In this document: positions 1 through 64,000 of the stretch, one piece after another
How the letters are laid out: every line of letters starts with the position of its first letter
How positions within the stretch are numbered: position 1 is the stretch's first letter
Assembly: GCA_004123355.1 (NCBI GenBank)
Contig: SCHM01000002.1
Span: forward strand, 8,715,569-8,779,568
Reading direction: 5' to 3'
DNA: 64,000 bases
From: Amphirosellinia nigrospora
Taxonomy: Eukaryota; Ascomycota; Sordariomycetes; Xylariales; Xylariaceae
The notes under the pieces: model-generated
What the model was told of the DNA's origin: nothing
Seen by the model: the letters and a program-made list of their open reading frames with translations, nothing else
The model's database searches: none
Translations under genes and position numbers: made by a program

Positions 1-1218
1 CGAAAGACCTGGTCTCTGAAATAAGTGGTTACTGTATATATTATCCTACTATCAAAATCCAAATTGTCCCTAAAACGCCGTAGTATATTATAACTACCTA
101 GGTAGTAAGATATAGGATTGAGAAACAAACACCTGAATGTGGGTGGGACCCCTACACCTCTTCAGGGATCTCAAATATTGGCTCGACACAAAACACGGGG
201 TTTATCTGGGAGGTCAACCAAACTTTCTGCTGTTCGCAAAATTGCATCGACGAGCAGTCAAGAAGCCCATGTTCAGTTCCTGGGCCCTGATAGAAACTAA
301 ATTACGGGGCAAAGTATTGAAGCAACATTCGAGGTCCCCGTAGAGGCTGAAAAGGTGATAGGCCCAACCCGAAGACACCAGTGAAAGAAGTGTCGCGTTT
401 TCCTTCTCGACTGGAGTTGGTCGGTACCGATGGCCGGTCCCGACGGTCGGTCGAGTTGCCTATTTGATAATCAGAGTTGCATTGTTCTATTCGCATTCAA
501 ATGACTGTACTTAGCCATTTCCGTCCTGGCTACCCAAATCCCGCTTGCAGTATTTGTTTTGGATTATGATATTCGTGGTCATCCCTGCTTCCTATTTTTA
601 TTTCACTTTCACTTGATTCGGCACCGAGGCCTGAATGCTAATTTTGTGGCACTACAGATATCCTATGTCTGCTTGCATAGCAACAACAGAACGCTGTGTA
701 TTCCTACAGAGATCATACCCTGGGAACTTGTACCTCCACGTATCATGTTAGGGTTGGAGAATGCGAATGGCAGACTGCCGGTTGGTTTAATTCGGCGGGC
801 GGAAGCGAACAGGTTTAAATTAACTAAAGGGGGCTCAAGGCTTATATGCACCATCTGTACTGTACTCAGCTCGACTAATAGGTTACCGCTGTACGCGGCA
901 CGATGATATCAAAATACCTCCCCTCTGCCACAGTAAACGACTCAATTCTCAAACAAAGCCACAGTCCTTAGTGCACAAGCAGGTAGTAGACGAATCGTTT
1001 GCTAAGAGTAAGTCGTACTCGAGTCGATGTATGTATTGCGGATATTTGTCGAGCCCCCTGCAGGAAGACGTATACAAACGGTCGTAAAGCCTGTTATGAA
1101 CTTGGAAGATCTACAACTAAGTCAAGGCGCAAACAGTTTTGTACAGTGAAACCATCATCCGGCTCCATCTATGGCTTGGCGACCACAGAACAACCACGGT
1201 GGGTTAAATAAGGTATGT
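1..1218. other. Left flank, no recognised gene
   Basis: Base composition is ordinary, in sharp contrast to the AT-rich block that follows. The longest open frames are about 115 codons (559-906, plus) and 70 codons (999-1211, plus); neither shows a domain, signal peptide or splice pattern that I recognise. The last bases, TGCGC at 1219-1223, are the left copy of the target duplication of the large insertion, so before that insertion this DNA was continuous with 38846 onward. I see no sign that a gene was split. Confidence 0.6.
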
Positions 1219-1223
1219 TGCGC

Positions 1224-1427
1224 TATCAGGTAGTTGAGCTCCAGAGTAAAGTAGGGTCGCCGGTAGGTCACTAGTAGGCAGAAGTATATAAGTAAAAGCT
1301 TAATATTATTAATTTTTAAACCTTTTTTTATTATTTAGGGAAGCTATAGGTCTTTATATAGCTAATCTTTATTTATTAAACCTACTTTAAAGTATTAGCT
1401 AGTTATTTAATACTTTATTATTTAATA
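1224..1427. repeat. Left terminal repeat (LTR) of the outer element
   Basis: This aligns without gaps to 38637-38840 at a constant offset of 37413, and the differences I checked are all C/T or G/A. It begins TATCAGGT and its partner ends ACCTGATA, so the repeat has short inverted ends but not the usual TG...CA. The outer part (to about 1300) is unmutated and the inner part is RIP-mutated. Confidence 0.8.
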
Positions 1428-2403
1428 AAGTATTCCTTTTTTATATGCTTTATTTTTAAAGCATAAAAAGCTATAGCTATAACAATCGTAAGTATTAATT
1501 TTAATAAGTAAAAAGTTATATTTATAGTACGTAAATATATAGCTAAATAGCTAATAAATAGCTAGTAGTTCGTAAAAAATTAAAAGCTTAAAACTAAATA
1601 CTTAAACATATAAATAATTTACGCCTAGTAAAATATATCTTTTAAAGTTATAATAGCTATTTTTTTTTTTTTTTTTTTTTTAGTTTTTATTATTTCCGCT
1701 TTTATAAATCCCCGATCTTTTATACGTATACTTATAATTAACTAAAAAGTTACTAATAATATAATTTTTTTTATAATTTATAAGTATATTTTTAAAAATA
1801 GTACTCCGGGTAACCTAAGCTAATAATAACAATATAACAGCTATTAACAAATAAATTTCCGGCTAAGCTAATATAAAAAAAATAATTAATTAATATATAT
1901 ATAAATAATTTATATATTATTACTTTTACTTCTGCTACTATTACTATTATTATTATTATATTATAAATAGCAACTAGTTATTTATAAGCAAGCTTACGGC
2001 TAACTTTTTATTAGTTATATTATTTTATACTACTGCTATTTAAATAGTATATTTAAATAAAACAATAGTTTTATTTTTTCTTATAAAAAACAACTAATAA
2101 ATATATTAAAAAGTTAAGCGCGCTTACGCTTAATATTTAAATCGCTATTAAAACGCTATAATTAACTTTTTATTAATAATAAGCTTTAAATATTTACGAT
2201 ATAAAAGCTTTAATAAAAGCTATTATAAAATTAATAACTTATACTTTTTTTATTAAGTAGCTACTTTATAGTTAATATAAAAAAAATAGCTTACTAGTTT
2301 TTTTAAAACGTAAAATATTAAGCTAGCTTATTTTTTACGGGGGCAAGTTAATTAACCGATATAAATAAATTAAAATAATATATTTTTTGCTAAGTATAAT
2401 AGA
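1428..2403. other. AT-rich body of the outer element (3' side)
   Basis: RIP-degraded sequence with long A/T runs, including a T run near 1660-1681. No open frame or distinct insertion is visible. It lies just inside the left LTR and belongs to the outer element. Confidence 0.55.
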
Positions 2404-2657
2404 TGTAACACAGGCAAAAGGTTTAAACACTTAATTTACCCTATATTAGAAGCTAATATTCTACTTAGGGAAGAAAGGAAGGAAGTACTAGTACATTGAC
2501 CTGCAGGTAGCAATAAGTATTTATGGGTGTGTGCCCCACACCGCCTAGTACTGCCACCACACACCGCCCAACCCAGTACTGCCACACATTCCCTATGGGG
2601 CAGCCACAGTGCAGCCACAGCCCTAGATAAGTGGGTCCAAAGAGTGGGGCCGTGACA
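2404..2657. mobile_element. Short GC-richer insertion, possible solo LTR or MITE
   Basis: An island of normal composition inside RIP-degraded sequence. It begins TGTAAC and ends GTGACA, a short imperfect inverted pair, and holds repeated CCACAC/CAGCCACAG words between 2530 and 2625. I could not find a convincing target duplication, so the ends are approximate and the class is open. Its length of about 250 bp would explain why RIP spared it. Confidence 0.4.
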
Positions 2658-5600
2658 TTAAGCATTAGCGAATTAATAACTAAATAAATAATTAAAACCG
2701 GTTAATTTGCGGTTCGCCGGGCTTTTTAAGCTAAAAAAAACCAGGCAGCAATATTTACTAAAAAAACTAACACTACTAACGTTAAAGCCGCTATTAAATA
2801 GCAAAAATATAAGCTTTTCGTTTCGAACACTTTATTATTACCGTTAAAGTTATTACTACCGCCGCTATTTTACAAATAATAGCTTTAAAAGTTATTAAAA
2901 ACTATATAAATAAGCTTTAACTTATTTATAAAAAATAATAAATTATTTTATCTTAAATATATTATACTTAATAAATAATTACTAATTAGCTATTAAAAAT
3001 TAAAACGTTTTTTAAACGTTAAACGTTAATAATATTAATAAAAAAAAAAAACAATAATAATAATAATAATAGCGGTAGTAAAAAATAAAAAAGTCGCTGG
3101 GGGTCGCTACAGCCGTAGTGCTAACCAATTTTTTTTTTTTTTTTTCTTTTTTTTTTAAAACAAAATCTGCTTTTACTTTTTATTTTTTTTCTTTTTTTTA
3201 ATTAATTATAAATAAAAATTCTCTTTTTTTTTAACTATAGTTTAACTTTATAGTTATTATATACTTATATTTATATTTTTATTATTATTTACGAATTATT
3301 TTTATTAATATAGCTTTATTAACGTATTAAATATTCCCGTTTCTACAAGAACTTTTTATACGTAAAAATTTATTTAACTATATAAATATTATTTTTTATA
3401 TATACTATTAGTTTTTAAGCTAAAAATAGCGGTTTATTTATTTTATATTTATATAGCTTTAATAAGCTAATAAAAAATATATAATATATTTTATAAATAT
3501 TAAACAGTTTTATTAAATTATAAAGTTTTTCTTTATTATTTTTATTACGTAAAAAGTTCTAAATATTTATTTAATAGTTTTATACTTAGCTTTTATTAGT
3601 TAATATTTTTTATCGATAATATTATTAGTTTTTTTTTAAAAATTATATATTTTTTTATTTTTATTATATTATTTAATATATTATTTATTGCTATAATTTA
3701 ATAATTAAATAATTTTTTTATAGTTTTATTAAATTTAAGCTATTTATTTTTAAATATTTTTATAATTATATTTTAATAATATAATAAATTAATTAAAAAA
3801 ATTTCGTAATATAAACTTAAATAAAATTTCCGCTAGCGCTTAATTATAAGCAGAATAAACTAACGTATTATATATTATATTAATTTATTTAATTGTTTTA
3901 TATAAAATAGCTAAAAATTCGTAAATAATATTTTAAAGCTTAATTTTGTTTTTTTGTTTGTTTATCCGTTTAAAAATAAAACATTATATTTAACTTTTTA
4001 TTAATAATTAGCCAGTAATATAATATAACTTAAAAATAGCTTATAAATAAAAAGCTTTTATTTAAAATAATATTTTTTAAAATATTAAAACGAAAAAATA
4101 TAATATAAATAAAATATCCGTAAAACTACTAACTATTAACGTAATTATAATAAAAATATATACTATATATTTAAATAGCCGGTTTATAATTACTAAAATA
4201 TTATTATATATTTTTTTTAATTATATAATAAATTTAAAAAGCTTAATAATAAAATTTAATAAAATTTTTTCGAACGGTTTATTAAATATTAATAATAAAA
4301 TTAATTTACCGAAAAATAAATAGTTTTTTGCTTTTATTTTTTAATATATTATATAAATAAAAACGTAATATTTAATTTTTTACTAAGCTATCCTAAAAAT
4401 AGCTTAAAGCTAGCTTTTTTATCGTTTTAGTTATATTTTAATATTTTAATAAAAAAGCGTTATAATAGCTATATAATAGCTTTTTTATTAATATATTATT
4501 TTAAAAAATATATATTCGATTTTATAGCAAAATAAATTATTAATTTTTATATATTATAAAAGCTTAGTAAAGTTTTTTTTAGTCCGTTATTATTTTTATA
4601 TATTAATAATAATAAACTTATTAGTTTATTATATTATATAGATAATATTTTTTAACGAAAATTTTAAGTTTTTTAGTATTATTATTATTATTAAATAATA
4701 TAAAAGTTTATAATTAGTATTATTTTTTTTTTTAGTAAAATATAATATAATAACTTTTTAGTTTATTATTTTGCGTGCTTTTTTTAAAAATTTATAAGCA
4801 AAGATAATTTTATTTTATATTTTAATAAGTTATTATTATTTTTTAGTCCTTCGATAATAAGCGTTTTTTTATGTTTTTTTAAATAATAAGTATTTTTTTA
4901 TAAAATAAAATCTTTTTAAAATATAATATATATTTTTTAAAGCTATTAGCTAACTTATAATAATTAAATATAATATTTAATAACTAATTAATATTATTAT
5001 TTTTTTATATATTAACTTTTTAAAAACTAAAATAATAAGTCTTTTTTAGCTTTTTATTTAACTATAAAGTTAAAATAATTAAAATGTTTAAATAGCCCGT
5101 TTTAAGTTTTATTTTTTAAGTTTATATTATATTTAAAGTTAAATTTTATTAAATTTAAAACTAAATATTTATTTTATGTTTAATTATAGCTTAATAATAA
5201 TAGCTATAATTTAAATAGTTAATTAAAATAAATATTTAATATTAAAAATAATAAAAATAATGCTTTTATTATAAAAATGCACAAACAATAGTTAATAGTT
5301 CGCTATTTAAAGTATAATATTAAAGTTTTATACTTTAGTTTTTTTAAATAATAAATAATAAAGTATTAACAACTTTTATAAAGCTATAAAATAGTCGCGC
5401 TTATAATAAAATTAAACATATTTATTTTTATTTAAATAAATAAAATTAAGTTAAAATATTATAATATAAAAGCTCGATTAAATAAAAATTAAAGCTTTTA
5501 AAAGCTATTTTTTAGTCGTTATTAAGTCGAAAATACCCGGTTGTTTTTTTTTAAGTTAATTTATTAATAATATAATTATTTTATATATTTTAAAATAAAC

Positions 5601-6266
5601 CGCTTAAAAAACCTATAAACTTTAAAAATATTATAATAATATAAACGTTATTAACTTTAGCTATTTTTAATAGCTTTAATTTTAAATTAGTTTATATTAA
5701 TATTTTCTAAAATAATTATAAATCTAAAAAATAAATTTAATTTATAACTAATTATATTTTTTTAAATTAATATAAAACTTTTATTTTTTTAGTTTAATAA
5801 AAACGCTATAAACTATTTTAAAATAAGTTTTTTTATTTTCGTTATAAATAATAATATCGTTTAAATAAACAATATAAATATTATTAATTAGTTTAGCTAA
5901 TATATAATTAATATATCGCTAAAAAATCGTAAATATATTTATAGCCCGAATAATATTATTAAAATATTTAAAATAACTATATTTAATATAAAAAGCTATT
6001 TTTTACTGTTTTTTTTTTTAATATATAACTAATAATATATATTTTTAAGTTAATTTTAAATATAAATTTTAATTAAAATAATTAGTTTAAATTTTTTAAT
6101 TAAAAATAAAGCTATATAATTTTTTTTAATAAAATAATTAAACTTTTAATAATTAACGCAAATTATAGCTTTTTTTTTATTTTTAATAAATATAAAATTA
6201 AAAAAGCTAGTAAAATTACTAAAATATTAAATTTATTTTTTTGCTAAAATATTTTAAATATATTCT
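2658..6266 (-). other. Outer Gypsy-like element, pol side (fossil)
   Basis: Very AT-rich, with long poly-A/T tracts and no open frame. On the minus strand a reverse-transcriptase-like VYLxDI-type stretch is recognisable near 5855-5895, the best family clue for the outer element. Sequence to the left of it would be RNase H and integrase by the usual Ty3/Gypsy order, but I cannot identify these directly. Broken throughout. Confidence 0.5.
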
Positions 6267-6785
6267 TATTATTATAATTATAATATATTTACATATAAGT
6301 TAACATATTAATATTAATTACATATATAGTAAGCTTTACTAAAAATAGTGTAGTATTAAGTCTGTATTAAGTGATAAAGAAAGAAGTAAGTACTAGGTAA
6401 GGCTCCTGCCGGAGGTAGGAGACTTACCTAGTCCTAGCTTCCTTATTTAATCTACAGGACTAGACTCCACTTATCAGTGGAGTAGGCTCCACTCTGCAGT
6501 GGGGACCCCTGCGGGGTCACCCCCCTGTTAGAGTGTAGCAATATAATAGCTAATTATTAATTATAGTATTAATTATTTATATAATAAAATTAAGCTAATA
6601 TTTTTGCCCGATTTAGTTATATAATATATTGCAATAAAATTTTTTTCGTATAAAAAAATTCTTTATATAAAAACTTAACTTTTATATAAATAATTATAAA
6701 AATAAATTAATATATATTAATATTTTTATTTATTATTATGTATATATTATATTTTTTAGCTATTTAATATTAATTAATATTTTTA
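6267..6785. repeat. Left terminal repeat of the second element, with an insertion
   Basis: Homologous to 35387-35988. The shared segments are 6267-6326 with 35387-35450, and 6541-6785 with 35751-35988. This copy is interrupted by the 214-bp island at 6327-6540, while the right copy carries a MITE instead. Each copy therefore serves as an empty-site reference for the other. The inner edge is approximate. Confidence 0.6.
6327..6540. mobile_element. Solo-LTR-like insertion, 214 bp
   Basis: Comparison with the uninterrupted right repeat shows that this GC-richer piece was inserted with a 5-bp duplication ATATA (6322-6326 and 6541-6545). It ends TGTAGCA and begins TAGTAAGC, consistent with an LTR of TG...CA type whose first G was changed to A. 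It contains strong local hairpins (6403-6435 around CTCCTGCCGGAGG, and 6466-6483 around CTTATCAGTGGAG). No internal region or second LTR is present. A non-autonomous DNA element is the alternative. Confidence 0.5.
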
Positions 6786-9296
6786 GCTAAAAAATATAAA
6801 TTAATAAAAATAAAAATAAAATTTAAACTTAGTTATATAAGCTATATTTTTATATTATATTTTAGTTTTTTTAATATTATATTAATAAAAAAAAATTAAT
6901 TATTTAATATATTTTAATATTATATTTTTATATAAAAGTTTAATTAATAATATATAATTATATTATTTTTATTATTATATAAACTATATAAAAGTTTATA
7001 ATATAATTTAATAATTTTTTTATCCGTAATATTTTTAAATATAATAAATAATAATAATTAATTATATAATAGCTAATATAAACAAACGTATAAAACGCTA
7101 TATTTTTAAAAAACAGCTAAAATAATTTTTTATTTTTTTAGCTAATATTTTATAATAATATAGCTAAAAAAATCGCTTAAAAAACTAATATACTTTAAGT
7201 TTTATATAAAAACTTATTAATTTTATATATATAAATATTTTATAAAACGTTAAAATAGTTATTATAAAATAAATTAATATATAAATAATATATTATATAT
7301 AAAATATAATTATATTTTATATAATTTAAAAACTTTTAAAAATATTAATAAAAACTTTAAAATAATAAAACTTAAAATATTTAATAAAATTAATATTTAA
7401 ATTATTAAAAAATTTATAATATTTTTATATAAAAAGCGTTTTAAATTAAAAACTTATAAAATAATTAAAAAAAAACTATATTATATAAATTATAAAAATA
7501 AATATTTTTAGCGTATAAATTATAAATTTTTATATAATTGTTTTAAATAATATTTATATTTTTATATTAAATTAATAACTTTAAAGTTAGTAAAGTTTTT
7601 TTATATATAAAATAACTTTACGAATTTTTTTTTAAATAAAAAAATAAATAAAAAATAGCTATAAAATAACTTATATATATAACTAAAAGCTAGCTTTTTT
7701 AACTTTAAATAATAAAATATTATATAAAAATAAATATTAAAAATAAAGTTTTAAAACTTTTTATAACTATTAAATATTATTATTTATTTTAGTTAATAAT
7801 TTATTTTTTATATAAATAAAAATATATTATATTTTTAATATATAATAAAATATTTAGTTTTTTAAAATTTTTTTTAAACTTTAAAATAATTTATTTAATA
7901 TAATATTAAATATAAAAATATTTTTATTTAAGATTTAAATCTTTTTTATATATAATATTTAAAATAAAACTATTTTATTTATAAAATATTAGATTTTTTT
8001 AAAAACTTAGTAAAAAAAAAAAAATTATTTTAAAAAAGCTATATAATTTATTTTAATAAAAATATAATATTTATTAATATTATTATAAGCTTAAAATTAT
8101 AAAAAATTAGTTTTATATTATATTTTTTATAATATTAATTAATTATATAAAAAATTATTTATATTATATTAGCTTTAATTATATATAAAAAAATATATAT
8201 AATAATTATAAACTTATATTTTAATATAATTATAACTATAATTAATATTAAACCGATTAAACTAATATTATTTTTATAAATATAAATAAAAAAAAAACCT
8301 ATTTTTATATAAATATTAAAAGTTATAATTAATAAGCTATTTAAACTTAAAAAATATTTAAAAACAAAATATTTAAAAAAATTTATTTAAATATAATTAT
8401 TATACGCGCGTATAAAAATATCCTAAAATTTAAAATAATATTTTTTTTTAAAAACTTTATATAAAAAATTCTTTTTAAACTTTTATTTATATTTTTAGGT
8501 TAAAAAAAACCTAATAATTTAATATTTTATATAAAAAATAAAAAATTTTTATTATATAAATTAATAATATAACTAAATTAACTATTATTTTATATAATAT
8601 AAAATATTATATAATATTTTAAAAATTTTTAAAATAATATATTAGCTAAAATTATATATAATTATTTTTTTAAAAAATATACGTATAAATAAAAAATATT
8701 TTATTTATTAAAAAAAAAAGTATTAATTAATTAACTATATTTTTTAAAAAAATCTTACGTAAGAATTAATATTTTAATATATATATAAAATAATATTCGA
8801 AAAAAATTAACCCCGAAGAATTTTTAATTTATTTAACTAAATATAAAAACTATAAACTTATATATAAATATATATAATAAAAAAAAAAATTTAAATATAT
8901 AAATAAAACGTTATATAAATATATTATAAATAATATTTATATATTTTATATAAAAAAAAATATTTAGTTAATAATTATAAACTAATTATTTAACTTATTT
9001 ATATTTAATAATTAATATTATATAAAATATTAAAATATTATTTAAAATATAAAAGCTTTAAAATTTTTATTATAAAAAAACTATAAATAAAACTTATATA
9101 TAAAAAAACTTAAAAGCTAAAATTATTTAAACTTTTAAAATAACTAAAATAAACTTTAATAAAAACTATAATAATTTTAGTTAATATAATAAAAATTAAT
9201 AATTAAATTAACTATATAATATTTTATATTTTAAATATTTTATTTTATTTTTATTTTTTTTTAAAAAATATAAACTATTTAAAAATATACTTTAAT
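6786..9296. other. Body of the second LTR-type element (fossil, left half)
   Basis: Extremely AT-rich RIP-degraded sequence with no open frame; the longest non-A/T words are scattered GC dinucleotides. I can assign no domain. It continues after the MITE at 9592-10208 and resumes at 31695. Confidence 0.45.
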
Positions 9297-9591
9297 AGTT
9301 ACGCTTCACACACTCGAAAAGACAAGGCTCCAGCATATATGGTATATTACATATAAAATCTACAAATAAAGTAGGAAAGAAGGAAGGTCTAAATCTACAG
9401 TACAAGCAGCTGTTTAAATACTCGCGTAGGGCAGCTATATTCACTGCTAATGCCTGCCTTTATTCACTGCACTACATTCATTATAAATAGCAGTCACGCA
9501 TTTATTGCAAGTAGTAGTTACTATAAGTGGAAATTACGGGTGCTATGGCTAGTGGTGGGGCACAGCCACCAAAGCCTGCAAATCCATAACT
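9297..9591. mobile_element. MITE-like element, copy 1 (295 bp)
   Basis: It has short terminal inverted repeats (AGTTACG at the left, CATAACT at the right, the latter one G-to-A change from a perfect match) and a perfect 5-bp target duplication TTAAT at 9292-9296 and 9592-9596. It aligns along its whole length with 35458-35750. It contains several repeats of an ATTCACTGCA-like word. There is no coding capacity beyond a 67-codon frame that runs out of the element. The DNA-transposon superfamily is not assigned. Confidence 0.7.
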
Positions 9592-10208
9592 TTAATAATA
9601 TAAAAAACGTTATATATATAAAAAATAAAATAATTCTTATTATATATAAATAAAGCTACTTGTTTTTTAATTTAGCTTATATAAATAGCTAGCTATTTTA
9701 TAAAATTAAGCTATATTATTTATATAAACAATTTAAATATTTTTATATAAAAAATTTATATAAAATATTATTTTACGTAAAATATAAAATTAAATAATTT
9801 ATTTTAAAAAAAATTTAAAAATTTTATTATTATTATTAAATATATAATAAACTTTATAATAATTTAAATTTATAATTAAAAATAACTATAAATTTAACTA
9901 TAATAATAATTATAAATATTATATAAATAAATAATTAAAATATATTATATATTATTTAACGTTATTATATTATTTAAATAATAGTTTTTTTAAATTAATT
10001 TTATATAATATATAAAAATATTATATAAATATTAAATTAATATTTATTAAAAACTTTTTAATAATATATATATTAATTTTAAAATAATTTTTCGTTAAAT
10101 AAATTTAAAATATATAAAAATAATAATATATAATTATAAATTTTATTAAAATATATTAAATAATAAAAAATAAAACAATATATAAGCTATTTAAATATAA
10201 TATAAATT

Positions 10209-10512
10209 TGTTAGCATATAGATCTAGTACTTAATTAGCCTAGTAATAATTATATAATTACTAGTGCCTAGTGCTATATAGCATAGTACATAGCTTTATA
10301 TATGCGCTAGATACTATGCAGCACGCGTAAAAAAAGCCCTTTTTACGCGGATAAAAAAAATATCAGGCTGCCATAACTACTTAAGCAAATTTCTAATATT
10401 TAATAAAAAAATAGCTTATTTAAATTATAACAAAAAAACTAAAAATATATAATATATAATTATAATTAAACTAACTAACTTAATATTGCTTTTTAGTATA
10501 TATTATTTTATA
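10209..10512 (+). repeat. 5' LTR of Copia-like copy A
   Basis: Begins TGTTAGCATATAG and ends ATA (an ACA end after a C-to-T change). It matches 24512-24834, 31381-31689 and the split repeat 17059-17088 plus 24183-24458. It contains the conserved blocks GCACGCGTAAAAA and AAGCCCTTTTTACGC. Confidence 0.7.
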
Positions 10513-12286
10513 TAATAGCTAGCGCATTTTTATAATTAATCGACTTTAAAACATTTAATTAATATATTTTAGCTATTTTTAGTTATTAACTTAAGTTAAT
10601 AAATACTAACTAAAAAAAAATTAAAAAAATTTAAATTTAAAAATTAAAATAATAAAATATTAGCACTTATTTAATAAAATAACTAATTAATAAATTAACG
10701 CCTAGTAATAATTAAAAATAATAATATATAATTTAAAATATAAAGCAAACTATACCGGAAAAAAAAAAATATAATAAAATTACTAAGATTTTAAAAAAAA
10801 AATCAAAAAAATCTATTAATTATAAATATAAAATAAAGCTTATAAAAAATAAATTTAACGAAATTATTAATAATTTAAAAAATTAAACAAATTAAATAAA
10901 AAATTAGTTCTAATTAATTTAATTAATTTAATCGATTAAATTAATCTAGCTAATAAAAATATATTCGAAATATTTAATAATAAATAATATTATTAAAAAA
11001 ATAATTAAAAAATATTAAACTTTTCGGATAAAGTAGCAAAAAAAATAAATAAGTTTTTAAAAAGTTTAAATCGATCGATTTTAAAAAAAAAAACCAAAGC
11101 GTAATTTTATTAAAAAAAATCTAAAAAAAAAAAAAAAAAAAAAATTACTTTTATTTAAATTTAAACTTAAATTTATTAAATTATTATTATTATCGTTAAA
11201 TTTAAAAAATTAATAATTTATATTAAATATAAATATTATTTATTATAAAAAACTTAAAAAGTTTTATTTATAAATAAAATTAACTAAAATATATAAATTT
11301 AAACTAAATTTAATAAAAAAACTATTTAAAAAAACTTAAAACTAATTAATATATTAATATAATTTATATTTTATTAAAAAACTATTAAATATAATTTTAA
11401 AAATTTTATTAGTTTATATAAAAATTAATATTAATATAAATAATTATTAATATATTAAAACTAATTTTTTTAAACTTAGTTAAAAATATCGAAAAAAATT
11501 ATATATATTAAAAATTTTTAGCAAAACTTATAATATAATAAGCTAAATATATAAAAAAATATATAAAAATATTATTAATTATAAATATATAAAAAAATCT
11601 AATATTTTTTATATTTAAATTTTTTAAAAATATAAAATATATAAAAATAAAAAAAAAAAAACATAAACTAATAAATTATAATATTTATATAATAAAAAAT
11701 AAAATAATAGCTTAATATAATATTATTATAAAATTAAAGTATAAAAATATTATATTTAAAATTTAGTTAATAAATTTAATAATAATTAAAAACTATATAA
11801 AAAAAAAGCCCGAATTAAAAAACTATAAAAAAAAAATTAATAATAATATATTAATAAAAATAAAAATTATAATAAAATAATAATAAAAGTAAAATTATAA
11901 ATTAAATTTAAATTTAATTTTAAAAAAAAAATTATAATAAAAAAAAAAGCTTAAATATTTAAATATAGCTAATAAAATTATATTATTAAAAATTGCTCTA
12001 ATAAAAATAATAATAACTAAAATTAAAACTTTAAATAATTAAAAACTTATAATATTTATAATAAGTTATAAAAAATTAAAAACTATTTATAAGCTTTAAA
12101 AATAATTTTAATTATTTTATTTATATAAATATAAATATTTTATAAAGTTTAATAAATTTTTATAATTAAAAATTTATTTTTTTTTTTTATATTTAGTTTA
12201 TTTTTTTATTTTAAATAACTATAATATTATTAATTATAAATAAAACTTATTATATAAAATAACTTTAAGCTAAAAAATTATTATAG

Positions 12287-12372
12287 TTTAAAAAACTTTA
12301 ATTAAAAAACTTTAATTTAAAAAACTTTAACTTAAAAAACTTTAACTTAAAAAATCTTAACTTAAAAAATAA
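12287..12372. repeat. 15-bp minisatellite in Copia-like copy A
   Basis: About five tandem units of an AAAAAACTTTAAYTT type. The same array in copy B (26634-26748) has about seven units. A 15-bp period would keep a reading frame in the ancestral element. Confidence 0.7.
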
Positions 12373-15300
12373 CTTTAGTTTTAATAATTATACTAGGCTA
12401 AAAAAAAAATAACGGCGGACTTGTTTAAAAGAAAATTACCGCAAACTTTTATATAAAAAAAACAACCGCGGACTTATTTATTATAGCAAGCTTATTATTA
12501 ATCGAAAAATAACGGACTTTTTTTATTAAATAAAGCTAGCTTTAATAATAATAAATCTAAAAATAATTTAAAGCTAATTATATTAATAATTAAAGCCGAT
12601 TATTAAACTAATTATTACAAAAAATTATAGCAATAATATTCTTATTATATTTATTTTTATACTTTCGCCCTTAATAGCAATTTTAAACGACCTAGTTAAA
12701 AAAACGTACTAAATATTAAAATTATTAATAATAGCAAACTAAGTATTAAAATTACTATATAAATAGTAATATTTTAAATATATTTATTTTTAAAAATTAT
12801 TATATTTTAATATATAAACGTATATTTTATTTAATATAAATTAAATATAAAAATATATAATAATAAAGCTAATTTTAAAAAAAATTAATAATAAATCTAA
12901 CTAAAAAATAAAAAAATATAGTTTATATAAAATAAACTTATATAAATTAAAAAAATTAATATTATTATAAAGAATTTAAAACTTTTAATAAAAATAAATA
13001 TATAAACGTAAAATATATTTTGTTTATTTTATCGTTTTTATTAAATATATTTTTAAAAAAATAACTATATAAAATAAAAAGTTATTTAAATAAATATACT
13101 ATAAAAAATAACCGCAGAATAGTTATTATAAATTTTAATATTTAATAGTATAATTTTTTTTATAGATATATAAAAAAAAAAACTTTATATAATTATTATT
13201 TAAAAAAAGCTATAAAAATTCGCATTAAATATAATAAATAAAATTAAAGCGTTAAAAAAATTATTATTTAAATTATTATTAAAAAAAAACTAAAAATAAC
13301 TTTTAAAATTTAAAATAAACTAATTTTTTAGTACTATTAATTATATTATTTTAGTACTAAAAATTAATATAAATAATTAAATATATTATAAATATTAATA
13401 TCGAATTTAAAAAAGTTAAATATTTTTTATTTTATTTATAATCGAGCTAAACTAAAAATATATTTTAAAAAAGCTATCGAAAAAACGATTATTTAAAAAA
13501 AATAACTTAAATAAACTTTAGCTAAATTAACTAGTTTCGATTAAAAAATATAAATTTTTTTATTTATAATAAATAATAATAATAATATTTATAAAATATA
13601 TAAAATAAAAATAAAATAAAAATACTATTAAAATATATTTATAATAAATAAATAAAAATTAATATTTTAAATATTTTAATTTAATAAAACTACTAAAAAA
13701 AATCTACGTTTTATATATAAATAGTAGCAAAAAGTTTAGTATAAAAAATCTAAAAATATTCTATAATAAAATAAAATAATTTTATTATTTTATTATTATA
13801 AATTAATATTAAAATAATATAATTAAAAAATCGATAAATTTTATTTAAAATAAACTAAAGTTTTATTTTATAAATTAAATTACTAATTATATTTTAAATA
13901 TATAAAATTTTAATAATTATATATATTTTTAATAAATTAATTAATTATAGTAAAAAAAATAACCCGGCTAAAAAATATTTTAACATTTAAATTAAAAAAA
14001 AAAATAATAAATTTAATTTTAGCAATTTATAAATTAATAAAATATATATTATATAATATTTATCGATAAATTTATATATATATTAATTAAAAAGCTAAAA
14101 GTTAAAAAAGCTAATATTATATTTTTAGATTATAAAAGCATATTTAATTATATAATTTAACTTATTAAAAATAACAATATTATATATATTATATATAATT
14201 TTTTATAAAAATATTAAAAATATAAATAACGCTTATAATTTTAAAAATATTATATATTTATTATTTTTTAAAATATAGCGCAAAATTTAAGCAGCGTTTA
14301 TTAAAAATTAAAAATCCTATTTAAATATAAAACTATAATTATAATATTATCGAAAATAATATTATAAATAGTAAAAACAAACTAAAAAAATATAACTAAC
14401 CGCAAAAATAAGCTATAAAACTAACTTTTATTATTAAATATAATAAAAAAAAACTTTAAAAAAATTTAATTAAAAACTTATATTTATTATATAAAACAAA
14501 CAAAAATTATTTTAATATAATTTATATTTTAAATTAATATTAAGCTAAAAAAATAAAAATATATATAAATAATTTTATAAACGATTTAAAATATAAAATT
14601 AAAATAAATAAATTTAAACTTAAAAAATTAATATAATATTTAGTTTATAAAAAACTAAATTAAATAAACTAAATTATTTTTATTTTTAAAAAGCTATTTT
14701 TATATAAATTATTTATAAAAATTATTAAAAAAGTTTATAATAAAAATATTTATTTAATAAACTTATTTTTAAAAATATTTATAAAAAAAAAATAAAAAAA
14801 AATAACTTAAAGCTATATTTAAAAAATACGTAATTTATTTAAATATAATATTTTAAAATTTATAAAAGTATAAAAACTATTTATAACTATTTTATTAATT
14901 TTATATAAATATTTAAAAAAAAATATTTATTAATTAATAAACTAAATAAATATAAAGCTAAAATTTATATTTATAAGTTTATTTAGCGCAAAAATATTAA
15001 TTATAATAAAACTTTTATTTTTATAGTTTAAATAATATTATAAAAAATTCTAATAGTTTTAATAGCTACTTAAAAATAATATATTATTTAAATTAATTTT
15101 ATAATAGTATATTTTAATAAAGTTTTTTATAAAAAAATATTTATAAAATAGTTTAAAATATTAAAAAAATATTTTAAAATTTTTAAATTAAAATAAAAAA
15201 AATATAATTAATTAGTTAAAAAAAATTTTAAACTAATAAAGCTTTTATATAGCTTTAAACAATTAAAATATAAATAATAAATTAAAGCTAAAAAAATTAT

Positions 15301-17058
15301 AAATAAAATTAAATTTAAACTTATAATTTTTAATAACGCTATATATATTAATTATAAAATAAAAAAAATTATAATATTTTATATAAATAATTTTAATTAT
15401 AAAACTTAACTTAAATTATTTAAAAAATATTACTATAAAAATTAATAAAATAGTTTTAATAAACAATTTAAGCTAAACTAATTAGTTTTTAAACGTATAA
15501 ATTATAAAAAATAAAATTAATAATAACGTAAACTTTAATTAAAAATAATATATAACTAAAATATTTAATTTTATTAGTTTAAATTTAATATATAAATATT
15601 TTATATTTATAAATACTAAAAAAATAACTTATATTATAAAATATAAAAAAAGCTCGTTTTTAAAAATAAAATATTTAATTATATTTTTATTTAATAAATT
15701 AAGTTTTTTACTTAAATTATAAAGCTTAATATAAACTTTATTATTTTTATTTAAACAAAATTTATAATAAATCTTTTTAATAAATATATTAAAAATATAA
15801 AATAATTAATTAAATATATAAAAATATTTTAAATATATAAATTAAATATAATAAACTAAAAAAAAGCTATTTATATAGAATTTATAATAATATAAGTTTA
15901 TTTATTATTATTAATATTATTTTAATATTAAACTTATAAAATAATAAATTATTAATAAAATATATTATTTTTAAATAGTACGCTAATATTATAATATTTT
16001 AAATTATAGTTAGTTATAACGAAAAATTTTACTAAAAGTAAATATATTATAATAAATAAAGCAGCAAATAATCTAGCGTAAATAAAAACTTTTTAAATAA
16101 ACTTAAAATATTATTAAATAGTTTATTATTTTTTTATATAATAATAAAATAAATTAGTTTAAATATATACTATATTAAAATAAAAAAAACATATAAAAAT
16201 AACGTATTATTATATTAATTAAAAATATAAACTAATTATATTAAGCTAATATATATAAAGTTAAAAAATAATCTAGCTAATAAGTTAATTAAACTACTAA
16301 AAAAAGCTAAATATTAAAAGTTCTTATTTTTTTAATTTATAAATTAGAAAAATTAGCAAAAAAAAAAAATAAAACTAAGCTTTTTAAAACCTTATATAAC
16401 AATAATTAATAGCTTAAGCCCGTTTATTATTATTAAAAAAAAAGATTATTAATATATTAATTTTTAAAAAATAATTAACTTAATATTTTAATATTTATAA
16501 TATTTTAGAACTTATAAATTTTATATATAACTAATTCGATTTATTTTATTATAATTAATAATTAAATATTAAAAAAAATAATATTTAGCTAAAAATAATT
16601 AATATTATTTATATTTTTTAGATTTAAAAAAATCTTAAAAGTTTAAATTTAAAAAGAAATCTAAGGTTCTAAAAAAATAGCGCTATTTAATTATTTATTT
16701 AATAAGTACCCGGCATAAATATAAAAAAACAATATTATTTATTTTATATACTTTATAAAAAATAAAATATTTTAAAAGTTTTTTTTTTAAACTTTAAATA
16801 AATAAAAATTATATTAAAATTATAATAATAATAAAACGTTATAAATAGCGATTTTAAGCTAAATAAAAAAATAAATCCGTTTTAAAAACAAAATATATAG
16901 CCCGTATATATCGTAAATACTATATTTAGTTTAATTAGTTAACTATATTTTTTTAATTATAAAAAAAAAAAGTTTAATTATAGCACTAAATTAACTTAAA
17001 GTTTTTTATTATTTTTTTTTTAAAGCTTATAATACTATAATATTTGCAGCTAAAAAAG

Positions 17059-17088
17059 TATTAATATATAAAATTTAATACTTAATTA
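17059..17088 (+). repeat. 3' LTR of copy A, left piece
   Basis: The first 30 bp of the LTR, starting TATTAATATAT, cut off by the Ty3/Gypsy insertion at 17089. The last 5 bp, AATTA, are the target duplication. Confidence 0.7.
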
Positions 17089-17256
17089 TGTCACAGGTTA
17101 GCCAGGCTGGTAAGCCTGTAACCTGGGTTATGGCTTTGGCCCTGAGCCGGAACTACTATATAGTAGCCCTTTTATATACGCTAGCGCGCATAGATTTTTT
17201 TTTTTTATTGTAGTTAATAAATAGTATTTCTAGCTTTAAGGCTATAACTTTTTATA
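17089..17256 (+). repeat. 5' LTR of the Ty3/Gypsy element
   Basis: Begins TGTCACAGGTTAGCC and is about 168 bp long. It differs from the 3' LTR mainly by C/T and G/A changes and by the length of an internal T run. Confidence 0.8.
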
Positions 17257-20200
17257 TATTAACTACGATTATTTTATTCCCGAACGGCAAATATATAGCT
17301 TGTTAGCTACGTAATAATAAGGATTAATAAATACGTAAATAGTAGAAAGGTTTCCTGCGAGATTTTTTATAACAACTTAAAGCTTAAATAATATAACTTA
17401 AACTTTATTAAATAGTTTTTAAAAAATTATAAGAATAAATAGCTACTATTAATTAAGCAGTATTAATATTTTCCGAATAAATTTAAACTATTTTTTAATA
17501 ACTAATAGATTTAAACGTTAGGCTATACGTAATAATTATAGAAAATAAGCAAATATATCGTAGTGCTACTTTTATTCTTATGCCTTAATATTTAACGTTA
17601 ATATTGTTATTTTCTGTAGTAGGGCAGTTTATAAGCAAAGAACTTTGTAAAACGGCTAACTTTTTTAACGAATTAAAACGTAAACTTTTATTTTAGCTGG
17701 ATAAATTTGTAAGTATCCGTACGAAATTTCTTACGTAAAAAGTAGCTATAAAATAAAAACTCGATTAAAATATTAAATTTATAAAAAAAAACCGCGATAA
17801 GTTTTATTAAATTAATAAATAGCTCGAAAATATTACTAAAGCTATAACTATACTATTTTTTATTACTAGCAGGCGTTTTCGAACTTATAACTTTATAGAA
17901 TTTATATAGTTTTTTATAACTATTATTTTAATGTTAACTGCTTGCAAAAAATTGCTTTAAAGTTGTTTTTATTTACATAAAGTAAAAAAATATTTTAAAT
18001 TTTTTTTAGAATAAAAAATACTTATAAATATAAGCAATATACTATAAACTAACAAAGGCTAAGCTAGTTATACTAAAAAGCACTAAGCGAAACAGCTCGT
18101 TTTTGTTTTAATCTTTCGAAATAATTTCCTTAAAAATTATAATAAATAAGTTAATAAAGTTATAGCTATAGCTAGCCGCTTTAAAGGCCGAAGCTATTAT
18201 ATTAAAATTAATATAAAAATAGTAAGAGGAAAATAATAACTACTATTTATTTATTAGCCTTTATTTTTATTTAAACGCTAAAAGCAATATAGTTATAATA
18301 AAAATCGGAGCTATTAGCGCTATTTTAGTTCGTTATAAACCTTAAGCTTGCTAAATATTAAATATTAAGCTAAACAAATAAAAGGCTAATAAATAATGCT
18401 TTAAATATAAAAAAACAGGCTATTTTATTAGTAAATATTTTTTTGCGCTAATATAACATAATAATAAATAAAAGCTATAAACGTAATAGCAAATACCGAA
18501 GACCTATTAGTAAACTTTAAAGAATTAGAAAATAAGTAGCTTTTGCTTTTAATCGTAAATAAAAGTACGTAAAAGATTTAATTTTTATAAGCTCGGAAAC
18601 TAAACTAAAGCAATATATAAATAGTATTTTTTATTATAAACTTTATTTACAATAAAACATTAATTATTAAAACATTAATAAATTAAAATTATAAGTGTAT
18701 AGCTGTTATAAATAGCTTATTAGCCCGGCGTTTATATTTATTACGTATTAATATTATACTAAAAAAACTGCAAAAAATAATAACAAAATAAAAAGTTATT
18801 AATAAAATAACTTATATAAAGACTAATATAAACGGTTTTTAATAATAAATATTAACGTACGTAATAAACTACTTATAATATAATTTAATCCTAAAAAAAC
18901 TATAAATAAAAAAATTAAAAATAATATATATAGCTTATAAGCATATAATTAGTATAAAAAAAACTAACTATTTTAAAGTATAAGAGTTAGGTTATATACT
19001 AAAGACCTAACAGCTATAGCAAATATAAAAAGCTAAATAGCTTAACGTAATAGTTTTCGGAGCAAAAATTAAAAAATTAAAACGCTTTAGAACAATAAAC
19101 GCGTTAATATTCGCAATTATATTAATAGATATTATAAAAACGCTCGCGCTAAAAAATATAACGAAAATAAAATATAATTACTAAAAAAGCTTAAACTTTA
19201 AGCAAAACTATTCGATAAAAAAAAAAAAATAAGCTATTTTTATATTATAAAAAAGCAAATTATAAAATCTTTATTGCGCGAAATAACAAAAAGCAAAAAC
19301 CTTTAATTTTATAAAGGCTTTTATATAATATGTCGAAAAATAAGCTATTAATATTACAAAAAATATTTATAAAGCTATTCAATAAAAGCTATATTTATGC
19401 TAATAATTTATTAATAAAAGCCTTAATACTATTTATAAAGAAACTAAAAAAGGGTTACGTTTTTATATTAATTACTAAACGTTTAACGCTATAATATAAG
19501 CGGATAAATATTTTTTTCTTTTAATTTTAAAAACGTTAGCAAATTTATCAAAATATATTAATTTATTAAACTAAACATAAAAGCTGCTTTTTATAAGCTT
19601 TATATTAAAAAGAAAATAAATAAAAAATAACGTTTTATATTTAGTTCGGACTTTTTAAATAGCTAGTTATTTTTTTTAAGCTATTAAAAGCTTTAGCTAT
19701 GTTTTAACGCTATATAAACTTAGTTTTGCGCTAATATTTAGATATATTTATATTTACGTATATAAATAACGTTTTAATATAGTTTAACAGATTAAAAAAA
19801 ATTATATAAAAAAATAAAATAAATATTAAGCGTTTTAAAAGCTATAAAATTATATTTTAATATTAATAAATATAAATTTAAAGTAATAAAAACTAAATAT
19901 TTCGGGTTTATTATTAAAGCGGGCGTTAAAGTATATATAAACTTTGAGAAAGTGAAGGCTATCTAAGAATAGGAAGCTTTTAAATCGTTTAAAAGTATAA
20001 AAAGCTTTTTAAGATTTATAAACTTTTATTAATAGTTTATTTTTAAATATTCGGATATTGTTATATTATTTATTTTGTTTATAAAAAAAGGGGTCTTTTT
20101 TTGTTGGGGGAAGTAAAAAAAGTAGCTTTCGAGAAGCTTAAAAGCTTTTTTATATTAGAGCTAGTTTTTACTTAATTTAACCTAAGCAAGCTTATAGTTA

Positions 20201-23200
20201 TAAAAGCTGATTGCTTAGGGGCAGCTTACGGAGATTATTTATTTTAATATGATAAGTAAGGATTTTTCTGCTTAGTAGTTTATTTTTTTTAAAAGTTTTT
20301 TATTTACGAAATTAATTATGAAATATATGATAAAGAACTATTAGCGATAGTGAGTTGTTTAGAAGTATAAAGTACCGAACTTTAAAGCTTAAAAGAAGCG
20401 TTTTTAATTTTATTGGATTAAAAACCTAAAGTATTTTATAATAACTAAAAACTTTCCGAACGGTAAATTCGATAGGCTAAATTTTTTATAAATTTTAGGT
20501 TTATGTTATTTTATAAAGCTGGAGCAGATAATAAGTAATTAAACGCTTTTTTAAATAAAAATAAGATTTATTTTCCGGGATTAACGAACGATTTTTCGGC
20601 CGAAAATTCTAACTTTTAAAAAAGAATAGATAGAGAAAAAGCCGAAAACTAGTATTTATATAGCGGCTATAAAGCTAATAAACAAAGGAATTTTTATAGA
20701 ATAAAGCGTTTTTATAAATAAAAACTTATAATAAAAATAAAATATAGCTATAAAACGGTGTTTAAACTATTAATTAGCTGTAAAAGCTGTGAAAGATAAT
20801 AAAAAGAGGTTCTTTGTAAACTTTAAAATCGAAGGGAAACTTTTTAACGTATTAATATTTAAATATAAAATTGGAGCTAATAATTTATTTAAATATTAAG
20901 GCCGGATATAGATATTAAAATAGGAGTTATTTTAGACCGGCTTGATTTAGAACTACTATAATTTTATGCTAGTTAGTTATTTAAAATGTAATAGCACCTT
21001 AGTTATTTTATTAAAAACTATTTTTAGCCGGGGATGTATTAGATAATGCGCCGCTTTATTAATAATTGCGATGTATATAGTAGGAAAAATGTCTAGAAAT
21101 ATAAAAAATAAGGATTTTTTAAACTTTTATTAATATTAAAGTAGTTCTAAAGCGAACTATTAATAGACTTTATAACGGACTTATTAATAAAGAATAAAAG
21201 CGACTTATTTTTTATAATGGTTATTACGGATAAACTAAGTAAAGTAGTTATAATAAAAGCAATAAACTTAATAAGCGTAGAAATATATACCGAGCAGTTT
21301 ATTAATTATTTTTAGCGTTTTTACGGATTTTTTAAAAATATTATAAATAATCGAAGGTTAAATTAAGTAAAGGGTTTTTAACAACGATTATATAAGTTAA
21401 TCGGTATCGAGTAAAAATTAAGCATAGTTTATTACCCGGAAACTAATAGAGCAATAAAACAAGCAAACTAAAAAATATTAGCTTATTTCTATACTTTCGT
21501 AGCTTATATATAGTTCGATTAGGAGGACTTATTTTTAGGAGCAATATTTGCGATTAATAATAAAAATTTATTAATTATAAGGCTAAGCTTTTTTTTATAT
21601 AATATAAGTAATATTAAACTTATAAAACAGGTAGAATATTTATTTATACCTGCTTACGAGCTAAAAACTTTAATAAAAACTTTTATTTAAAAGTTATAAA
21701 ATATTTAATAGTTCGTTTAAGCAGTAATAGTAGCAGCGTAATAAAGAATAAAAAAAGCAGCTAATATTAAACGATTTTCCGCCAAACGTTACGAAATAAA
21801 TAATTAAATATAGCTAAATTTAAAAAACATTACTATAAACTAGCTTTTTAAAAGTTAGCCTAGTTATATTTTAAATATAAGGTTATTAAAGTTATTAGTT
21901 TATATGTAATAAAGCTTAATATTCTTAAAAAAATATATCCCTGCTTTTACGTCGATTTATTATAACAAGCCGCTATTAACCCTTTACTTTTATAATTAAA
22001 CTTAAACGCTTAACCTTTTAGTAATATTTAAATAAAACAAATATTAAATAAAAAACATATTTTAAATAAAAAATAAGCGTAGAAAAAACAAAAAGGGCCT
22101 AGTTTACCGATAAATTTTAGTAAAATAAAAAAGTTATTAATAGCTTATATAAGAGCCGATCTATAACTTCGAAGAAATAGAGGCGTTAAAGCTGTTCGAA
22201 CGTTACTATAGGGCTGTAAATAAGTATACCGGGCTAATAATAAAAAAAAAAAAAGCTTACGTTGCTAAATAGTAAAACAAAAGCATTTTTAAAGCATACT
22301 TTTAAAAAATATTTAAAAAATAACTAAAAGATAACCGAATAATAACTTATTAGCTAGGTATTATATAGCAGATTATACGGAATATATTATTTATTTTTTT
22401 TTTATTTATTTTTATTTATTTTTTTTTTACTTTAATTAATAATAGATTAGTTTATTTTATTTAGGAGCAAAAAAAAAGCGGGTAGTTTGCAGGGAAAAAA
22501 CAGCCGTATTAGCTAAAGTTTAAACTATAAAAAGCTTAAACTATTCTATTAAAAAGCAAGCAAAAAGCTATTAATAAGCTTATATAAAGTAAAAATAAAG
22601 CTATTAACTAATTTTATATTAATATTTTTATTTATAGTATTATTATTATTAGTAAGAACGCTATAGCTAGCGTTATAACTATGTAGCTTAAGAATATTTT
22701 TTATATTGCTTTTTTGCTAAGCAGAAGTTTTAACCGGAAAAGTAAGCTTAAGAGCAGCTTATTTAAGGAAGATTTAACGCTTTTAAACAAAAATAGATAT
22801 ATTTTATAGCATATACCCGATAAAATAAAGATTATTAATAGCTTGTAAATATTTGTTTATTTTTTGGCTTATAGTAAGCTGTTTATTTACGGATATTAAG
22901 CTATTATTTTTATAAGAAGTAATAAGTATAGAACTAGGAGTTTTTTTTTAGCGTTTAAGCTGTTTATTAGTAGGAGAGAAGTAGTTTTAAAACTATAAAA
23001 ACTTATAATTTATATAGCGGACGCGCTAGCAACTTTTAGGTTATAATAGTATTTAAGCAAAAAATTAATAAATATTAAGCTAATATAACGTATTATATTT
23101 ATTTATATTTTTGCTATTATAACTATATATAGTGTTATATAATTTATTAAAGGCTTTAATTATATTAGTAGTATAGAGCAGTTATAAAGCTATTTATTAA

Positions 23201-23978
23201 TAGCGAAAAAATAGGAGTAAGTATAAAATACTTATAGAAATATATATATATTCTAATTTTTTACCTAGGCCGGCGTAAGCGCTATAGCGTTTATTAGTAT
23301 TTAGTAGCGTATTAGTAAAAAAAGAATAGCTTTAAAAAGATAAAGTTTAAAAGCGGTTAAAAAATATTAAACGAGCTATTATTTATTTTTAACGTTAGTA
23401 TAAAAAGCCCGAAAGTTTTTAGCTAAATAAAAAATATACTATATATTATTATAAATAAGTATTAAACAGATAAAAAGCGGCTAAATAGTTACTTTATAGT
23501 ATAAAAAATCTTAAGCTTTATTAAGTAGGTAAATAAGCGGTTTATAAGCTAAAAAAGAGCTATTTAAGCTTATAGCGATTAGTTTTTTTTTAAAATAAGG
23601 GTAAAAGTAGGGCAAAAGCAGGGCAGGAGCGGCTAACGAGCGGCTAATTAATAGTTATACTGGTTTAAAGTGTATATTTGCTTAAAGTATATTAAAAACA
23701 AGCAGTTTTTTATTGCTTTAATATAAGTAAAAAGCAGTTTATATTTTAGTTATAAGCTAGGCGCTTAAAAATAGTAGGACTTATAAAAATAGTAGGTTAA
23801 AAAAAAAAGAAAAAAAAAAGCTAGGGGGGAGGACTTTTTTTTTTATATAGTTAAGCAAAAGCGGTATAGGGCGGCAGTATTAATAAGTAAGCGGTATAAG
23901 GTAGCAATATATTGTTAAGTAGGGCCCGATAGTAGAAAATTATTTTTTATGCCCTACTAGCTATATTTACGCTTATAA

Positions 23979-23997
23979 GCGGGTAGGGAGGGGGTAA
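23979..23997 (+). other. Polypurine tract of the Ty3/Gypsy element
   Basis: A G-rich purine stretch (GGGTAGGGAGGGGG type) lies immediately before the 3' LTR, where plus-strand DNA synthesis is primed in LTR elements. It is notably well kept in a RIP-mutated context. Confidence 0.7.
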
Positions 23998-24177
23998 TGT
24001 TATAGGTTAATTAGGCTGGTAAGCTTGTAACTTGGGTTATGGCTCCGGCCCCGAGCCGGAGCTACTATATAGCAGCCCTTCCGTATATGCTAGCGCGTAT
24101 AGATTTCTTTTTTTTTATCGCAGTTAATAAACAGTATTTCCTAGCCTTAAAGCTATAACTTTTTATAAATTAGCTTA
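23998..24177 (+). repeat. 3' LTR of the Ty3/Gypsy element
   Basis: Begins TGTTATAGG and ends ATA, 180 bp. It is followed by the right copy of the AATTA duplication and then by the rest of the Copia-like LTR. Confidence 0.8.
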
Positions 24178-24182
24178 ATAAT

Positions 24183-24458
24183 ATTATATAATTATTAATG
24201 TTTAAATAGCTATATAGCATAATAGTATATAGCTTTATATATATGCTAAATATTACATAGCACGCGTAAAAAAGCCCTTTTTACGTAAAATAAAAAAAAT
24301 ATTAGGCTATTATAACTACTTAAGCAAATTTTCTAGTATTTAATAAAAAATAGCTTATTTAATTTATAATAAAAAAACTAAAAGTATATAATAGCACGAA
24401 TATATTAATTAAGCTAACTAACCTAGTATTGCTTTTTAATATTAACACTATTTCTATA
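24183..24458 (+). repeat. 3' LTR of copy A, right piece
   Basis: Resumes the Copia-like LTR with GCTTAATAATATT, includes the GCACGCGTAAAAAAGCC block, and ends CTATA. Joining point and content match the LTRs at 10209, 24512 and 31381. Confidence 0.7.
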
Positions 24459-24511
24459 ATTTTTTAAAAAAAAATTAATATATATATAAATAATAAATTA
24501 ATTTTATAAAT
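24459..24511. other. 53-bp remnant of the second element between two Copia-like copies
   Basis: A/T-only spacer between the end of copy A and the start of copy B. Its last five bases, TAAAT (24507-24511), are the left target duplication of copy B. Confidence 0.6.
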
Positions 24512-24834
24512 TATTAGCATATATATTTAATACTTAATTAGCCCAGTAATAGATTATATAATCACTAGTGCTTAGGTAGCTATATAGCATAATAGCACGT
24601 AGCTTTATATATGCGCTAAATATTGCATAGCACGCGTAAAAAAAGCCCTTTTTACGCAAAATAAAAAAATATTAAGCTATTATAACTATTTAATAAATTT
24701 TTAATATTTAATAAAAAATAGCTTATTTAATTTATAACTAAAAAACTAAAAATATATAATAGTATATATATTAATTAAGCTAATTAATTTAATATTATTT
24801 TTTAATATTAATATTATTTTTATATAATAACTAG
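24512..24834 (+). repeat. 5' LTR of Copia-like copy B
   Basis: Starts TATTAGCATATATATT (TG changed to TA) and is about 323 bp. It carries the GCACGCGTAAAAAAAGCCC block also seen at 10320, 24260 and, further mutated, 31495. Confidence 0.7.
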
Positions 24835-26633
24835 TTTTTTATAATTAATCGACTTTTAAAACGTTTAATTAGTATTTAGCTATTTTTAATTATTAATTTA
24901 ATTACTTAATTAATAAATACTAATTAAAAAAAGTTAAAAAAATTATTATAAATTTAAAAATTAAAATAATAAAATATTAATATTTATTTAATAAAATAAC
25001 TAATTAATAAATTAACGTTTAATAATAACTAAAAATAATAATATATAACTTTAAAATATATAAAAATAAGCTATACTAAAAAAAAAAAAATATAATAAAA
25101 TTATTAAAAACTTTAAAAAAAAAATTAAAAAACAATTTATTAATTATAAATATAAATAAAGCTTATAAAAATAAATTTAATAAAATTATTAATAATTTAA
25201 AAAAATTAAATAAATTAAATAAAAAATTAGGTTTAATTAATTTAATTAATTAAATTAATCTAATTAATAAAAATATATTCGAAATATTTAATAATAAATA
25301 ATATTATTAAAAAATAATTAAAAAATATTAAACTTTTCGGATAAAACGGTAAAAAAAATAAATAATTTTTTAAAAAGTTTAAATCGATTAATTTTAAAAA
25401 AAAAAAACCGAAGTATAATTTTACTAAAAAAAAGTTTAAAAGCAAAAAAAAAAAAAAATTATTTTATTTTAAATTTAAACTTAAATTCGTTAAATTTATT
25501 ATTATTATTATTAAATTTAAAAAAATTTAATAATATTTATATTAAATATAAATATTATTTATTATAAAAAAACTTAAAAAAGTTTTTATTTATAATAAAA
25601 TTAAGCTAAAATAATATAAATTTAAACTAAAGTTTAATAAAAAAATTATTTAAAAAAAGCTTAAAACTAATTAATATATTAATATAATTTATATTTTATT
25701 ATAAAAACTATTAAATATAATTTTAAAATTTTATTAGTTTATATAAAAAACTAATATTATAAATAATTATTAATATATTAAAACTAGCTTTTTTAAACTT
25801 AGTTAAAAATATTAAAAAAAATTATATATATTAAAAATTTTTAATAAAACTTATTATAATAAATTAAATATATTAAAAAATATATAAAAAATATTATATT
25901 ATAAATATAATAAAAAAAATTTATATTTTTTATATTTAAATTTTTAAAAATATAAAATAATATAAAAAACTAAAAAAAAAAATAAACATAAACTAATAAA
26001 TTATAATATTTATAATTATAATAAAAAATAAAATAATAGCTTAATATAATATTATTATTAAAATTATAAAATATAAAAAATATTATATTTAAAATTTAAT
26101 TAATAAATTTAATAATAATTTTAAAAACTATATAAAAAAAAGCTTAAATTAAAAAACTATAAAAAAAAAAAATCTAATAATAATATTATTAATAAAAATA
26201 AAAATTATAGCAAAAATAATAATAAAATAAAAATTATAAATTAAACTTTAAATTTAATTTTAAAAAAAAAATTATAATAAAAAAAAAGGCCTAAATATTT
26301 TAAATATAACTAATAAATTATATTATTAAAAATTGCTTTAATAAAAATAATAATAATTAAAATTAAAACTTTAAATAATTAAAAACTTATAATATTTATA
26401 ATAAGCTTATTAAAAATTAAAAGCTATTTATAAGCTTTAAAAATAATTTTAATTATTTTTATTTATATAAATATAAACATTTTATAAAGTTTAATAAATT
26501 TTTATAACTATAAAATATTAATTTTTTTTTTATTATATTTAATTTATTTTTTTTTATTTTAAATAATTATAATATTATTAATTATAAATAAAACTATATT
26601 ATACGGGTAACTTTAAGCTAGAAAATTATTATA

Positions 26634-26748
26634 TTTAAAAAACTTTAATTTAAAAAACTTTAATTTAAAAAACTTTAACCTAAAGAACTTTAATTTAAAA
26701 AACTTTAACTTAAAAAACTTTAATTTAAAAATCTTAACTTAAAAAATA
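26634..26748. repeat. 15-bp minisatellite in Copia-like copy B
   Basis: About seven tandem units of the same AAAAAACTTTAAYTT type as at 12287-12372, two more than in copy A. Confidence 0.7.
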
Positions 26749-29700
26749 GCTTTAGCTTTAATAATTATATTAAACTAAAAAAAACAACCGTGGACCTATT
26801 TATTATAGTAAACCCGTTTATTAATTAAAAAATAATAAACTTTTTATTAAGTAAAAACTAGCTTTAATAATAATAAATTTAAAAATAATTTAAAACTAAT
26901 TATTACTAATAATTTAAAACTAATTATTAAACTAATTATTAAGTAAAAAACTATAATAGTAATACTTTTAATTATATTTACTTTTATATTTTCGTTTTTA
27001 ATAATAATTTTAAACAACCTAGGTTAAAAAAACGTACTAAATATTAAAATTATTAGTAATAATAAACTAAATATTAAAATTATTATATAAAAACAATAAT
27101 ATTTTTAAGTATACTTATATTTTAAAAATTATTATATTTTAATATATAAACGTTATATTTTATTTAATATAAAGTTAAATATAAAAATATATAATAATAA
27201 ACTAACTTTAAAAAAAATTAATAATAAATTTAACTAAAAAAATAAAAAAATATATAGTTTATATAAAAAATAAACTTATATAAATTAAAAAAAATAGCAC
27301 TATTATAAAAAATTTAAAACTTTTAATAAAAATAAACATAATATAATATAAAATATATTTATTATTTTATTATTTTTATTAAATATATTTTTAAAAAAAT
27401 AACTATATAAAATAAAAAATTATTTAAATAAATATACTATAAAAAATAACTATAAAATAACTATTATAAATCTTAATATATAATAATATAGTTTTTTTTA
27501 TAAATATATAAAAAAAAAAAGCTTTATATAATATATTAACCTTAAAAAAACCGTAAAAATTTACGCTAAATATAACAAATAAAATTAAAGCGTTAAAAAA
27601 TTATTATTTAAATTATTATTAAAAAAAAAAAAAAATAACTTTTAAAATTTAAAATAAACTAATTTTTTAATACTATTAGCTATATTATTTTAGCACTAAA
27701 AATTAATATAAATAATTAAATATACTATAAATATTAATATTAAACCTAAAAAAATTAAATATTTTTTTTATTTTATTTATAATCGGGCTAAAGCTAAAAA
27801 ATATATTTTAAAAAAAGCTATTAAAAAACTAATTATTTAAAAAAAATAACTTAAATAAACTTAGCTAAATTAAACTAGTTTTAATCGAAAAATATAAAAT
27901 TTTTTATTTATAATAAATAATAATAATAAATATTATATTTTTAAAATATATAAAATAAAAAATAAAATAAAAAATATTATTAAAGCATATTTATAATAAA
28001 TAAATAAAAAATTAATATTTTAAATATTTTAACTTAATAAAAACTACTAAAAAAAATACTATATTTTATATATAAATAATAGCAAAAAGTTTAATATAAA
28101 AAATCTAAAAATATTTTTAATAAAATAAAAATAATTATTATTATTTTATTATTTATAAATTAATATTAAAATAGTATAATTAAAAAATCGATAAATTTTA
28201 TTTAAAATAAAACTAAAGCTTTATTTTTATAAACTAAATTATTAACTATATTTTAAATATATAAAATTTTAATAACTATATATATTTTTAATAAAACTAA
28301 TTAATTTATAATAAAAAAAATAACTTTAATTAAAAAATATTTAATTATTTAAATTAAAAAAAAAATAATAAACTTAACTTTAATAATTTATAAATAATAA
28401 ATATATATTATATAATATTTATTAATAAATTTATATATATATTAACTAAAAACTAAAAACTAAAAAAGCTAATATTATATTTTTAAACTATAAAAGTATA
28501 TTTAACTATATAATTTAGCTTATTAAAATAATAAAATATTATATATATTATATATAACTTTTTACGAAAATATTAAAAATATAAATAATATTTATAATTT
28601 TAAAAATATACGTTTATTATTTTTTAAAATATAGCGCAAATTTAAGCAGCGTTATTAAAAAATTAAAAATCTTACTTAAATATAAAACCGCAATTATAAT
28701 ATTGTCGAAAATAATATTATAAATAATAAAAACGAACTAAAAAAACATAGCTAACTATAAAATAAACAATAAAACTAACTCTTATTATTAATATAATAAA
28801 AAAAAACCTCGAAAAAACTTAATTAAAAGCTTATATTATTATATAAAATAAATAAAAATTATTTTAATATAATTTATACTTTAAATATAATATTAAGCTA
28901 AAAAAAGCAAAATATATATATAAATAATTTTATAAACGATTTAAAATATAAAGCTAAAATAAATAAATTTAAAACTTAAAAAATTAATATAATATTTATA
29001 GCTTATAAAAAACTAAATTAAATAAATTAAACATTTTTATATTTTTAAAAACTATTTTTATATAAATTATTTATAAAAATTATTAAAAAATTTATAGTAA
29101 AAATATTTACTTTTAATAAACTTATTTTAAAAAAACACTTATAAAAAAAAATAAAAAAAATAGCTTAAAGCTATATTTAAAAAAATATATAGTTTATTTA
29201 AATATAATATTTTAAAATTTATAAAATATATAAAAGCTATTTATAGCTATTTTATTAACTTTATATAAATATTTAAAAAAAAATATTTATTAACTAATAA
29301 ATTAAATAAATATAAAACTAAAATTTATATTTATAAGTTTATTTAGCATAAAAATATTAACTATAATAAAACTTTTATTTTTATAGTTTAAATAATATTA
29401 TAAAAAATTTTAATAATTTTAATAGCTGCTTAAAAATAATACGTTATTTAAATCGATTTTATAATAATATATTTTAATAAAGCTTTTATAAAAAAATATT
29501 TATAAAACAGTTTAAAATATTAAAAAAATATTTCGAAACTTTTAAATTAAAAAAAAAAAAATATAACTAACTAATTAAAAAAATTATTAAACTAATAAAG
29601 CTTTTATATATTTTAAATAATTAAAATATAACTAATAAATTAAAGCTAAAAAAATTATAAATAAAATTAAATTTAAACTTATAATTTTTAATAACGTTAT

Positions 29701-31380
29701 ATATATTAACTATAAAAAAAAAAATTATAATATTTTATATAAATAATTTCTTAATTATAAAACTTAATTTAAATTATTTAAAAAATATTGCTATAAAAAT
29801 TAATAAAATAGTTTTAGCAAATAATTTAAACTAAACTAATTAATTTTTAAACATATAAATCGTAAAAAATAAAATTAATAATAATATAAGCTTTAATTAA
29901 AAATAATATATAATTAAAATATTTAATTTTATTAGCTTAAGTTTAATACGTAAATATTTTATATTTATAAATATTAAAAAAATAATTTATACTATAAAAC
30001 ATAAAAAAAAAGCTTATTTTTAAAAATAAATTAATTTTTATTATTTTTTTATTTAATAAATTATTTTTTTATTTAAATATAAAGTTAATATAAACTTTAT
30101 TACTTTTATTTAAATAAATTTATAACAAATTTTTTAATAAATATTAAAAATATAAAACAATTAATTAAATATATAAAAAATATTTAAATATATAAATTAA
30201 ATATAATAAACTAAAAAAAACTATTTATATAAAATTTATAATAATATAAGTTTATTTTATTATTAATATTTTTAATATTAAACTTATAAAATAATAATTA
30301 TTAATAAAATATATTATATTTTTAATAGCGCGCTATACTATAACATTTTAAACTATAGTTAATTATAATAAAAAATTTACTAAAAATAAATATATTATAA
30401 AATAAAACATAAATAATTTAATAAAATAAAAAACTTTTTAACTTATTATTTTTTATATAATAATATAAAAGCTATAAATTAATTTAAAATATAGCTATAT
30501 TAAAATAAAAAAGTACGTAAAAATAATATATTATTATATTAACTAAAAAATAAAACTAATTATATTAAACTAATATATATAAAATTAAAAAATAATTTAA
30601 CTAATAAGTTAACTAAACTATTAAAAAAAGCTAAATATTAAAAGTTTTTATTTTTATTTAATTTATAAGTTAAAAAATTAGCAAAAAAAAAAACAAAGCT
30701 AGGTTTTTTAAAACTTTATATAGCAAATAATTAATAGCTTAAGCTTATTTATTATTACTAAAAAAAAAAATTATCGATATATTAATTTTTTAAAAATAAT
30801 TAATTTAGTATTTAATATTATAATGCTTTAAAACTTATAGATTTTATATATAATTAATTCGATTTATTTTATTATATAATTAATAAGCTTATTAAATATT
30901 AAAAAAAATAATATTTAGCTAAAAATAACTAGCGTTATTTATTTATTTTTTAAATTTAAAAAGTTTTAAAGTTTAAATTTAAAAAAGTCCAAGTTTTAAA
31001 AAAATAACGCTATCCGGTTATTTATTTAATAAATACTTAAATAAATATAAAAAATAGTACTATTTTATTTTATATACCATAAAAAATAAAATATTTTAAA
31101 AGTTTTTTTTTAAACTTTAAAATAAATAAAAATTATATTAAAATTATAGTAATATAAAAATATTTATAACAATAATTTTAAGCTAAATAAAAAATAAATC
31201 CGTTTTAAAATAAAATATATAGCCCGTATATATATATATAAATATTATATTTAGTTTAATTAATTAATTATATATTTTTAGTTATAAAAAAAAAAGTTTA
31301 ATTATAATATTAAATTAATTTAAAATTTTTTATTATTTTTCTTTTAAGCTATAATACTATAATATTTATAGCTAAAAAAA

Positions 31381-31689
31381 TATTAATATATATATTAATA
31401 TTTAATTAGCCTAATAATAAATTATATAATTATTAATGCTTAAATAGCTATATAGCATAAAGCATATAGCTTTATATGCGCTAAATATTATGCGGCATAT
31501 ATAAAAAAGCCTTTTTTACGCAGAATAAAAGTATTAAACTACTATAGCTATTTAGGTAAATTTCTAGTATTTAGTAAAAAAATAGCCTACTTAATTTATA
31601 ACTAAAAAACTAAAAGTATATAATAATATAAATATACTAATTAAGCTAACTAACCTAGTATTACCTTTTAGTATTAACACTATTTTATA
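31381..31689 (+). repeat. 3' LTR of Copia-like copy B
   Basis: Starts TATTAATATATATATT and ends TTATA, 309 bp. It is followed directly by the TAAAT duplication. An A-rich tract (GCTAAAAAAA) precedes it, in the place of a polypurine tract. Confidence 0.7.
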
Positions 31690-31694
31690 TAAAT

Positions 31695-34606
31695 AATAAT
31701 ATATTAAATAATATTATTAAACTTAATAATTTTATATTAATTTTTTTATTTTTAAAACCTATTTTTTATTAATAAAAAATCTTTTTATTTTTTTTTATAT
31801 AAAAAACAACAATTATCTAAAAAATAATAAAATATTATATAAAACTATATAAAAATTAAAATTAATAATAATAAATAAAATAAACTATTTTTATATAATA
31901 TATTTATATTTTTTTTTCGAAATAAGATCTTAATATAAAAAAAAAATAAAATAAAAAAAACTATATAAAATTAAAACAATCGAAAAATTAAATATATATT
32001 ATAGCTTTAATTAATAAATTAATATATTTTAATATATATAAATTAAGCTATATTATTATATAAAATATTTAAACGGATAATTTAAACTAAAATAATATAT
32101 AACTTATATAGCTAATAATTATTAAAAAAATATAATTAGCTAAAAAAAAAAACTTAGCTTTATTATTATATAACGTTTAAATATATTTATTATATAATAT
32201 TTAAATATTATAAACTTTTTAATAAAAAAAATAAGCTTTTAAATTAATAACTAAACTATATAAAATAAAATTATTATAACTTTTAATAAACTGTTTAAAA
32301 ATTAAATATAATAAAAATTAATAAACTTATTATACGAAACGTTTTTAAATTTATTATATATAATTTAAATATTTATAAAAAAAAATATATTTTTAAATTT
32401 ATTTTATATAAAAAATTAAAAAAAAAACTATAAAGCTATATAAAAAGTTTAAATTTTTATATAAAATATAATAATATTAAAAAATATTATTTTAATTTAA
32501 TCGTTAATAATTTAATAAATAAACTAATAATTAATTTTAGTATTTAATTTTATTTTTATATAAATTTTAAAACTTTATATAAACTTAAAAATTTATTTAA
32601 GTTTATATTTAATTAAAAATAAATTATATAATATTTATATTTATTTATTTTAAAACTAAAAAAAAAAATACTTTTTAAAAACTATTTTATATATTATATA
32701 ACTTTTATATAGTTTAATTAAATTTAAATTATATTAGTTTAAAATATTTACTAATATTATTAAAAAAAACTTAAAATATAAATATTTACGTATAATTTAT
32801 ATTTATTAATTATATATAATAATTTAAATATTTTTAAAATAACTAAAATATAAATAAATAATATATAAGCTTTATTAGTAGATTTTTATTACGCGAAAAA
32901 AAAATTTAAACAAATAAAAACTTCGTATAAAACTTAAAAAAATTTTATTTTTTAAATATTTATTTGAATTTAATAGTAAAAAAATTTTTTATATAAATAA
33001 AATATTATAATAATTTAAAAAAACTAAGCTAAAAATTTAGCTAAAATTAATTTTTATATAAAAAAATTCGCTTAAGCTTATATTTTTAATAAACTAAAAA
33101 AATATATATTAATAATATATTAATTTAAAACTATATATAATTTTACTATTATAATTTAAATTATTAAGCTATAATATATAATATTAAAATATTAAATAAA
33201 CAATTAAATAATAAAAAATAATTTATCGAAAAAACTTATATTTATTTTTTTAATTTTATTATATAAAACTTTTATTTTTATAAATAAATTATTTATAAAT
33301 AATATAAATATAACTTTATATTTAAATTATTATTATATTTATAATTAAAGCTTATATAAAAATATAATAAACTTAAATTTTAAAATCGAAAATAATATTA
33401 TATAAATTAAATTAAAATATAAAAAATTATGCAAAATATTCTAGCTAGCGAACTATATAATATAATTAACGGTTTTAATAATATTATTACTTTTATATAA
33501 TATTTTAAAAAATTATAAAAATATTTAACTTATTTTTAATATTTATTATTTATATTTAAATTTTAAATTATTATATAATTATTTAATTAAACTAAAAAAA
33601 CTTAAAAAAAAATTAATAATAAATATTATTTTTTAAAAATTATATAAAAAATTTTTTTTTTAAAATATAATATATTAATAATAAAATAACCTAGCTAACA
33701 TATTTATTAAATATACGCTAAACTAAATATTAAAAACTTTAGTTTTTATAAATAAACTATTTATATAAATCGAAATATTTATTAAAAAACCGTAAAAATA
33801 CATTTATATAATAAATAACGGCTAAATATATATAAAAACAATATATTACGTATAAATATTTAAAAAACAAATATTATATATAAATAATAAAAAAGTTAGA
33901 AATTATCAAAAAAAAACTAAAATTTATACTTTAAAAAATAACGCATACGATTAATTTTTAATTTTTTTTTTTTTTTAAACCTAAATATATATAATAAAAA
34001 TAATAAATATTATACGATTATTATATAAACGCCGCAAATGTTGCTTTAAAAACCTAGCACTATATAAATTAATTAAATAAAATATTTTAATAATTAATTA
34101 TAATTATTATATAAATTATTTTAGTATAAAATAATAATTTAGCTATAACTTTAAATAAAAATCGTATAAAAATATTCTTTTTAATATATAAACTTTGTTT
34201 ATATATTAATTAAAATAGCAATTAATAATATTTAAAAAATAATATCATACGAAAAAATAAAAATAATCGTACTTTTTTTATTTTATTATATAATAAAATA
34301 AATTACTTAAAATATATATTAAAAATTATTTATATAAAATAAACAAATAAAAATATATGTACGTTTATATATAACGCTAATAAAAACTTTATAAGTTTAA
34401 TTTTTAGTAAAAAACTATAAATTTTAATAGCGCTACTATTTTTTAAACGTACGAAGTTTTAGAATATTAATACTAAAAACAAAAGGCGTAAAATATAAGC
34501 AAAAACCCTAATAAAGTTAATAAATCTTATAATAATTATTATTAATATTAATAATAATTTTACTTTAATTATTTATTAATATAATGTTTAAAAAAACTTA
34601 AAAAAC

Positions 34607-34638
<32 letters not shown>

Positions 34639-35141
34639 TAATATTACTATTAATATTATTAATATTATTAATATTATTATTAATATTATTACTAATATTA
34701 TATTTATTATAATAATATTAAATTTAATATTATATAAGTTTACAAAATTAGTTAAAATATATATAAAATATATATATATATATAAATATAAATATATACG
34801 CGTAAAAAAAAAAAAAATAAAATAAAAAAAAAATATATAAAAATAACTTAACTTATATATAATAGTAATAAATATAAAAATAATATATTATTTAATCCTT
34901 TAGGATATTTAAATAAATTAAATAAAAAAATTATATATAATAATTACGTATAAATTAGCTTTTTTATTTATATTTACTAACCTTTTTTTTATATATAATT
35001 ATATAAACACTAAGCATTTTAAAAAAATAGCAATTTAATATACTATTGGGCGCTTTTTTATTTATATATTATTATATAATATATTTAATATTTTCTTTAT
35101 ATTTAGATTTTTTATTAAAAAAAAGCAATCGTACGAAAGTA
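31695..35141. other. Body of the second LTR-type element (fossil, right half)
   Basis: RIP-degraded AT-rich sequence, a little richer in G+C toward 33.4-34.5 kb. No open frame. A low-complexity ATT/AAT stretch at about 34610-34735 is listed separately. Confidence 0.45.
34610..34735. repeat. AAT/ATT microsatellite-like tract
   Basis: Runs of AAT and then ATTATTA units (for example TAATATTATTAATATTATTA) over roughly 120 bp. It may be a product of RIP on an older simple repeat. Confidence 0.6.
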
Positions 35142-35353
35142 GTCACAGGTGGCTGGCCAAATACAGCAAATATAGTGGGTCCCTGCGGGACCCACCTAGA
35201 GTTATATGACCACAGCCCCACTGTGCACACACACAAAATCCCTATAGATAGAATTAGCCGCTAAATCCTAGATCTAGCTTAATATCTCTCGATTAATATA
35301 TAAATGGGACCCTAACTAAAAGCTTTACCTCTATAAAGGACACCAATCGTGAC
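35142..35353. mobile_element. DNA-transposon-like short element (212 bp)
   Basis: A GC-richer island with terminal inverted GTCAC...GTGAC and a 7-bp flanking repeat GAAAGTA (35135-35141) and AAAAGTA (35354-35360), which differ by one G/A change. It contains a strong inverted repeat TGGGTCCCTGCGGGACCCA at 35175-35193. The right end, CCAATCGTGAC, is the same as the sequence that ends the tandem array at 37543. A hAT-like origin is possible from the 7-8 bp duplication but not established. Confidence 0.5.
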
Positions 35354-35386
35354 AAAAGTACGCTATAGCTAAAAAAAAAAAAAAAC

Positions 35387-35988
35387 TAATATTATAATTA
35401 TAATATTATTTATATATAAAATTAATATATTAATATTAACTACATATAATAACTAATAGTTACGCTTCACACACTCGAAGAGACAAGGCTCCAGCATATG
35501 TGGTATATTGCATATAAAATCTACAGATAAAGTAGGAAGGAAGGAAGGTCTAAATCTACAGTATAGGCAGCTGCTTAAATACTCGCGTAGGGCAGCTGCA
35601 TTCACTGCCAGTGCCTGCCTTCATTCACTGCAACTGCATTCACTGCAAATGGCAGTCACGCATTCACTGCAAGTGGCAGTTATTGCAAGTGGAGATTACG
35701 GGTGCTGTGGCTAGTGGGGCACAGCCACTAGAGCTTGCAGATCCGTAACTTTAATTATTAATTAATATTAGCTATTTATACGATAAAATTAAGCTAATAT
35801 TTCCGCCCGATTTAATCGTATAATATACCGCAGCAAAATTTTTTTCGTATAAAAAAATTCTTTATATAAAAGCTTAACTTTCGTATAAATAGTTATAAAA
35901 AATAAATCGATATATATTAATATTTATTTTACTTATTATATGTATAATATTATACCTTTTAACTATTTAATACTTATAATATTTTTTG
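35387..35988. repeat. Right terminal repeat of the second element, with a MITE inside
   Basis: Homologous to 6267-6785. The MITE at 35458-35750 interrupts it at a CTAAT site that is still intact at 6550-6554 in the left copy. The outer edge near 35988 is approximate. Confidence 0.6.
35458..35750. mobile_element. MITE-like element, copy 2 (293 bp)
   Basis: Full-length match to 9297-9591, but with far fewer RIP-type changes. Perfect terminal inverted repeats AGTTACG and CGTAACT; flanks CTAAT (35453-35457) and TTAAT (35751-35755) form the 5-bp duplication with one C/T change. Inside are repeated ATTCACTGCA words and a hairpin GTGGCTAGTGGGGCACAGCCAC at 35708-35729. Non-autonomous; no transposase. 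Confidence 0.75.
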
Positions 35989-35989
35989 T

Positions 35990-36742
35990 TTTTTTTATTT
36001 AATAAATAAATAAGCTTAAAAAATAAAGCTTAACTTTTATTTAAGTCGATATAATATTTTAAATTATAATAGTTTAAAAATATATTAATTCGTTTTAAAT
36101 TTCCGATATTACGGAAATTTTTTAGTTCTAGCAATATAAAAAAGTTACTAAAACTTTTTATCGAATTTTTAAAAATAACTATTATTTATTATTAAAGTAA
36201 TTATTATTATTAATTATTTTATAGCGCGGCGCTATTTTTTCTTAAAAATAATTAAACTAATATTTTGTTTTTTTAAACAATATATTTATTTTTTAAATAT
36301 TTAATCTAAATTAAAATTAGCTTTTTTTTTAAAATATTTTAATATAACGTTATATAATAAATTAACTAATATTTTAAAATTAATTAATATTTTTTTAATT
36401 TAACCGAAGTTATTTTTTGCTTTAATTAAAAAATCTATTTAATTTTCGGAGCATTTTACTTTAAATAAACTTTTTAACGTTTAGTTATTATAACTTATTT
36501 AAGCTTAAGCTATATTTAAAATTATATTTTTTTAAAAAAAATTTTATTTATTTTATAATTTATTAATTTTTTAAAAATAACTTATTTTTATTTATTTTTT
36601 TAGCTTTATTAATACTTTAAAATAAAAAAATAAAACTAAGCTTTTTTAGCTAATAATTAACTTATAATATTATAAAACTATTAGTAAGTTTTAATAAATA
36701 CGTATAAAAATATTGTTTAAAATAATAATTAAAGTTATAATA
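35990..36742. other. Outer element resumes (fossil)
   Basis: AT-rich RIP-degraded sequence between the second element and the tandem array. By position it belongs to the outer Gypsy-like element. No domain is identifiable. Confidence 0.45.
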
Positions 36743-37543
36743 GTGCACTATACGAACAGATCCCAATATAGCCACTAATAGAATGCCAAGCCTCCACCTT
36801 GGTATTCCACATCCCTTTTGGGGGTTAGCGCAACTGCGTAGTGGCCAGGAACGCCAATCGTGACAATACCAAGGTAACCGCAGCCTGCAGGTTCGAGCCC
36901 TGCAGGTGGTAAAAGGCTACTGCGCCTTTTCCGGGTGCGTATATTGGTTACTTCCCCTAGCACACAGGTGCCCTATAGATGCCTCGACCTAGTGCCCTTA
37001 CGACCCCTTGTGGAGGAGGGGGTAGAGGGGCTAGGGTCCAAGGGATTGAACCCTGTGTAAGGGGGGGAAGTTACAGTGGGTGCACTGTACGACCAGATCC
37101 CAATATAGCCCACTTTAGAGTGCCAAGCCTCCACCTTGGTATTCTACATCCCTTTTACAGGGGGTTAGCGCAACTGCGTAGTGGCCAGGAACGCCAATCG
37201 TGACAATACCAAGGTACCCACAGCCTGCAGGTTCGAGCCCTGTAGGTGGTAAAAGGCCCAGCCTTTTCCGGGTGCGTATATTGGTTACTTCCCCTAGCAC
37301 ACAGGTGCCTTGAATGCCTCGACCTAGCAGCCCTACTTGACCGCCCCTGTGGAGGGGGAGGAAGGGGGGCTAGGGTTCAAGGGACTGAACCCTGTGTAAG
37401 GAGGGGGAAGTTACAGTGGTGCACTATACGAACAGATCCCAATATAGCCACTAATAGAATGCCAAGCCTCCACCTTAGTATTCCACATCCCTTTTGGGGG
37501 TTAGCGCAACTGCGTAGTGGCCAGGAACGCTAATCGTGACAAT
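36743..37543 (+). repeat. Tandem array of a 338-bp unit with tRNA-like T-arms
   Basis: Unit 1 is 36743-37079, unit 2 is 37080-37418, and a partial unit 3 is 37419-37543; each starts GTGCACTRTACGAMCAGATC. Composition is normal although the surroundings are RIP-degraded. In each full unit, a plus-strand stretch (GCAGG, TTCGAGC, CCTGC; 36887-36904) folds as a tRNA T-arm and matches a Pol III B box, with a TTAGCGCAACTGCG A-box-like stretch about 60 bp upstream. A second T-arm-like stretch (CAGGG, TTCAATC, CCTTG) lies on the minus strand near 37040-37056. The family may be a tRNA-derived SINE or a non-autonomous DNA element; the end CCAATCGTGACAA resembles the element at 35142. Confidence 0.55.
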
Positions 37544-38636
37544 TAAGCAATTTTTTGCCTAATAACCCGTTTATTTATATTATAATATTATATATTTTAG
37601 CTTCGGGTAATTTAGCACTATATGTTTTATTTTAAAACAATTATAATAAATAATAAGTTTTTAGTTTTTATTAATATTATAGCTAAAAAAGTTAATATTT
37701 TAACAAGATTTTTTATATAAAAAATAGTTATTAAATTATTATAGCTTTTAAAAAATGCTTTATTTATACCTTATTTTATTATAAATTATTTTCGTTAATA
37801 GTTTTACTTTATATTATAACGATTAAACTAATATATATTTTAAAAATAACTTTTTAAAAGATTTTTTTTTTAAGCTATCGTTAAGTTTAGCTAATAAATA
37901 TATCGCTTATAACTTATTAAGAAAATAGTTAAAGTTTTAGCTTCGATTTTTTTATATTTTTTTAAAAAATCTAAAAATAATTTATAATTACGCTAGTAAA
38001 TTATAGCTAGTTTAATAATACTAGCTAAACTACTAGTAATATTATTTACTATATTAACTTATAACTAACGGTTAAATTTTTTTAAAAACTTTAGCTATAT
38101 TTTTATAATATTTTAAGTTAATATAGTTAGTTTATTTTAATTTTATAAGTTTTTTAAAATAAATATTTATATAAAAAACTTAAAAAGCTTTATTTTTATT
38201 TTTTTACTAGCGAAATAAAATTTTAAGTTTAAGTTAACAAAAAAAGTTTAGTTCGGATTAGGTTTTTTTTTATATTTAAAGCTAATTAAAAACGTTTTAA
38301 TAAAAAACTTGTTTTTAATTCGCTTTAAAGCTATACTTAGGTTTAATAAAAGTTTTAAGATCTTTTTAAGTATTGCAATTTTATTAGTTTTGTTTTTGCT
38401 AGCAATCGGGCTAGTTTTTTTTTTTTTTTTTAAAGGTTATTTGTTTTTTAGCCGTAATAATCTTAGCGTCCAGCTATTTTTTATTATAAAAATCAATATT
38501 AATAGTTTTATTAGCTAAAATTACGTTATTAAAAAATAGCTACTAGCTAGCTAATATTACTATAGTTATTTTTTTTTTTGCTACTAAAACTTAAAAACGG
38601 TTTAATAACAGTTTAAAAAATAAAAAAAAATTAATA
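37544..38636. other. Outer element, right-hand body (fossil)
   Basis: AT-rich but with more residual G+C than the centre of the block. A 69-codon plus-strand frame at 38309-38518 is a low-complexity product of T-rich sequence, not a gene. By the inferred minus orientation this would be the 5'/gag side of the outer element. Confidence 0.45.
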
Positions 38637-38840
38637 TATTAAATAGTTAAGCTTTAAAATAAAATAAAATCGCCGGTAAATTATTAGTAAACAAAAATAT
38701 ATAAATAAAAGCTTAATATTATTAATTCTTAAACCTTTTTTTATTACCTAAAGAGGCTATAGGTCTTTATATAGCTAATCTCTATTTACTAGACCTACTT
38801 TAGGGTACCAGCTAGTCACCTAGTACCCTGTCACCTGATA
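38637..38840. repeat. Right terminal repeat (LTR) of the outer element
   Basis: Partner of 1224-1427. The inner (left) part is RIP-mutated and the outer 80 bp or so is intact, the mirror image of the left copy. It ends ACCTGATA and is followed by the TGCGC target duplication at 38841-38845. Confidence 0.8.
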
Positions 38841-38845
38841 TGCGC

Positions 38846-41600
38846 CGAAAACCCAGCTGATTCTTTTCTCGTTATGCGATTAATATTTAGGAAACCAGGC
38901 TGTTATAGACAGGTAGTTTTCCAAGTTACCTAACACTCAACAATGTTCTGTTCGAAAAAGGGTTGTAACCTCTGGCTTTGAAGGGACAAGCGTCTAGTGT
39001 TAGTGCCGGCAGTGTTGTTATAGGACGTGGAAAAGGCAAAACCGCAATGCTAATATTGACAATGCCGAGCCTTCCGTTGTTTCTGGCGAGAAGACGATAC
39101 AGGAGGACTTGACGTTGTTTTGTAAAGCGTCAAGGATGACGAGATTGCTTCGCCACAGGGCTTGCCAATGCTTCGTCTTGAAGTAGCGGGATCCTTCATG
39201 GTAGCGCATTTTTGTCTTGTGGGCTTAGCAGTATATGCGAAAACAATATGATGATGCGAAACTCTTTGGAAATGAGCAAAAGAAGGAGTAGATAACTAAC
39301 TAGCGCTATATACTACATACTAAAAAGCATTCATACAGCTGCTCTCGCCAAGGCGTCTCCTGGGCCGCCTGGATGGTCTATGAATAATGGCCGATGCGGA
39401 ATTCATAGTCTTATTGACGAATTGATTGGAGTAGCCGGCGATGTAGTGTAGTTGTGTCGGCTTTTCAATATTTGCTCGGGCGGATAAAAGGTCTTAGTTA
39501 CGACCTCATTACCCAACAGGAACTCTGCAATCACGTACATGCGTACGTATGTACATTACTGGGTAGGTAGGACTTTATACTAGCGCGTAGGTTAAGCTGC
39601 TGTTTATAAATTTACTTATGCTGCTCTAGAGATTATAGTAGTATTCGATATTGAATTCAAACAGCTATACATACTATGGAGTATCGCCGGCGTTAAGCGA
39701 GACCGTAGGATACGATTGATTCTTGATAAGGGTGACGGTTAGCGACAACTAATCTGTGGGATGCCTCATACACTTCCCATGCCACCACCGCAGGCTGCCT
39801 ATATCCCTGGCTAAAAACATGGACAATCAACTCGCCAGGTTTCGTGGGCCTTATACTAAACTATAGCCCCAAACTATCAGACTCAAGCGGGAGCCTGGCG
39901 TGAGCTAAGTCTTATAAGAGTAAGCCCTTCCCACCGATTCTGCGGGCTGGTAAATGCCTCTTCTATGTCTTATATTTATTGTTATTCGTACATGGAAGCC
40001 GCACAAGAAGGCAGTCCGGTGTCGATTTCATCTCACACGGCCGCCTTCCTTATCGCGAGCCGCCTCAATCATGACAGCGTTGTCGATAGCGGTACAATGG
40101 TACTATAAAGGAAACCACGATGGTTTGTGAGGCGATTACTTGGCTTCAAGTAATCATGGAGCCTAGTTGCTTATGTTCCTCAAAACTAAGAGGGCGTGGA
40201 CATCCACCGCAATGATCTTACTTAAGATTAACGAGACATTAACCCACAATCGTTGTTTCAATCCCCTGGTACTTTACTTCGCCATTGCGGCTCAAATACA
40301 GATTTGGGGCGGGGAAGAGGAAGGGTAGTTTCGAACTACGTACCAATGCTACTTCATCAATGAGCTAAGCTGGGACGCCCAAGGCAAAACCCAATTCTGC
40401 ATTTTCGGTATCCTCCGATCTTATCTCATTGTTTCGTCCAAGGCTACTGCTCGCCCTATGATTTGTTGTCGGTGAAATATGTGCAAGTCATCTCATGGAT
40501 CCCCTTTCGAAATTGGCCCTGCACAGCCATTATTAACACTTGCGCATGACTTTAAGCCGCTTAGCTAAGATGTGACTAGGAGATAGCTCACAGATAGTCT
40601 AACTCGAGGCAAGATGGGTGATAGGGTGGCCTACGGGGTTTGGCCAACAAACTTCACCCTATTCCCACTCGGGGAATATCACAGCGTCACATCTCGGGTT
40701 TATTTTGTTTATTGTTATTAGGTCGTCCGGCGACGTTTGGTGAGCGTCCATCGCGACGCATTGCGCCCGAACCTCTACTATGTACAAACTCCGCTCATCC
40801 ATCTTCAACATCCGCTGTAACCCATCGCTGACTATTCCTGCGTCTCGAATTCAGTCACCGAATCTTCTTCCCTCTTCCGTGATGGCGAAGCGATTCGGCG
40901 TAAGAAGGCCAGTAAATACCATGCGGCCTGTTGCGAAATGGCTTCGCAGGGCCAGAACCGGGGCCTCATTTGTCAATGGTCATTTGCCAACCGAAAAGGC
41001 ATTGCCCAGACCGCTATTTAGCATGCCACGGCAGTGCTACAACTCCTGGACCACGGAAAATGCCATCGTGCATACAAGTCTAAGCAATGTTTTTAGGGAA
41101 AAGGTATCCATACGGACCACCACCCTACATGGCAACAGCTTGGTGTACCAAGATGGTTGGAAAACTGACCTAGCCGACCACTTTGTGTTAAATCCTCATA
41201 ACTCTAGAAGTTCTCAAACGATCGTTTTCTCCCTATAAATACCACGCTCCCAGCATGCTTTCCGTCGAAACTGCAAACCACGACCCATCGGATATAAGTC
41301 GAAACGAACTCACAAATTCAACAAAACTCTTCACAGCATGGCCGGCGAGATATACTACTGCGTAAGATAACTCATCACTTACAAGCTTGTGGATTACTAA
41401 CTTACGAGCAGTGTGGGTGTGGCCATGGGCCCTGGAATTTGAAGCTTGATACACATTGTGCCAACTGTTATCATCAACGATGCAGCAGCTGTGCTGGTGG
41501 AACAGCAAAATAACCCCCACGCCAGGAGAGTAGGTCGATTTTAGGAGCATTTTTGAATGAGAATTAGATTCTGACATATTGAATAGGCGCTCCAATAGTT
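38846..41600. other. No recognised gene
   Basis: Normal composition resumes sharply. The longest open frames are 152 codons (40780-41238, plus) and 120 codons (41233-41595, minus), which meet tail to tail. Neither has a motif I know, and both may be chance or the debris of old genes. A frame of 63 codons at 39018-39209 (minus) is also unrecognised. No repeat or RNA gene could be supported. Confidence 0.5.
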
Positions 41601-44600
41601 TAGCCGTTGCCTTTTATTAGGCGAGCCAGTATCAACATCCCACCTTGGATTTGGATGTTATAAGCCCTGCGCGTTGGCAGCCCCTTCGCTCTTCGGGGAC
41701 AGGATGACCCCAATCGCAGATCTGAGTACATTATCTGGCCTCCATTATCATATTTTGGCTCTGCTGCTGGGCCTCTCTTGCCGCTTATACTGAAGCCGCA
41801 CGTGTGACGATCAGTGGCAACTCGATTACCAATTCCACAGAATATAGCACGATGCGTGGCCATTTTTTATTTTCATCTTTGGGACGTGGGAATTAGAGAA
41901 CACATGGGGCGGCAACGCATTATGAGCTTGATTTATGTTGGTTGCTCTAAAATAGCACTCACTGTTAGCCATTTCATTATAGGGATTCCTTTTCCTCTGA
42001 GGCCTATCGGCCCACAAAAGTGGAAGATAAACTTGATATTTCCTATACTTCTATAGTAAATACCAACATCAAATTACTAGACCCCAAATATACTCTTACA
42101 AAAAGGTATCTTAGGATTATTTGATCAATATTGCCTCTTATATAACCGATCTAGGCCTAAATTTAATCTTTTCTACTCGTTACTATACCTTTTTCGACGA
42201 AATGAACAGAGTAATAATTTTTCAATGGCAATTACACATTAGAGACAGTGAAGCGGAAGCTAACACCATGTGTCTGGCCACAAAGTCAAAGAGTAATTGA
42301 TGATATAGAGCTTTAGAATTGATACAAAGCTACCATATTTCTAAATTCTCACATGAAATCTACTATGGCGTGTCCGCTTGTGTCACGAGGCAAAGTGCAC
42401 GATGAAGACGAAGGAACTATCTGTATATAGCAAAATTACATGCACAGAGGCGGGTTTTAGAGACTTTCGCGCAATAACAAGTATAGTTGACCTGCTGCGC
42501 ACCTCACAGGGTCCGTGACAGCTTGCGATAGAGAATTACAGATCACGGATATCATTATAGTACCACATTTTATTCCAGACCTTTGGCTAGCGGGACAGTA
42601 ATAACCTGTCTCAAATAAGGCAACCCAGGTGTGTGAATACCGAGATGCTTGGTCATCTAATGCATACTAGCGTCAACGGCGCCTCAATACCGCTAGGTTC
42701 CGAGGAACATTTCCATTTGGATGTCTGCCCCCATCTCACTACTGCGGAGTACTCCGAAAGAGAGGCTATTCGGTGTGTGCTGCAACTGCGCCTCAGTTAT
42801 TTGGCTGTGCGATCTGGAACCTGCGCACCTGTGGCAGAGCACCTCCACGACCCACATGCAAACTCAAAAATATTATAACAAAAAGGAAATTAAAAATTGA
42901 ACAATTAAGAAGATTAAAGTTCAATAAATTCGGAGAGTTGAAGTCTCATGGGAGATGCTAATAGGCTTTTGGAGTTTGGGTTTTTTGACCTTTGATGACC
43001 GAAAAAAACCGGCACAGCCTCAATCATGTCGCCCAGCAGAAAAATCTTCGCCGGGCAATTTGCCCCCTGGGATTAAACCTGTCATGCCTTTGCACAGGGT
43101 ATCGAATGGAAAGCCAGTATGGCTTCGAAGTTTTGCTAAAACTCGGCCGTGTGCAAGTTTTTGACTACGTCAGAGCAGTTAAATGAAGCCACTGATCTAA
43201 TAAATTCACTTTGATGCCTGAATCGGCAGTAGTCTGATGAAATGGCGGTGTGCTGCGGTAGATGGGACATCTTCGTACGCTGACTTGACGATTCACGAGT
43301 ATTGCTACTCCCTATCCAATCAAACTAATTTCGACCGAAATTTTACATATCAAGTGGAGCTTGCCGGTATCAAACATGTCCATTTCAGCCACTTTCCCGG
43401 TTACGATAATTGCGCTGTGGCTATCGTGTAGTTCTGCAGCATGTACTAAGTTATATCGGGGCCAATCGATCATCGAGGCTTGTCAGTTCGACGAACTTCA
43501 CGACGTCAGGAGCTCACTTGCTTGGTATCGCCGGCAATCCAGACTATTGATATCAGGTTAGGACTATCACATGAAGTCTTGCGGCAGTGCTGGAAACTCC
43601 GAGGCCGAGTCAATGTTATGGGTTTTTTGGAACTTGGCCCTTCTTTTGAGGGTATGTCTACCGAGAGGGAAAACTCCACGAGTAACATATATAAAGATGT
43701 GTTCGACGCTTCTTGCCAACGGCTATGCTTCCCAAGAATATCAGTACCCTGGAGAGCTTTAGACCAAACCACAGTTGCCTCGCTCTGTACAAACCATTAT
43801 CAAAAATGCCCAAATACACATACAGGACAGTATACTACTGTGTAACCCCCCCTCCCCCCCCTTCTCAAGATGTCGGACGTCATACTAATAAACCTAGTGC
43901 CATTGCAACGATGGACCATGGAACCCACAGCTGACGGCTCACTGTCAGAGTTGCCAACGTACTCTGTGTGGGAATTGCCGCGTCGAGCAGCAGAAAGTCA
44001 AGGTTTAACTTTCAGGGTAAAACACATGCCCCATCCTAGTCAGGCATGTCGTAGAAAGTACTGATGAAGCCTTAGGATATTACAAGTCCTCTAATCCAGC
44101 AACATTGGAAGATCATTGCTCAGCCAGCTCTTTCTCGAACTTCCCATGAGCTGGCCTCAACACTCTCTCTAGGCCTCTGGACATGGACTTTGACTATAAT
44201 TTTAAGGGTGCCGTTGAACTCTCCATTGTTATTCATTGAGGTTGGAAGTGAGGAGAGGAAGATCGACAGTACATCAAGACGGAGTACAGAACGTCCTTTC
44301 ATGTTGTTGGTTTTATTTCATTGACGTGTGGACCGAAAGACGACGATAGAATTTAGAGCGGTTCATGTCAAATGGACATGGAAATTCCTTTGTTGTTATT
44401 AAGAGTTAAGATGGCGGTTCCTGAGTTTTCTACTAGGCGTGGAAGTCTTCATTTCTTTCACTTTTTTTTAGACATTTCATGTTTCATATATGGCTTCGCA
44501 TAACTATTCACTCATACCAAGATTTCCTTTAGCTCAATACACGCCACTGGTTGGCGATTACCATCTGGATTATGAATGTTGCTCAAGAGCCCACGTATGT

Positions 44601-45220
44601 GATCGAAATGACAACAATGGCCTGGCTAGACAGAGAGATGAGTTAACCGTTCTGAGCAATTCATTGAGCAACACACCACCTTTGTCACGATCCTTGCAGG
44701 GTAGGGTGTAAACATCTGTTGTTGCACAGAGGACCAGTGAAGTCATCTCCGTGGGCTCTACGTGACTATATGGCTATATACGAGGAGTCTCTTTGTCTAA
44801 CCGGTCTCTGATCCCTGTTCCTGGCAACCTTATTCATGCACAGAGCTGGTGCTGACAGAGAAGACTCAGCCGCAAGTTTCGATTGCCTTGATCCCCCTGC
44901 CACGGCTTGGCACTGGCTTACATGTTAGTTGCGTCACATGCATATATACACGTGCACCGCGTGGCAGCCACTCAGAACTTACATTAGGAAACAACACTAG
45001 GCGAGACAATTTTGCCCAACCATAGCAAGGCAGACCAAGACCACTAGAGTCTAGTTTCGGTAATGGATGGTAGCACACTTTTACCGAGAGCGCAACTTTA
45101 TTGGCCCGATATTGTTCACCTATACGCTTGTCGACTTGATAAATTGCACTGTTGCGGATTGTATTCAGAGAATGTTATGTACACCGTCTTTGGCCAACTG
45201 CTATAGCCGTATGATATATG
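41601..45220. other. No recognised gene; probable gene debris
   Basis: Many short frames of 60-120 codons on both strands (for example 43480-43845 plus and 43506-43772 minus) overlap without any consistent codon signal. A C-rich run lies at 43845-43862. I see no intact gene, tRNA or mobile element. Composition suggests old coding DNA that has lost its frames, but no family can be named. Confidence 0.4.
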
Positions 45221-46570
<1,350 letters not shown>

Positions 46571-49120
46571 CTCGGCTTCACAAATATACATGCTGGGAAC
46601 TCGATGTTCGTCGGTCACGCGTATCAGTAGTGCTTTTCCATTCCTTTTGGGCACCCACCTCGCCGTAGCGAGGGATGCTAAGAAAGTCTAACAAAAGAGT
46701 GACTTGGGATACGTTGTAACAACTCTTGAGTTCTATATCAACGAGTACGTGACGAGGAGGGCTAGGATAGGTTAGAAATAGCCATTTTGTTTTCACCTAG
46801 TGAACTGGCAGCCGCGCATCTAAATACGCCCCGCGTTGTTGAGGCGGCACCGCAAGAACGCCGTCGTGGTAGCATACGCATGATATCTTGAAGACTTGAC
46901 GGTAATTATACAACTTCTGTGGCCTTTGGTCTTGTAGATCACTGCCTGTTCATTCTTTCTGATGCATTCTTGTTCCTTCATTCAACCTCAGAAACCTACT
47001 CTCCTTCCTATACGGGCAGCTAGGGTTTTCACGATCGGCCAATTCAAGAGAAGCTCGACTTGGCAGAGATACGTTCCGTTCAATGGTGGCTATGGCGGAT
47101 TCTCGTAGGTTGTGCAAGAATCTTGCCAATAGTGTAGAACTTTTTCTTCTTCTTGTTGGAGTTCCAAAGATAGATGGATGTTTACCTTGTGATTCTGCAA
47201 AGCTGTTCAACCCCAGCCTGAGCGTACCAAGCAGTAATGTCCCATGATATAAGCCCAACATCTCGTTTCGGCTCCGCATCGGTGGTGGCCAGAAGCTAGC
47301 GGTATACTTGCCCAAGTGTATATTTGGGTGGTAGTTTCGGCCTTACTACGTAGGGCGCCTTTCGACAAAGTTGTATTGCTACAAGGCATGATAGCGTGGG
47401 TTTATCGGCTTATGGTTAGATCTTACCTTTCATTTATAATACTTTGTAGCGGGTTTTACAGGTCCCGAAACTTCAAATTGAATCAACCAACCATACCTTA
47501 CCTTACCTTACGCCCAGGCCGATCCTCCAGGGCACTGGTCCTGTAATAATGTGGAGAACTCGTGGCGTCTAAACTTTTTGTTGCTGTGTTAATTACTCCG
47601 TTTCTTCTTCACCATCAAAATTCTCCTGCACCAGAATGAAGTCCAAGGAGATTAATGCGATGAGCTTTCCTCAAACAGGGTTTCGCAGATTTACCAAAAG
47701 TGGATTGGTAATACTAGTACAGCATAATTTAGCCACACATCTAGACCTACCCACCTCCCTTACTAGCCATAGTTGGCCACGAATTTGGATTATGGCTTAC
47801 ATAGTATAAGCATGCTGAAACCTTCACCCCCATCCCGGCTCACCCGAGGCCAAAAAAATCATAGGAGACTCTTCATGGCTTAAAACCAGCAGACCAGTTC
47901 GATTCGACCGAGTTAGTCTGTTTTGCTGGGTAACTGAGAGGCGATAACACCTAGAGTTCCAGCTCCAACATGGCGCGAACGAGCGTCCACTACTGCATCG
48001 CAAATTGAATGGTAAGAACTAGTCTTCCCGCTCAGCGCTAGCTATTTTGTACTGGCAGGAGGTTTCGGGATAGAAGATTCGATAGTTCTGCATTAGGTAT
48101 GCCGGATCAACCACATCAACAGTCAGCTTTCTATAGTATTATGTACGATGTATCCATAGTGACTTTAGTGCGACGGTAACCTGCATCACCCGGGCAAGTC
48201 CCTTGGAGATCCCGATACACTGATACCATACAAATAAATAAATACTTACATACATGGAATGAACCCTAGATTATGGGGCGGCCTTGCAAACAAGGATTCT
48301 GCAAGGATTATCAGGGAGCGAGTGAGTGCACCGCCCTCGCGCACTTGCCTTGCTTTCCCCACCGAACCTAGTGTAGCAAACCACGAAATTCAAAGCGCGT
48401 GTGAAGCGAGTAGATAGGCAGGTCTCTAAAACAAATTGGTATGTGACCTTGCGGCAGGCAGATGGATGGGCAAGACAGGATGAAACTTCAGCTGCGTAAA
48501 TCAGACCTGGTAAATGCTTTGATGACGATGTGCTATCCTTGCATCTGATCTACAATACTACTCTCATCTGTTCACAGAGTATGTATAATGCAACCCCACG
48601 TGCTTCAGTGGCTCCCGCATTTCACCCACGGCACCTAGACTATGTATGTAAAAGACTCCTCACAAGAAAGGTACACTACAATAAACAAGAGAGAATCGAT
48701 CAGGGTTGAGTAAGTGGGTACGCGCCGCGTGCTTTGCAGGTCAGCTTGCCCATTCCGAGATCAGATCCTTACCTTCCTAAGCCGCGAATCCTCCCAGACG
48801 CAGAATACCTATATACAGTATTTGCATACGTCTTGGCGGCCAGCTCGTGCACTAGCTCGACATATCTACCGGGGTGCTTTTCTCTTACACGAGCATACTT
48901 ATACTTATGTAGTCAGCGATGCCCAGCACGGACGGCCCTGTCACAATCCACGCATCCATTACATCAACAATAGGAGTCGCTTGTCCTCGTGTTATTGCTG
49001 CGGTTTGTCTCGTCCTCTTCTTATCTGGGAGGGGCAGAAGTGTGTGCCGGCGACAACACCGAGCAATCGATGGGAACGTCGGCCACTTATTAGAGTAGCC
49101 AGGACCTCAATCGGCTCATC
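46571..49120. other. No recognised gene
   Basis: Short frames only; the largest are 121 codons at 46950-47315 (minus) and 174 codons at 48714-49238 (plus, running into the membrane-protein gene in another frame). Neither is recognised. A small CCTTA tandem repeat occurs at 47494-47508. AG-rich and TC-rich stretches upstream of 49121 may hold the promoter of the next gene, but no specific site can be named. Confidence 0.45.
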
Positions 49121-50585
49121 ATGTCCGCTGCCGCCCCCCACTGAGACACCGTTACCACGTCCACCGCCGGGGCCGTCGTACGTGACGTTGTACCAGTTGA
49201 GCTGGCATTCAGGTTTTTTGTCGCGAGTGTTGTCATAGCCTTTCTCGTGTTAATTACCCTTGTGTTGCGTGTACTTTCGCGTTTTTACATTGCATTAAAA
49301 CTCGGCTGGGACGATGTGCTCGTTTTCATTGCTTCCATTTTCGCCTTTGGCCAGACGGTTCTGTTTGCACTCTGTGCGTACTACCACTCCTTCGCTTTGG
49401 CTAAGGCGTCATGAAATTTCATTCTAACCCAATATCTAAAGTGGTATTTGGCGGTTTAGGTCATCACGCCGACACCGTACCCGCACCTAATCAGTTTTCA
49501 ATACCAAAGGTAATAACTCACCCCTCTGCCCGATGGCAAACTGCATTCGTTGACACTTACTGCATCGCTAGGTTCTCTTTAGCTTCGAGCTGTTTCACAT
49601 CATCAGCCTAAACCTTGGCAAATTGAGCGCACTCTTTTTCTATTTGAAACTATTCAACAACAAATCCGTTGCCCGCATCACGAAATGGTGCATACTCGCC
49701 GTGTCTCTTGGCACGACCGGCTTGATTCTATGGCAATTTCTTTTCTGCCACCCACTCTACAAAATGTGGGAATGGGATGGACTTGAGAATTGTGGTGATC
49801 GTGTACGTGGACGTCTCCATTACTATTCAATCATCTACGAATCTGGGTCTATTCAACTATATTCGTGTTTCAGCCCATGCTAACACCTACTTTGTAGAAA
49901 CCTCTATATGTCACTGTGTGCGTTTGGTCCATCTTCACCGATCTGCTGGTGTTGGTGGTACCCCTACCCATCATTTGGAAACTGAAAATGGAACGAACTC
50001 AAAAGATGAGGCTCTCCTGGCTGTTTGCAGCAGGTCTGAGGTAAATTCATGCCATGAGTATACTCCATTACTATATACCTGAATCACTAACGCGCTCTGT
50101 GAACGATAGTGTTACCACAACATCCATCGTTCGTTTGGCCTACATAGTCACCATCAATTACCACCACGACTTCTCATTCCACAGCGTCCCCTCTACCTTC
50201 TTGGCATTGATAGAGCCACCCGAAACGATATTCTGTGTCTGCCTTCCGATGCTATACTCATTTTTCGCTCGAGTATGGCCTAGTAAAATAGCCGCAATGC
50301 CTCTACCCGCACGTTGCTACCCATTCACGCACCTACGGCTCAAGCTTTGCACGCCGTGTTGATACGCAAAAACGCAACTTTACGCCGCTTGAAACGACCC
50401 TTCCAGACCCGTTCGAACTAAACGAGATGCATGGCTCCCAGCGGCAGGTGATGTATCGACAGATAGAAAACATTAGGGCAAACCGGGCGTTAGGTTCGAG
50501 GACGAAAAGCATAGATCGGGATGCCGAGTCGAGCAGCGGGTCGGATGCCGCATTAGTTAGAGACCATGACAAATGGCAATCATGA
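49121..50585 (+). CDS. SAT4/rhodopsin-like integral membrane protein
   Basis: A fungal seven-helix membrane family of unknown substrate (rhodopsin/SAT4 type, PTH11-like in layout), plasma membrane by inference. Proposed exons: 49121-49373, 49442-49509, 49572-49802, 49898-50040 and 50110-50585, all with good donors and acceptors. Family marks: VLRVLSRF...LGWDD after the first helix, ELFHIISLNLGKLSALFFYL, WQFLFCHPLYKMW, then TDLLVLVVPLPIIWKLKM, and IEPPETIFCVCLP in the last helix. The C-terminal tail is polar and Ser/Arg-rich. The frame with ATG at 49121 hits a TGA at 49142 beside a C run, and the tail near 50330 also needs a frame change, so there are probably two frame breaks. Helices and splice sites are otherwise well kept. 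It may be a recently lost gene or may carry sequence errors. Confidence 0.7.
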
Positions 50586-52027
50586 GATCGGTGGCATTAT
50601 GGTCTCAAAGGACTTCACGGTCTCGGTGACACGCGAATGAGCGGTGTATACTGTGTTGCGTATGGGAGATCTGCGGTGAACGCAAATCGTATCCCGGCCT
50701 GGCTTGATCCGAGTTCAACCTTATAATGTATATTACGAGAGAAGGGGCATTTGGCATAAGGCCCTACGACATGAGATACCCCCAAAATCAACTAGCCTTA
50801 AACACTTCTAAGGCAGGCGGACAAAACTTGTCGCTAGTCCCCGTGCTATACAGCGGTTACTTCATAGTCGTTCCAGGTAAACTAAACAATTGACTGAAGA
50901 GCCTTGCTTGATGTGACTGAAGTTGAAATCTTTCTGTATTGTTAACATTGTCGGCTATTTTCGACTAACCTTCAAAATCTACTTTGACAGCTCACGAATA
51001 ACTTCAAAGACCTTTTCTCTGGGAAATCTGCTTGGGGGTCGGCAGGCGGGCCCGGCTATAAGCACGACGCATCTTCGTTTCTATTAATTAGGTACTATAC
51101 CAAAACTTGCTATACTTGATAAATAGTTGAACGACTATTCGTAGAATTTATGATGTTAAAAACAAGTTTAAACGTTTAAATTTCGATAGACGGTTAATTA
51201 ACTATCGATTAATAGATAATTGATCGTTGTTTTTATGTTCGAAGTCTCGTAGTTATTTGAAAGAACAAATACGTGACGGACTACTCCGTATACAGCTAAC
51301 ATTTACTGGACTGGTCGGGGGGTGGTAAGGTACTATGTAATTCCGATCAGGATCGGAGCGATAGCTAACTAGGAATTGCATGGTAGAAAATAACAACGCA
51401 TTTGAAAACGCTTACATCCAGACAGCGATGCTTGGACAGACAAGAGCCTTCTCTCTCTCTAGAATTGCGATTTAAATTTTCCAGAATTGGCTATTCATGA
51501 TATTTGAAGGGTCTGTTCATGTATAGTTACGTTACTAAAAATTTATAATGTAGGTCGCCCCCTCTGAGCTTGATTCGTCGGCGTCTACCCCGCCATTTAG
51601 ATCTGTTTTTAGCCTCCTGTCTCTGTCTCCCCGAAGGCGAGTGGGAATTACCTAGTCAATCGAAAAGCGGTCTTGCAAACACCACAATGCTATAACCTCG
51701 ACACCGGCAAGTCCAGTTCGGGGCAATCTTCCCCACGTCGCTGGAGAACTTTAACCCCTGAACTACACGAGCAATTGCCGTGTTTGAGGAGGAAGGTATC
51801 TTAGCGCAACTATCTTGATGACTGAGGATTACATAAATAGTAGCGTAGGCAGAGCCATCTTAAGAATGCTCTGTAATCTCCCCAGGATTTAGGTTGTCCG
51901 ATTCCATTAGATAGATAAAACTAGACCGGTCGCATTGCTACTTACCCATCTCCTCACCGTGCTTCTTTGCCTGCTCGCATCTACCCCAACCCACACGTCG
52001 TACCACAGTCACATCACCGAGTTCAAC
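50586..52027. other. Intergenic, no recognised gene
   Basis: No open frame of note. A palindrome-rich AT patch at 51190-51235 (TTAATTAACTATCGATTAAT) and a CT run at 51448-51461 are the only visible structures. The upstream promoter of the dioxygenase should lie at the right end. Confidence 0.5.
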
Positions 52028-53185
52028 ATGGCTGCTCCAACCAAGGTGCCGATACCAGCTCTGCTGGACTTGACAATCGACAACATAACACCGAACACGG
52101 TCAAGATTAACTCGCAGAGCGGTGACCGGCGGTTGACGTATTTGATGGAACGCTTGGTCACACATCTTACACACTTCACGACTTTGCTAGAGAAACCCGC
52201 ATCAGCACCGAGGAATGGATGGCAGGGCTCAACTTCCTGGTGCAGTGTGGTCAGATCAGTAGCGACGTTCGCCACGTGAGTCTAGTACAATACACTCTTA
52301 GTTGTCACGAGATGGTCAAGATATGCACGATGGACACCGACTGATGCGGTCGCCCAACCAGGAATTTATTCTACTATCCGACGTCCTAGGTCTTTCTCTC
52401 CTCGTCGATGGCATCAACCATCCGAAACCACCCGACACGACCGAAGGTTCAGTTTTGGGGCCATTCCACACGCACGATGCACCAGTACTTGGCCATGGCG
52501 CCAATATGTCCTCGGATCCTAAGGGGAACCGCTACTATGCATATGCACGGTAAAGGATACAAGCGGGAAGCCGGTTGAGGGCGCCAAGATCGATATATGG
52601 GAGACCGATAGCACAGGACATTATGATGTTCAGCACTCGGATCGAAACGAACCCACTGAGCGATGCGTCATGGCGAGCGACGCGAACGGAGACTTTTGGT
52701 TCCAGTGTATCTTGCCTGTCAGCTATCCCATTCCGCATGACGGGCCGGTTGGAAAGCTTCTGGGAAAATTGAACAGGCACCCCTGGCGGCCGGCGCATTT
52801 GCACTTTATGTTCGAGAAGGAGGGTTGGGATCATTTGATCACGTGAGTTCTCCGCCTGGTTGTTGTAGGTTTCGGTCTATTATGGCGCGTTTACGCTGAT
52901 GTTGACGGAAACAGGTCGTTGTATATGCGCGGTGATCCCTACGAGACATCAGATGCCGTTTTTGGGGTCAAGAAGAGTTTAATCGTAGAGCCGCAGCGAA
53001 TAGACGGCGCCACGGCCAAGCAATATGGGGTCTCGGAGGGCAGCTGGGTCCTAAAGCATAACTTTGTATTGACGACTGAAAAGGAGACGGCGGATCTGAG
53101 GGATCAGCTTGCTCTTGAATCTCTTGAAAAACAGGGACTGAACCTTAGGCTCGTCGACCATCTACCGGTCCCAGACCTGGACTGA
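52028..53185 (+). CDS. Intradiol ring-cleavage dioxygenase (catechol or hydroxyquinol type), frame-broken
   Basis: Non-haem Fe(III) enzyme that opens catechol-type rings in aromatic degradation, cytosolic. Introns at 52276-52361 and 52843-52914. N-terminal dimerisation domain: ETRISTEEWMAGLNFL and EFILLSDVLGLSLLVD; then the signature EGSVLGPFH, KIDIWETDSTGHYDVQ (first Fe-binding Tyr), PVSYPIPHDGPVG (second Tyr) and RPAHLHF (the two His). All four iron ligands are present. The C-terminus RGDPYETSDAVFGVKKSL fits the fungal family. Two frame breaks interrupt an otherwise excellent match: a short insertion near 52160-52170 before HDFARETR, and a missing base in the G run near 52525. A 1,2-dioxygenase acting on hydroxyquinol or catechol is likely; the exact substrate cannot be told. 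Confidence 0.85.
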
Positions 53186-53711
53186 TATTTTCGGCTGGGG
53201 AGTTCGAAAAATAAGTGCTTTGGAGGGTGGGCAAGAATGAGATGCATGTCTATGTAAGATTCGTGGGCAAGACTTACACATTGCTACTACACCAGGATCG
53301 GCAGCCCACAACCCCTGCTCGTGTGACCGAGGAGTTTAAACTGCATCACTCTTTCAGTCAGATGAAGTCCGTGCACAATATTCAAATAAAGTAGAACATA
53401 ATATGCTGTGTGGTGGGTAAGGATATCGAGACTTCTTGTAACGGTGAACAACGGGTTTGTAGCGACTCGGCGCTCTCTTGGTGGGAGAGTAAATATGACT
53501 GGTTGTCGATTGGATGAGGTAGACGGCAAATATATGTTCGTATTACGCTACTGTGGCGCAATCCCTAGCCTGTGCTTAAGGGGCAGAGGTACGAAGGCGA
53601 TCTGCACGTAGGATGATAATGTTCGTGATACAGAACTCTCGCTCGATGTACGGCGACGGACTGATCGTATTCTAGTAGCCCATAGACACATATCCTAAAA
53701 AACCGGCCTCA
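53186..53711. other. Convergent intergenic region
   Basis: Lies between the 3' ends of the dioxygenase (plus) and the CCDC97-like gene (minus). Short frames only; no terminator or RNA gene can be supported. Confidence 0.5.
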
Positions 53712-54874
53712 TCAAAAGTCTTGCACTACAATACTCGGAGTTAGTTACCGCTATGTCAAGCACGATTTCTGCGATGAGGGTTTAAAACTCATAGACATTA
53801 TCTTGGGCCAGAAGGGAAAACCTGTGATCCAGAAGTTACTTCAACAAGATGAAAATGGCTCTCCGAAAATCACTTACCGCCTGTCTCACCAGTTAGAGGC
53901 CTCTCGACGTCCATTTTCTTCCCTCCCCGCTCTGGACCTGTTTCCTCGTCCTCATCTTCGCTCTCCCCGATCCAGCCAGGCTCCTCGTTGTCAAACCAGG
54001 CCTCTTCCTGCTCTCGTCGTTCAAGCGTATCATACTCGTCGTCTTCGTCAACAATGCGATAGTTGAAGTCATCGTCTCTGCCAGCTACTACAATACTCGG
54101 AGTCAGTATCGCCATTTGAAGTTGATTTGCGAGGGGTTTAGAAGCTTCTAGACACTCTCTTGTCCCAAAGGAGGAAAGTCGATGCTCCGAAAGCTGCCAA
54201 AACAAGTAGAAAATGGTTCCGAGAATCGCTCACTGAATCGAAGCCGTAGGAATTCGTCCCAGTGCGCGCGGCCCTCTTCGGCGGTTTGTGGAGCAAACCG
54301 CATCCCGAGATCGTGTGCCTCCAACGCTTCTAGCTCTTCCCAGCTCATCTCCGTGTCCGGTGCCGAGTGTGGCCCCGGGCACCCGTCGGTGCCAGATGAT
54401 GACGGCCTTGGACAGGATGGATGTGAGATAGGGCTGTTCGTAGACCCGGCCCTCCCTGCGAAGCTATTCTCCTCTAAGCTCCCGCGTCTACTACGGTCGG
54501 CTCCACGCGACGCGTCGTCAGCCAATTTCGAGAGCCGCGCTTCTCCCTGAGGAGATCGACTTCGAGAACACGTCCGAAGCCTTTGGTGCGACCCTCCCTC
54601 TCGCGCTCCTCGGAGATTGAAAGCGCCTGATAACAGCATCATAGAGAAATAGGGTCTGCTAGCTCATGTTCCAATGAGCCAAAGTACGAGGGTGGCGAGA
54701 TAGCCACTCCCGCCGGCGATTGCGCACCCGAATCTGAGCTGCATGTGCCGGGGTCTTAGGCGGTCGTGGTTGAGGTCTCTCGTAAGGAGATGAGGGTAAT
54801 GATGTCGGGGGCGACACGGATGCGCCATCAGGTTGTGGGTGTGACAACTCGAGTGAGCCCAGAAGAGGTGCCAT
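53712..54874 (-). CDS. CCDC97-like protein (DUF2052), with two introner-like introns
   Basis: Homologue of the coiled-coil domain protein CCDC97, associated with the spliceosome in animals; nuclear by inference. It begins MAPLLGSLEL at 54874, followed by a Pro-rich stretch and RRREWLSRHP, then YFGSLEHELADP and YDAVIRRFQSP, a Ser/Pro-rich linker, MSWEELEALEAHDLGMRF and WDEFLRLRF. After intron 1 (54088-54233) comes AGRDDDFNYRIVDEDDEYD and EEAWFDNEEPGW, the diagnostic acidic block. Intron 2 (53726-53877) leads to a four-residue last exon ending VQDF. Both introns give in-frame joins. Upstream of about 54540 the conserved pieces lie in different frames, each offset by what looks like one missing base (near 54690, 54645, 54610 and 54555). 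This is unexpected for a conserved single-copy gene, so sequence error is a real alternative to decay. Confidence 0.75.
53726..53877 (-). repeat. Introner-like intron, copy 1 (CCDC97-like intron 2)
   Basis: 152 bp, donor GTAAGTGATTTTCGG, branch site CTAAC, end AACTCCGAGTATTGTAG. It shares the donor-side GATTYTCGG block and the whole 3' end with copy 2. The middle is more diverged. Confidence 0.8.
54088..54233 (-). repeat. Introner-like intron, copy 2 (CCDC97-like intron 1)
   Basis: 146 bp, donor GTGAGC, core ACTTGTTTTGGCAGCTTTCG, end ACTGACTCCGAGTATTGTAG. By eye it differs from the hydrolase copy at 60901-61047 at about 18 of 147 aligned positions. It splits a codon after its first base and restores the frame between RLRF and AGRDDDF. 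Confidence 0.9.
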
Positions 54875-55412
54875 GATGTCTGGGGTCTGGGAGACAAATA
54901 GATAGATGTTCACTAGGTAGTCTTTTCTTTTTCTTATTGAGTCTGAATATAGAAAGGGATCAGCCAACGCATTCTATAATCAAAAATCAAAAATGCCGAA
55001 AGGTATATATTGTAGGTAGGCACCTATACAGTAGCTTCTGTAGGTGTACCTACCTAGGTACCCACTTAAGGTATATGTACTTAGGTACTTCAATGTTAAG
55101 TAAGGCAAGAAAGCAGAATAAAGAAGGCATAGTAATTGCCTTCAGTACCTTGTTTAAGTTGAAATTTCCAATAAACTATTGTAGAAAGGCTTTCTTTCCT
55201 TCTTCTAGAAGCCATACCTGCCAAATGTTTTGCACCATTCTACGTACCTTGGAACCACCCAACTGCTAATGGCCTGTGTTGGGAGGGAGCTCTCTACAAC
55301 AGCCTTGTAACATCAATATCAGACCTGCATACCTCTTTGAATAGTTCAAGGCTGTTGCTACTTCTTTCTCTTATGGTTCCCTCATATCACAAGCTCTGCC
55401 CGTCAACGCATC
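54875..55412. promoter_or_regulatory. Divergent promoter region with TACCTA/TAGGTA repeats
   Basis: Lies between the CCDC97-like gene (minus) and the DUF2293 gene (plus). At 55012-55092 the words TAGGTA and TACCTA recur many times and form the palindromes TACCTAGGTA and GGTACC-like cores. The array could be a shared regulatory site or a small intergenic repeat. No TATA box is obvious. Confidence 0.45.
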
Positions 55413-56607
55413 ATGAAGGGCAAGTCTGCTTCACGACGCGCCTTGACAAGGTCACAAGGCGAATCCAAAATCAAAACACAACGTAGAAATCCAACTATCT
55501 TGCCAATCCTTCCTCGGAGTCGAAAAGGCAAATATACCACTAAAGAGAGCAGGACAAAGTCTAGAACTGGGCGGGTTGTGAAAAAGATACCGCAAGCTAC
55601 CCCAGCCACAGCCTCTCGACACTGCATGACACTCCGAAGCAAGAGTACACATATATCAACAAACACCCAAGACGCCATAGCTCTTGACAGCGCACTGACG
55701 ACAGTGCCCCGACTTGCAGAAATATCCAGCCAGCCTGCCCTCTCGACAACAGAACCTGTTGTTCGCGCTTCATCAATGATGCCTGAAGGCTACAGATTCG
55801 TTTCGAAAGGCGACCCTTATGTGACTCGGAACTGTCGAGACCGGACTCGGCGAGCCCGACAAGTTGTCTACGCTGTTACCGACGACAAGAAGAAACCGGT
55901 TGGCATTCGAGTGCCTACGCTTATCTACGCCGCAGTCGTAGAATCAGCCGTTGCTACATCGGATCGCCGACGACTGATAGTCAAAAAACAAGACGAGGAC
56001 TTGGAGAGGCGCTTTAGAGAAGCAAGTAAGTGCTACATATAGCTAGATACTCCGCCGTTATGCACATTCCAGAGATTTCTGTCGGCTTCGCGTCCATACT
56101 TTGTCGAGGACTGTCCGGAACTCCCATGCACCTCCAGTCTCTCACGTCCGGTCTTGGGTTTAGCGGCGAAGGCTAATCGTTGTAGTTCTAGCACGGTTCC
56201 CGCGCATACCACCCGAGGAGCTTCGCGTGATTATTCGTCATGCCACAGTCAAAAGAGGGGGTCGTGTCGGTCGTACTGGAAGAATAGAAATGCCAGAAAA
56301 GGCGTTTCTGGCCGTCCAAGCCCACATCCGGCATAACAAAACAGACTATGAGAACTTGCTAAGGGGAGGAACTAAGCGCGAAGCCGCAAGAAGCCTCACG
56401 GCCCATGTTGTCTTTGGCATACTTGACGAATGGGGACCGGTGACTACAAGACGCGTAGTTGAAACGGAAAGAAAGTCGACTTCTAGGAAATTTACCCAGA
56501 GAACAAGGGGTAGCACCACGCTCCTGAAGTCCACAGGAAGGATCACCAAACGGTCTAAACGAGCAAGGCTCGTAGATTGGACTGCAGTGACCTCGATGAA
56601 ACCATGA
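55413..56607 (+). CDS. DUF2293-domain protein
   Basis: A fungal family of unknown function. Exon 1 is 55413-56025 and exon 2 is 56186-56607; the intron has donor GTAAGT, branch GCTAAT and acceptor TGTAG, and the joined coding length (1035 nt, 344 codons plus stop) stays in frame. The N-terminal 125 residues are basic and Ser/Thr/Arg-rich, likely unstructured and perhaps nuclear. Next comes MPEGYRFVSKGDPYVTRNCR and a GIRVPTLIYAAVVE stretch. The DUF2293 core follows after the splice: ARFPRIPPEEL, IIRHATVKRGGRVGR, AHIRHNKTDYENLLRGG and FGILDEWGP. The tail is again Arg/Lys-rich. This gene looks intact, in contrast to several neighbours. It is divergent from the CCDC97-like gene. Confidence 0.8.
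56026..56185 (+). other. Ordinary intron of the DUF2293 gene
   Basis: 160 bp, similar in size to the introner-like introns, but without their core or 3' end apart from a general ...TTGTAG. An earlier acceptor at 56161 would leave the conserved frame; the acceptor at 56185 keeps it. Confidence 0.65.
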
Positions 56608-58227
56608 TTGTGAGCCTAGGTAATGCAGCCAAGGGCCAGGATGACTTCTCTGCCCACTCCGGCTTCTGCCAACGCTGCTATGATAAGCTGGGAGCTGAAA
56701 TTTTTGGAAGCCGAAAACGTCCCAAGCAGGGATAAGCTTGGAGACGTCTAAAGACCCAAGTCGCAGCGCCCGGCCGCTCTTATCCAACCCATCATATTGT
56801 CTCTTAACTCAGTCTGACTGACCCTGTATCAAAATATGCCCCCCCGAACCCCCAACATACGCACAACCAGAATCAACAACCAAGCCGTAAGATTAATGAC
56901 AAACTCGCTCACAGGCAGAGATTTTCTAGGCTTGGCTACATGCCGTCCGCCTGTTCGCCTGGGAGGAAAATTCGGTGCTATGTAACCAATTCACGGTGAA
57001 AATACTTCTGACATAATGCACGTGCTGCATTAGCATCCGCAGCGGCAAGGCCTTACACAGCACAAGATTAAACGATTTGTTTATCAACAAAAGTTTGTCT
57101 ACCAGTCCTCATTCCAGTCAGGATCATGCAGCGATGTTGTGACGGAGGGAGGACCTCAGACACGTTGCGGAGGAAGAATATGGCCCCGGAGTTCACATGT
57201 ATGTTGTAGCACAACCTGTATTTCCTGATCTGTTTATAGGGATCAAACTACATGATCTCCTTTCGAACAGTGTTATGGGATGTCAATCTCAATTGAACAG
57301 CTTGGCGGATCGCGTCAAGGCTATTGATTAAGTATGCGGAGGCACAGCACTAGGTGTGCTAGAATAGAGACGTCCTGCTATGGTAGCCTAGAGAGAGGCT
57401 GTATTGTTTACTCAGATTTTGCGGGTTCAACCACATAGCGAAAAAGGATCCTGTCATCCCGCATTCGTCAGGTGATAATAACAATGATCAATCCTGAAGA
57501 TAATCCCCACCTCTCTCGAGAAGAAAGAGCCGAACGCCGACAATATGAGTCTAACCATGCTGATGATACCGTGAATGATACCAGCTCTATAAGACAATGA
57601 CTCAATAGTTAACAAGATCGGGTGTGGTTTTCAATGGGCTCAGATCCTGCCCCGGGATTACCACTCCTTTCAACGCCGTGGAACTCCCCGGCCCCGGACT
57701 GACAGCCGGACAATTCGGATGTCAGCTTTCATACTTGATCAAGAACCCGATATCACCCGTCCAAATTGCGATCTGACTAGGTCGCGTCGCTTGTTTGATC
57801 GCTCACGGGTTTTTCCCGTAGTTGTGTGGTGCCTCGATCCGATTTTCCCGCTAACATAAGCCGTATTTTGGGCGCTTATTCCACTTAGTGCTCATATGCA
57901 GGGAAACCCTCATTTGACTCGCGCGCATTATGCATCCCCTTTGACCGTAACGCCGACTTGTACTAGAACTTCCCTTGCTTTAGTCATAGACTATGCTGCA
58001 GATCATAGTATGCGATCGGTTGGTTTCCTCGTGACCACAAGGCCATACACATCATACTCGTTTATTGGAGATGATATTGCGGGCTCACGACGGTGTACAA
58101 AAGAAAGGGAGACCCCCACAGCTATAGGTTTTTGTTCTTTTCCTAACAGAGCATAACCAACACCAAAAATCTCCACAGTGACTACGAAACCCAAGATAGT
58201 ACCAAGTATTCGATTACCATTCTCAAT
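56608..58227. other. Intergenic, no recognised gene
   Basis: A 38-codon frame starting near 57487 (MINPEDNPHLSREERAE) has a coding-like composition and may be the stub of a lost gene. The 86-codon frame at 57896-58156 is unrecognised. Nothing else can be supported. Confidence 0.45.
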
Positions 58228-59064
58228 ATGACTGTCCTCGAGATCGCCCTACCAAACGTCAAGCCAGATCCGGCCCTCATCGAAGAGGCTCTGAAAACGC
58301 TGACGCCGCCATTCGTAAGGAACTTGAATGGAGCGGGTGTCCTGAATGGACTGCGCGGCGCCTTCGCGACGGAGAATGGTCGAGACATTAGCAATGAGTT
58401 CAGAGAGATTCTGCTCTTGGGTGCGCCCCCCCCTCTTCTGTGCCCGTCTCATTCCGCTCTCAGTTCAATCACTCACAGACTACAGAATGGCCCACCATCC
58501 AACACTTCAAGGATTTTGTCGTCTCCCCGGCTATCTCGAGTTCGCGGGCCAGATGAAGGAAAAATACGCCGCCGGGCCGCCGGAGCTGAAGATCTTCGAG
58601 ACCGGCGGCGATGTATCCTCGCTATTCGGGCCCGAACCGGTCCTCGAGTACCTCGTCGTCAAGGTCAAGGACGCCTCGGAGGCAGGGGTGCAGAGCGCGT
58701 TGCAGAAGCTGGAGTCCGGGCTCTCCCAGCTCGGTAGCTCCAGGGCAGCCGTCAGGAAAAGCTCGAACCTCGCCACGCAGGAGATCGCAGTCGTGAGCCT
58801 GTACGGAAGCGATGCCGTAAGTACCCGAGTTGTCCATGTATAGATCTGCCTATATGGCCGCACCGCATCCTTCATACGGCCGTATGGTAGCAGAGAGGCG
58901 TTCTCGGTTACTCGGCATAGGCATTCACTAACTTGGAGACGCAGGAACTCGAAAATGCCAAGGCATCGACGGCTCGGCAGCAACTCCTAGCTGAGATTGC
59001 TAAGATAGCCGACGTAACGAGCCTGGTTGCACATGTCAAGAAAGTACTCCCTCTCGCCGACTAG
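58228..59064 (+). CDS. Probable dimeric alpha/beta-barrel (ABM-like) protein
   Basis: Small protein of about 230 residues with no signal peptide or membrane segment. Exon 1 (58228 to about 58419) begins MTVLEIALPNVKPDPALIEE. A short intron of about 60 bp follows, then EWPTIQHFKDFVVSP, GYLEFAGQM and FGPEPVLEYLVVKVKDAS, an intron at 58817-58944 (donor GTAAGT, branch CTAAC, acceptor GCAG), and a last exon ending VKKVLPLAD. The pattern of a beta strand, a W-x-S/T-x-E/Q-x-F helix start and a second strand recalls antibiotic-biosynthesis-monooxygenase-like folds, but no catalytic residue identifies a reaction. The second part is read in a different frame after VVSP at a CCCC run near 58528, so one base may be missing. 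The assignment is by structural pattern only. Confidence 0.45.
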
Positions 59065-59651
59065 TAGCTGGTTCTGCAACAGGAGTAACATGTCCCCTAT
59101 GTAAAAAACCAAACAGATCTCGATGGGTTCGCCTCTCCGCTCAAGCTTTCATATACTAGGCATGTCTTGTATGTAATATACATCACTCGAAGAATTGAAT
59201 ACAATATCGTCTATACAGACTAAATGTGGACTTGAGAAGAACTATGATGCTAAGAATGGAGATTATTGTTTTATGACTTGTATGTGAAACGTGGGATCAC
59301 AACAGATTACGTCGCGATAGAAGCCTGCCTGTGCTCCCCAAAGTCCATGAGTGACATTGATTGTTGATGACGAATCAATGGGGCCATGTCTCCGCACGCA
59401 CGCCCTTCCACCTCGGCTATGACATTGATCTGCACCTGCATCGCGAGTCCTCATCCTCAATTAAGTCCAAATATAAATAGACACCTGGAATATACAGTAG
59501 CACTAAGCGAGGGTCAGGTGTTAGCTATTCATTCTTACATACGAAGACAAATTATCTCTTAGCCTGCAACAGTGTAGTGCTGAGCAGTCCGATTTTCCAT
59601 TCTCTAATCTCCTAGCAAGCTCATATTCGGGCTGAGCGGCAGTGCTTTGCC
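59065..59651. other. Intergenic, probable promoter of the hydrolase gene
   Basis: No gene. Short AT-rich stretches around 59460-59500 (AAATATAAATAG) could serve as a TATA-like element for the downstream gene; this is a guess from position. Confidence 0.4.
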
Positions 59652-61144
59652 ATGGCCCAATCTCAACCACCAGAACAGCTGAGGGGATTCGAAGGTCTGC
59701 ACCCCGGGACATACACTACACCTGGTGACAGTGTCCTCTCCTACTCGCACACGCCAGCGTCGCGACACAAGCAAGGAACCCCAATCGTGGTTTTACTTCA
59801 CGGCTGGCCGCAAACAAGATATATCTGGCGGTATGCTGTGCCGGTACTCCTGGAGAGGGGCTGCACGCTTTTTGTGCCGGACCTGCCTGGCTATGGATAT
59901 AGCACCATGTCGAAGGTTCCGGCATCAGACGTAGGCGCCAAATCCGAGCATGACCGAGTCAGGTAAGTCGCTGGCGTGTCTTGTTCCCCTCTTGACCTGT
60001 CGCCGAGACATGAATTGCCTTAACAGGCATATTCTGCTCTCGTAACCCCTGGAAACTCACAAAATCCCGAGAAATCCTTACTATAAGTAGAAATCTTTAT
60101 TGACTTTGCAGCGTTGGATACGGAATTCTGTCAGCATTACGCGCAGTGTACGGTGGTGGCAACTCCTCTGCGCATGACGGAGATGAACTCAAAGTCGTGC
60201 TGATAGGCCACGACAGAGGAGGCCGCGTGACGCAACGCCTGGTCACATCTTCCTCGGCCTCATCTCTCCCTATCCCACAATCTCTGAACATCCGCATTCT
60301 CGGGGCGATGCTCCTGGATATTGTCCCCTATAGCGCGCAATGGAGTGCACATGCTAATCCGCGAGCCTCGACCAAGTACTGGCACTGGACCTTCCTACCG
60401 TCTACATTTAGCGTACCCATGATCACCTCGGTGAGTAATACTTTGCTCTATTTTCTTCTTGATTTGGCACCTTTTTAGAGCACGTGATATCTATCTTGGG
60501 ATAGGAGAATGACTAGACTTCCAAAACTCTCGCAAATCACATTCTACATGGCGATCACTGACTTGGGCTGTTGCTAGTATGGCGGTGGCCGGTTCTGTCG
60601 TGAGATCCTAGCCTCGGTTGTAGGGAGTAATGAGGCCGGACGCGAGAGCTTATACGCGGACGGCGCCGTCGAGCATTATGCAAGCCTTTACGAGCGAGAG
60701 GAGGTGATCCGCGGCGCCGCGGCGGATTACAGCTCTGGTGCGGCGGAAGACTGGGATGCTCAGCAAGAGGACATTGCACAGGGACGGAAGATACAGGTCC
60801 CTGTTGTTGTCCTCTACTGCGAGGGTTTGGGTAAGATGCATGGTGACGTCGAGGCGATCTGGAAACAGTGGACGAGCCCCGATGTTAAGCTTCGTGTCCA
60901 GTAAGCAATTCTTGGAACCATTTCCTACTTGTTTTGGCAGCTTTCGGAGCATGAGGTTTCCTCTTTTGGGCCAAGAGAGTTCCAAGAAGCTTCTAAAACC
61001 CTCACAAATCAACTCCAAATGACGATAACTGACTCCGAGTATTGTAGTGCCATGCAAAGCGGCGTGGGTCATTATATGCCAGAGGAAGCGCCAGACGCGA
61101 CTAACAAGCACATTGCGGACTTTTTGGAAGAACTTGGGCTCTAG
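59652..61144 (+). CDS. Alpha/beta hydrolase, haloacetate dehalogenase/epoxide hydrolase type
   Basis: Exons 59652-59962, 60112-60430, 60578-60900 and 61048-61144 join to 1050 nt (349 residues) with every splice in frame. Motifs: HGWPQTRYIW (oxyanion loop), the nucleophile elbow GHDRGGRV with the catalytic Asp near 60206, LDIVPYS, KYWHWTFL (in fluoroacetate dehalogenases a His-Trp pair at this place binds the halide), an acid-bearing VVVLYCEG...GDVEAIWKQW region, and the catalytic His in GVGHYMPEEAPD near the end. It has no signal peptide, so is likely cytosolic. Known members cleave carbon-halogen bonds or epoxides; the natural substrate here is unknown. Introns 2 and 3 belong to the introner-like family; intron 1 is of the same length class but not clearly related. 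The gene looks intact. Confidence 0.88.
59963..60111 (+). other. Hydrolase intron 1 (149 bp)
   Basis: Donor GTAAGTCGC, acceptor ACTTTGCAG. Its length falls in the 146-152 bp class. One stretch (GGAAACTCACAAAATC) resembles AAAACCCTCACAAATC of the introner-like copies, but most of it does not align. It may be an old, diverged member or unrelated. Confidence 0.5.
60431..60577 (+). repeat. Introner-like intron, copy 3 (hydrolase intron 2, diverged)
   Basis: 147 bp, donor GTGAGTAATA, end GGGCTGTTGCTAG. It aligns with copy 4 through GATTTGGCACCTTT (against GTTTTGGCAGCTTT), a CTTGGGATAGGAGAA block, CCAAAACTCTCGCAAATCA and GGCGATCACTGACT. It is clearly older than copies 2 and 4. It lies between codons (phase 0). 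Confidence 0.75.
60901..61047 (+). repeat. Introner-like intron, copy 4 (hydrolase intron 3)
   Basis: 147 bp, donor GTAAGCAATTCTTGG, core ACTTGTTTTGGCAGCTTTCG, branch ACTGAC, end ACTGACTCCGAGTATTGTAG. It is nearly the same as the CCDC97-like intron at 54088-54233, although the host genes are unrelated and on opposite strands. It splits a codon after the second base and joins KLRV to GVGHYMPEEAP in frame. Confidence 0.9.
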
Positions 61145-61515
61145 GCTCCTATAGAGCGGAGTGAGGGATGGTTTCCATAGCGGTTATGCGTCCTTAATCC
61201 TGCTATGTGTAGTCTAGAAGACGTAAAAAATCAGCTTGAGTTGGCATCTATAGAACGGAATTGGTCGACGTTCGTAATTTGGCGTTGCCGCATGGGCAGG
61301 GGGTACCAGCCAACCTCGATACTTTATAAGTGCCTAAGATGAAAGACCATAGTTGCTCGTCTCGCGGACCCCAGTTACGGCTCCAATTGTCGGCTTATTT
61401 CGTAGCCAAAAGGGGAGACGAAAAGCAGAGGATTGCGCTTCGCGAGCACCAAGACGTCGTCTCATTGTAAAGCGCATAGTGGATACGACTTGCGAGGAGC
61501 AGACATCAACAGACG
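61145..61515. other. Convergent intergenic region
   Basis: Between the 3' ends of the hydrolase and the CENP-O-like gene. No feature recognised. Confidence 0.5.
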
Positions 61516-62464
61516 TCAATGGCTCTCTAGACGCATAGTGACCTCTTCAACACGAGACGCCCCGCCTAAAAACCGCCTCACCGTCTCGTGATCCTGTCCA
61601 TTGTCCCCTTGTACAACCATTTTAACTACCTCTCCATCGTCGTTCATGACCAGGCGACCAGACCGACCATCACGCCACTGTAGGCTGATTTGTCTTGCTT
61701 CAGCATCCGCGGCACTGATATCGATTATGTCCGTCCCTGACTCGTGGTCCGAGGCCTTCTTAGAGCCCAGACCAGCGACCTTTTTCATATCACCAATGAC
61801 GGCGGCGCGGTTGTGATAGCGGACCAGCTCTCTGCGCAGAGCGCGAGCGAAGCACGACAGATGCTGCTTCTTGGGTTATCCGCGTCGTCATCATCGCCAT
61901 TGGAGGTGGGCAGAGGCAAATGTCTCGCAGCGAGGGCCGACAGTGGTATACACTGGGGCACGGTATGGCGATGGACGCGCAGATGGCGGCGGTCGGCGTA
62001 TGGTCGGTTTAGCATGACGTAGTAGGGTCGAGCAAATTTGGTCTTTGACACGATCTCAAAGCGAAGGCCGAGGACGTTCCCGTGGTCGACAGCGTTGGGA
62101 TCGGGGTCATTGACCTTGAATGTGGTGATGGAGGCGCATGCGCGGTACAGACAACGCTGCTTGTGCGCGCCTTGCGCCGCGCATCGCGCGAGGAGCTTCT
62201 GCTTGGTTATATCGCTGGTCTCGGATGATTGTGATTGGAGCATCTGGCGCGTTGCATCGGCCGTCATCAACGTTGCCGTTTGCAGCCTGACGTCGTTCTT
62301 CAATGAGTCGACTGCGTGCTTGTTAGCATCCTCGCCATACGTAAAAGTAAACAAAGCTCGGGAGCAGCGTCGGTTCCCGTACCCTGTGCTCTAAGTTTCG
62401 CAATTTCATCGTGCAATCTGTCTGCCACGGAGAGCTCGGGGGATTGGGACGACCGAGTAGCCAT
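61516..62464 (-). CDS. CENP-O/Mcm21-family kinetochore protein
   Basis: Inner-kinetochore (CCAN/COMA complex) component at centromeres. It starts MATRSSQSPELSVADRL at 62464, with a coiled-coil-like N-terminus (DEIAKLRAQ, then VDSLKNDVRLQTATL). The intron at 62312-62382 has donor GTACGG, branch GCTAAC and acceptor GCAG. The family core follows: VLGLRFEIVS, PYYVMLNRPY and HRHTVPQCIPLSALAARHL, then FARALRRELVRYHNRAAVIGDM and a C-terminal beta-rich part (QWRDGRSGRLVMNDDGEVVK). Between the DDDDADN linker and FARALRREL the frame changes near 61870-61890 without room for an intron, so one base appears missing in a repetitive GAT/GAC stretch. A broken kinetochore gene would be surprising, so a sequence error is likely. 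Divergent from the acetyl-CoA transporter gene. Confidence 0.8.
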
Positions 62465-63404
62465 GTTGATGTGACAAGAGTTGATTCCAGTTGTTGATGT
62501 TGTTGTCACTTTAGGTATGTTTTGAATACCCGGTTGGTAGCTGTGCTGCTCAGATACTCTCGATAGTGCCTGGCTAGGACCAATGACGGGGCCAAATTGG
62601 GCGGGGTTTAGGCCAGGTAACTTCCGAGAATTGCCAGCCGGAAGGCCAAAGTAGGATAGGTAACATATCAAGATTGTGGGTTGGTGCATCTCTCGGATCC
62701 TCTTCACAGGGGTCTTAGCCCTGCAGATAAATACAAGTAAGGAAGAGGTAGACAGGTACCTCCAGGCCAGAACCAGACAGTACTGCTTTGAAATTGGAAG
62801 CCAGTTAGCCGCCCCATCTCTCTCCGGAGAGAACACTTTTCAAGCTCTAGTTGGTTTCGAGGGATGAGATTGTCCGTTATGGCCTGAAGCGTCTGTTCTC
62901 TTCGTTAGGTATACACTTGCCTTGCCTTGCAACCTTCTGTCCCTGCCTCTTCTCGGGGTTTTTTTCTTCTTCTTCCCACTGTCCGCTCGTTCCGGGATTG
63001 CCTGTCCCAGATTCCACATCCACATCCAAATCGGCGTCACCACACAACTATTTACGTAGTGCGCTACGTAAATGAGTCGCGAAAGGCCACATTTACCTAT
63101 TGTTTTCTGTGTCTAATAGTACTTGTCTCGGTCCTTGTTGCGTATCTCCTCAAATAAAAGAAAGATATTTTTTTGAAACGGCATACCATTTGCTTGCCCG
63201 TCGTCGGTACACTTATACTTAGGAGGGGCACAGGCACAGTCTATTTTCAGCTACTTTAGTAAGACGAACTTTTTGATAGCACTTGGCAATAATCACTCGC
63301 CCGTACTGTACGCCACGTGCGACGAAACCTTCCAAGCTCGCCCAGCGCGACCCTGCCCATTAACACTCCCTTCGCCTACTACACAAGCCACGGCACAAGC
63401 ACGA
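62465..63404. promoter_or_regulatory. Divergent intergenic region with pyrimidine tracts and a TACGTA palindrome
   Basis: Shared upstream region of the CENP-O-like gene (minus) and the acetyl-CoA transporter (plus). It holds a CT-rich stretch at 62920-62985, typical of fungal promoters. An inverted repeat at 63050-63073 has 10-bp arms ATTTACGTAG and CTACGTAAAT around TGCG, with TTACGTA cores like bZIP sites, followed directly by TGAGTCG, one base from the Gcn4/CpcA-type TGAGTCA. No open frame of interest. Confidence 0.55.
63050..63073. promoter_or_regulatory. Inverted repeat with TTACGTA cores
   Basis: Two 10-bp arms (ATTTACGTAG and CTACGTAAAT) separated by four bases. Each arm holds a TACGTA half-site typical of bZIP factors. 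It lies about 330 bp upstream of the transporter start and about 590 bp upstream of the CENP-O-like start. Confidence 0.5.
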
Positions 63405-64000
63405 ATGGCCCAAACTCGACGGCCAAAGCCATCCAAAAGAGACAAGCTGTCAGTCTCGACCAGTGGCGCTTCCTTCGGTCAGCCCAACGACGGCATGTCG
63501 AATGTCGAGCTCCGGCGCAAGAATGCCGCCCCCGTCGACTCGGGCCAGGTCACGTCGAACCTGATGGCCCGCGAATCCTTTTCTCTGGACCACGCCGTCC
63601 CCAGGACCCCCGTCGTCAACAACCATGGGTTTTTCGAGCTTCCCCGCGCCGACCAGCGCAATTTTTTACTGCTGGTCCTGTTATACTTCCTCCAGGGTGT
63701 GCCCATGGGCCTGGCCGGCGGCTCTGTGCCCTTTCTCCTCAAGGAACACCTGTCGTTTGGCGAAATAGGCGTCTTCAGCTTGGCTGCCTACCCGTACTCG
63801 TTGAAGCTGTTCTGGAGCCCCATCGTCGACGCCGTGTGGAGCCCGAGGTTTGGCAGGAGAAAGAGCTGGATCCTTCCGATTCAATTGATGTCAGGTTTCG
63901 GCATGTTGTGGTTGGGTTCGAAGATCGATGAGCTGATGGCAACCACCGGGAAACCAGGTGGGCCGAGTGTCTGGAGCTTCACGGGTTGGTGGTTCTTCCT
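63405..64000 (+). CDS. Acetyl-CoA transporter (SLC33A1/AT-1 family), 5' part
   Basis: Multi-helix major-facilitator-type carrier that moves acetyl-CoA into the ER/Golgi lumen in animals; the fungal orthologues are presumed similar. The ATG at 63405 opens a single frame of 198 codons up to the window edge. A polar N-terminus of about 75 residues comes first, then FELPRADQRNFLLLVLLYFL and QGVPMGLAGGSVPFLLKEH (first helix and the family hallmark), GEIGVFSLAAYPYSLKLFWSP and IVDAVWSPRFGRRKSWILPI, which is highly characteristic. No intron or frame break is seen before the window ends; the rest lies beyond 64000. Upstream ATGs in other frames are not compatible with the conserved protein. Confidence 0.9.
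   Translation, partial: MAQTRRPKPSKRDKLSVSTSGASFGQPNDGMSNVELRRKNAAPVDSGQVTSNLMARESFSLDHAVPRTPVVNNHGFFELPRADQRNFLLLVLLYFLQGVPMGLAGGSVPFLLKEHLSFGEIGVFSLAAYPYSLKLFWSPIVDAVWSPRFGRRKSWILPIQLMSGFGMLWLGSKIDELMATTGKPGGPSVWSFTGWWFF

Follow-up and report, generated by a model that had tools for sequence, protein, structure and literature searches.

Introner-like elements (ILEs) have been described in the Dothideomycetes Fulvia fulva, Dothistroma septosporum, Zymoseptoria tritici and their relatives. As described in PMC4457414, regular introns are about 50-55 bp and ILEs are longer, and families with 98-99% identical copies are taken as likely still multiplying. In the Xylariales, the most recent stwintron copies are accompanied by near-terminal stems, according to the account in PMC12403724. 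For the introners that it covers, PMC9860276 gives TSDs in 49/130 families and TIRs in 72/177, describes some introners as co-opting a splice site and presents ascomycete introner families as lacking TIRs and TSDs. Where new introns come from has long been asked, and fungal introners offer one of the few opportunities to watch the process.

In the window, which is the whole 64 kb stretch of DNA analysed here, five introns (copies A to D and F; Table 1) share homology over the whole intron. We consider it probable (about 0.6) that the five sequences represent one ILE family that spread via an RNA copy. The preliminary description had proposed an introner-like family from four introns of 146-152 bp. 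These introns are present where it placed them, including copy C at the position in Table 1, and the proposal is strengthened by a fifth copy, by the sense placement of all five in three unrelated genes, by junctions free of in-register duplication and by the occurrence of the most similar pair in different genes.

Table 1. Positions of the intron copies, stem arms and host genes in the window.
Feature	Position	Strand	Description
Copy A	53726-53877	-	152 bp intron, phase 1, near the 3´ end of the CCDC97-like gene; nhmmer E 6e-35 (in-sample)
Copy B	54088-54233	-	146 bp intron, phase 1, CCDC97-like gene; nhmmer E 2.9e-45 (in-sample)
Copy C	60431-60577	+	147 bp intron, phase 0, dehalogenase-like gene; nhmmer E 5.9e-38 (in-sample)
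Copy D	60901-61047	+	147 bp intron, phase 2, dehalogenase-like gene; nhmmer E 5.6e-45 (in-sample)
Copy F	45397-45518	-	122 bp, older diverged copy, phase 1, subtilisin-like (S8) protease gene
Stem 5´ arm, copy D	60905-60916	+	pairs with 61034-61045; fold and pair count
Stem 3´ arm, copy D	61034-61045	+	fold and pair count
Stem 5´ arm, copy B	54218-54229	-	fold and pair count
Stem 3´ arm, copy B	54090-54101	-	fold and pair count
Host gene of A and B	53712-54874	-	CCDC97-like, start codon assumed; PF09747
Host gene of C and D	59652-61144	+	alpha/beta hydrolase, fluoroacetate-dehalogenase-like; Pfam PF12697/PF00561
Dehalogenase-like exons	59652-59962, 60112-60430, 60578-60900, 61048-61144	+	
Host gene of F	45240-46459 (approximate)	-	subtilisin-like S8 protease, frame-broken as assembled; PF00082 E 4.5e-07

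Copies A to D are homologous over their entire length, with nhmmer E-values of 6e-35 to 3e-45 that are in-sample, the model having been built with the same copies. A model-free self-BLAST of 39000-64000 recovers the B-D pair at 3e-48, and the pairs listed at E up to 1e-3 number five, all among A to D. Each of the five copies, compared with the other four, exceeds all of its 500 shuffles with preserved splice ends (z 7.0 to 19.7). Chance similarity of A to D is excluded. In the self-BLAST these four copies resemble each other only inside the introns, except for 11-12 bases upstream of B and D and a few bases at the other ends. B and D are the closest pair, with 129/146 aligned positions identical (88.4%, K2P 0.128); the measured 17 differences plus one gap agree with the approximately 18 of 147 that had been counted by eye. 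A core and a 3´ end had been described as common to all four introns, and in B and D they are: only these two have the 20-base core ACTTGTTTTGGCAGCTTTCG and the 3´ end ACTGACTCCGAGTATTGTAG without change, whereas A and C differ, A ending in ACTAACTCCGAGTATTGTAG and C having a diverged 3´ end. The copies within one gene resemble each other less (A-B 72.0% and C-D 66.9% in the five-copy alignment; 109/144 and 105/144 in pairwise alignment), which argues against local duplication, and tandem duplication was rejected as the source.

Copy F, absent from the first reading, is partially matched by the four-copy model (E 0.00055) and is matched at full length once it is included in the model (E 1.4e-20, in-sample). 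Its comparison with the other four gives z 7.0, a level reached by 0/500 shuffles. Other introns were tried as members of the family. Intron E (59963-60111), the remaining intron of the dehalogenase-like gene, is not an established member and is at most a doubtful, possibly degenerate copy: z is 2.3, with 9/500 shuffles as high when splice ends are kept; z is 2.5-3.5 in pairwise comparison with mononucleotide shuffles; and the family model scores it at -1.5 bits (E 36), with 3/300 shuffles higher. The intron at 58817-58944 (z -0.1 to 1.3 with ends a few bases off, 0.0 with splice ends kept) and the intron at 56026-56191 (z 1.4) were rejected. The family measures 122-152 bp, compared with 65, 72, 128, 149 and 166 bp for the five other modelled introns.

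All five copies carry a GTRAG donor, a CTRAY branch point and a YAG acceptor. The introns had all been said to restore the frame, which holds at the junctions and not for the whole CCDC97-like gene as assembled, because several apparent single-base frame breaks are located in exon 1, outside the introns. In this gene the A and B junctions are in frame; the spliced junction of A reads ...GETG|VQDF-stop, and the PF09747 match (residues 70-139) crosses that of B. PF09747 is also matched by a piece of the protein joined from two frames, and the C-terminal piece had a single match in a search against PDB (E 0.22). The frame of the dehalogenase-like gene is open through all four exons (349 residues plus stop; PDB 3r3u, E 2.5e-27), and for both C and D it is open if the intron is spliced and has an in-frame stop if it is retained. 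Predicted splicing at C, D and F yields continuous products that align across the junctions with known proteins. At F the alignment, with the fungal serine protease 3f7o (E 4.5e-11), is gapless at the junction, as for a seamless insertion; the alignment of the dehalogenase-like product runs on across the junctions of C, with a 2-residue gap close by, and of D, with gaps nearby, and these gaps blur the exact seamlessness there. The exact 20-base core has 0 matches among prokaryote and viral contigs, which is the expectation for an intron of fungal origin. Rfam gave one match in 44-62 kb, within a modelled exon and at 26.2 bits against a gathering score of 71, and a tRNA scan in the bacterial setting found none.

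The sense orientation reported for A to D is confirmed and extends to F. When the 64 kb were searched on both strands with filters off, 5/5 matches above the inclusion threshold were in sense and inside genes, and no intergenic or antisense copy reached this threshold. Of 39-64 kb, 40% lies within the approximate gene spans, which gives five sense and genic sites a chance of about 3e-4 if copies are placed at random in this region. No in-register target-site duplication was seen, the junction repeat being 0 or 1 base in 5/5 copies; words of 3-5 bases are common to the 20-base surroundings of both junctions, but out of register. A flank of C-N|T-R, recognised post hoc, is common to 5/5 sites.

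A near-terminal stem is conserved across the family. This 11-pair stem with an internal mismatch is paired in 51/55 cells across the five copies: all 11 pairs form in A, B and D, and 9/11 form in C and F, which are hence not fully complementary. In copy D the branch-point motif is CTGAC (61029-61033), the space behind it is taken up by the 3´ arm, and the last base of this arm is the T of the acceptor TAG. Covariation is 0.50, compared with 0.02-0.13 in slid controls, and three pairs are changed on both sides. The shuffle control is modest: the number of the 500 shuffles that did as well was 58 for both-side changes, 17 for further pair types, 8 for percentage paired and 6 for the covariation score. 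The mean stem duplex energy of -11.3 was matched by 6/20000 random sets of five GT..AG spans, a test in which the copies are related and are not five independent trials. Taken singly, the stems of A, C, D and F are unexceptional in energy, with a fraction of 0.07-0.23 of the spans being as stable; for B this fraction is 0.024. This control of 501 spans, which by definition includes the family copies, replaced one of 41 spans that was too small (0.02-0.22). Against mononucleotide shuffles, the folding of the whole intron in the five copies gives z -1.5 to +1.4, no more stable than shuffled sequence. Symmetry over the full length is weak, at z 0.1 to 2.9, and D alone beats its 300 shuffles. Overall, the introns therefore lack the 'stable structure' reported for fungal ILEs, and a whole-intron hairpin is unsupported. 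From five copies RNAalifold predicts the terminal stem together with two internal helical parts that are weak, and from A to D a different weak structure without the terminal stem.

These features suggest how the family may have spread. A U2-type spliceosomal intron would have multiplied into exons of unrelated genes. Every copy would bring along all three splicing signals (donor, branch point and acceptor) and be cleanly removed; insertion would be nearly neutral because of these signals and the clean excision. The excised intron RNA, with its ends held together by the near-terminal stem, would have been inserted in sense into a transcribed exon, either by spliceosomal reverse splicing into DNA or by capture in a break, and then copied into DNA. 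Each copy is taken as a probably spliced gain, with RNA as the presumed intermediate and a putative role for the stem.

Movement of the introner as DNA is unlikely; in this reading it would be a small non-autonomous transposon, spliced out by chance, that has inverted repeats close to its ends. Such repeats are present, and the uniform C-N|T-R flank could be the target of a transposase or an endonuclease; PMC9860276 describes one or more signs of DNA transposition in most introner families from outside the ascomycetes. However, in-register target duplication occurs in 0/5 copies, and the repeats begin within the donor and not at the ends, so that GTRA and the final AG stay unpaired. The element also carries both splice sites with no co-option, and its five copies are all sense and genic. 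Somewhat less plausible still is rare ectopic gene conversion or segmental recombination between introns with no multiplying element. The extension of B-D similarity by 11-12 bases into the upstream exon and the small number of known copies, five only, would fit such events, but five copies in three genes and three phases, with graded divergence (K2P 0.13 to 0.95), argue against them. It is very improbable that the copies are proliferating [D1,2] stwintrons (donor-disrupted) like those of the Xylariales, or canonical introns cropped from them. The near-terminal stem and seamless insertion are similar in the descriptions of PMC12403724 and PMC8469720, yet [D1,2] stwintrons start with GGU whereas a G precedes the intron only in A and C of the five, and the lengths are 122-152 compared with about 184-207; canonical descendants cropped from a stwintron keep a small probability. 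An ordinary dispersed repeat inserted into pre-existing introns is the least credible reading, with nothing specific in its favour, and is largely refuted by GT-to-AG homology in all five copies (with internal gaps in F) and by 0 above-threshold copies outside genes in the window.

Within the RNA-borne ILE reading, a bolder version holds that the family is an introner of ordinary, non-nested introns, that the stem is the mobility feature and is kept by compensatory changes in old and young copies, and that the C-N|T-R target is chosen, not random. We regard this version as rather unlikely. If true, the stem known from Xylariales would also be a feature of canonical introners, and the view of ascomycete introners as free of inverted repeats would be contradicted, as would, by the target choice, the reports of no flank bias.

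The copies in the window are old. The 'active intron gain' of the preliminary description is unsupported because the best of the ten pairs of window copies is only 88.4% identical (K2P 0.128), and the 98-99% identity of active ILE families is not reached among them. The five copies of different ages, with a testable stem and a possible target motif, provide a compact test set. The host genome bears the signature of strong repeat-induced point mutation. The repeats generally taken to trigger this defence are longer than the approximately 150 bp element, which may for this reason be among the few elements able to multiply in such a host.

Among known systems, the introners of algae and other eukaryotes, as presented in PMC9860276, also form families that are similar to near both splice sites and lie in unrelated genes; some of them co-opt a splice site, whereas both sites are carried here. 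The Dothideomycetes ILEs, likened by description (PMC4457414), are similar canonical introns in unrelated genes with clean insertion, sometimes two copies per gene and degeneration with age. They differ in the 98-99% identity of their active families, compared with 88% at best here, in a stable whole-intron fold (PMC8469720 on van der Burgt) that is not found here, and in site preference, which is AG/GY in the attribution of PMC8469720 to van der Burgt and C-N|T-R here. The sister stwintrons of Hypoxylaceae and Xylariaceae are nested and carry inverted repeats of 45-55 nt, in contrast to the present copies; their stem sequence, GUAUAAAAAC with GUUUUUAUGU or GUUUUUAUAC, is different, and PMC8469720 and PMC12403724 report no flank bias in the descriptions they give. 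These sister and cropped sister introns nevertheless share with the present family a near-terminal stem in which the terminal Gs are unpaired, with one arm beside the donor and the other between the branch point and the acceptor, as well as insertion without TSD (PMC8469720, PMC12403724). The complementary 9-10 nt arms of the NTIRE-10 of Xylariales stwintrons have their counterpart in the 9-11 of 11 pairs kept here, one of which uses the acceptor T. Introners are already known in other fungi, and the short stem joining the ends is the added feature of the present family.

Introns A and B of the CCDC97-like gene, C and D of the fluoroacetate-dehalogenase-like gene and F, a diverged copy in a subtilisin-like S8 protease gene, form a genuine introner-like family, of a kind already known. 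The first four, claimed in the preliminary description, are present at their places in the window, and a profile built from them refound them in-sample (E 6e-35 to 3e-45). The fifth match of this profile in the window was partial (45518-45448, minus strand, E 0.00055); the sequence there reads as a GT...AG unit, F, with the motif order of A-D. Once added to the model, F matched over its whole length (E 1.4e-20, in-sample). Out of sample, F scored against the other four copies above 500/500 shuffles with the splice ends kept (z 7.0), and each of A-D reached z 9.9 to 19.7 against the other copies with such shuffles. The four extra matches listed by the five-copy model in the window were weak (E 0.17 to 43), the best being the antisense of copy D itself. 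Model-independent self-BLAST of 39000-64000 (E up to 1e-3) returned five pairs, all among A-D, and did not reach F. The dehalogenase-like gene has a further intron, E, similar in length to the family (149 bp); it is weakly closer to the family than shuffles (z 2.3, 9/500 as high) and is possibly a degenerate copy.

Positions of the family copies, their host genes and neighbouring genes in the window
Feature	Position	Strand	Remark
Intron A	53726-53877	-	phase 1
Intron B	54088-54233	-	phase 1
Intron C	60431-60577	+	phase 0
Intron D	60901-61047	+	phase 2
Intron F	45397-45518	-	phase 1
Intron E	59963-60111	+
S8 protease gene	about 45240-46459	-
CCDC97-like exon 1	54234-54874	-
Dehalogenase-like gene	59652-61144	+
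Rhodopsin-domain (fungal) membrane protein gene	49145-50585	+	approximate span
Intradiol dioxygenase gene	52523-53185	+	approximate span
DUF2293 gene	55414-56607	+	approximate span
CENP-O gene	61785-62390	-	approximate span
Acetyl-CoA transporter gene	about 63405-64000	+	approximate span

Splicing of the family copies is predicted from open frames and protein alignments. Removal of introns E, C and D leaves the dehalogenase-like gene open for 349 residues, and retention of C or D would introduce in-frame stops. Alignment of the spliced product to fluoroacetate dehalogenase 3r3u (E 2.5e-27) runs through the junctions of both family introns; two residues are gapped close to the C junction, and further gaps lie near that of D. 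In the CCDC97-like product, the PF09747 match spans junction B, and junction A reads GETG|VQDF-stop. The product at F aligns without gaps to residues 230-282 of the fungal serine protease 3f7o (E 4.5e-11). Apparent single-base frame breaks, some adjoining C or G runs, were observed in CCDC97-like exon 1 and in a gene at 58.2-59.1 kb (about 58520-58545, plus strand) and point to long-read indels left uncorrected more than to decay of the genes. In the assembly, the S8 protease gene, host of the oldest copy, F, is interrupted by frame breaks and by a stop codon in frame.

In each of the five copies the donor is GTRAG, the branch point CTRAY and the acceptor YAG. An 11-pair near-terminal stem joins the two ends: its 5´ arm begins at the last base of GTRAG, and its 3´ arm occupies the space after the branch point, with its last base directly before the final AG. 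In the five-copy alignment 51/55 cells form standard pairs (A, B and D 11/11; C and F 9/11), a count biased in favour of the stem, whose structure was taken from copy D before the pairs were counted across the family. Three pairs changed on both sides, and 10/11 vary or depart somehow. Covariation is 0.50, compared with 0.018-0.127 for stems slid 1 to 3 columns; the shuffle control was weaker, with covariation reached by 6/500, percentage paired by 8/500, further pair types by 17/500 and both-side changes by 58/500. RNAalifold recovered the stem with five copies and did not find it on A-D alone. Stem energies range from -8.0 to -13.6, whereas the median over 501 control GT..AG spans (110-160 bp, from 39-64 kb) is -5.4; the mean of the five copies was matched by 6/20000 random sets of five spans, the copies being related. 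Folding of the whole intron shows no unusual stability, and symmetry over the full length is weak.

When all five copies are aligned together, identity ranges from 50.8% to 88.4% over the ten pairs. The closest pair, B-D, lies in different genes on opposite strands (17 differences/146 positions, 11 transitions, one gap), whereas the same-gene pairs A-B and C-D are less alike (72.0% and 66.9%; 109/144 and 105/144 identical when aligned pairwise); the similarity therefore does not track the host gene. The B-D match extends 11-12 bases into the upstream exons (54234-54244, minus; 60889-60900, plus), both of which contain GCTTCG and finish with TCA/CCA. This extension may reflect chance, a target preference or conversion. 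Active gain in this genome, proposed earlier, is not borne out by the copies in the window, since the best pair falls below pairs of families taken as active, a yardstick from PMC4457414. Inactivity is likewise not established: five copies from one window may miss the genome's best pair, and assembly errors are possible.

Copies A and C have an in-register direct repeat of a single base at their junctions, and B, D and F have none; words of 3-5 bases recur out of register in the 20-base surroundings of both junctions. All five insertion sites read C-N|T-R (CGTG, CATA, CGTA, CATG, CTTA). Two of the 10 flanking positions are uniform, and at least two were uniform in 0.08% of 50000 random five-site sets from the approximate exons of the host genes, for a motif spotted before being tested (n=5). 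The stem and the target motif are two testable details of the family. An RNA copy is the favoured candidate intermediate because the positions are genic and sense-only, splice sites are carried, target-site duplications are absent and the stem joins donor and acceptor. The stem would bring these ends of the intron RNA together, and insertion could proceed by reverse splicing into DNA, or intron RNA could be captured at double-strand breaks; both routes are proposed for fungi in PMC8469720 and PMC12403724.

Window positions 1-40000 are very AT-rich, GC in 4 kb steps being 8-32%. Their TpA/ApT ratio is high (1.17-1.52) and their (CpA+TpG)/(ApC+GpT) ratio low (0.16-0.76); this composition, with depleted CpA/TpG, is the signature left by repeat-induced point mutation. 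Positions 40001-64000 do not show this signature. Introners of about 150 bp may escape repeat-induced point mutation through their small size. Ascomycete introner families, as described in PMC9860276, have no terminal inverted repeats or target-site duplications; compared with these, the short stem observed here is a partial exception, as in Xylariales.
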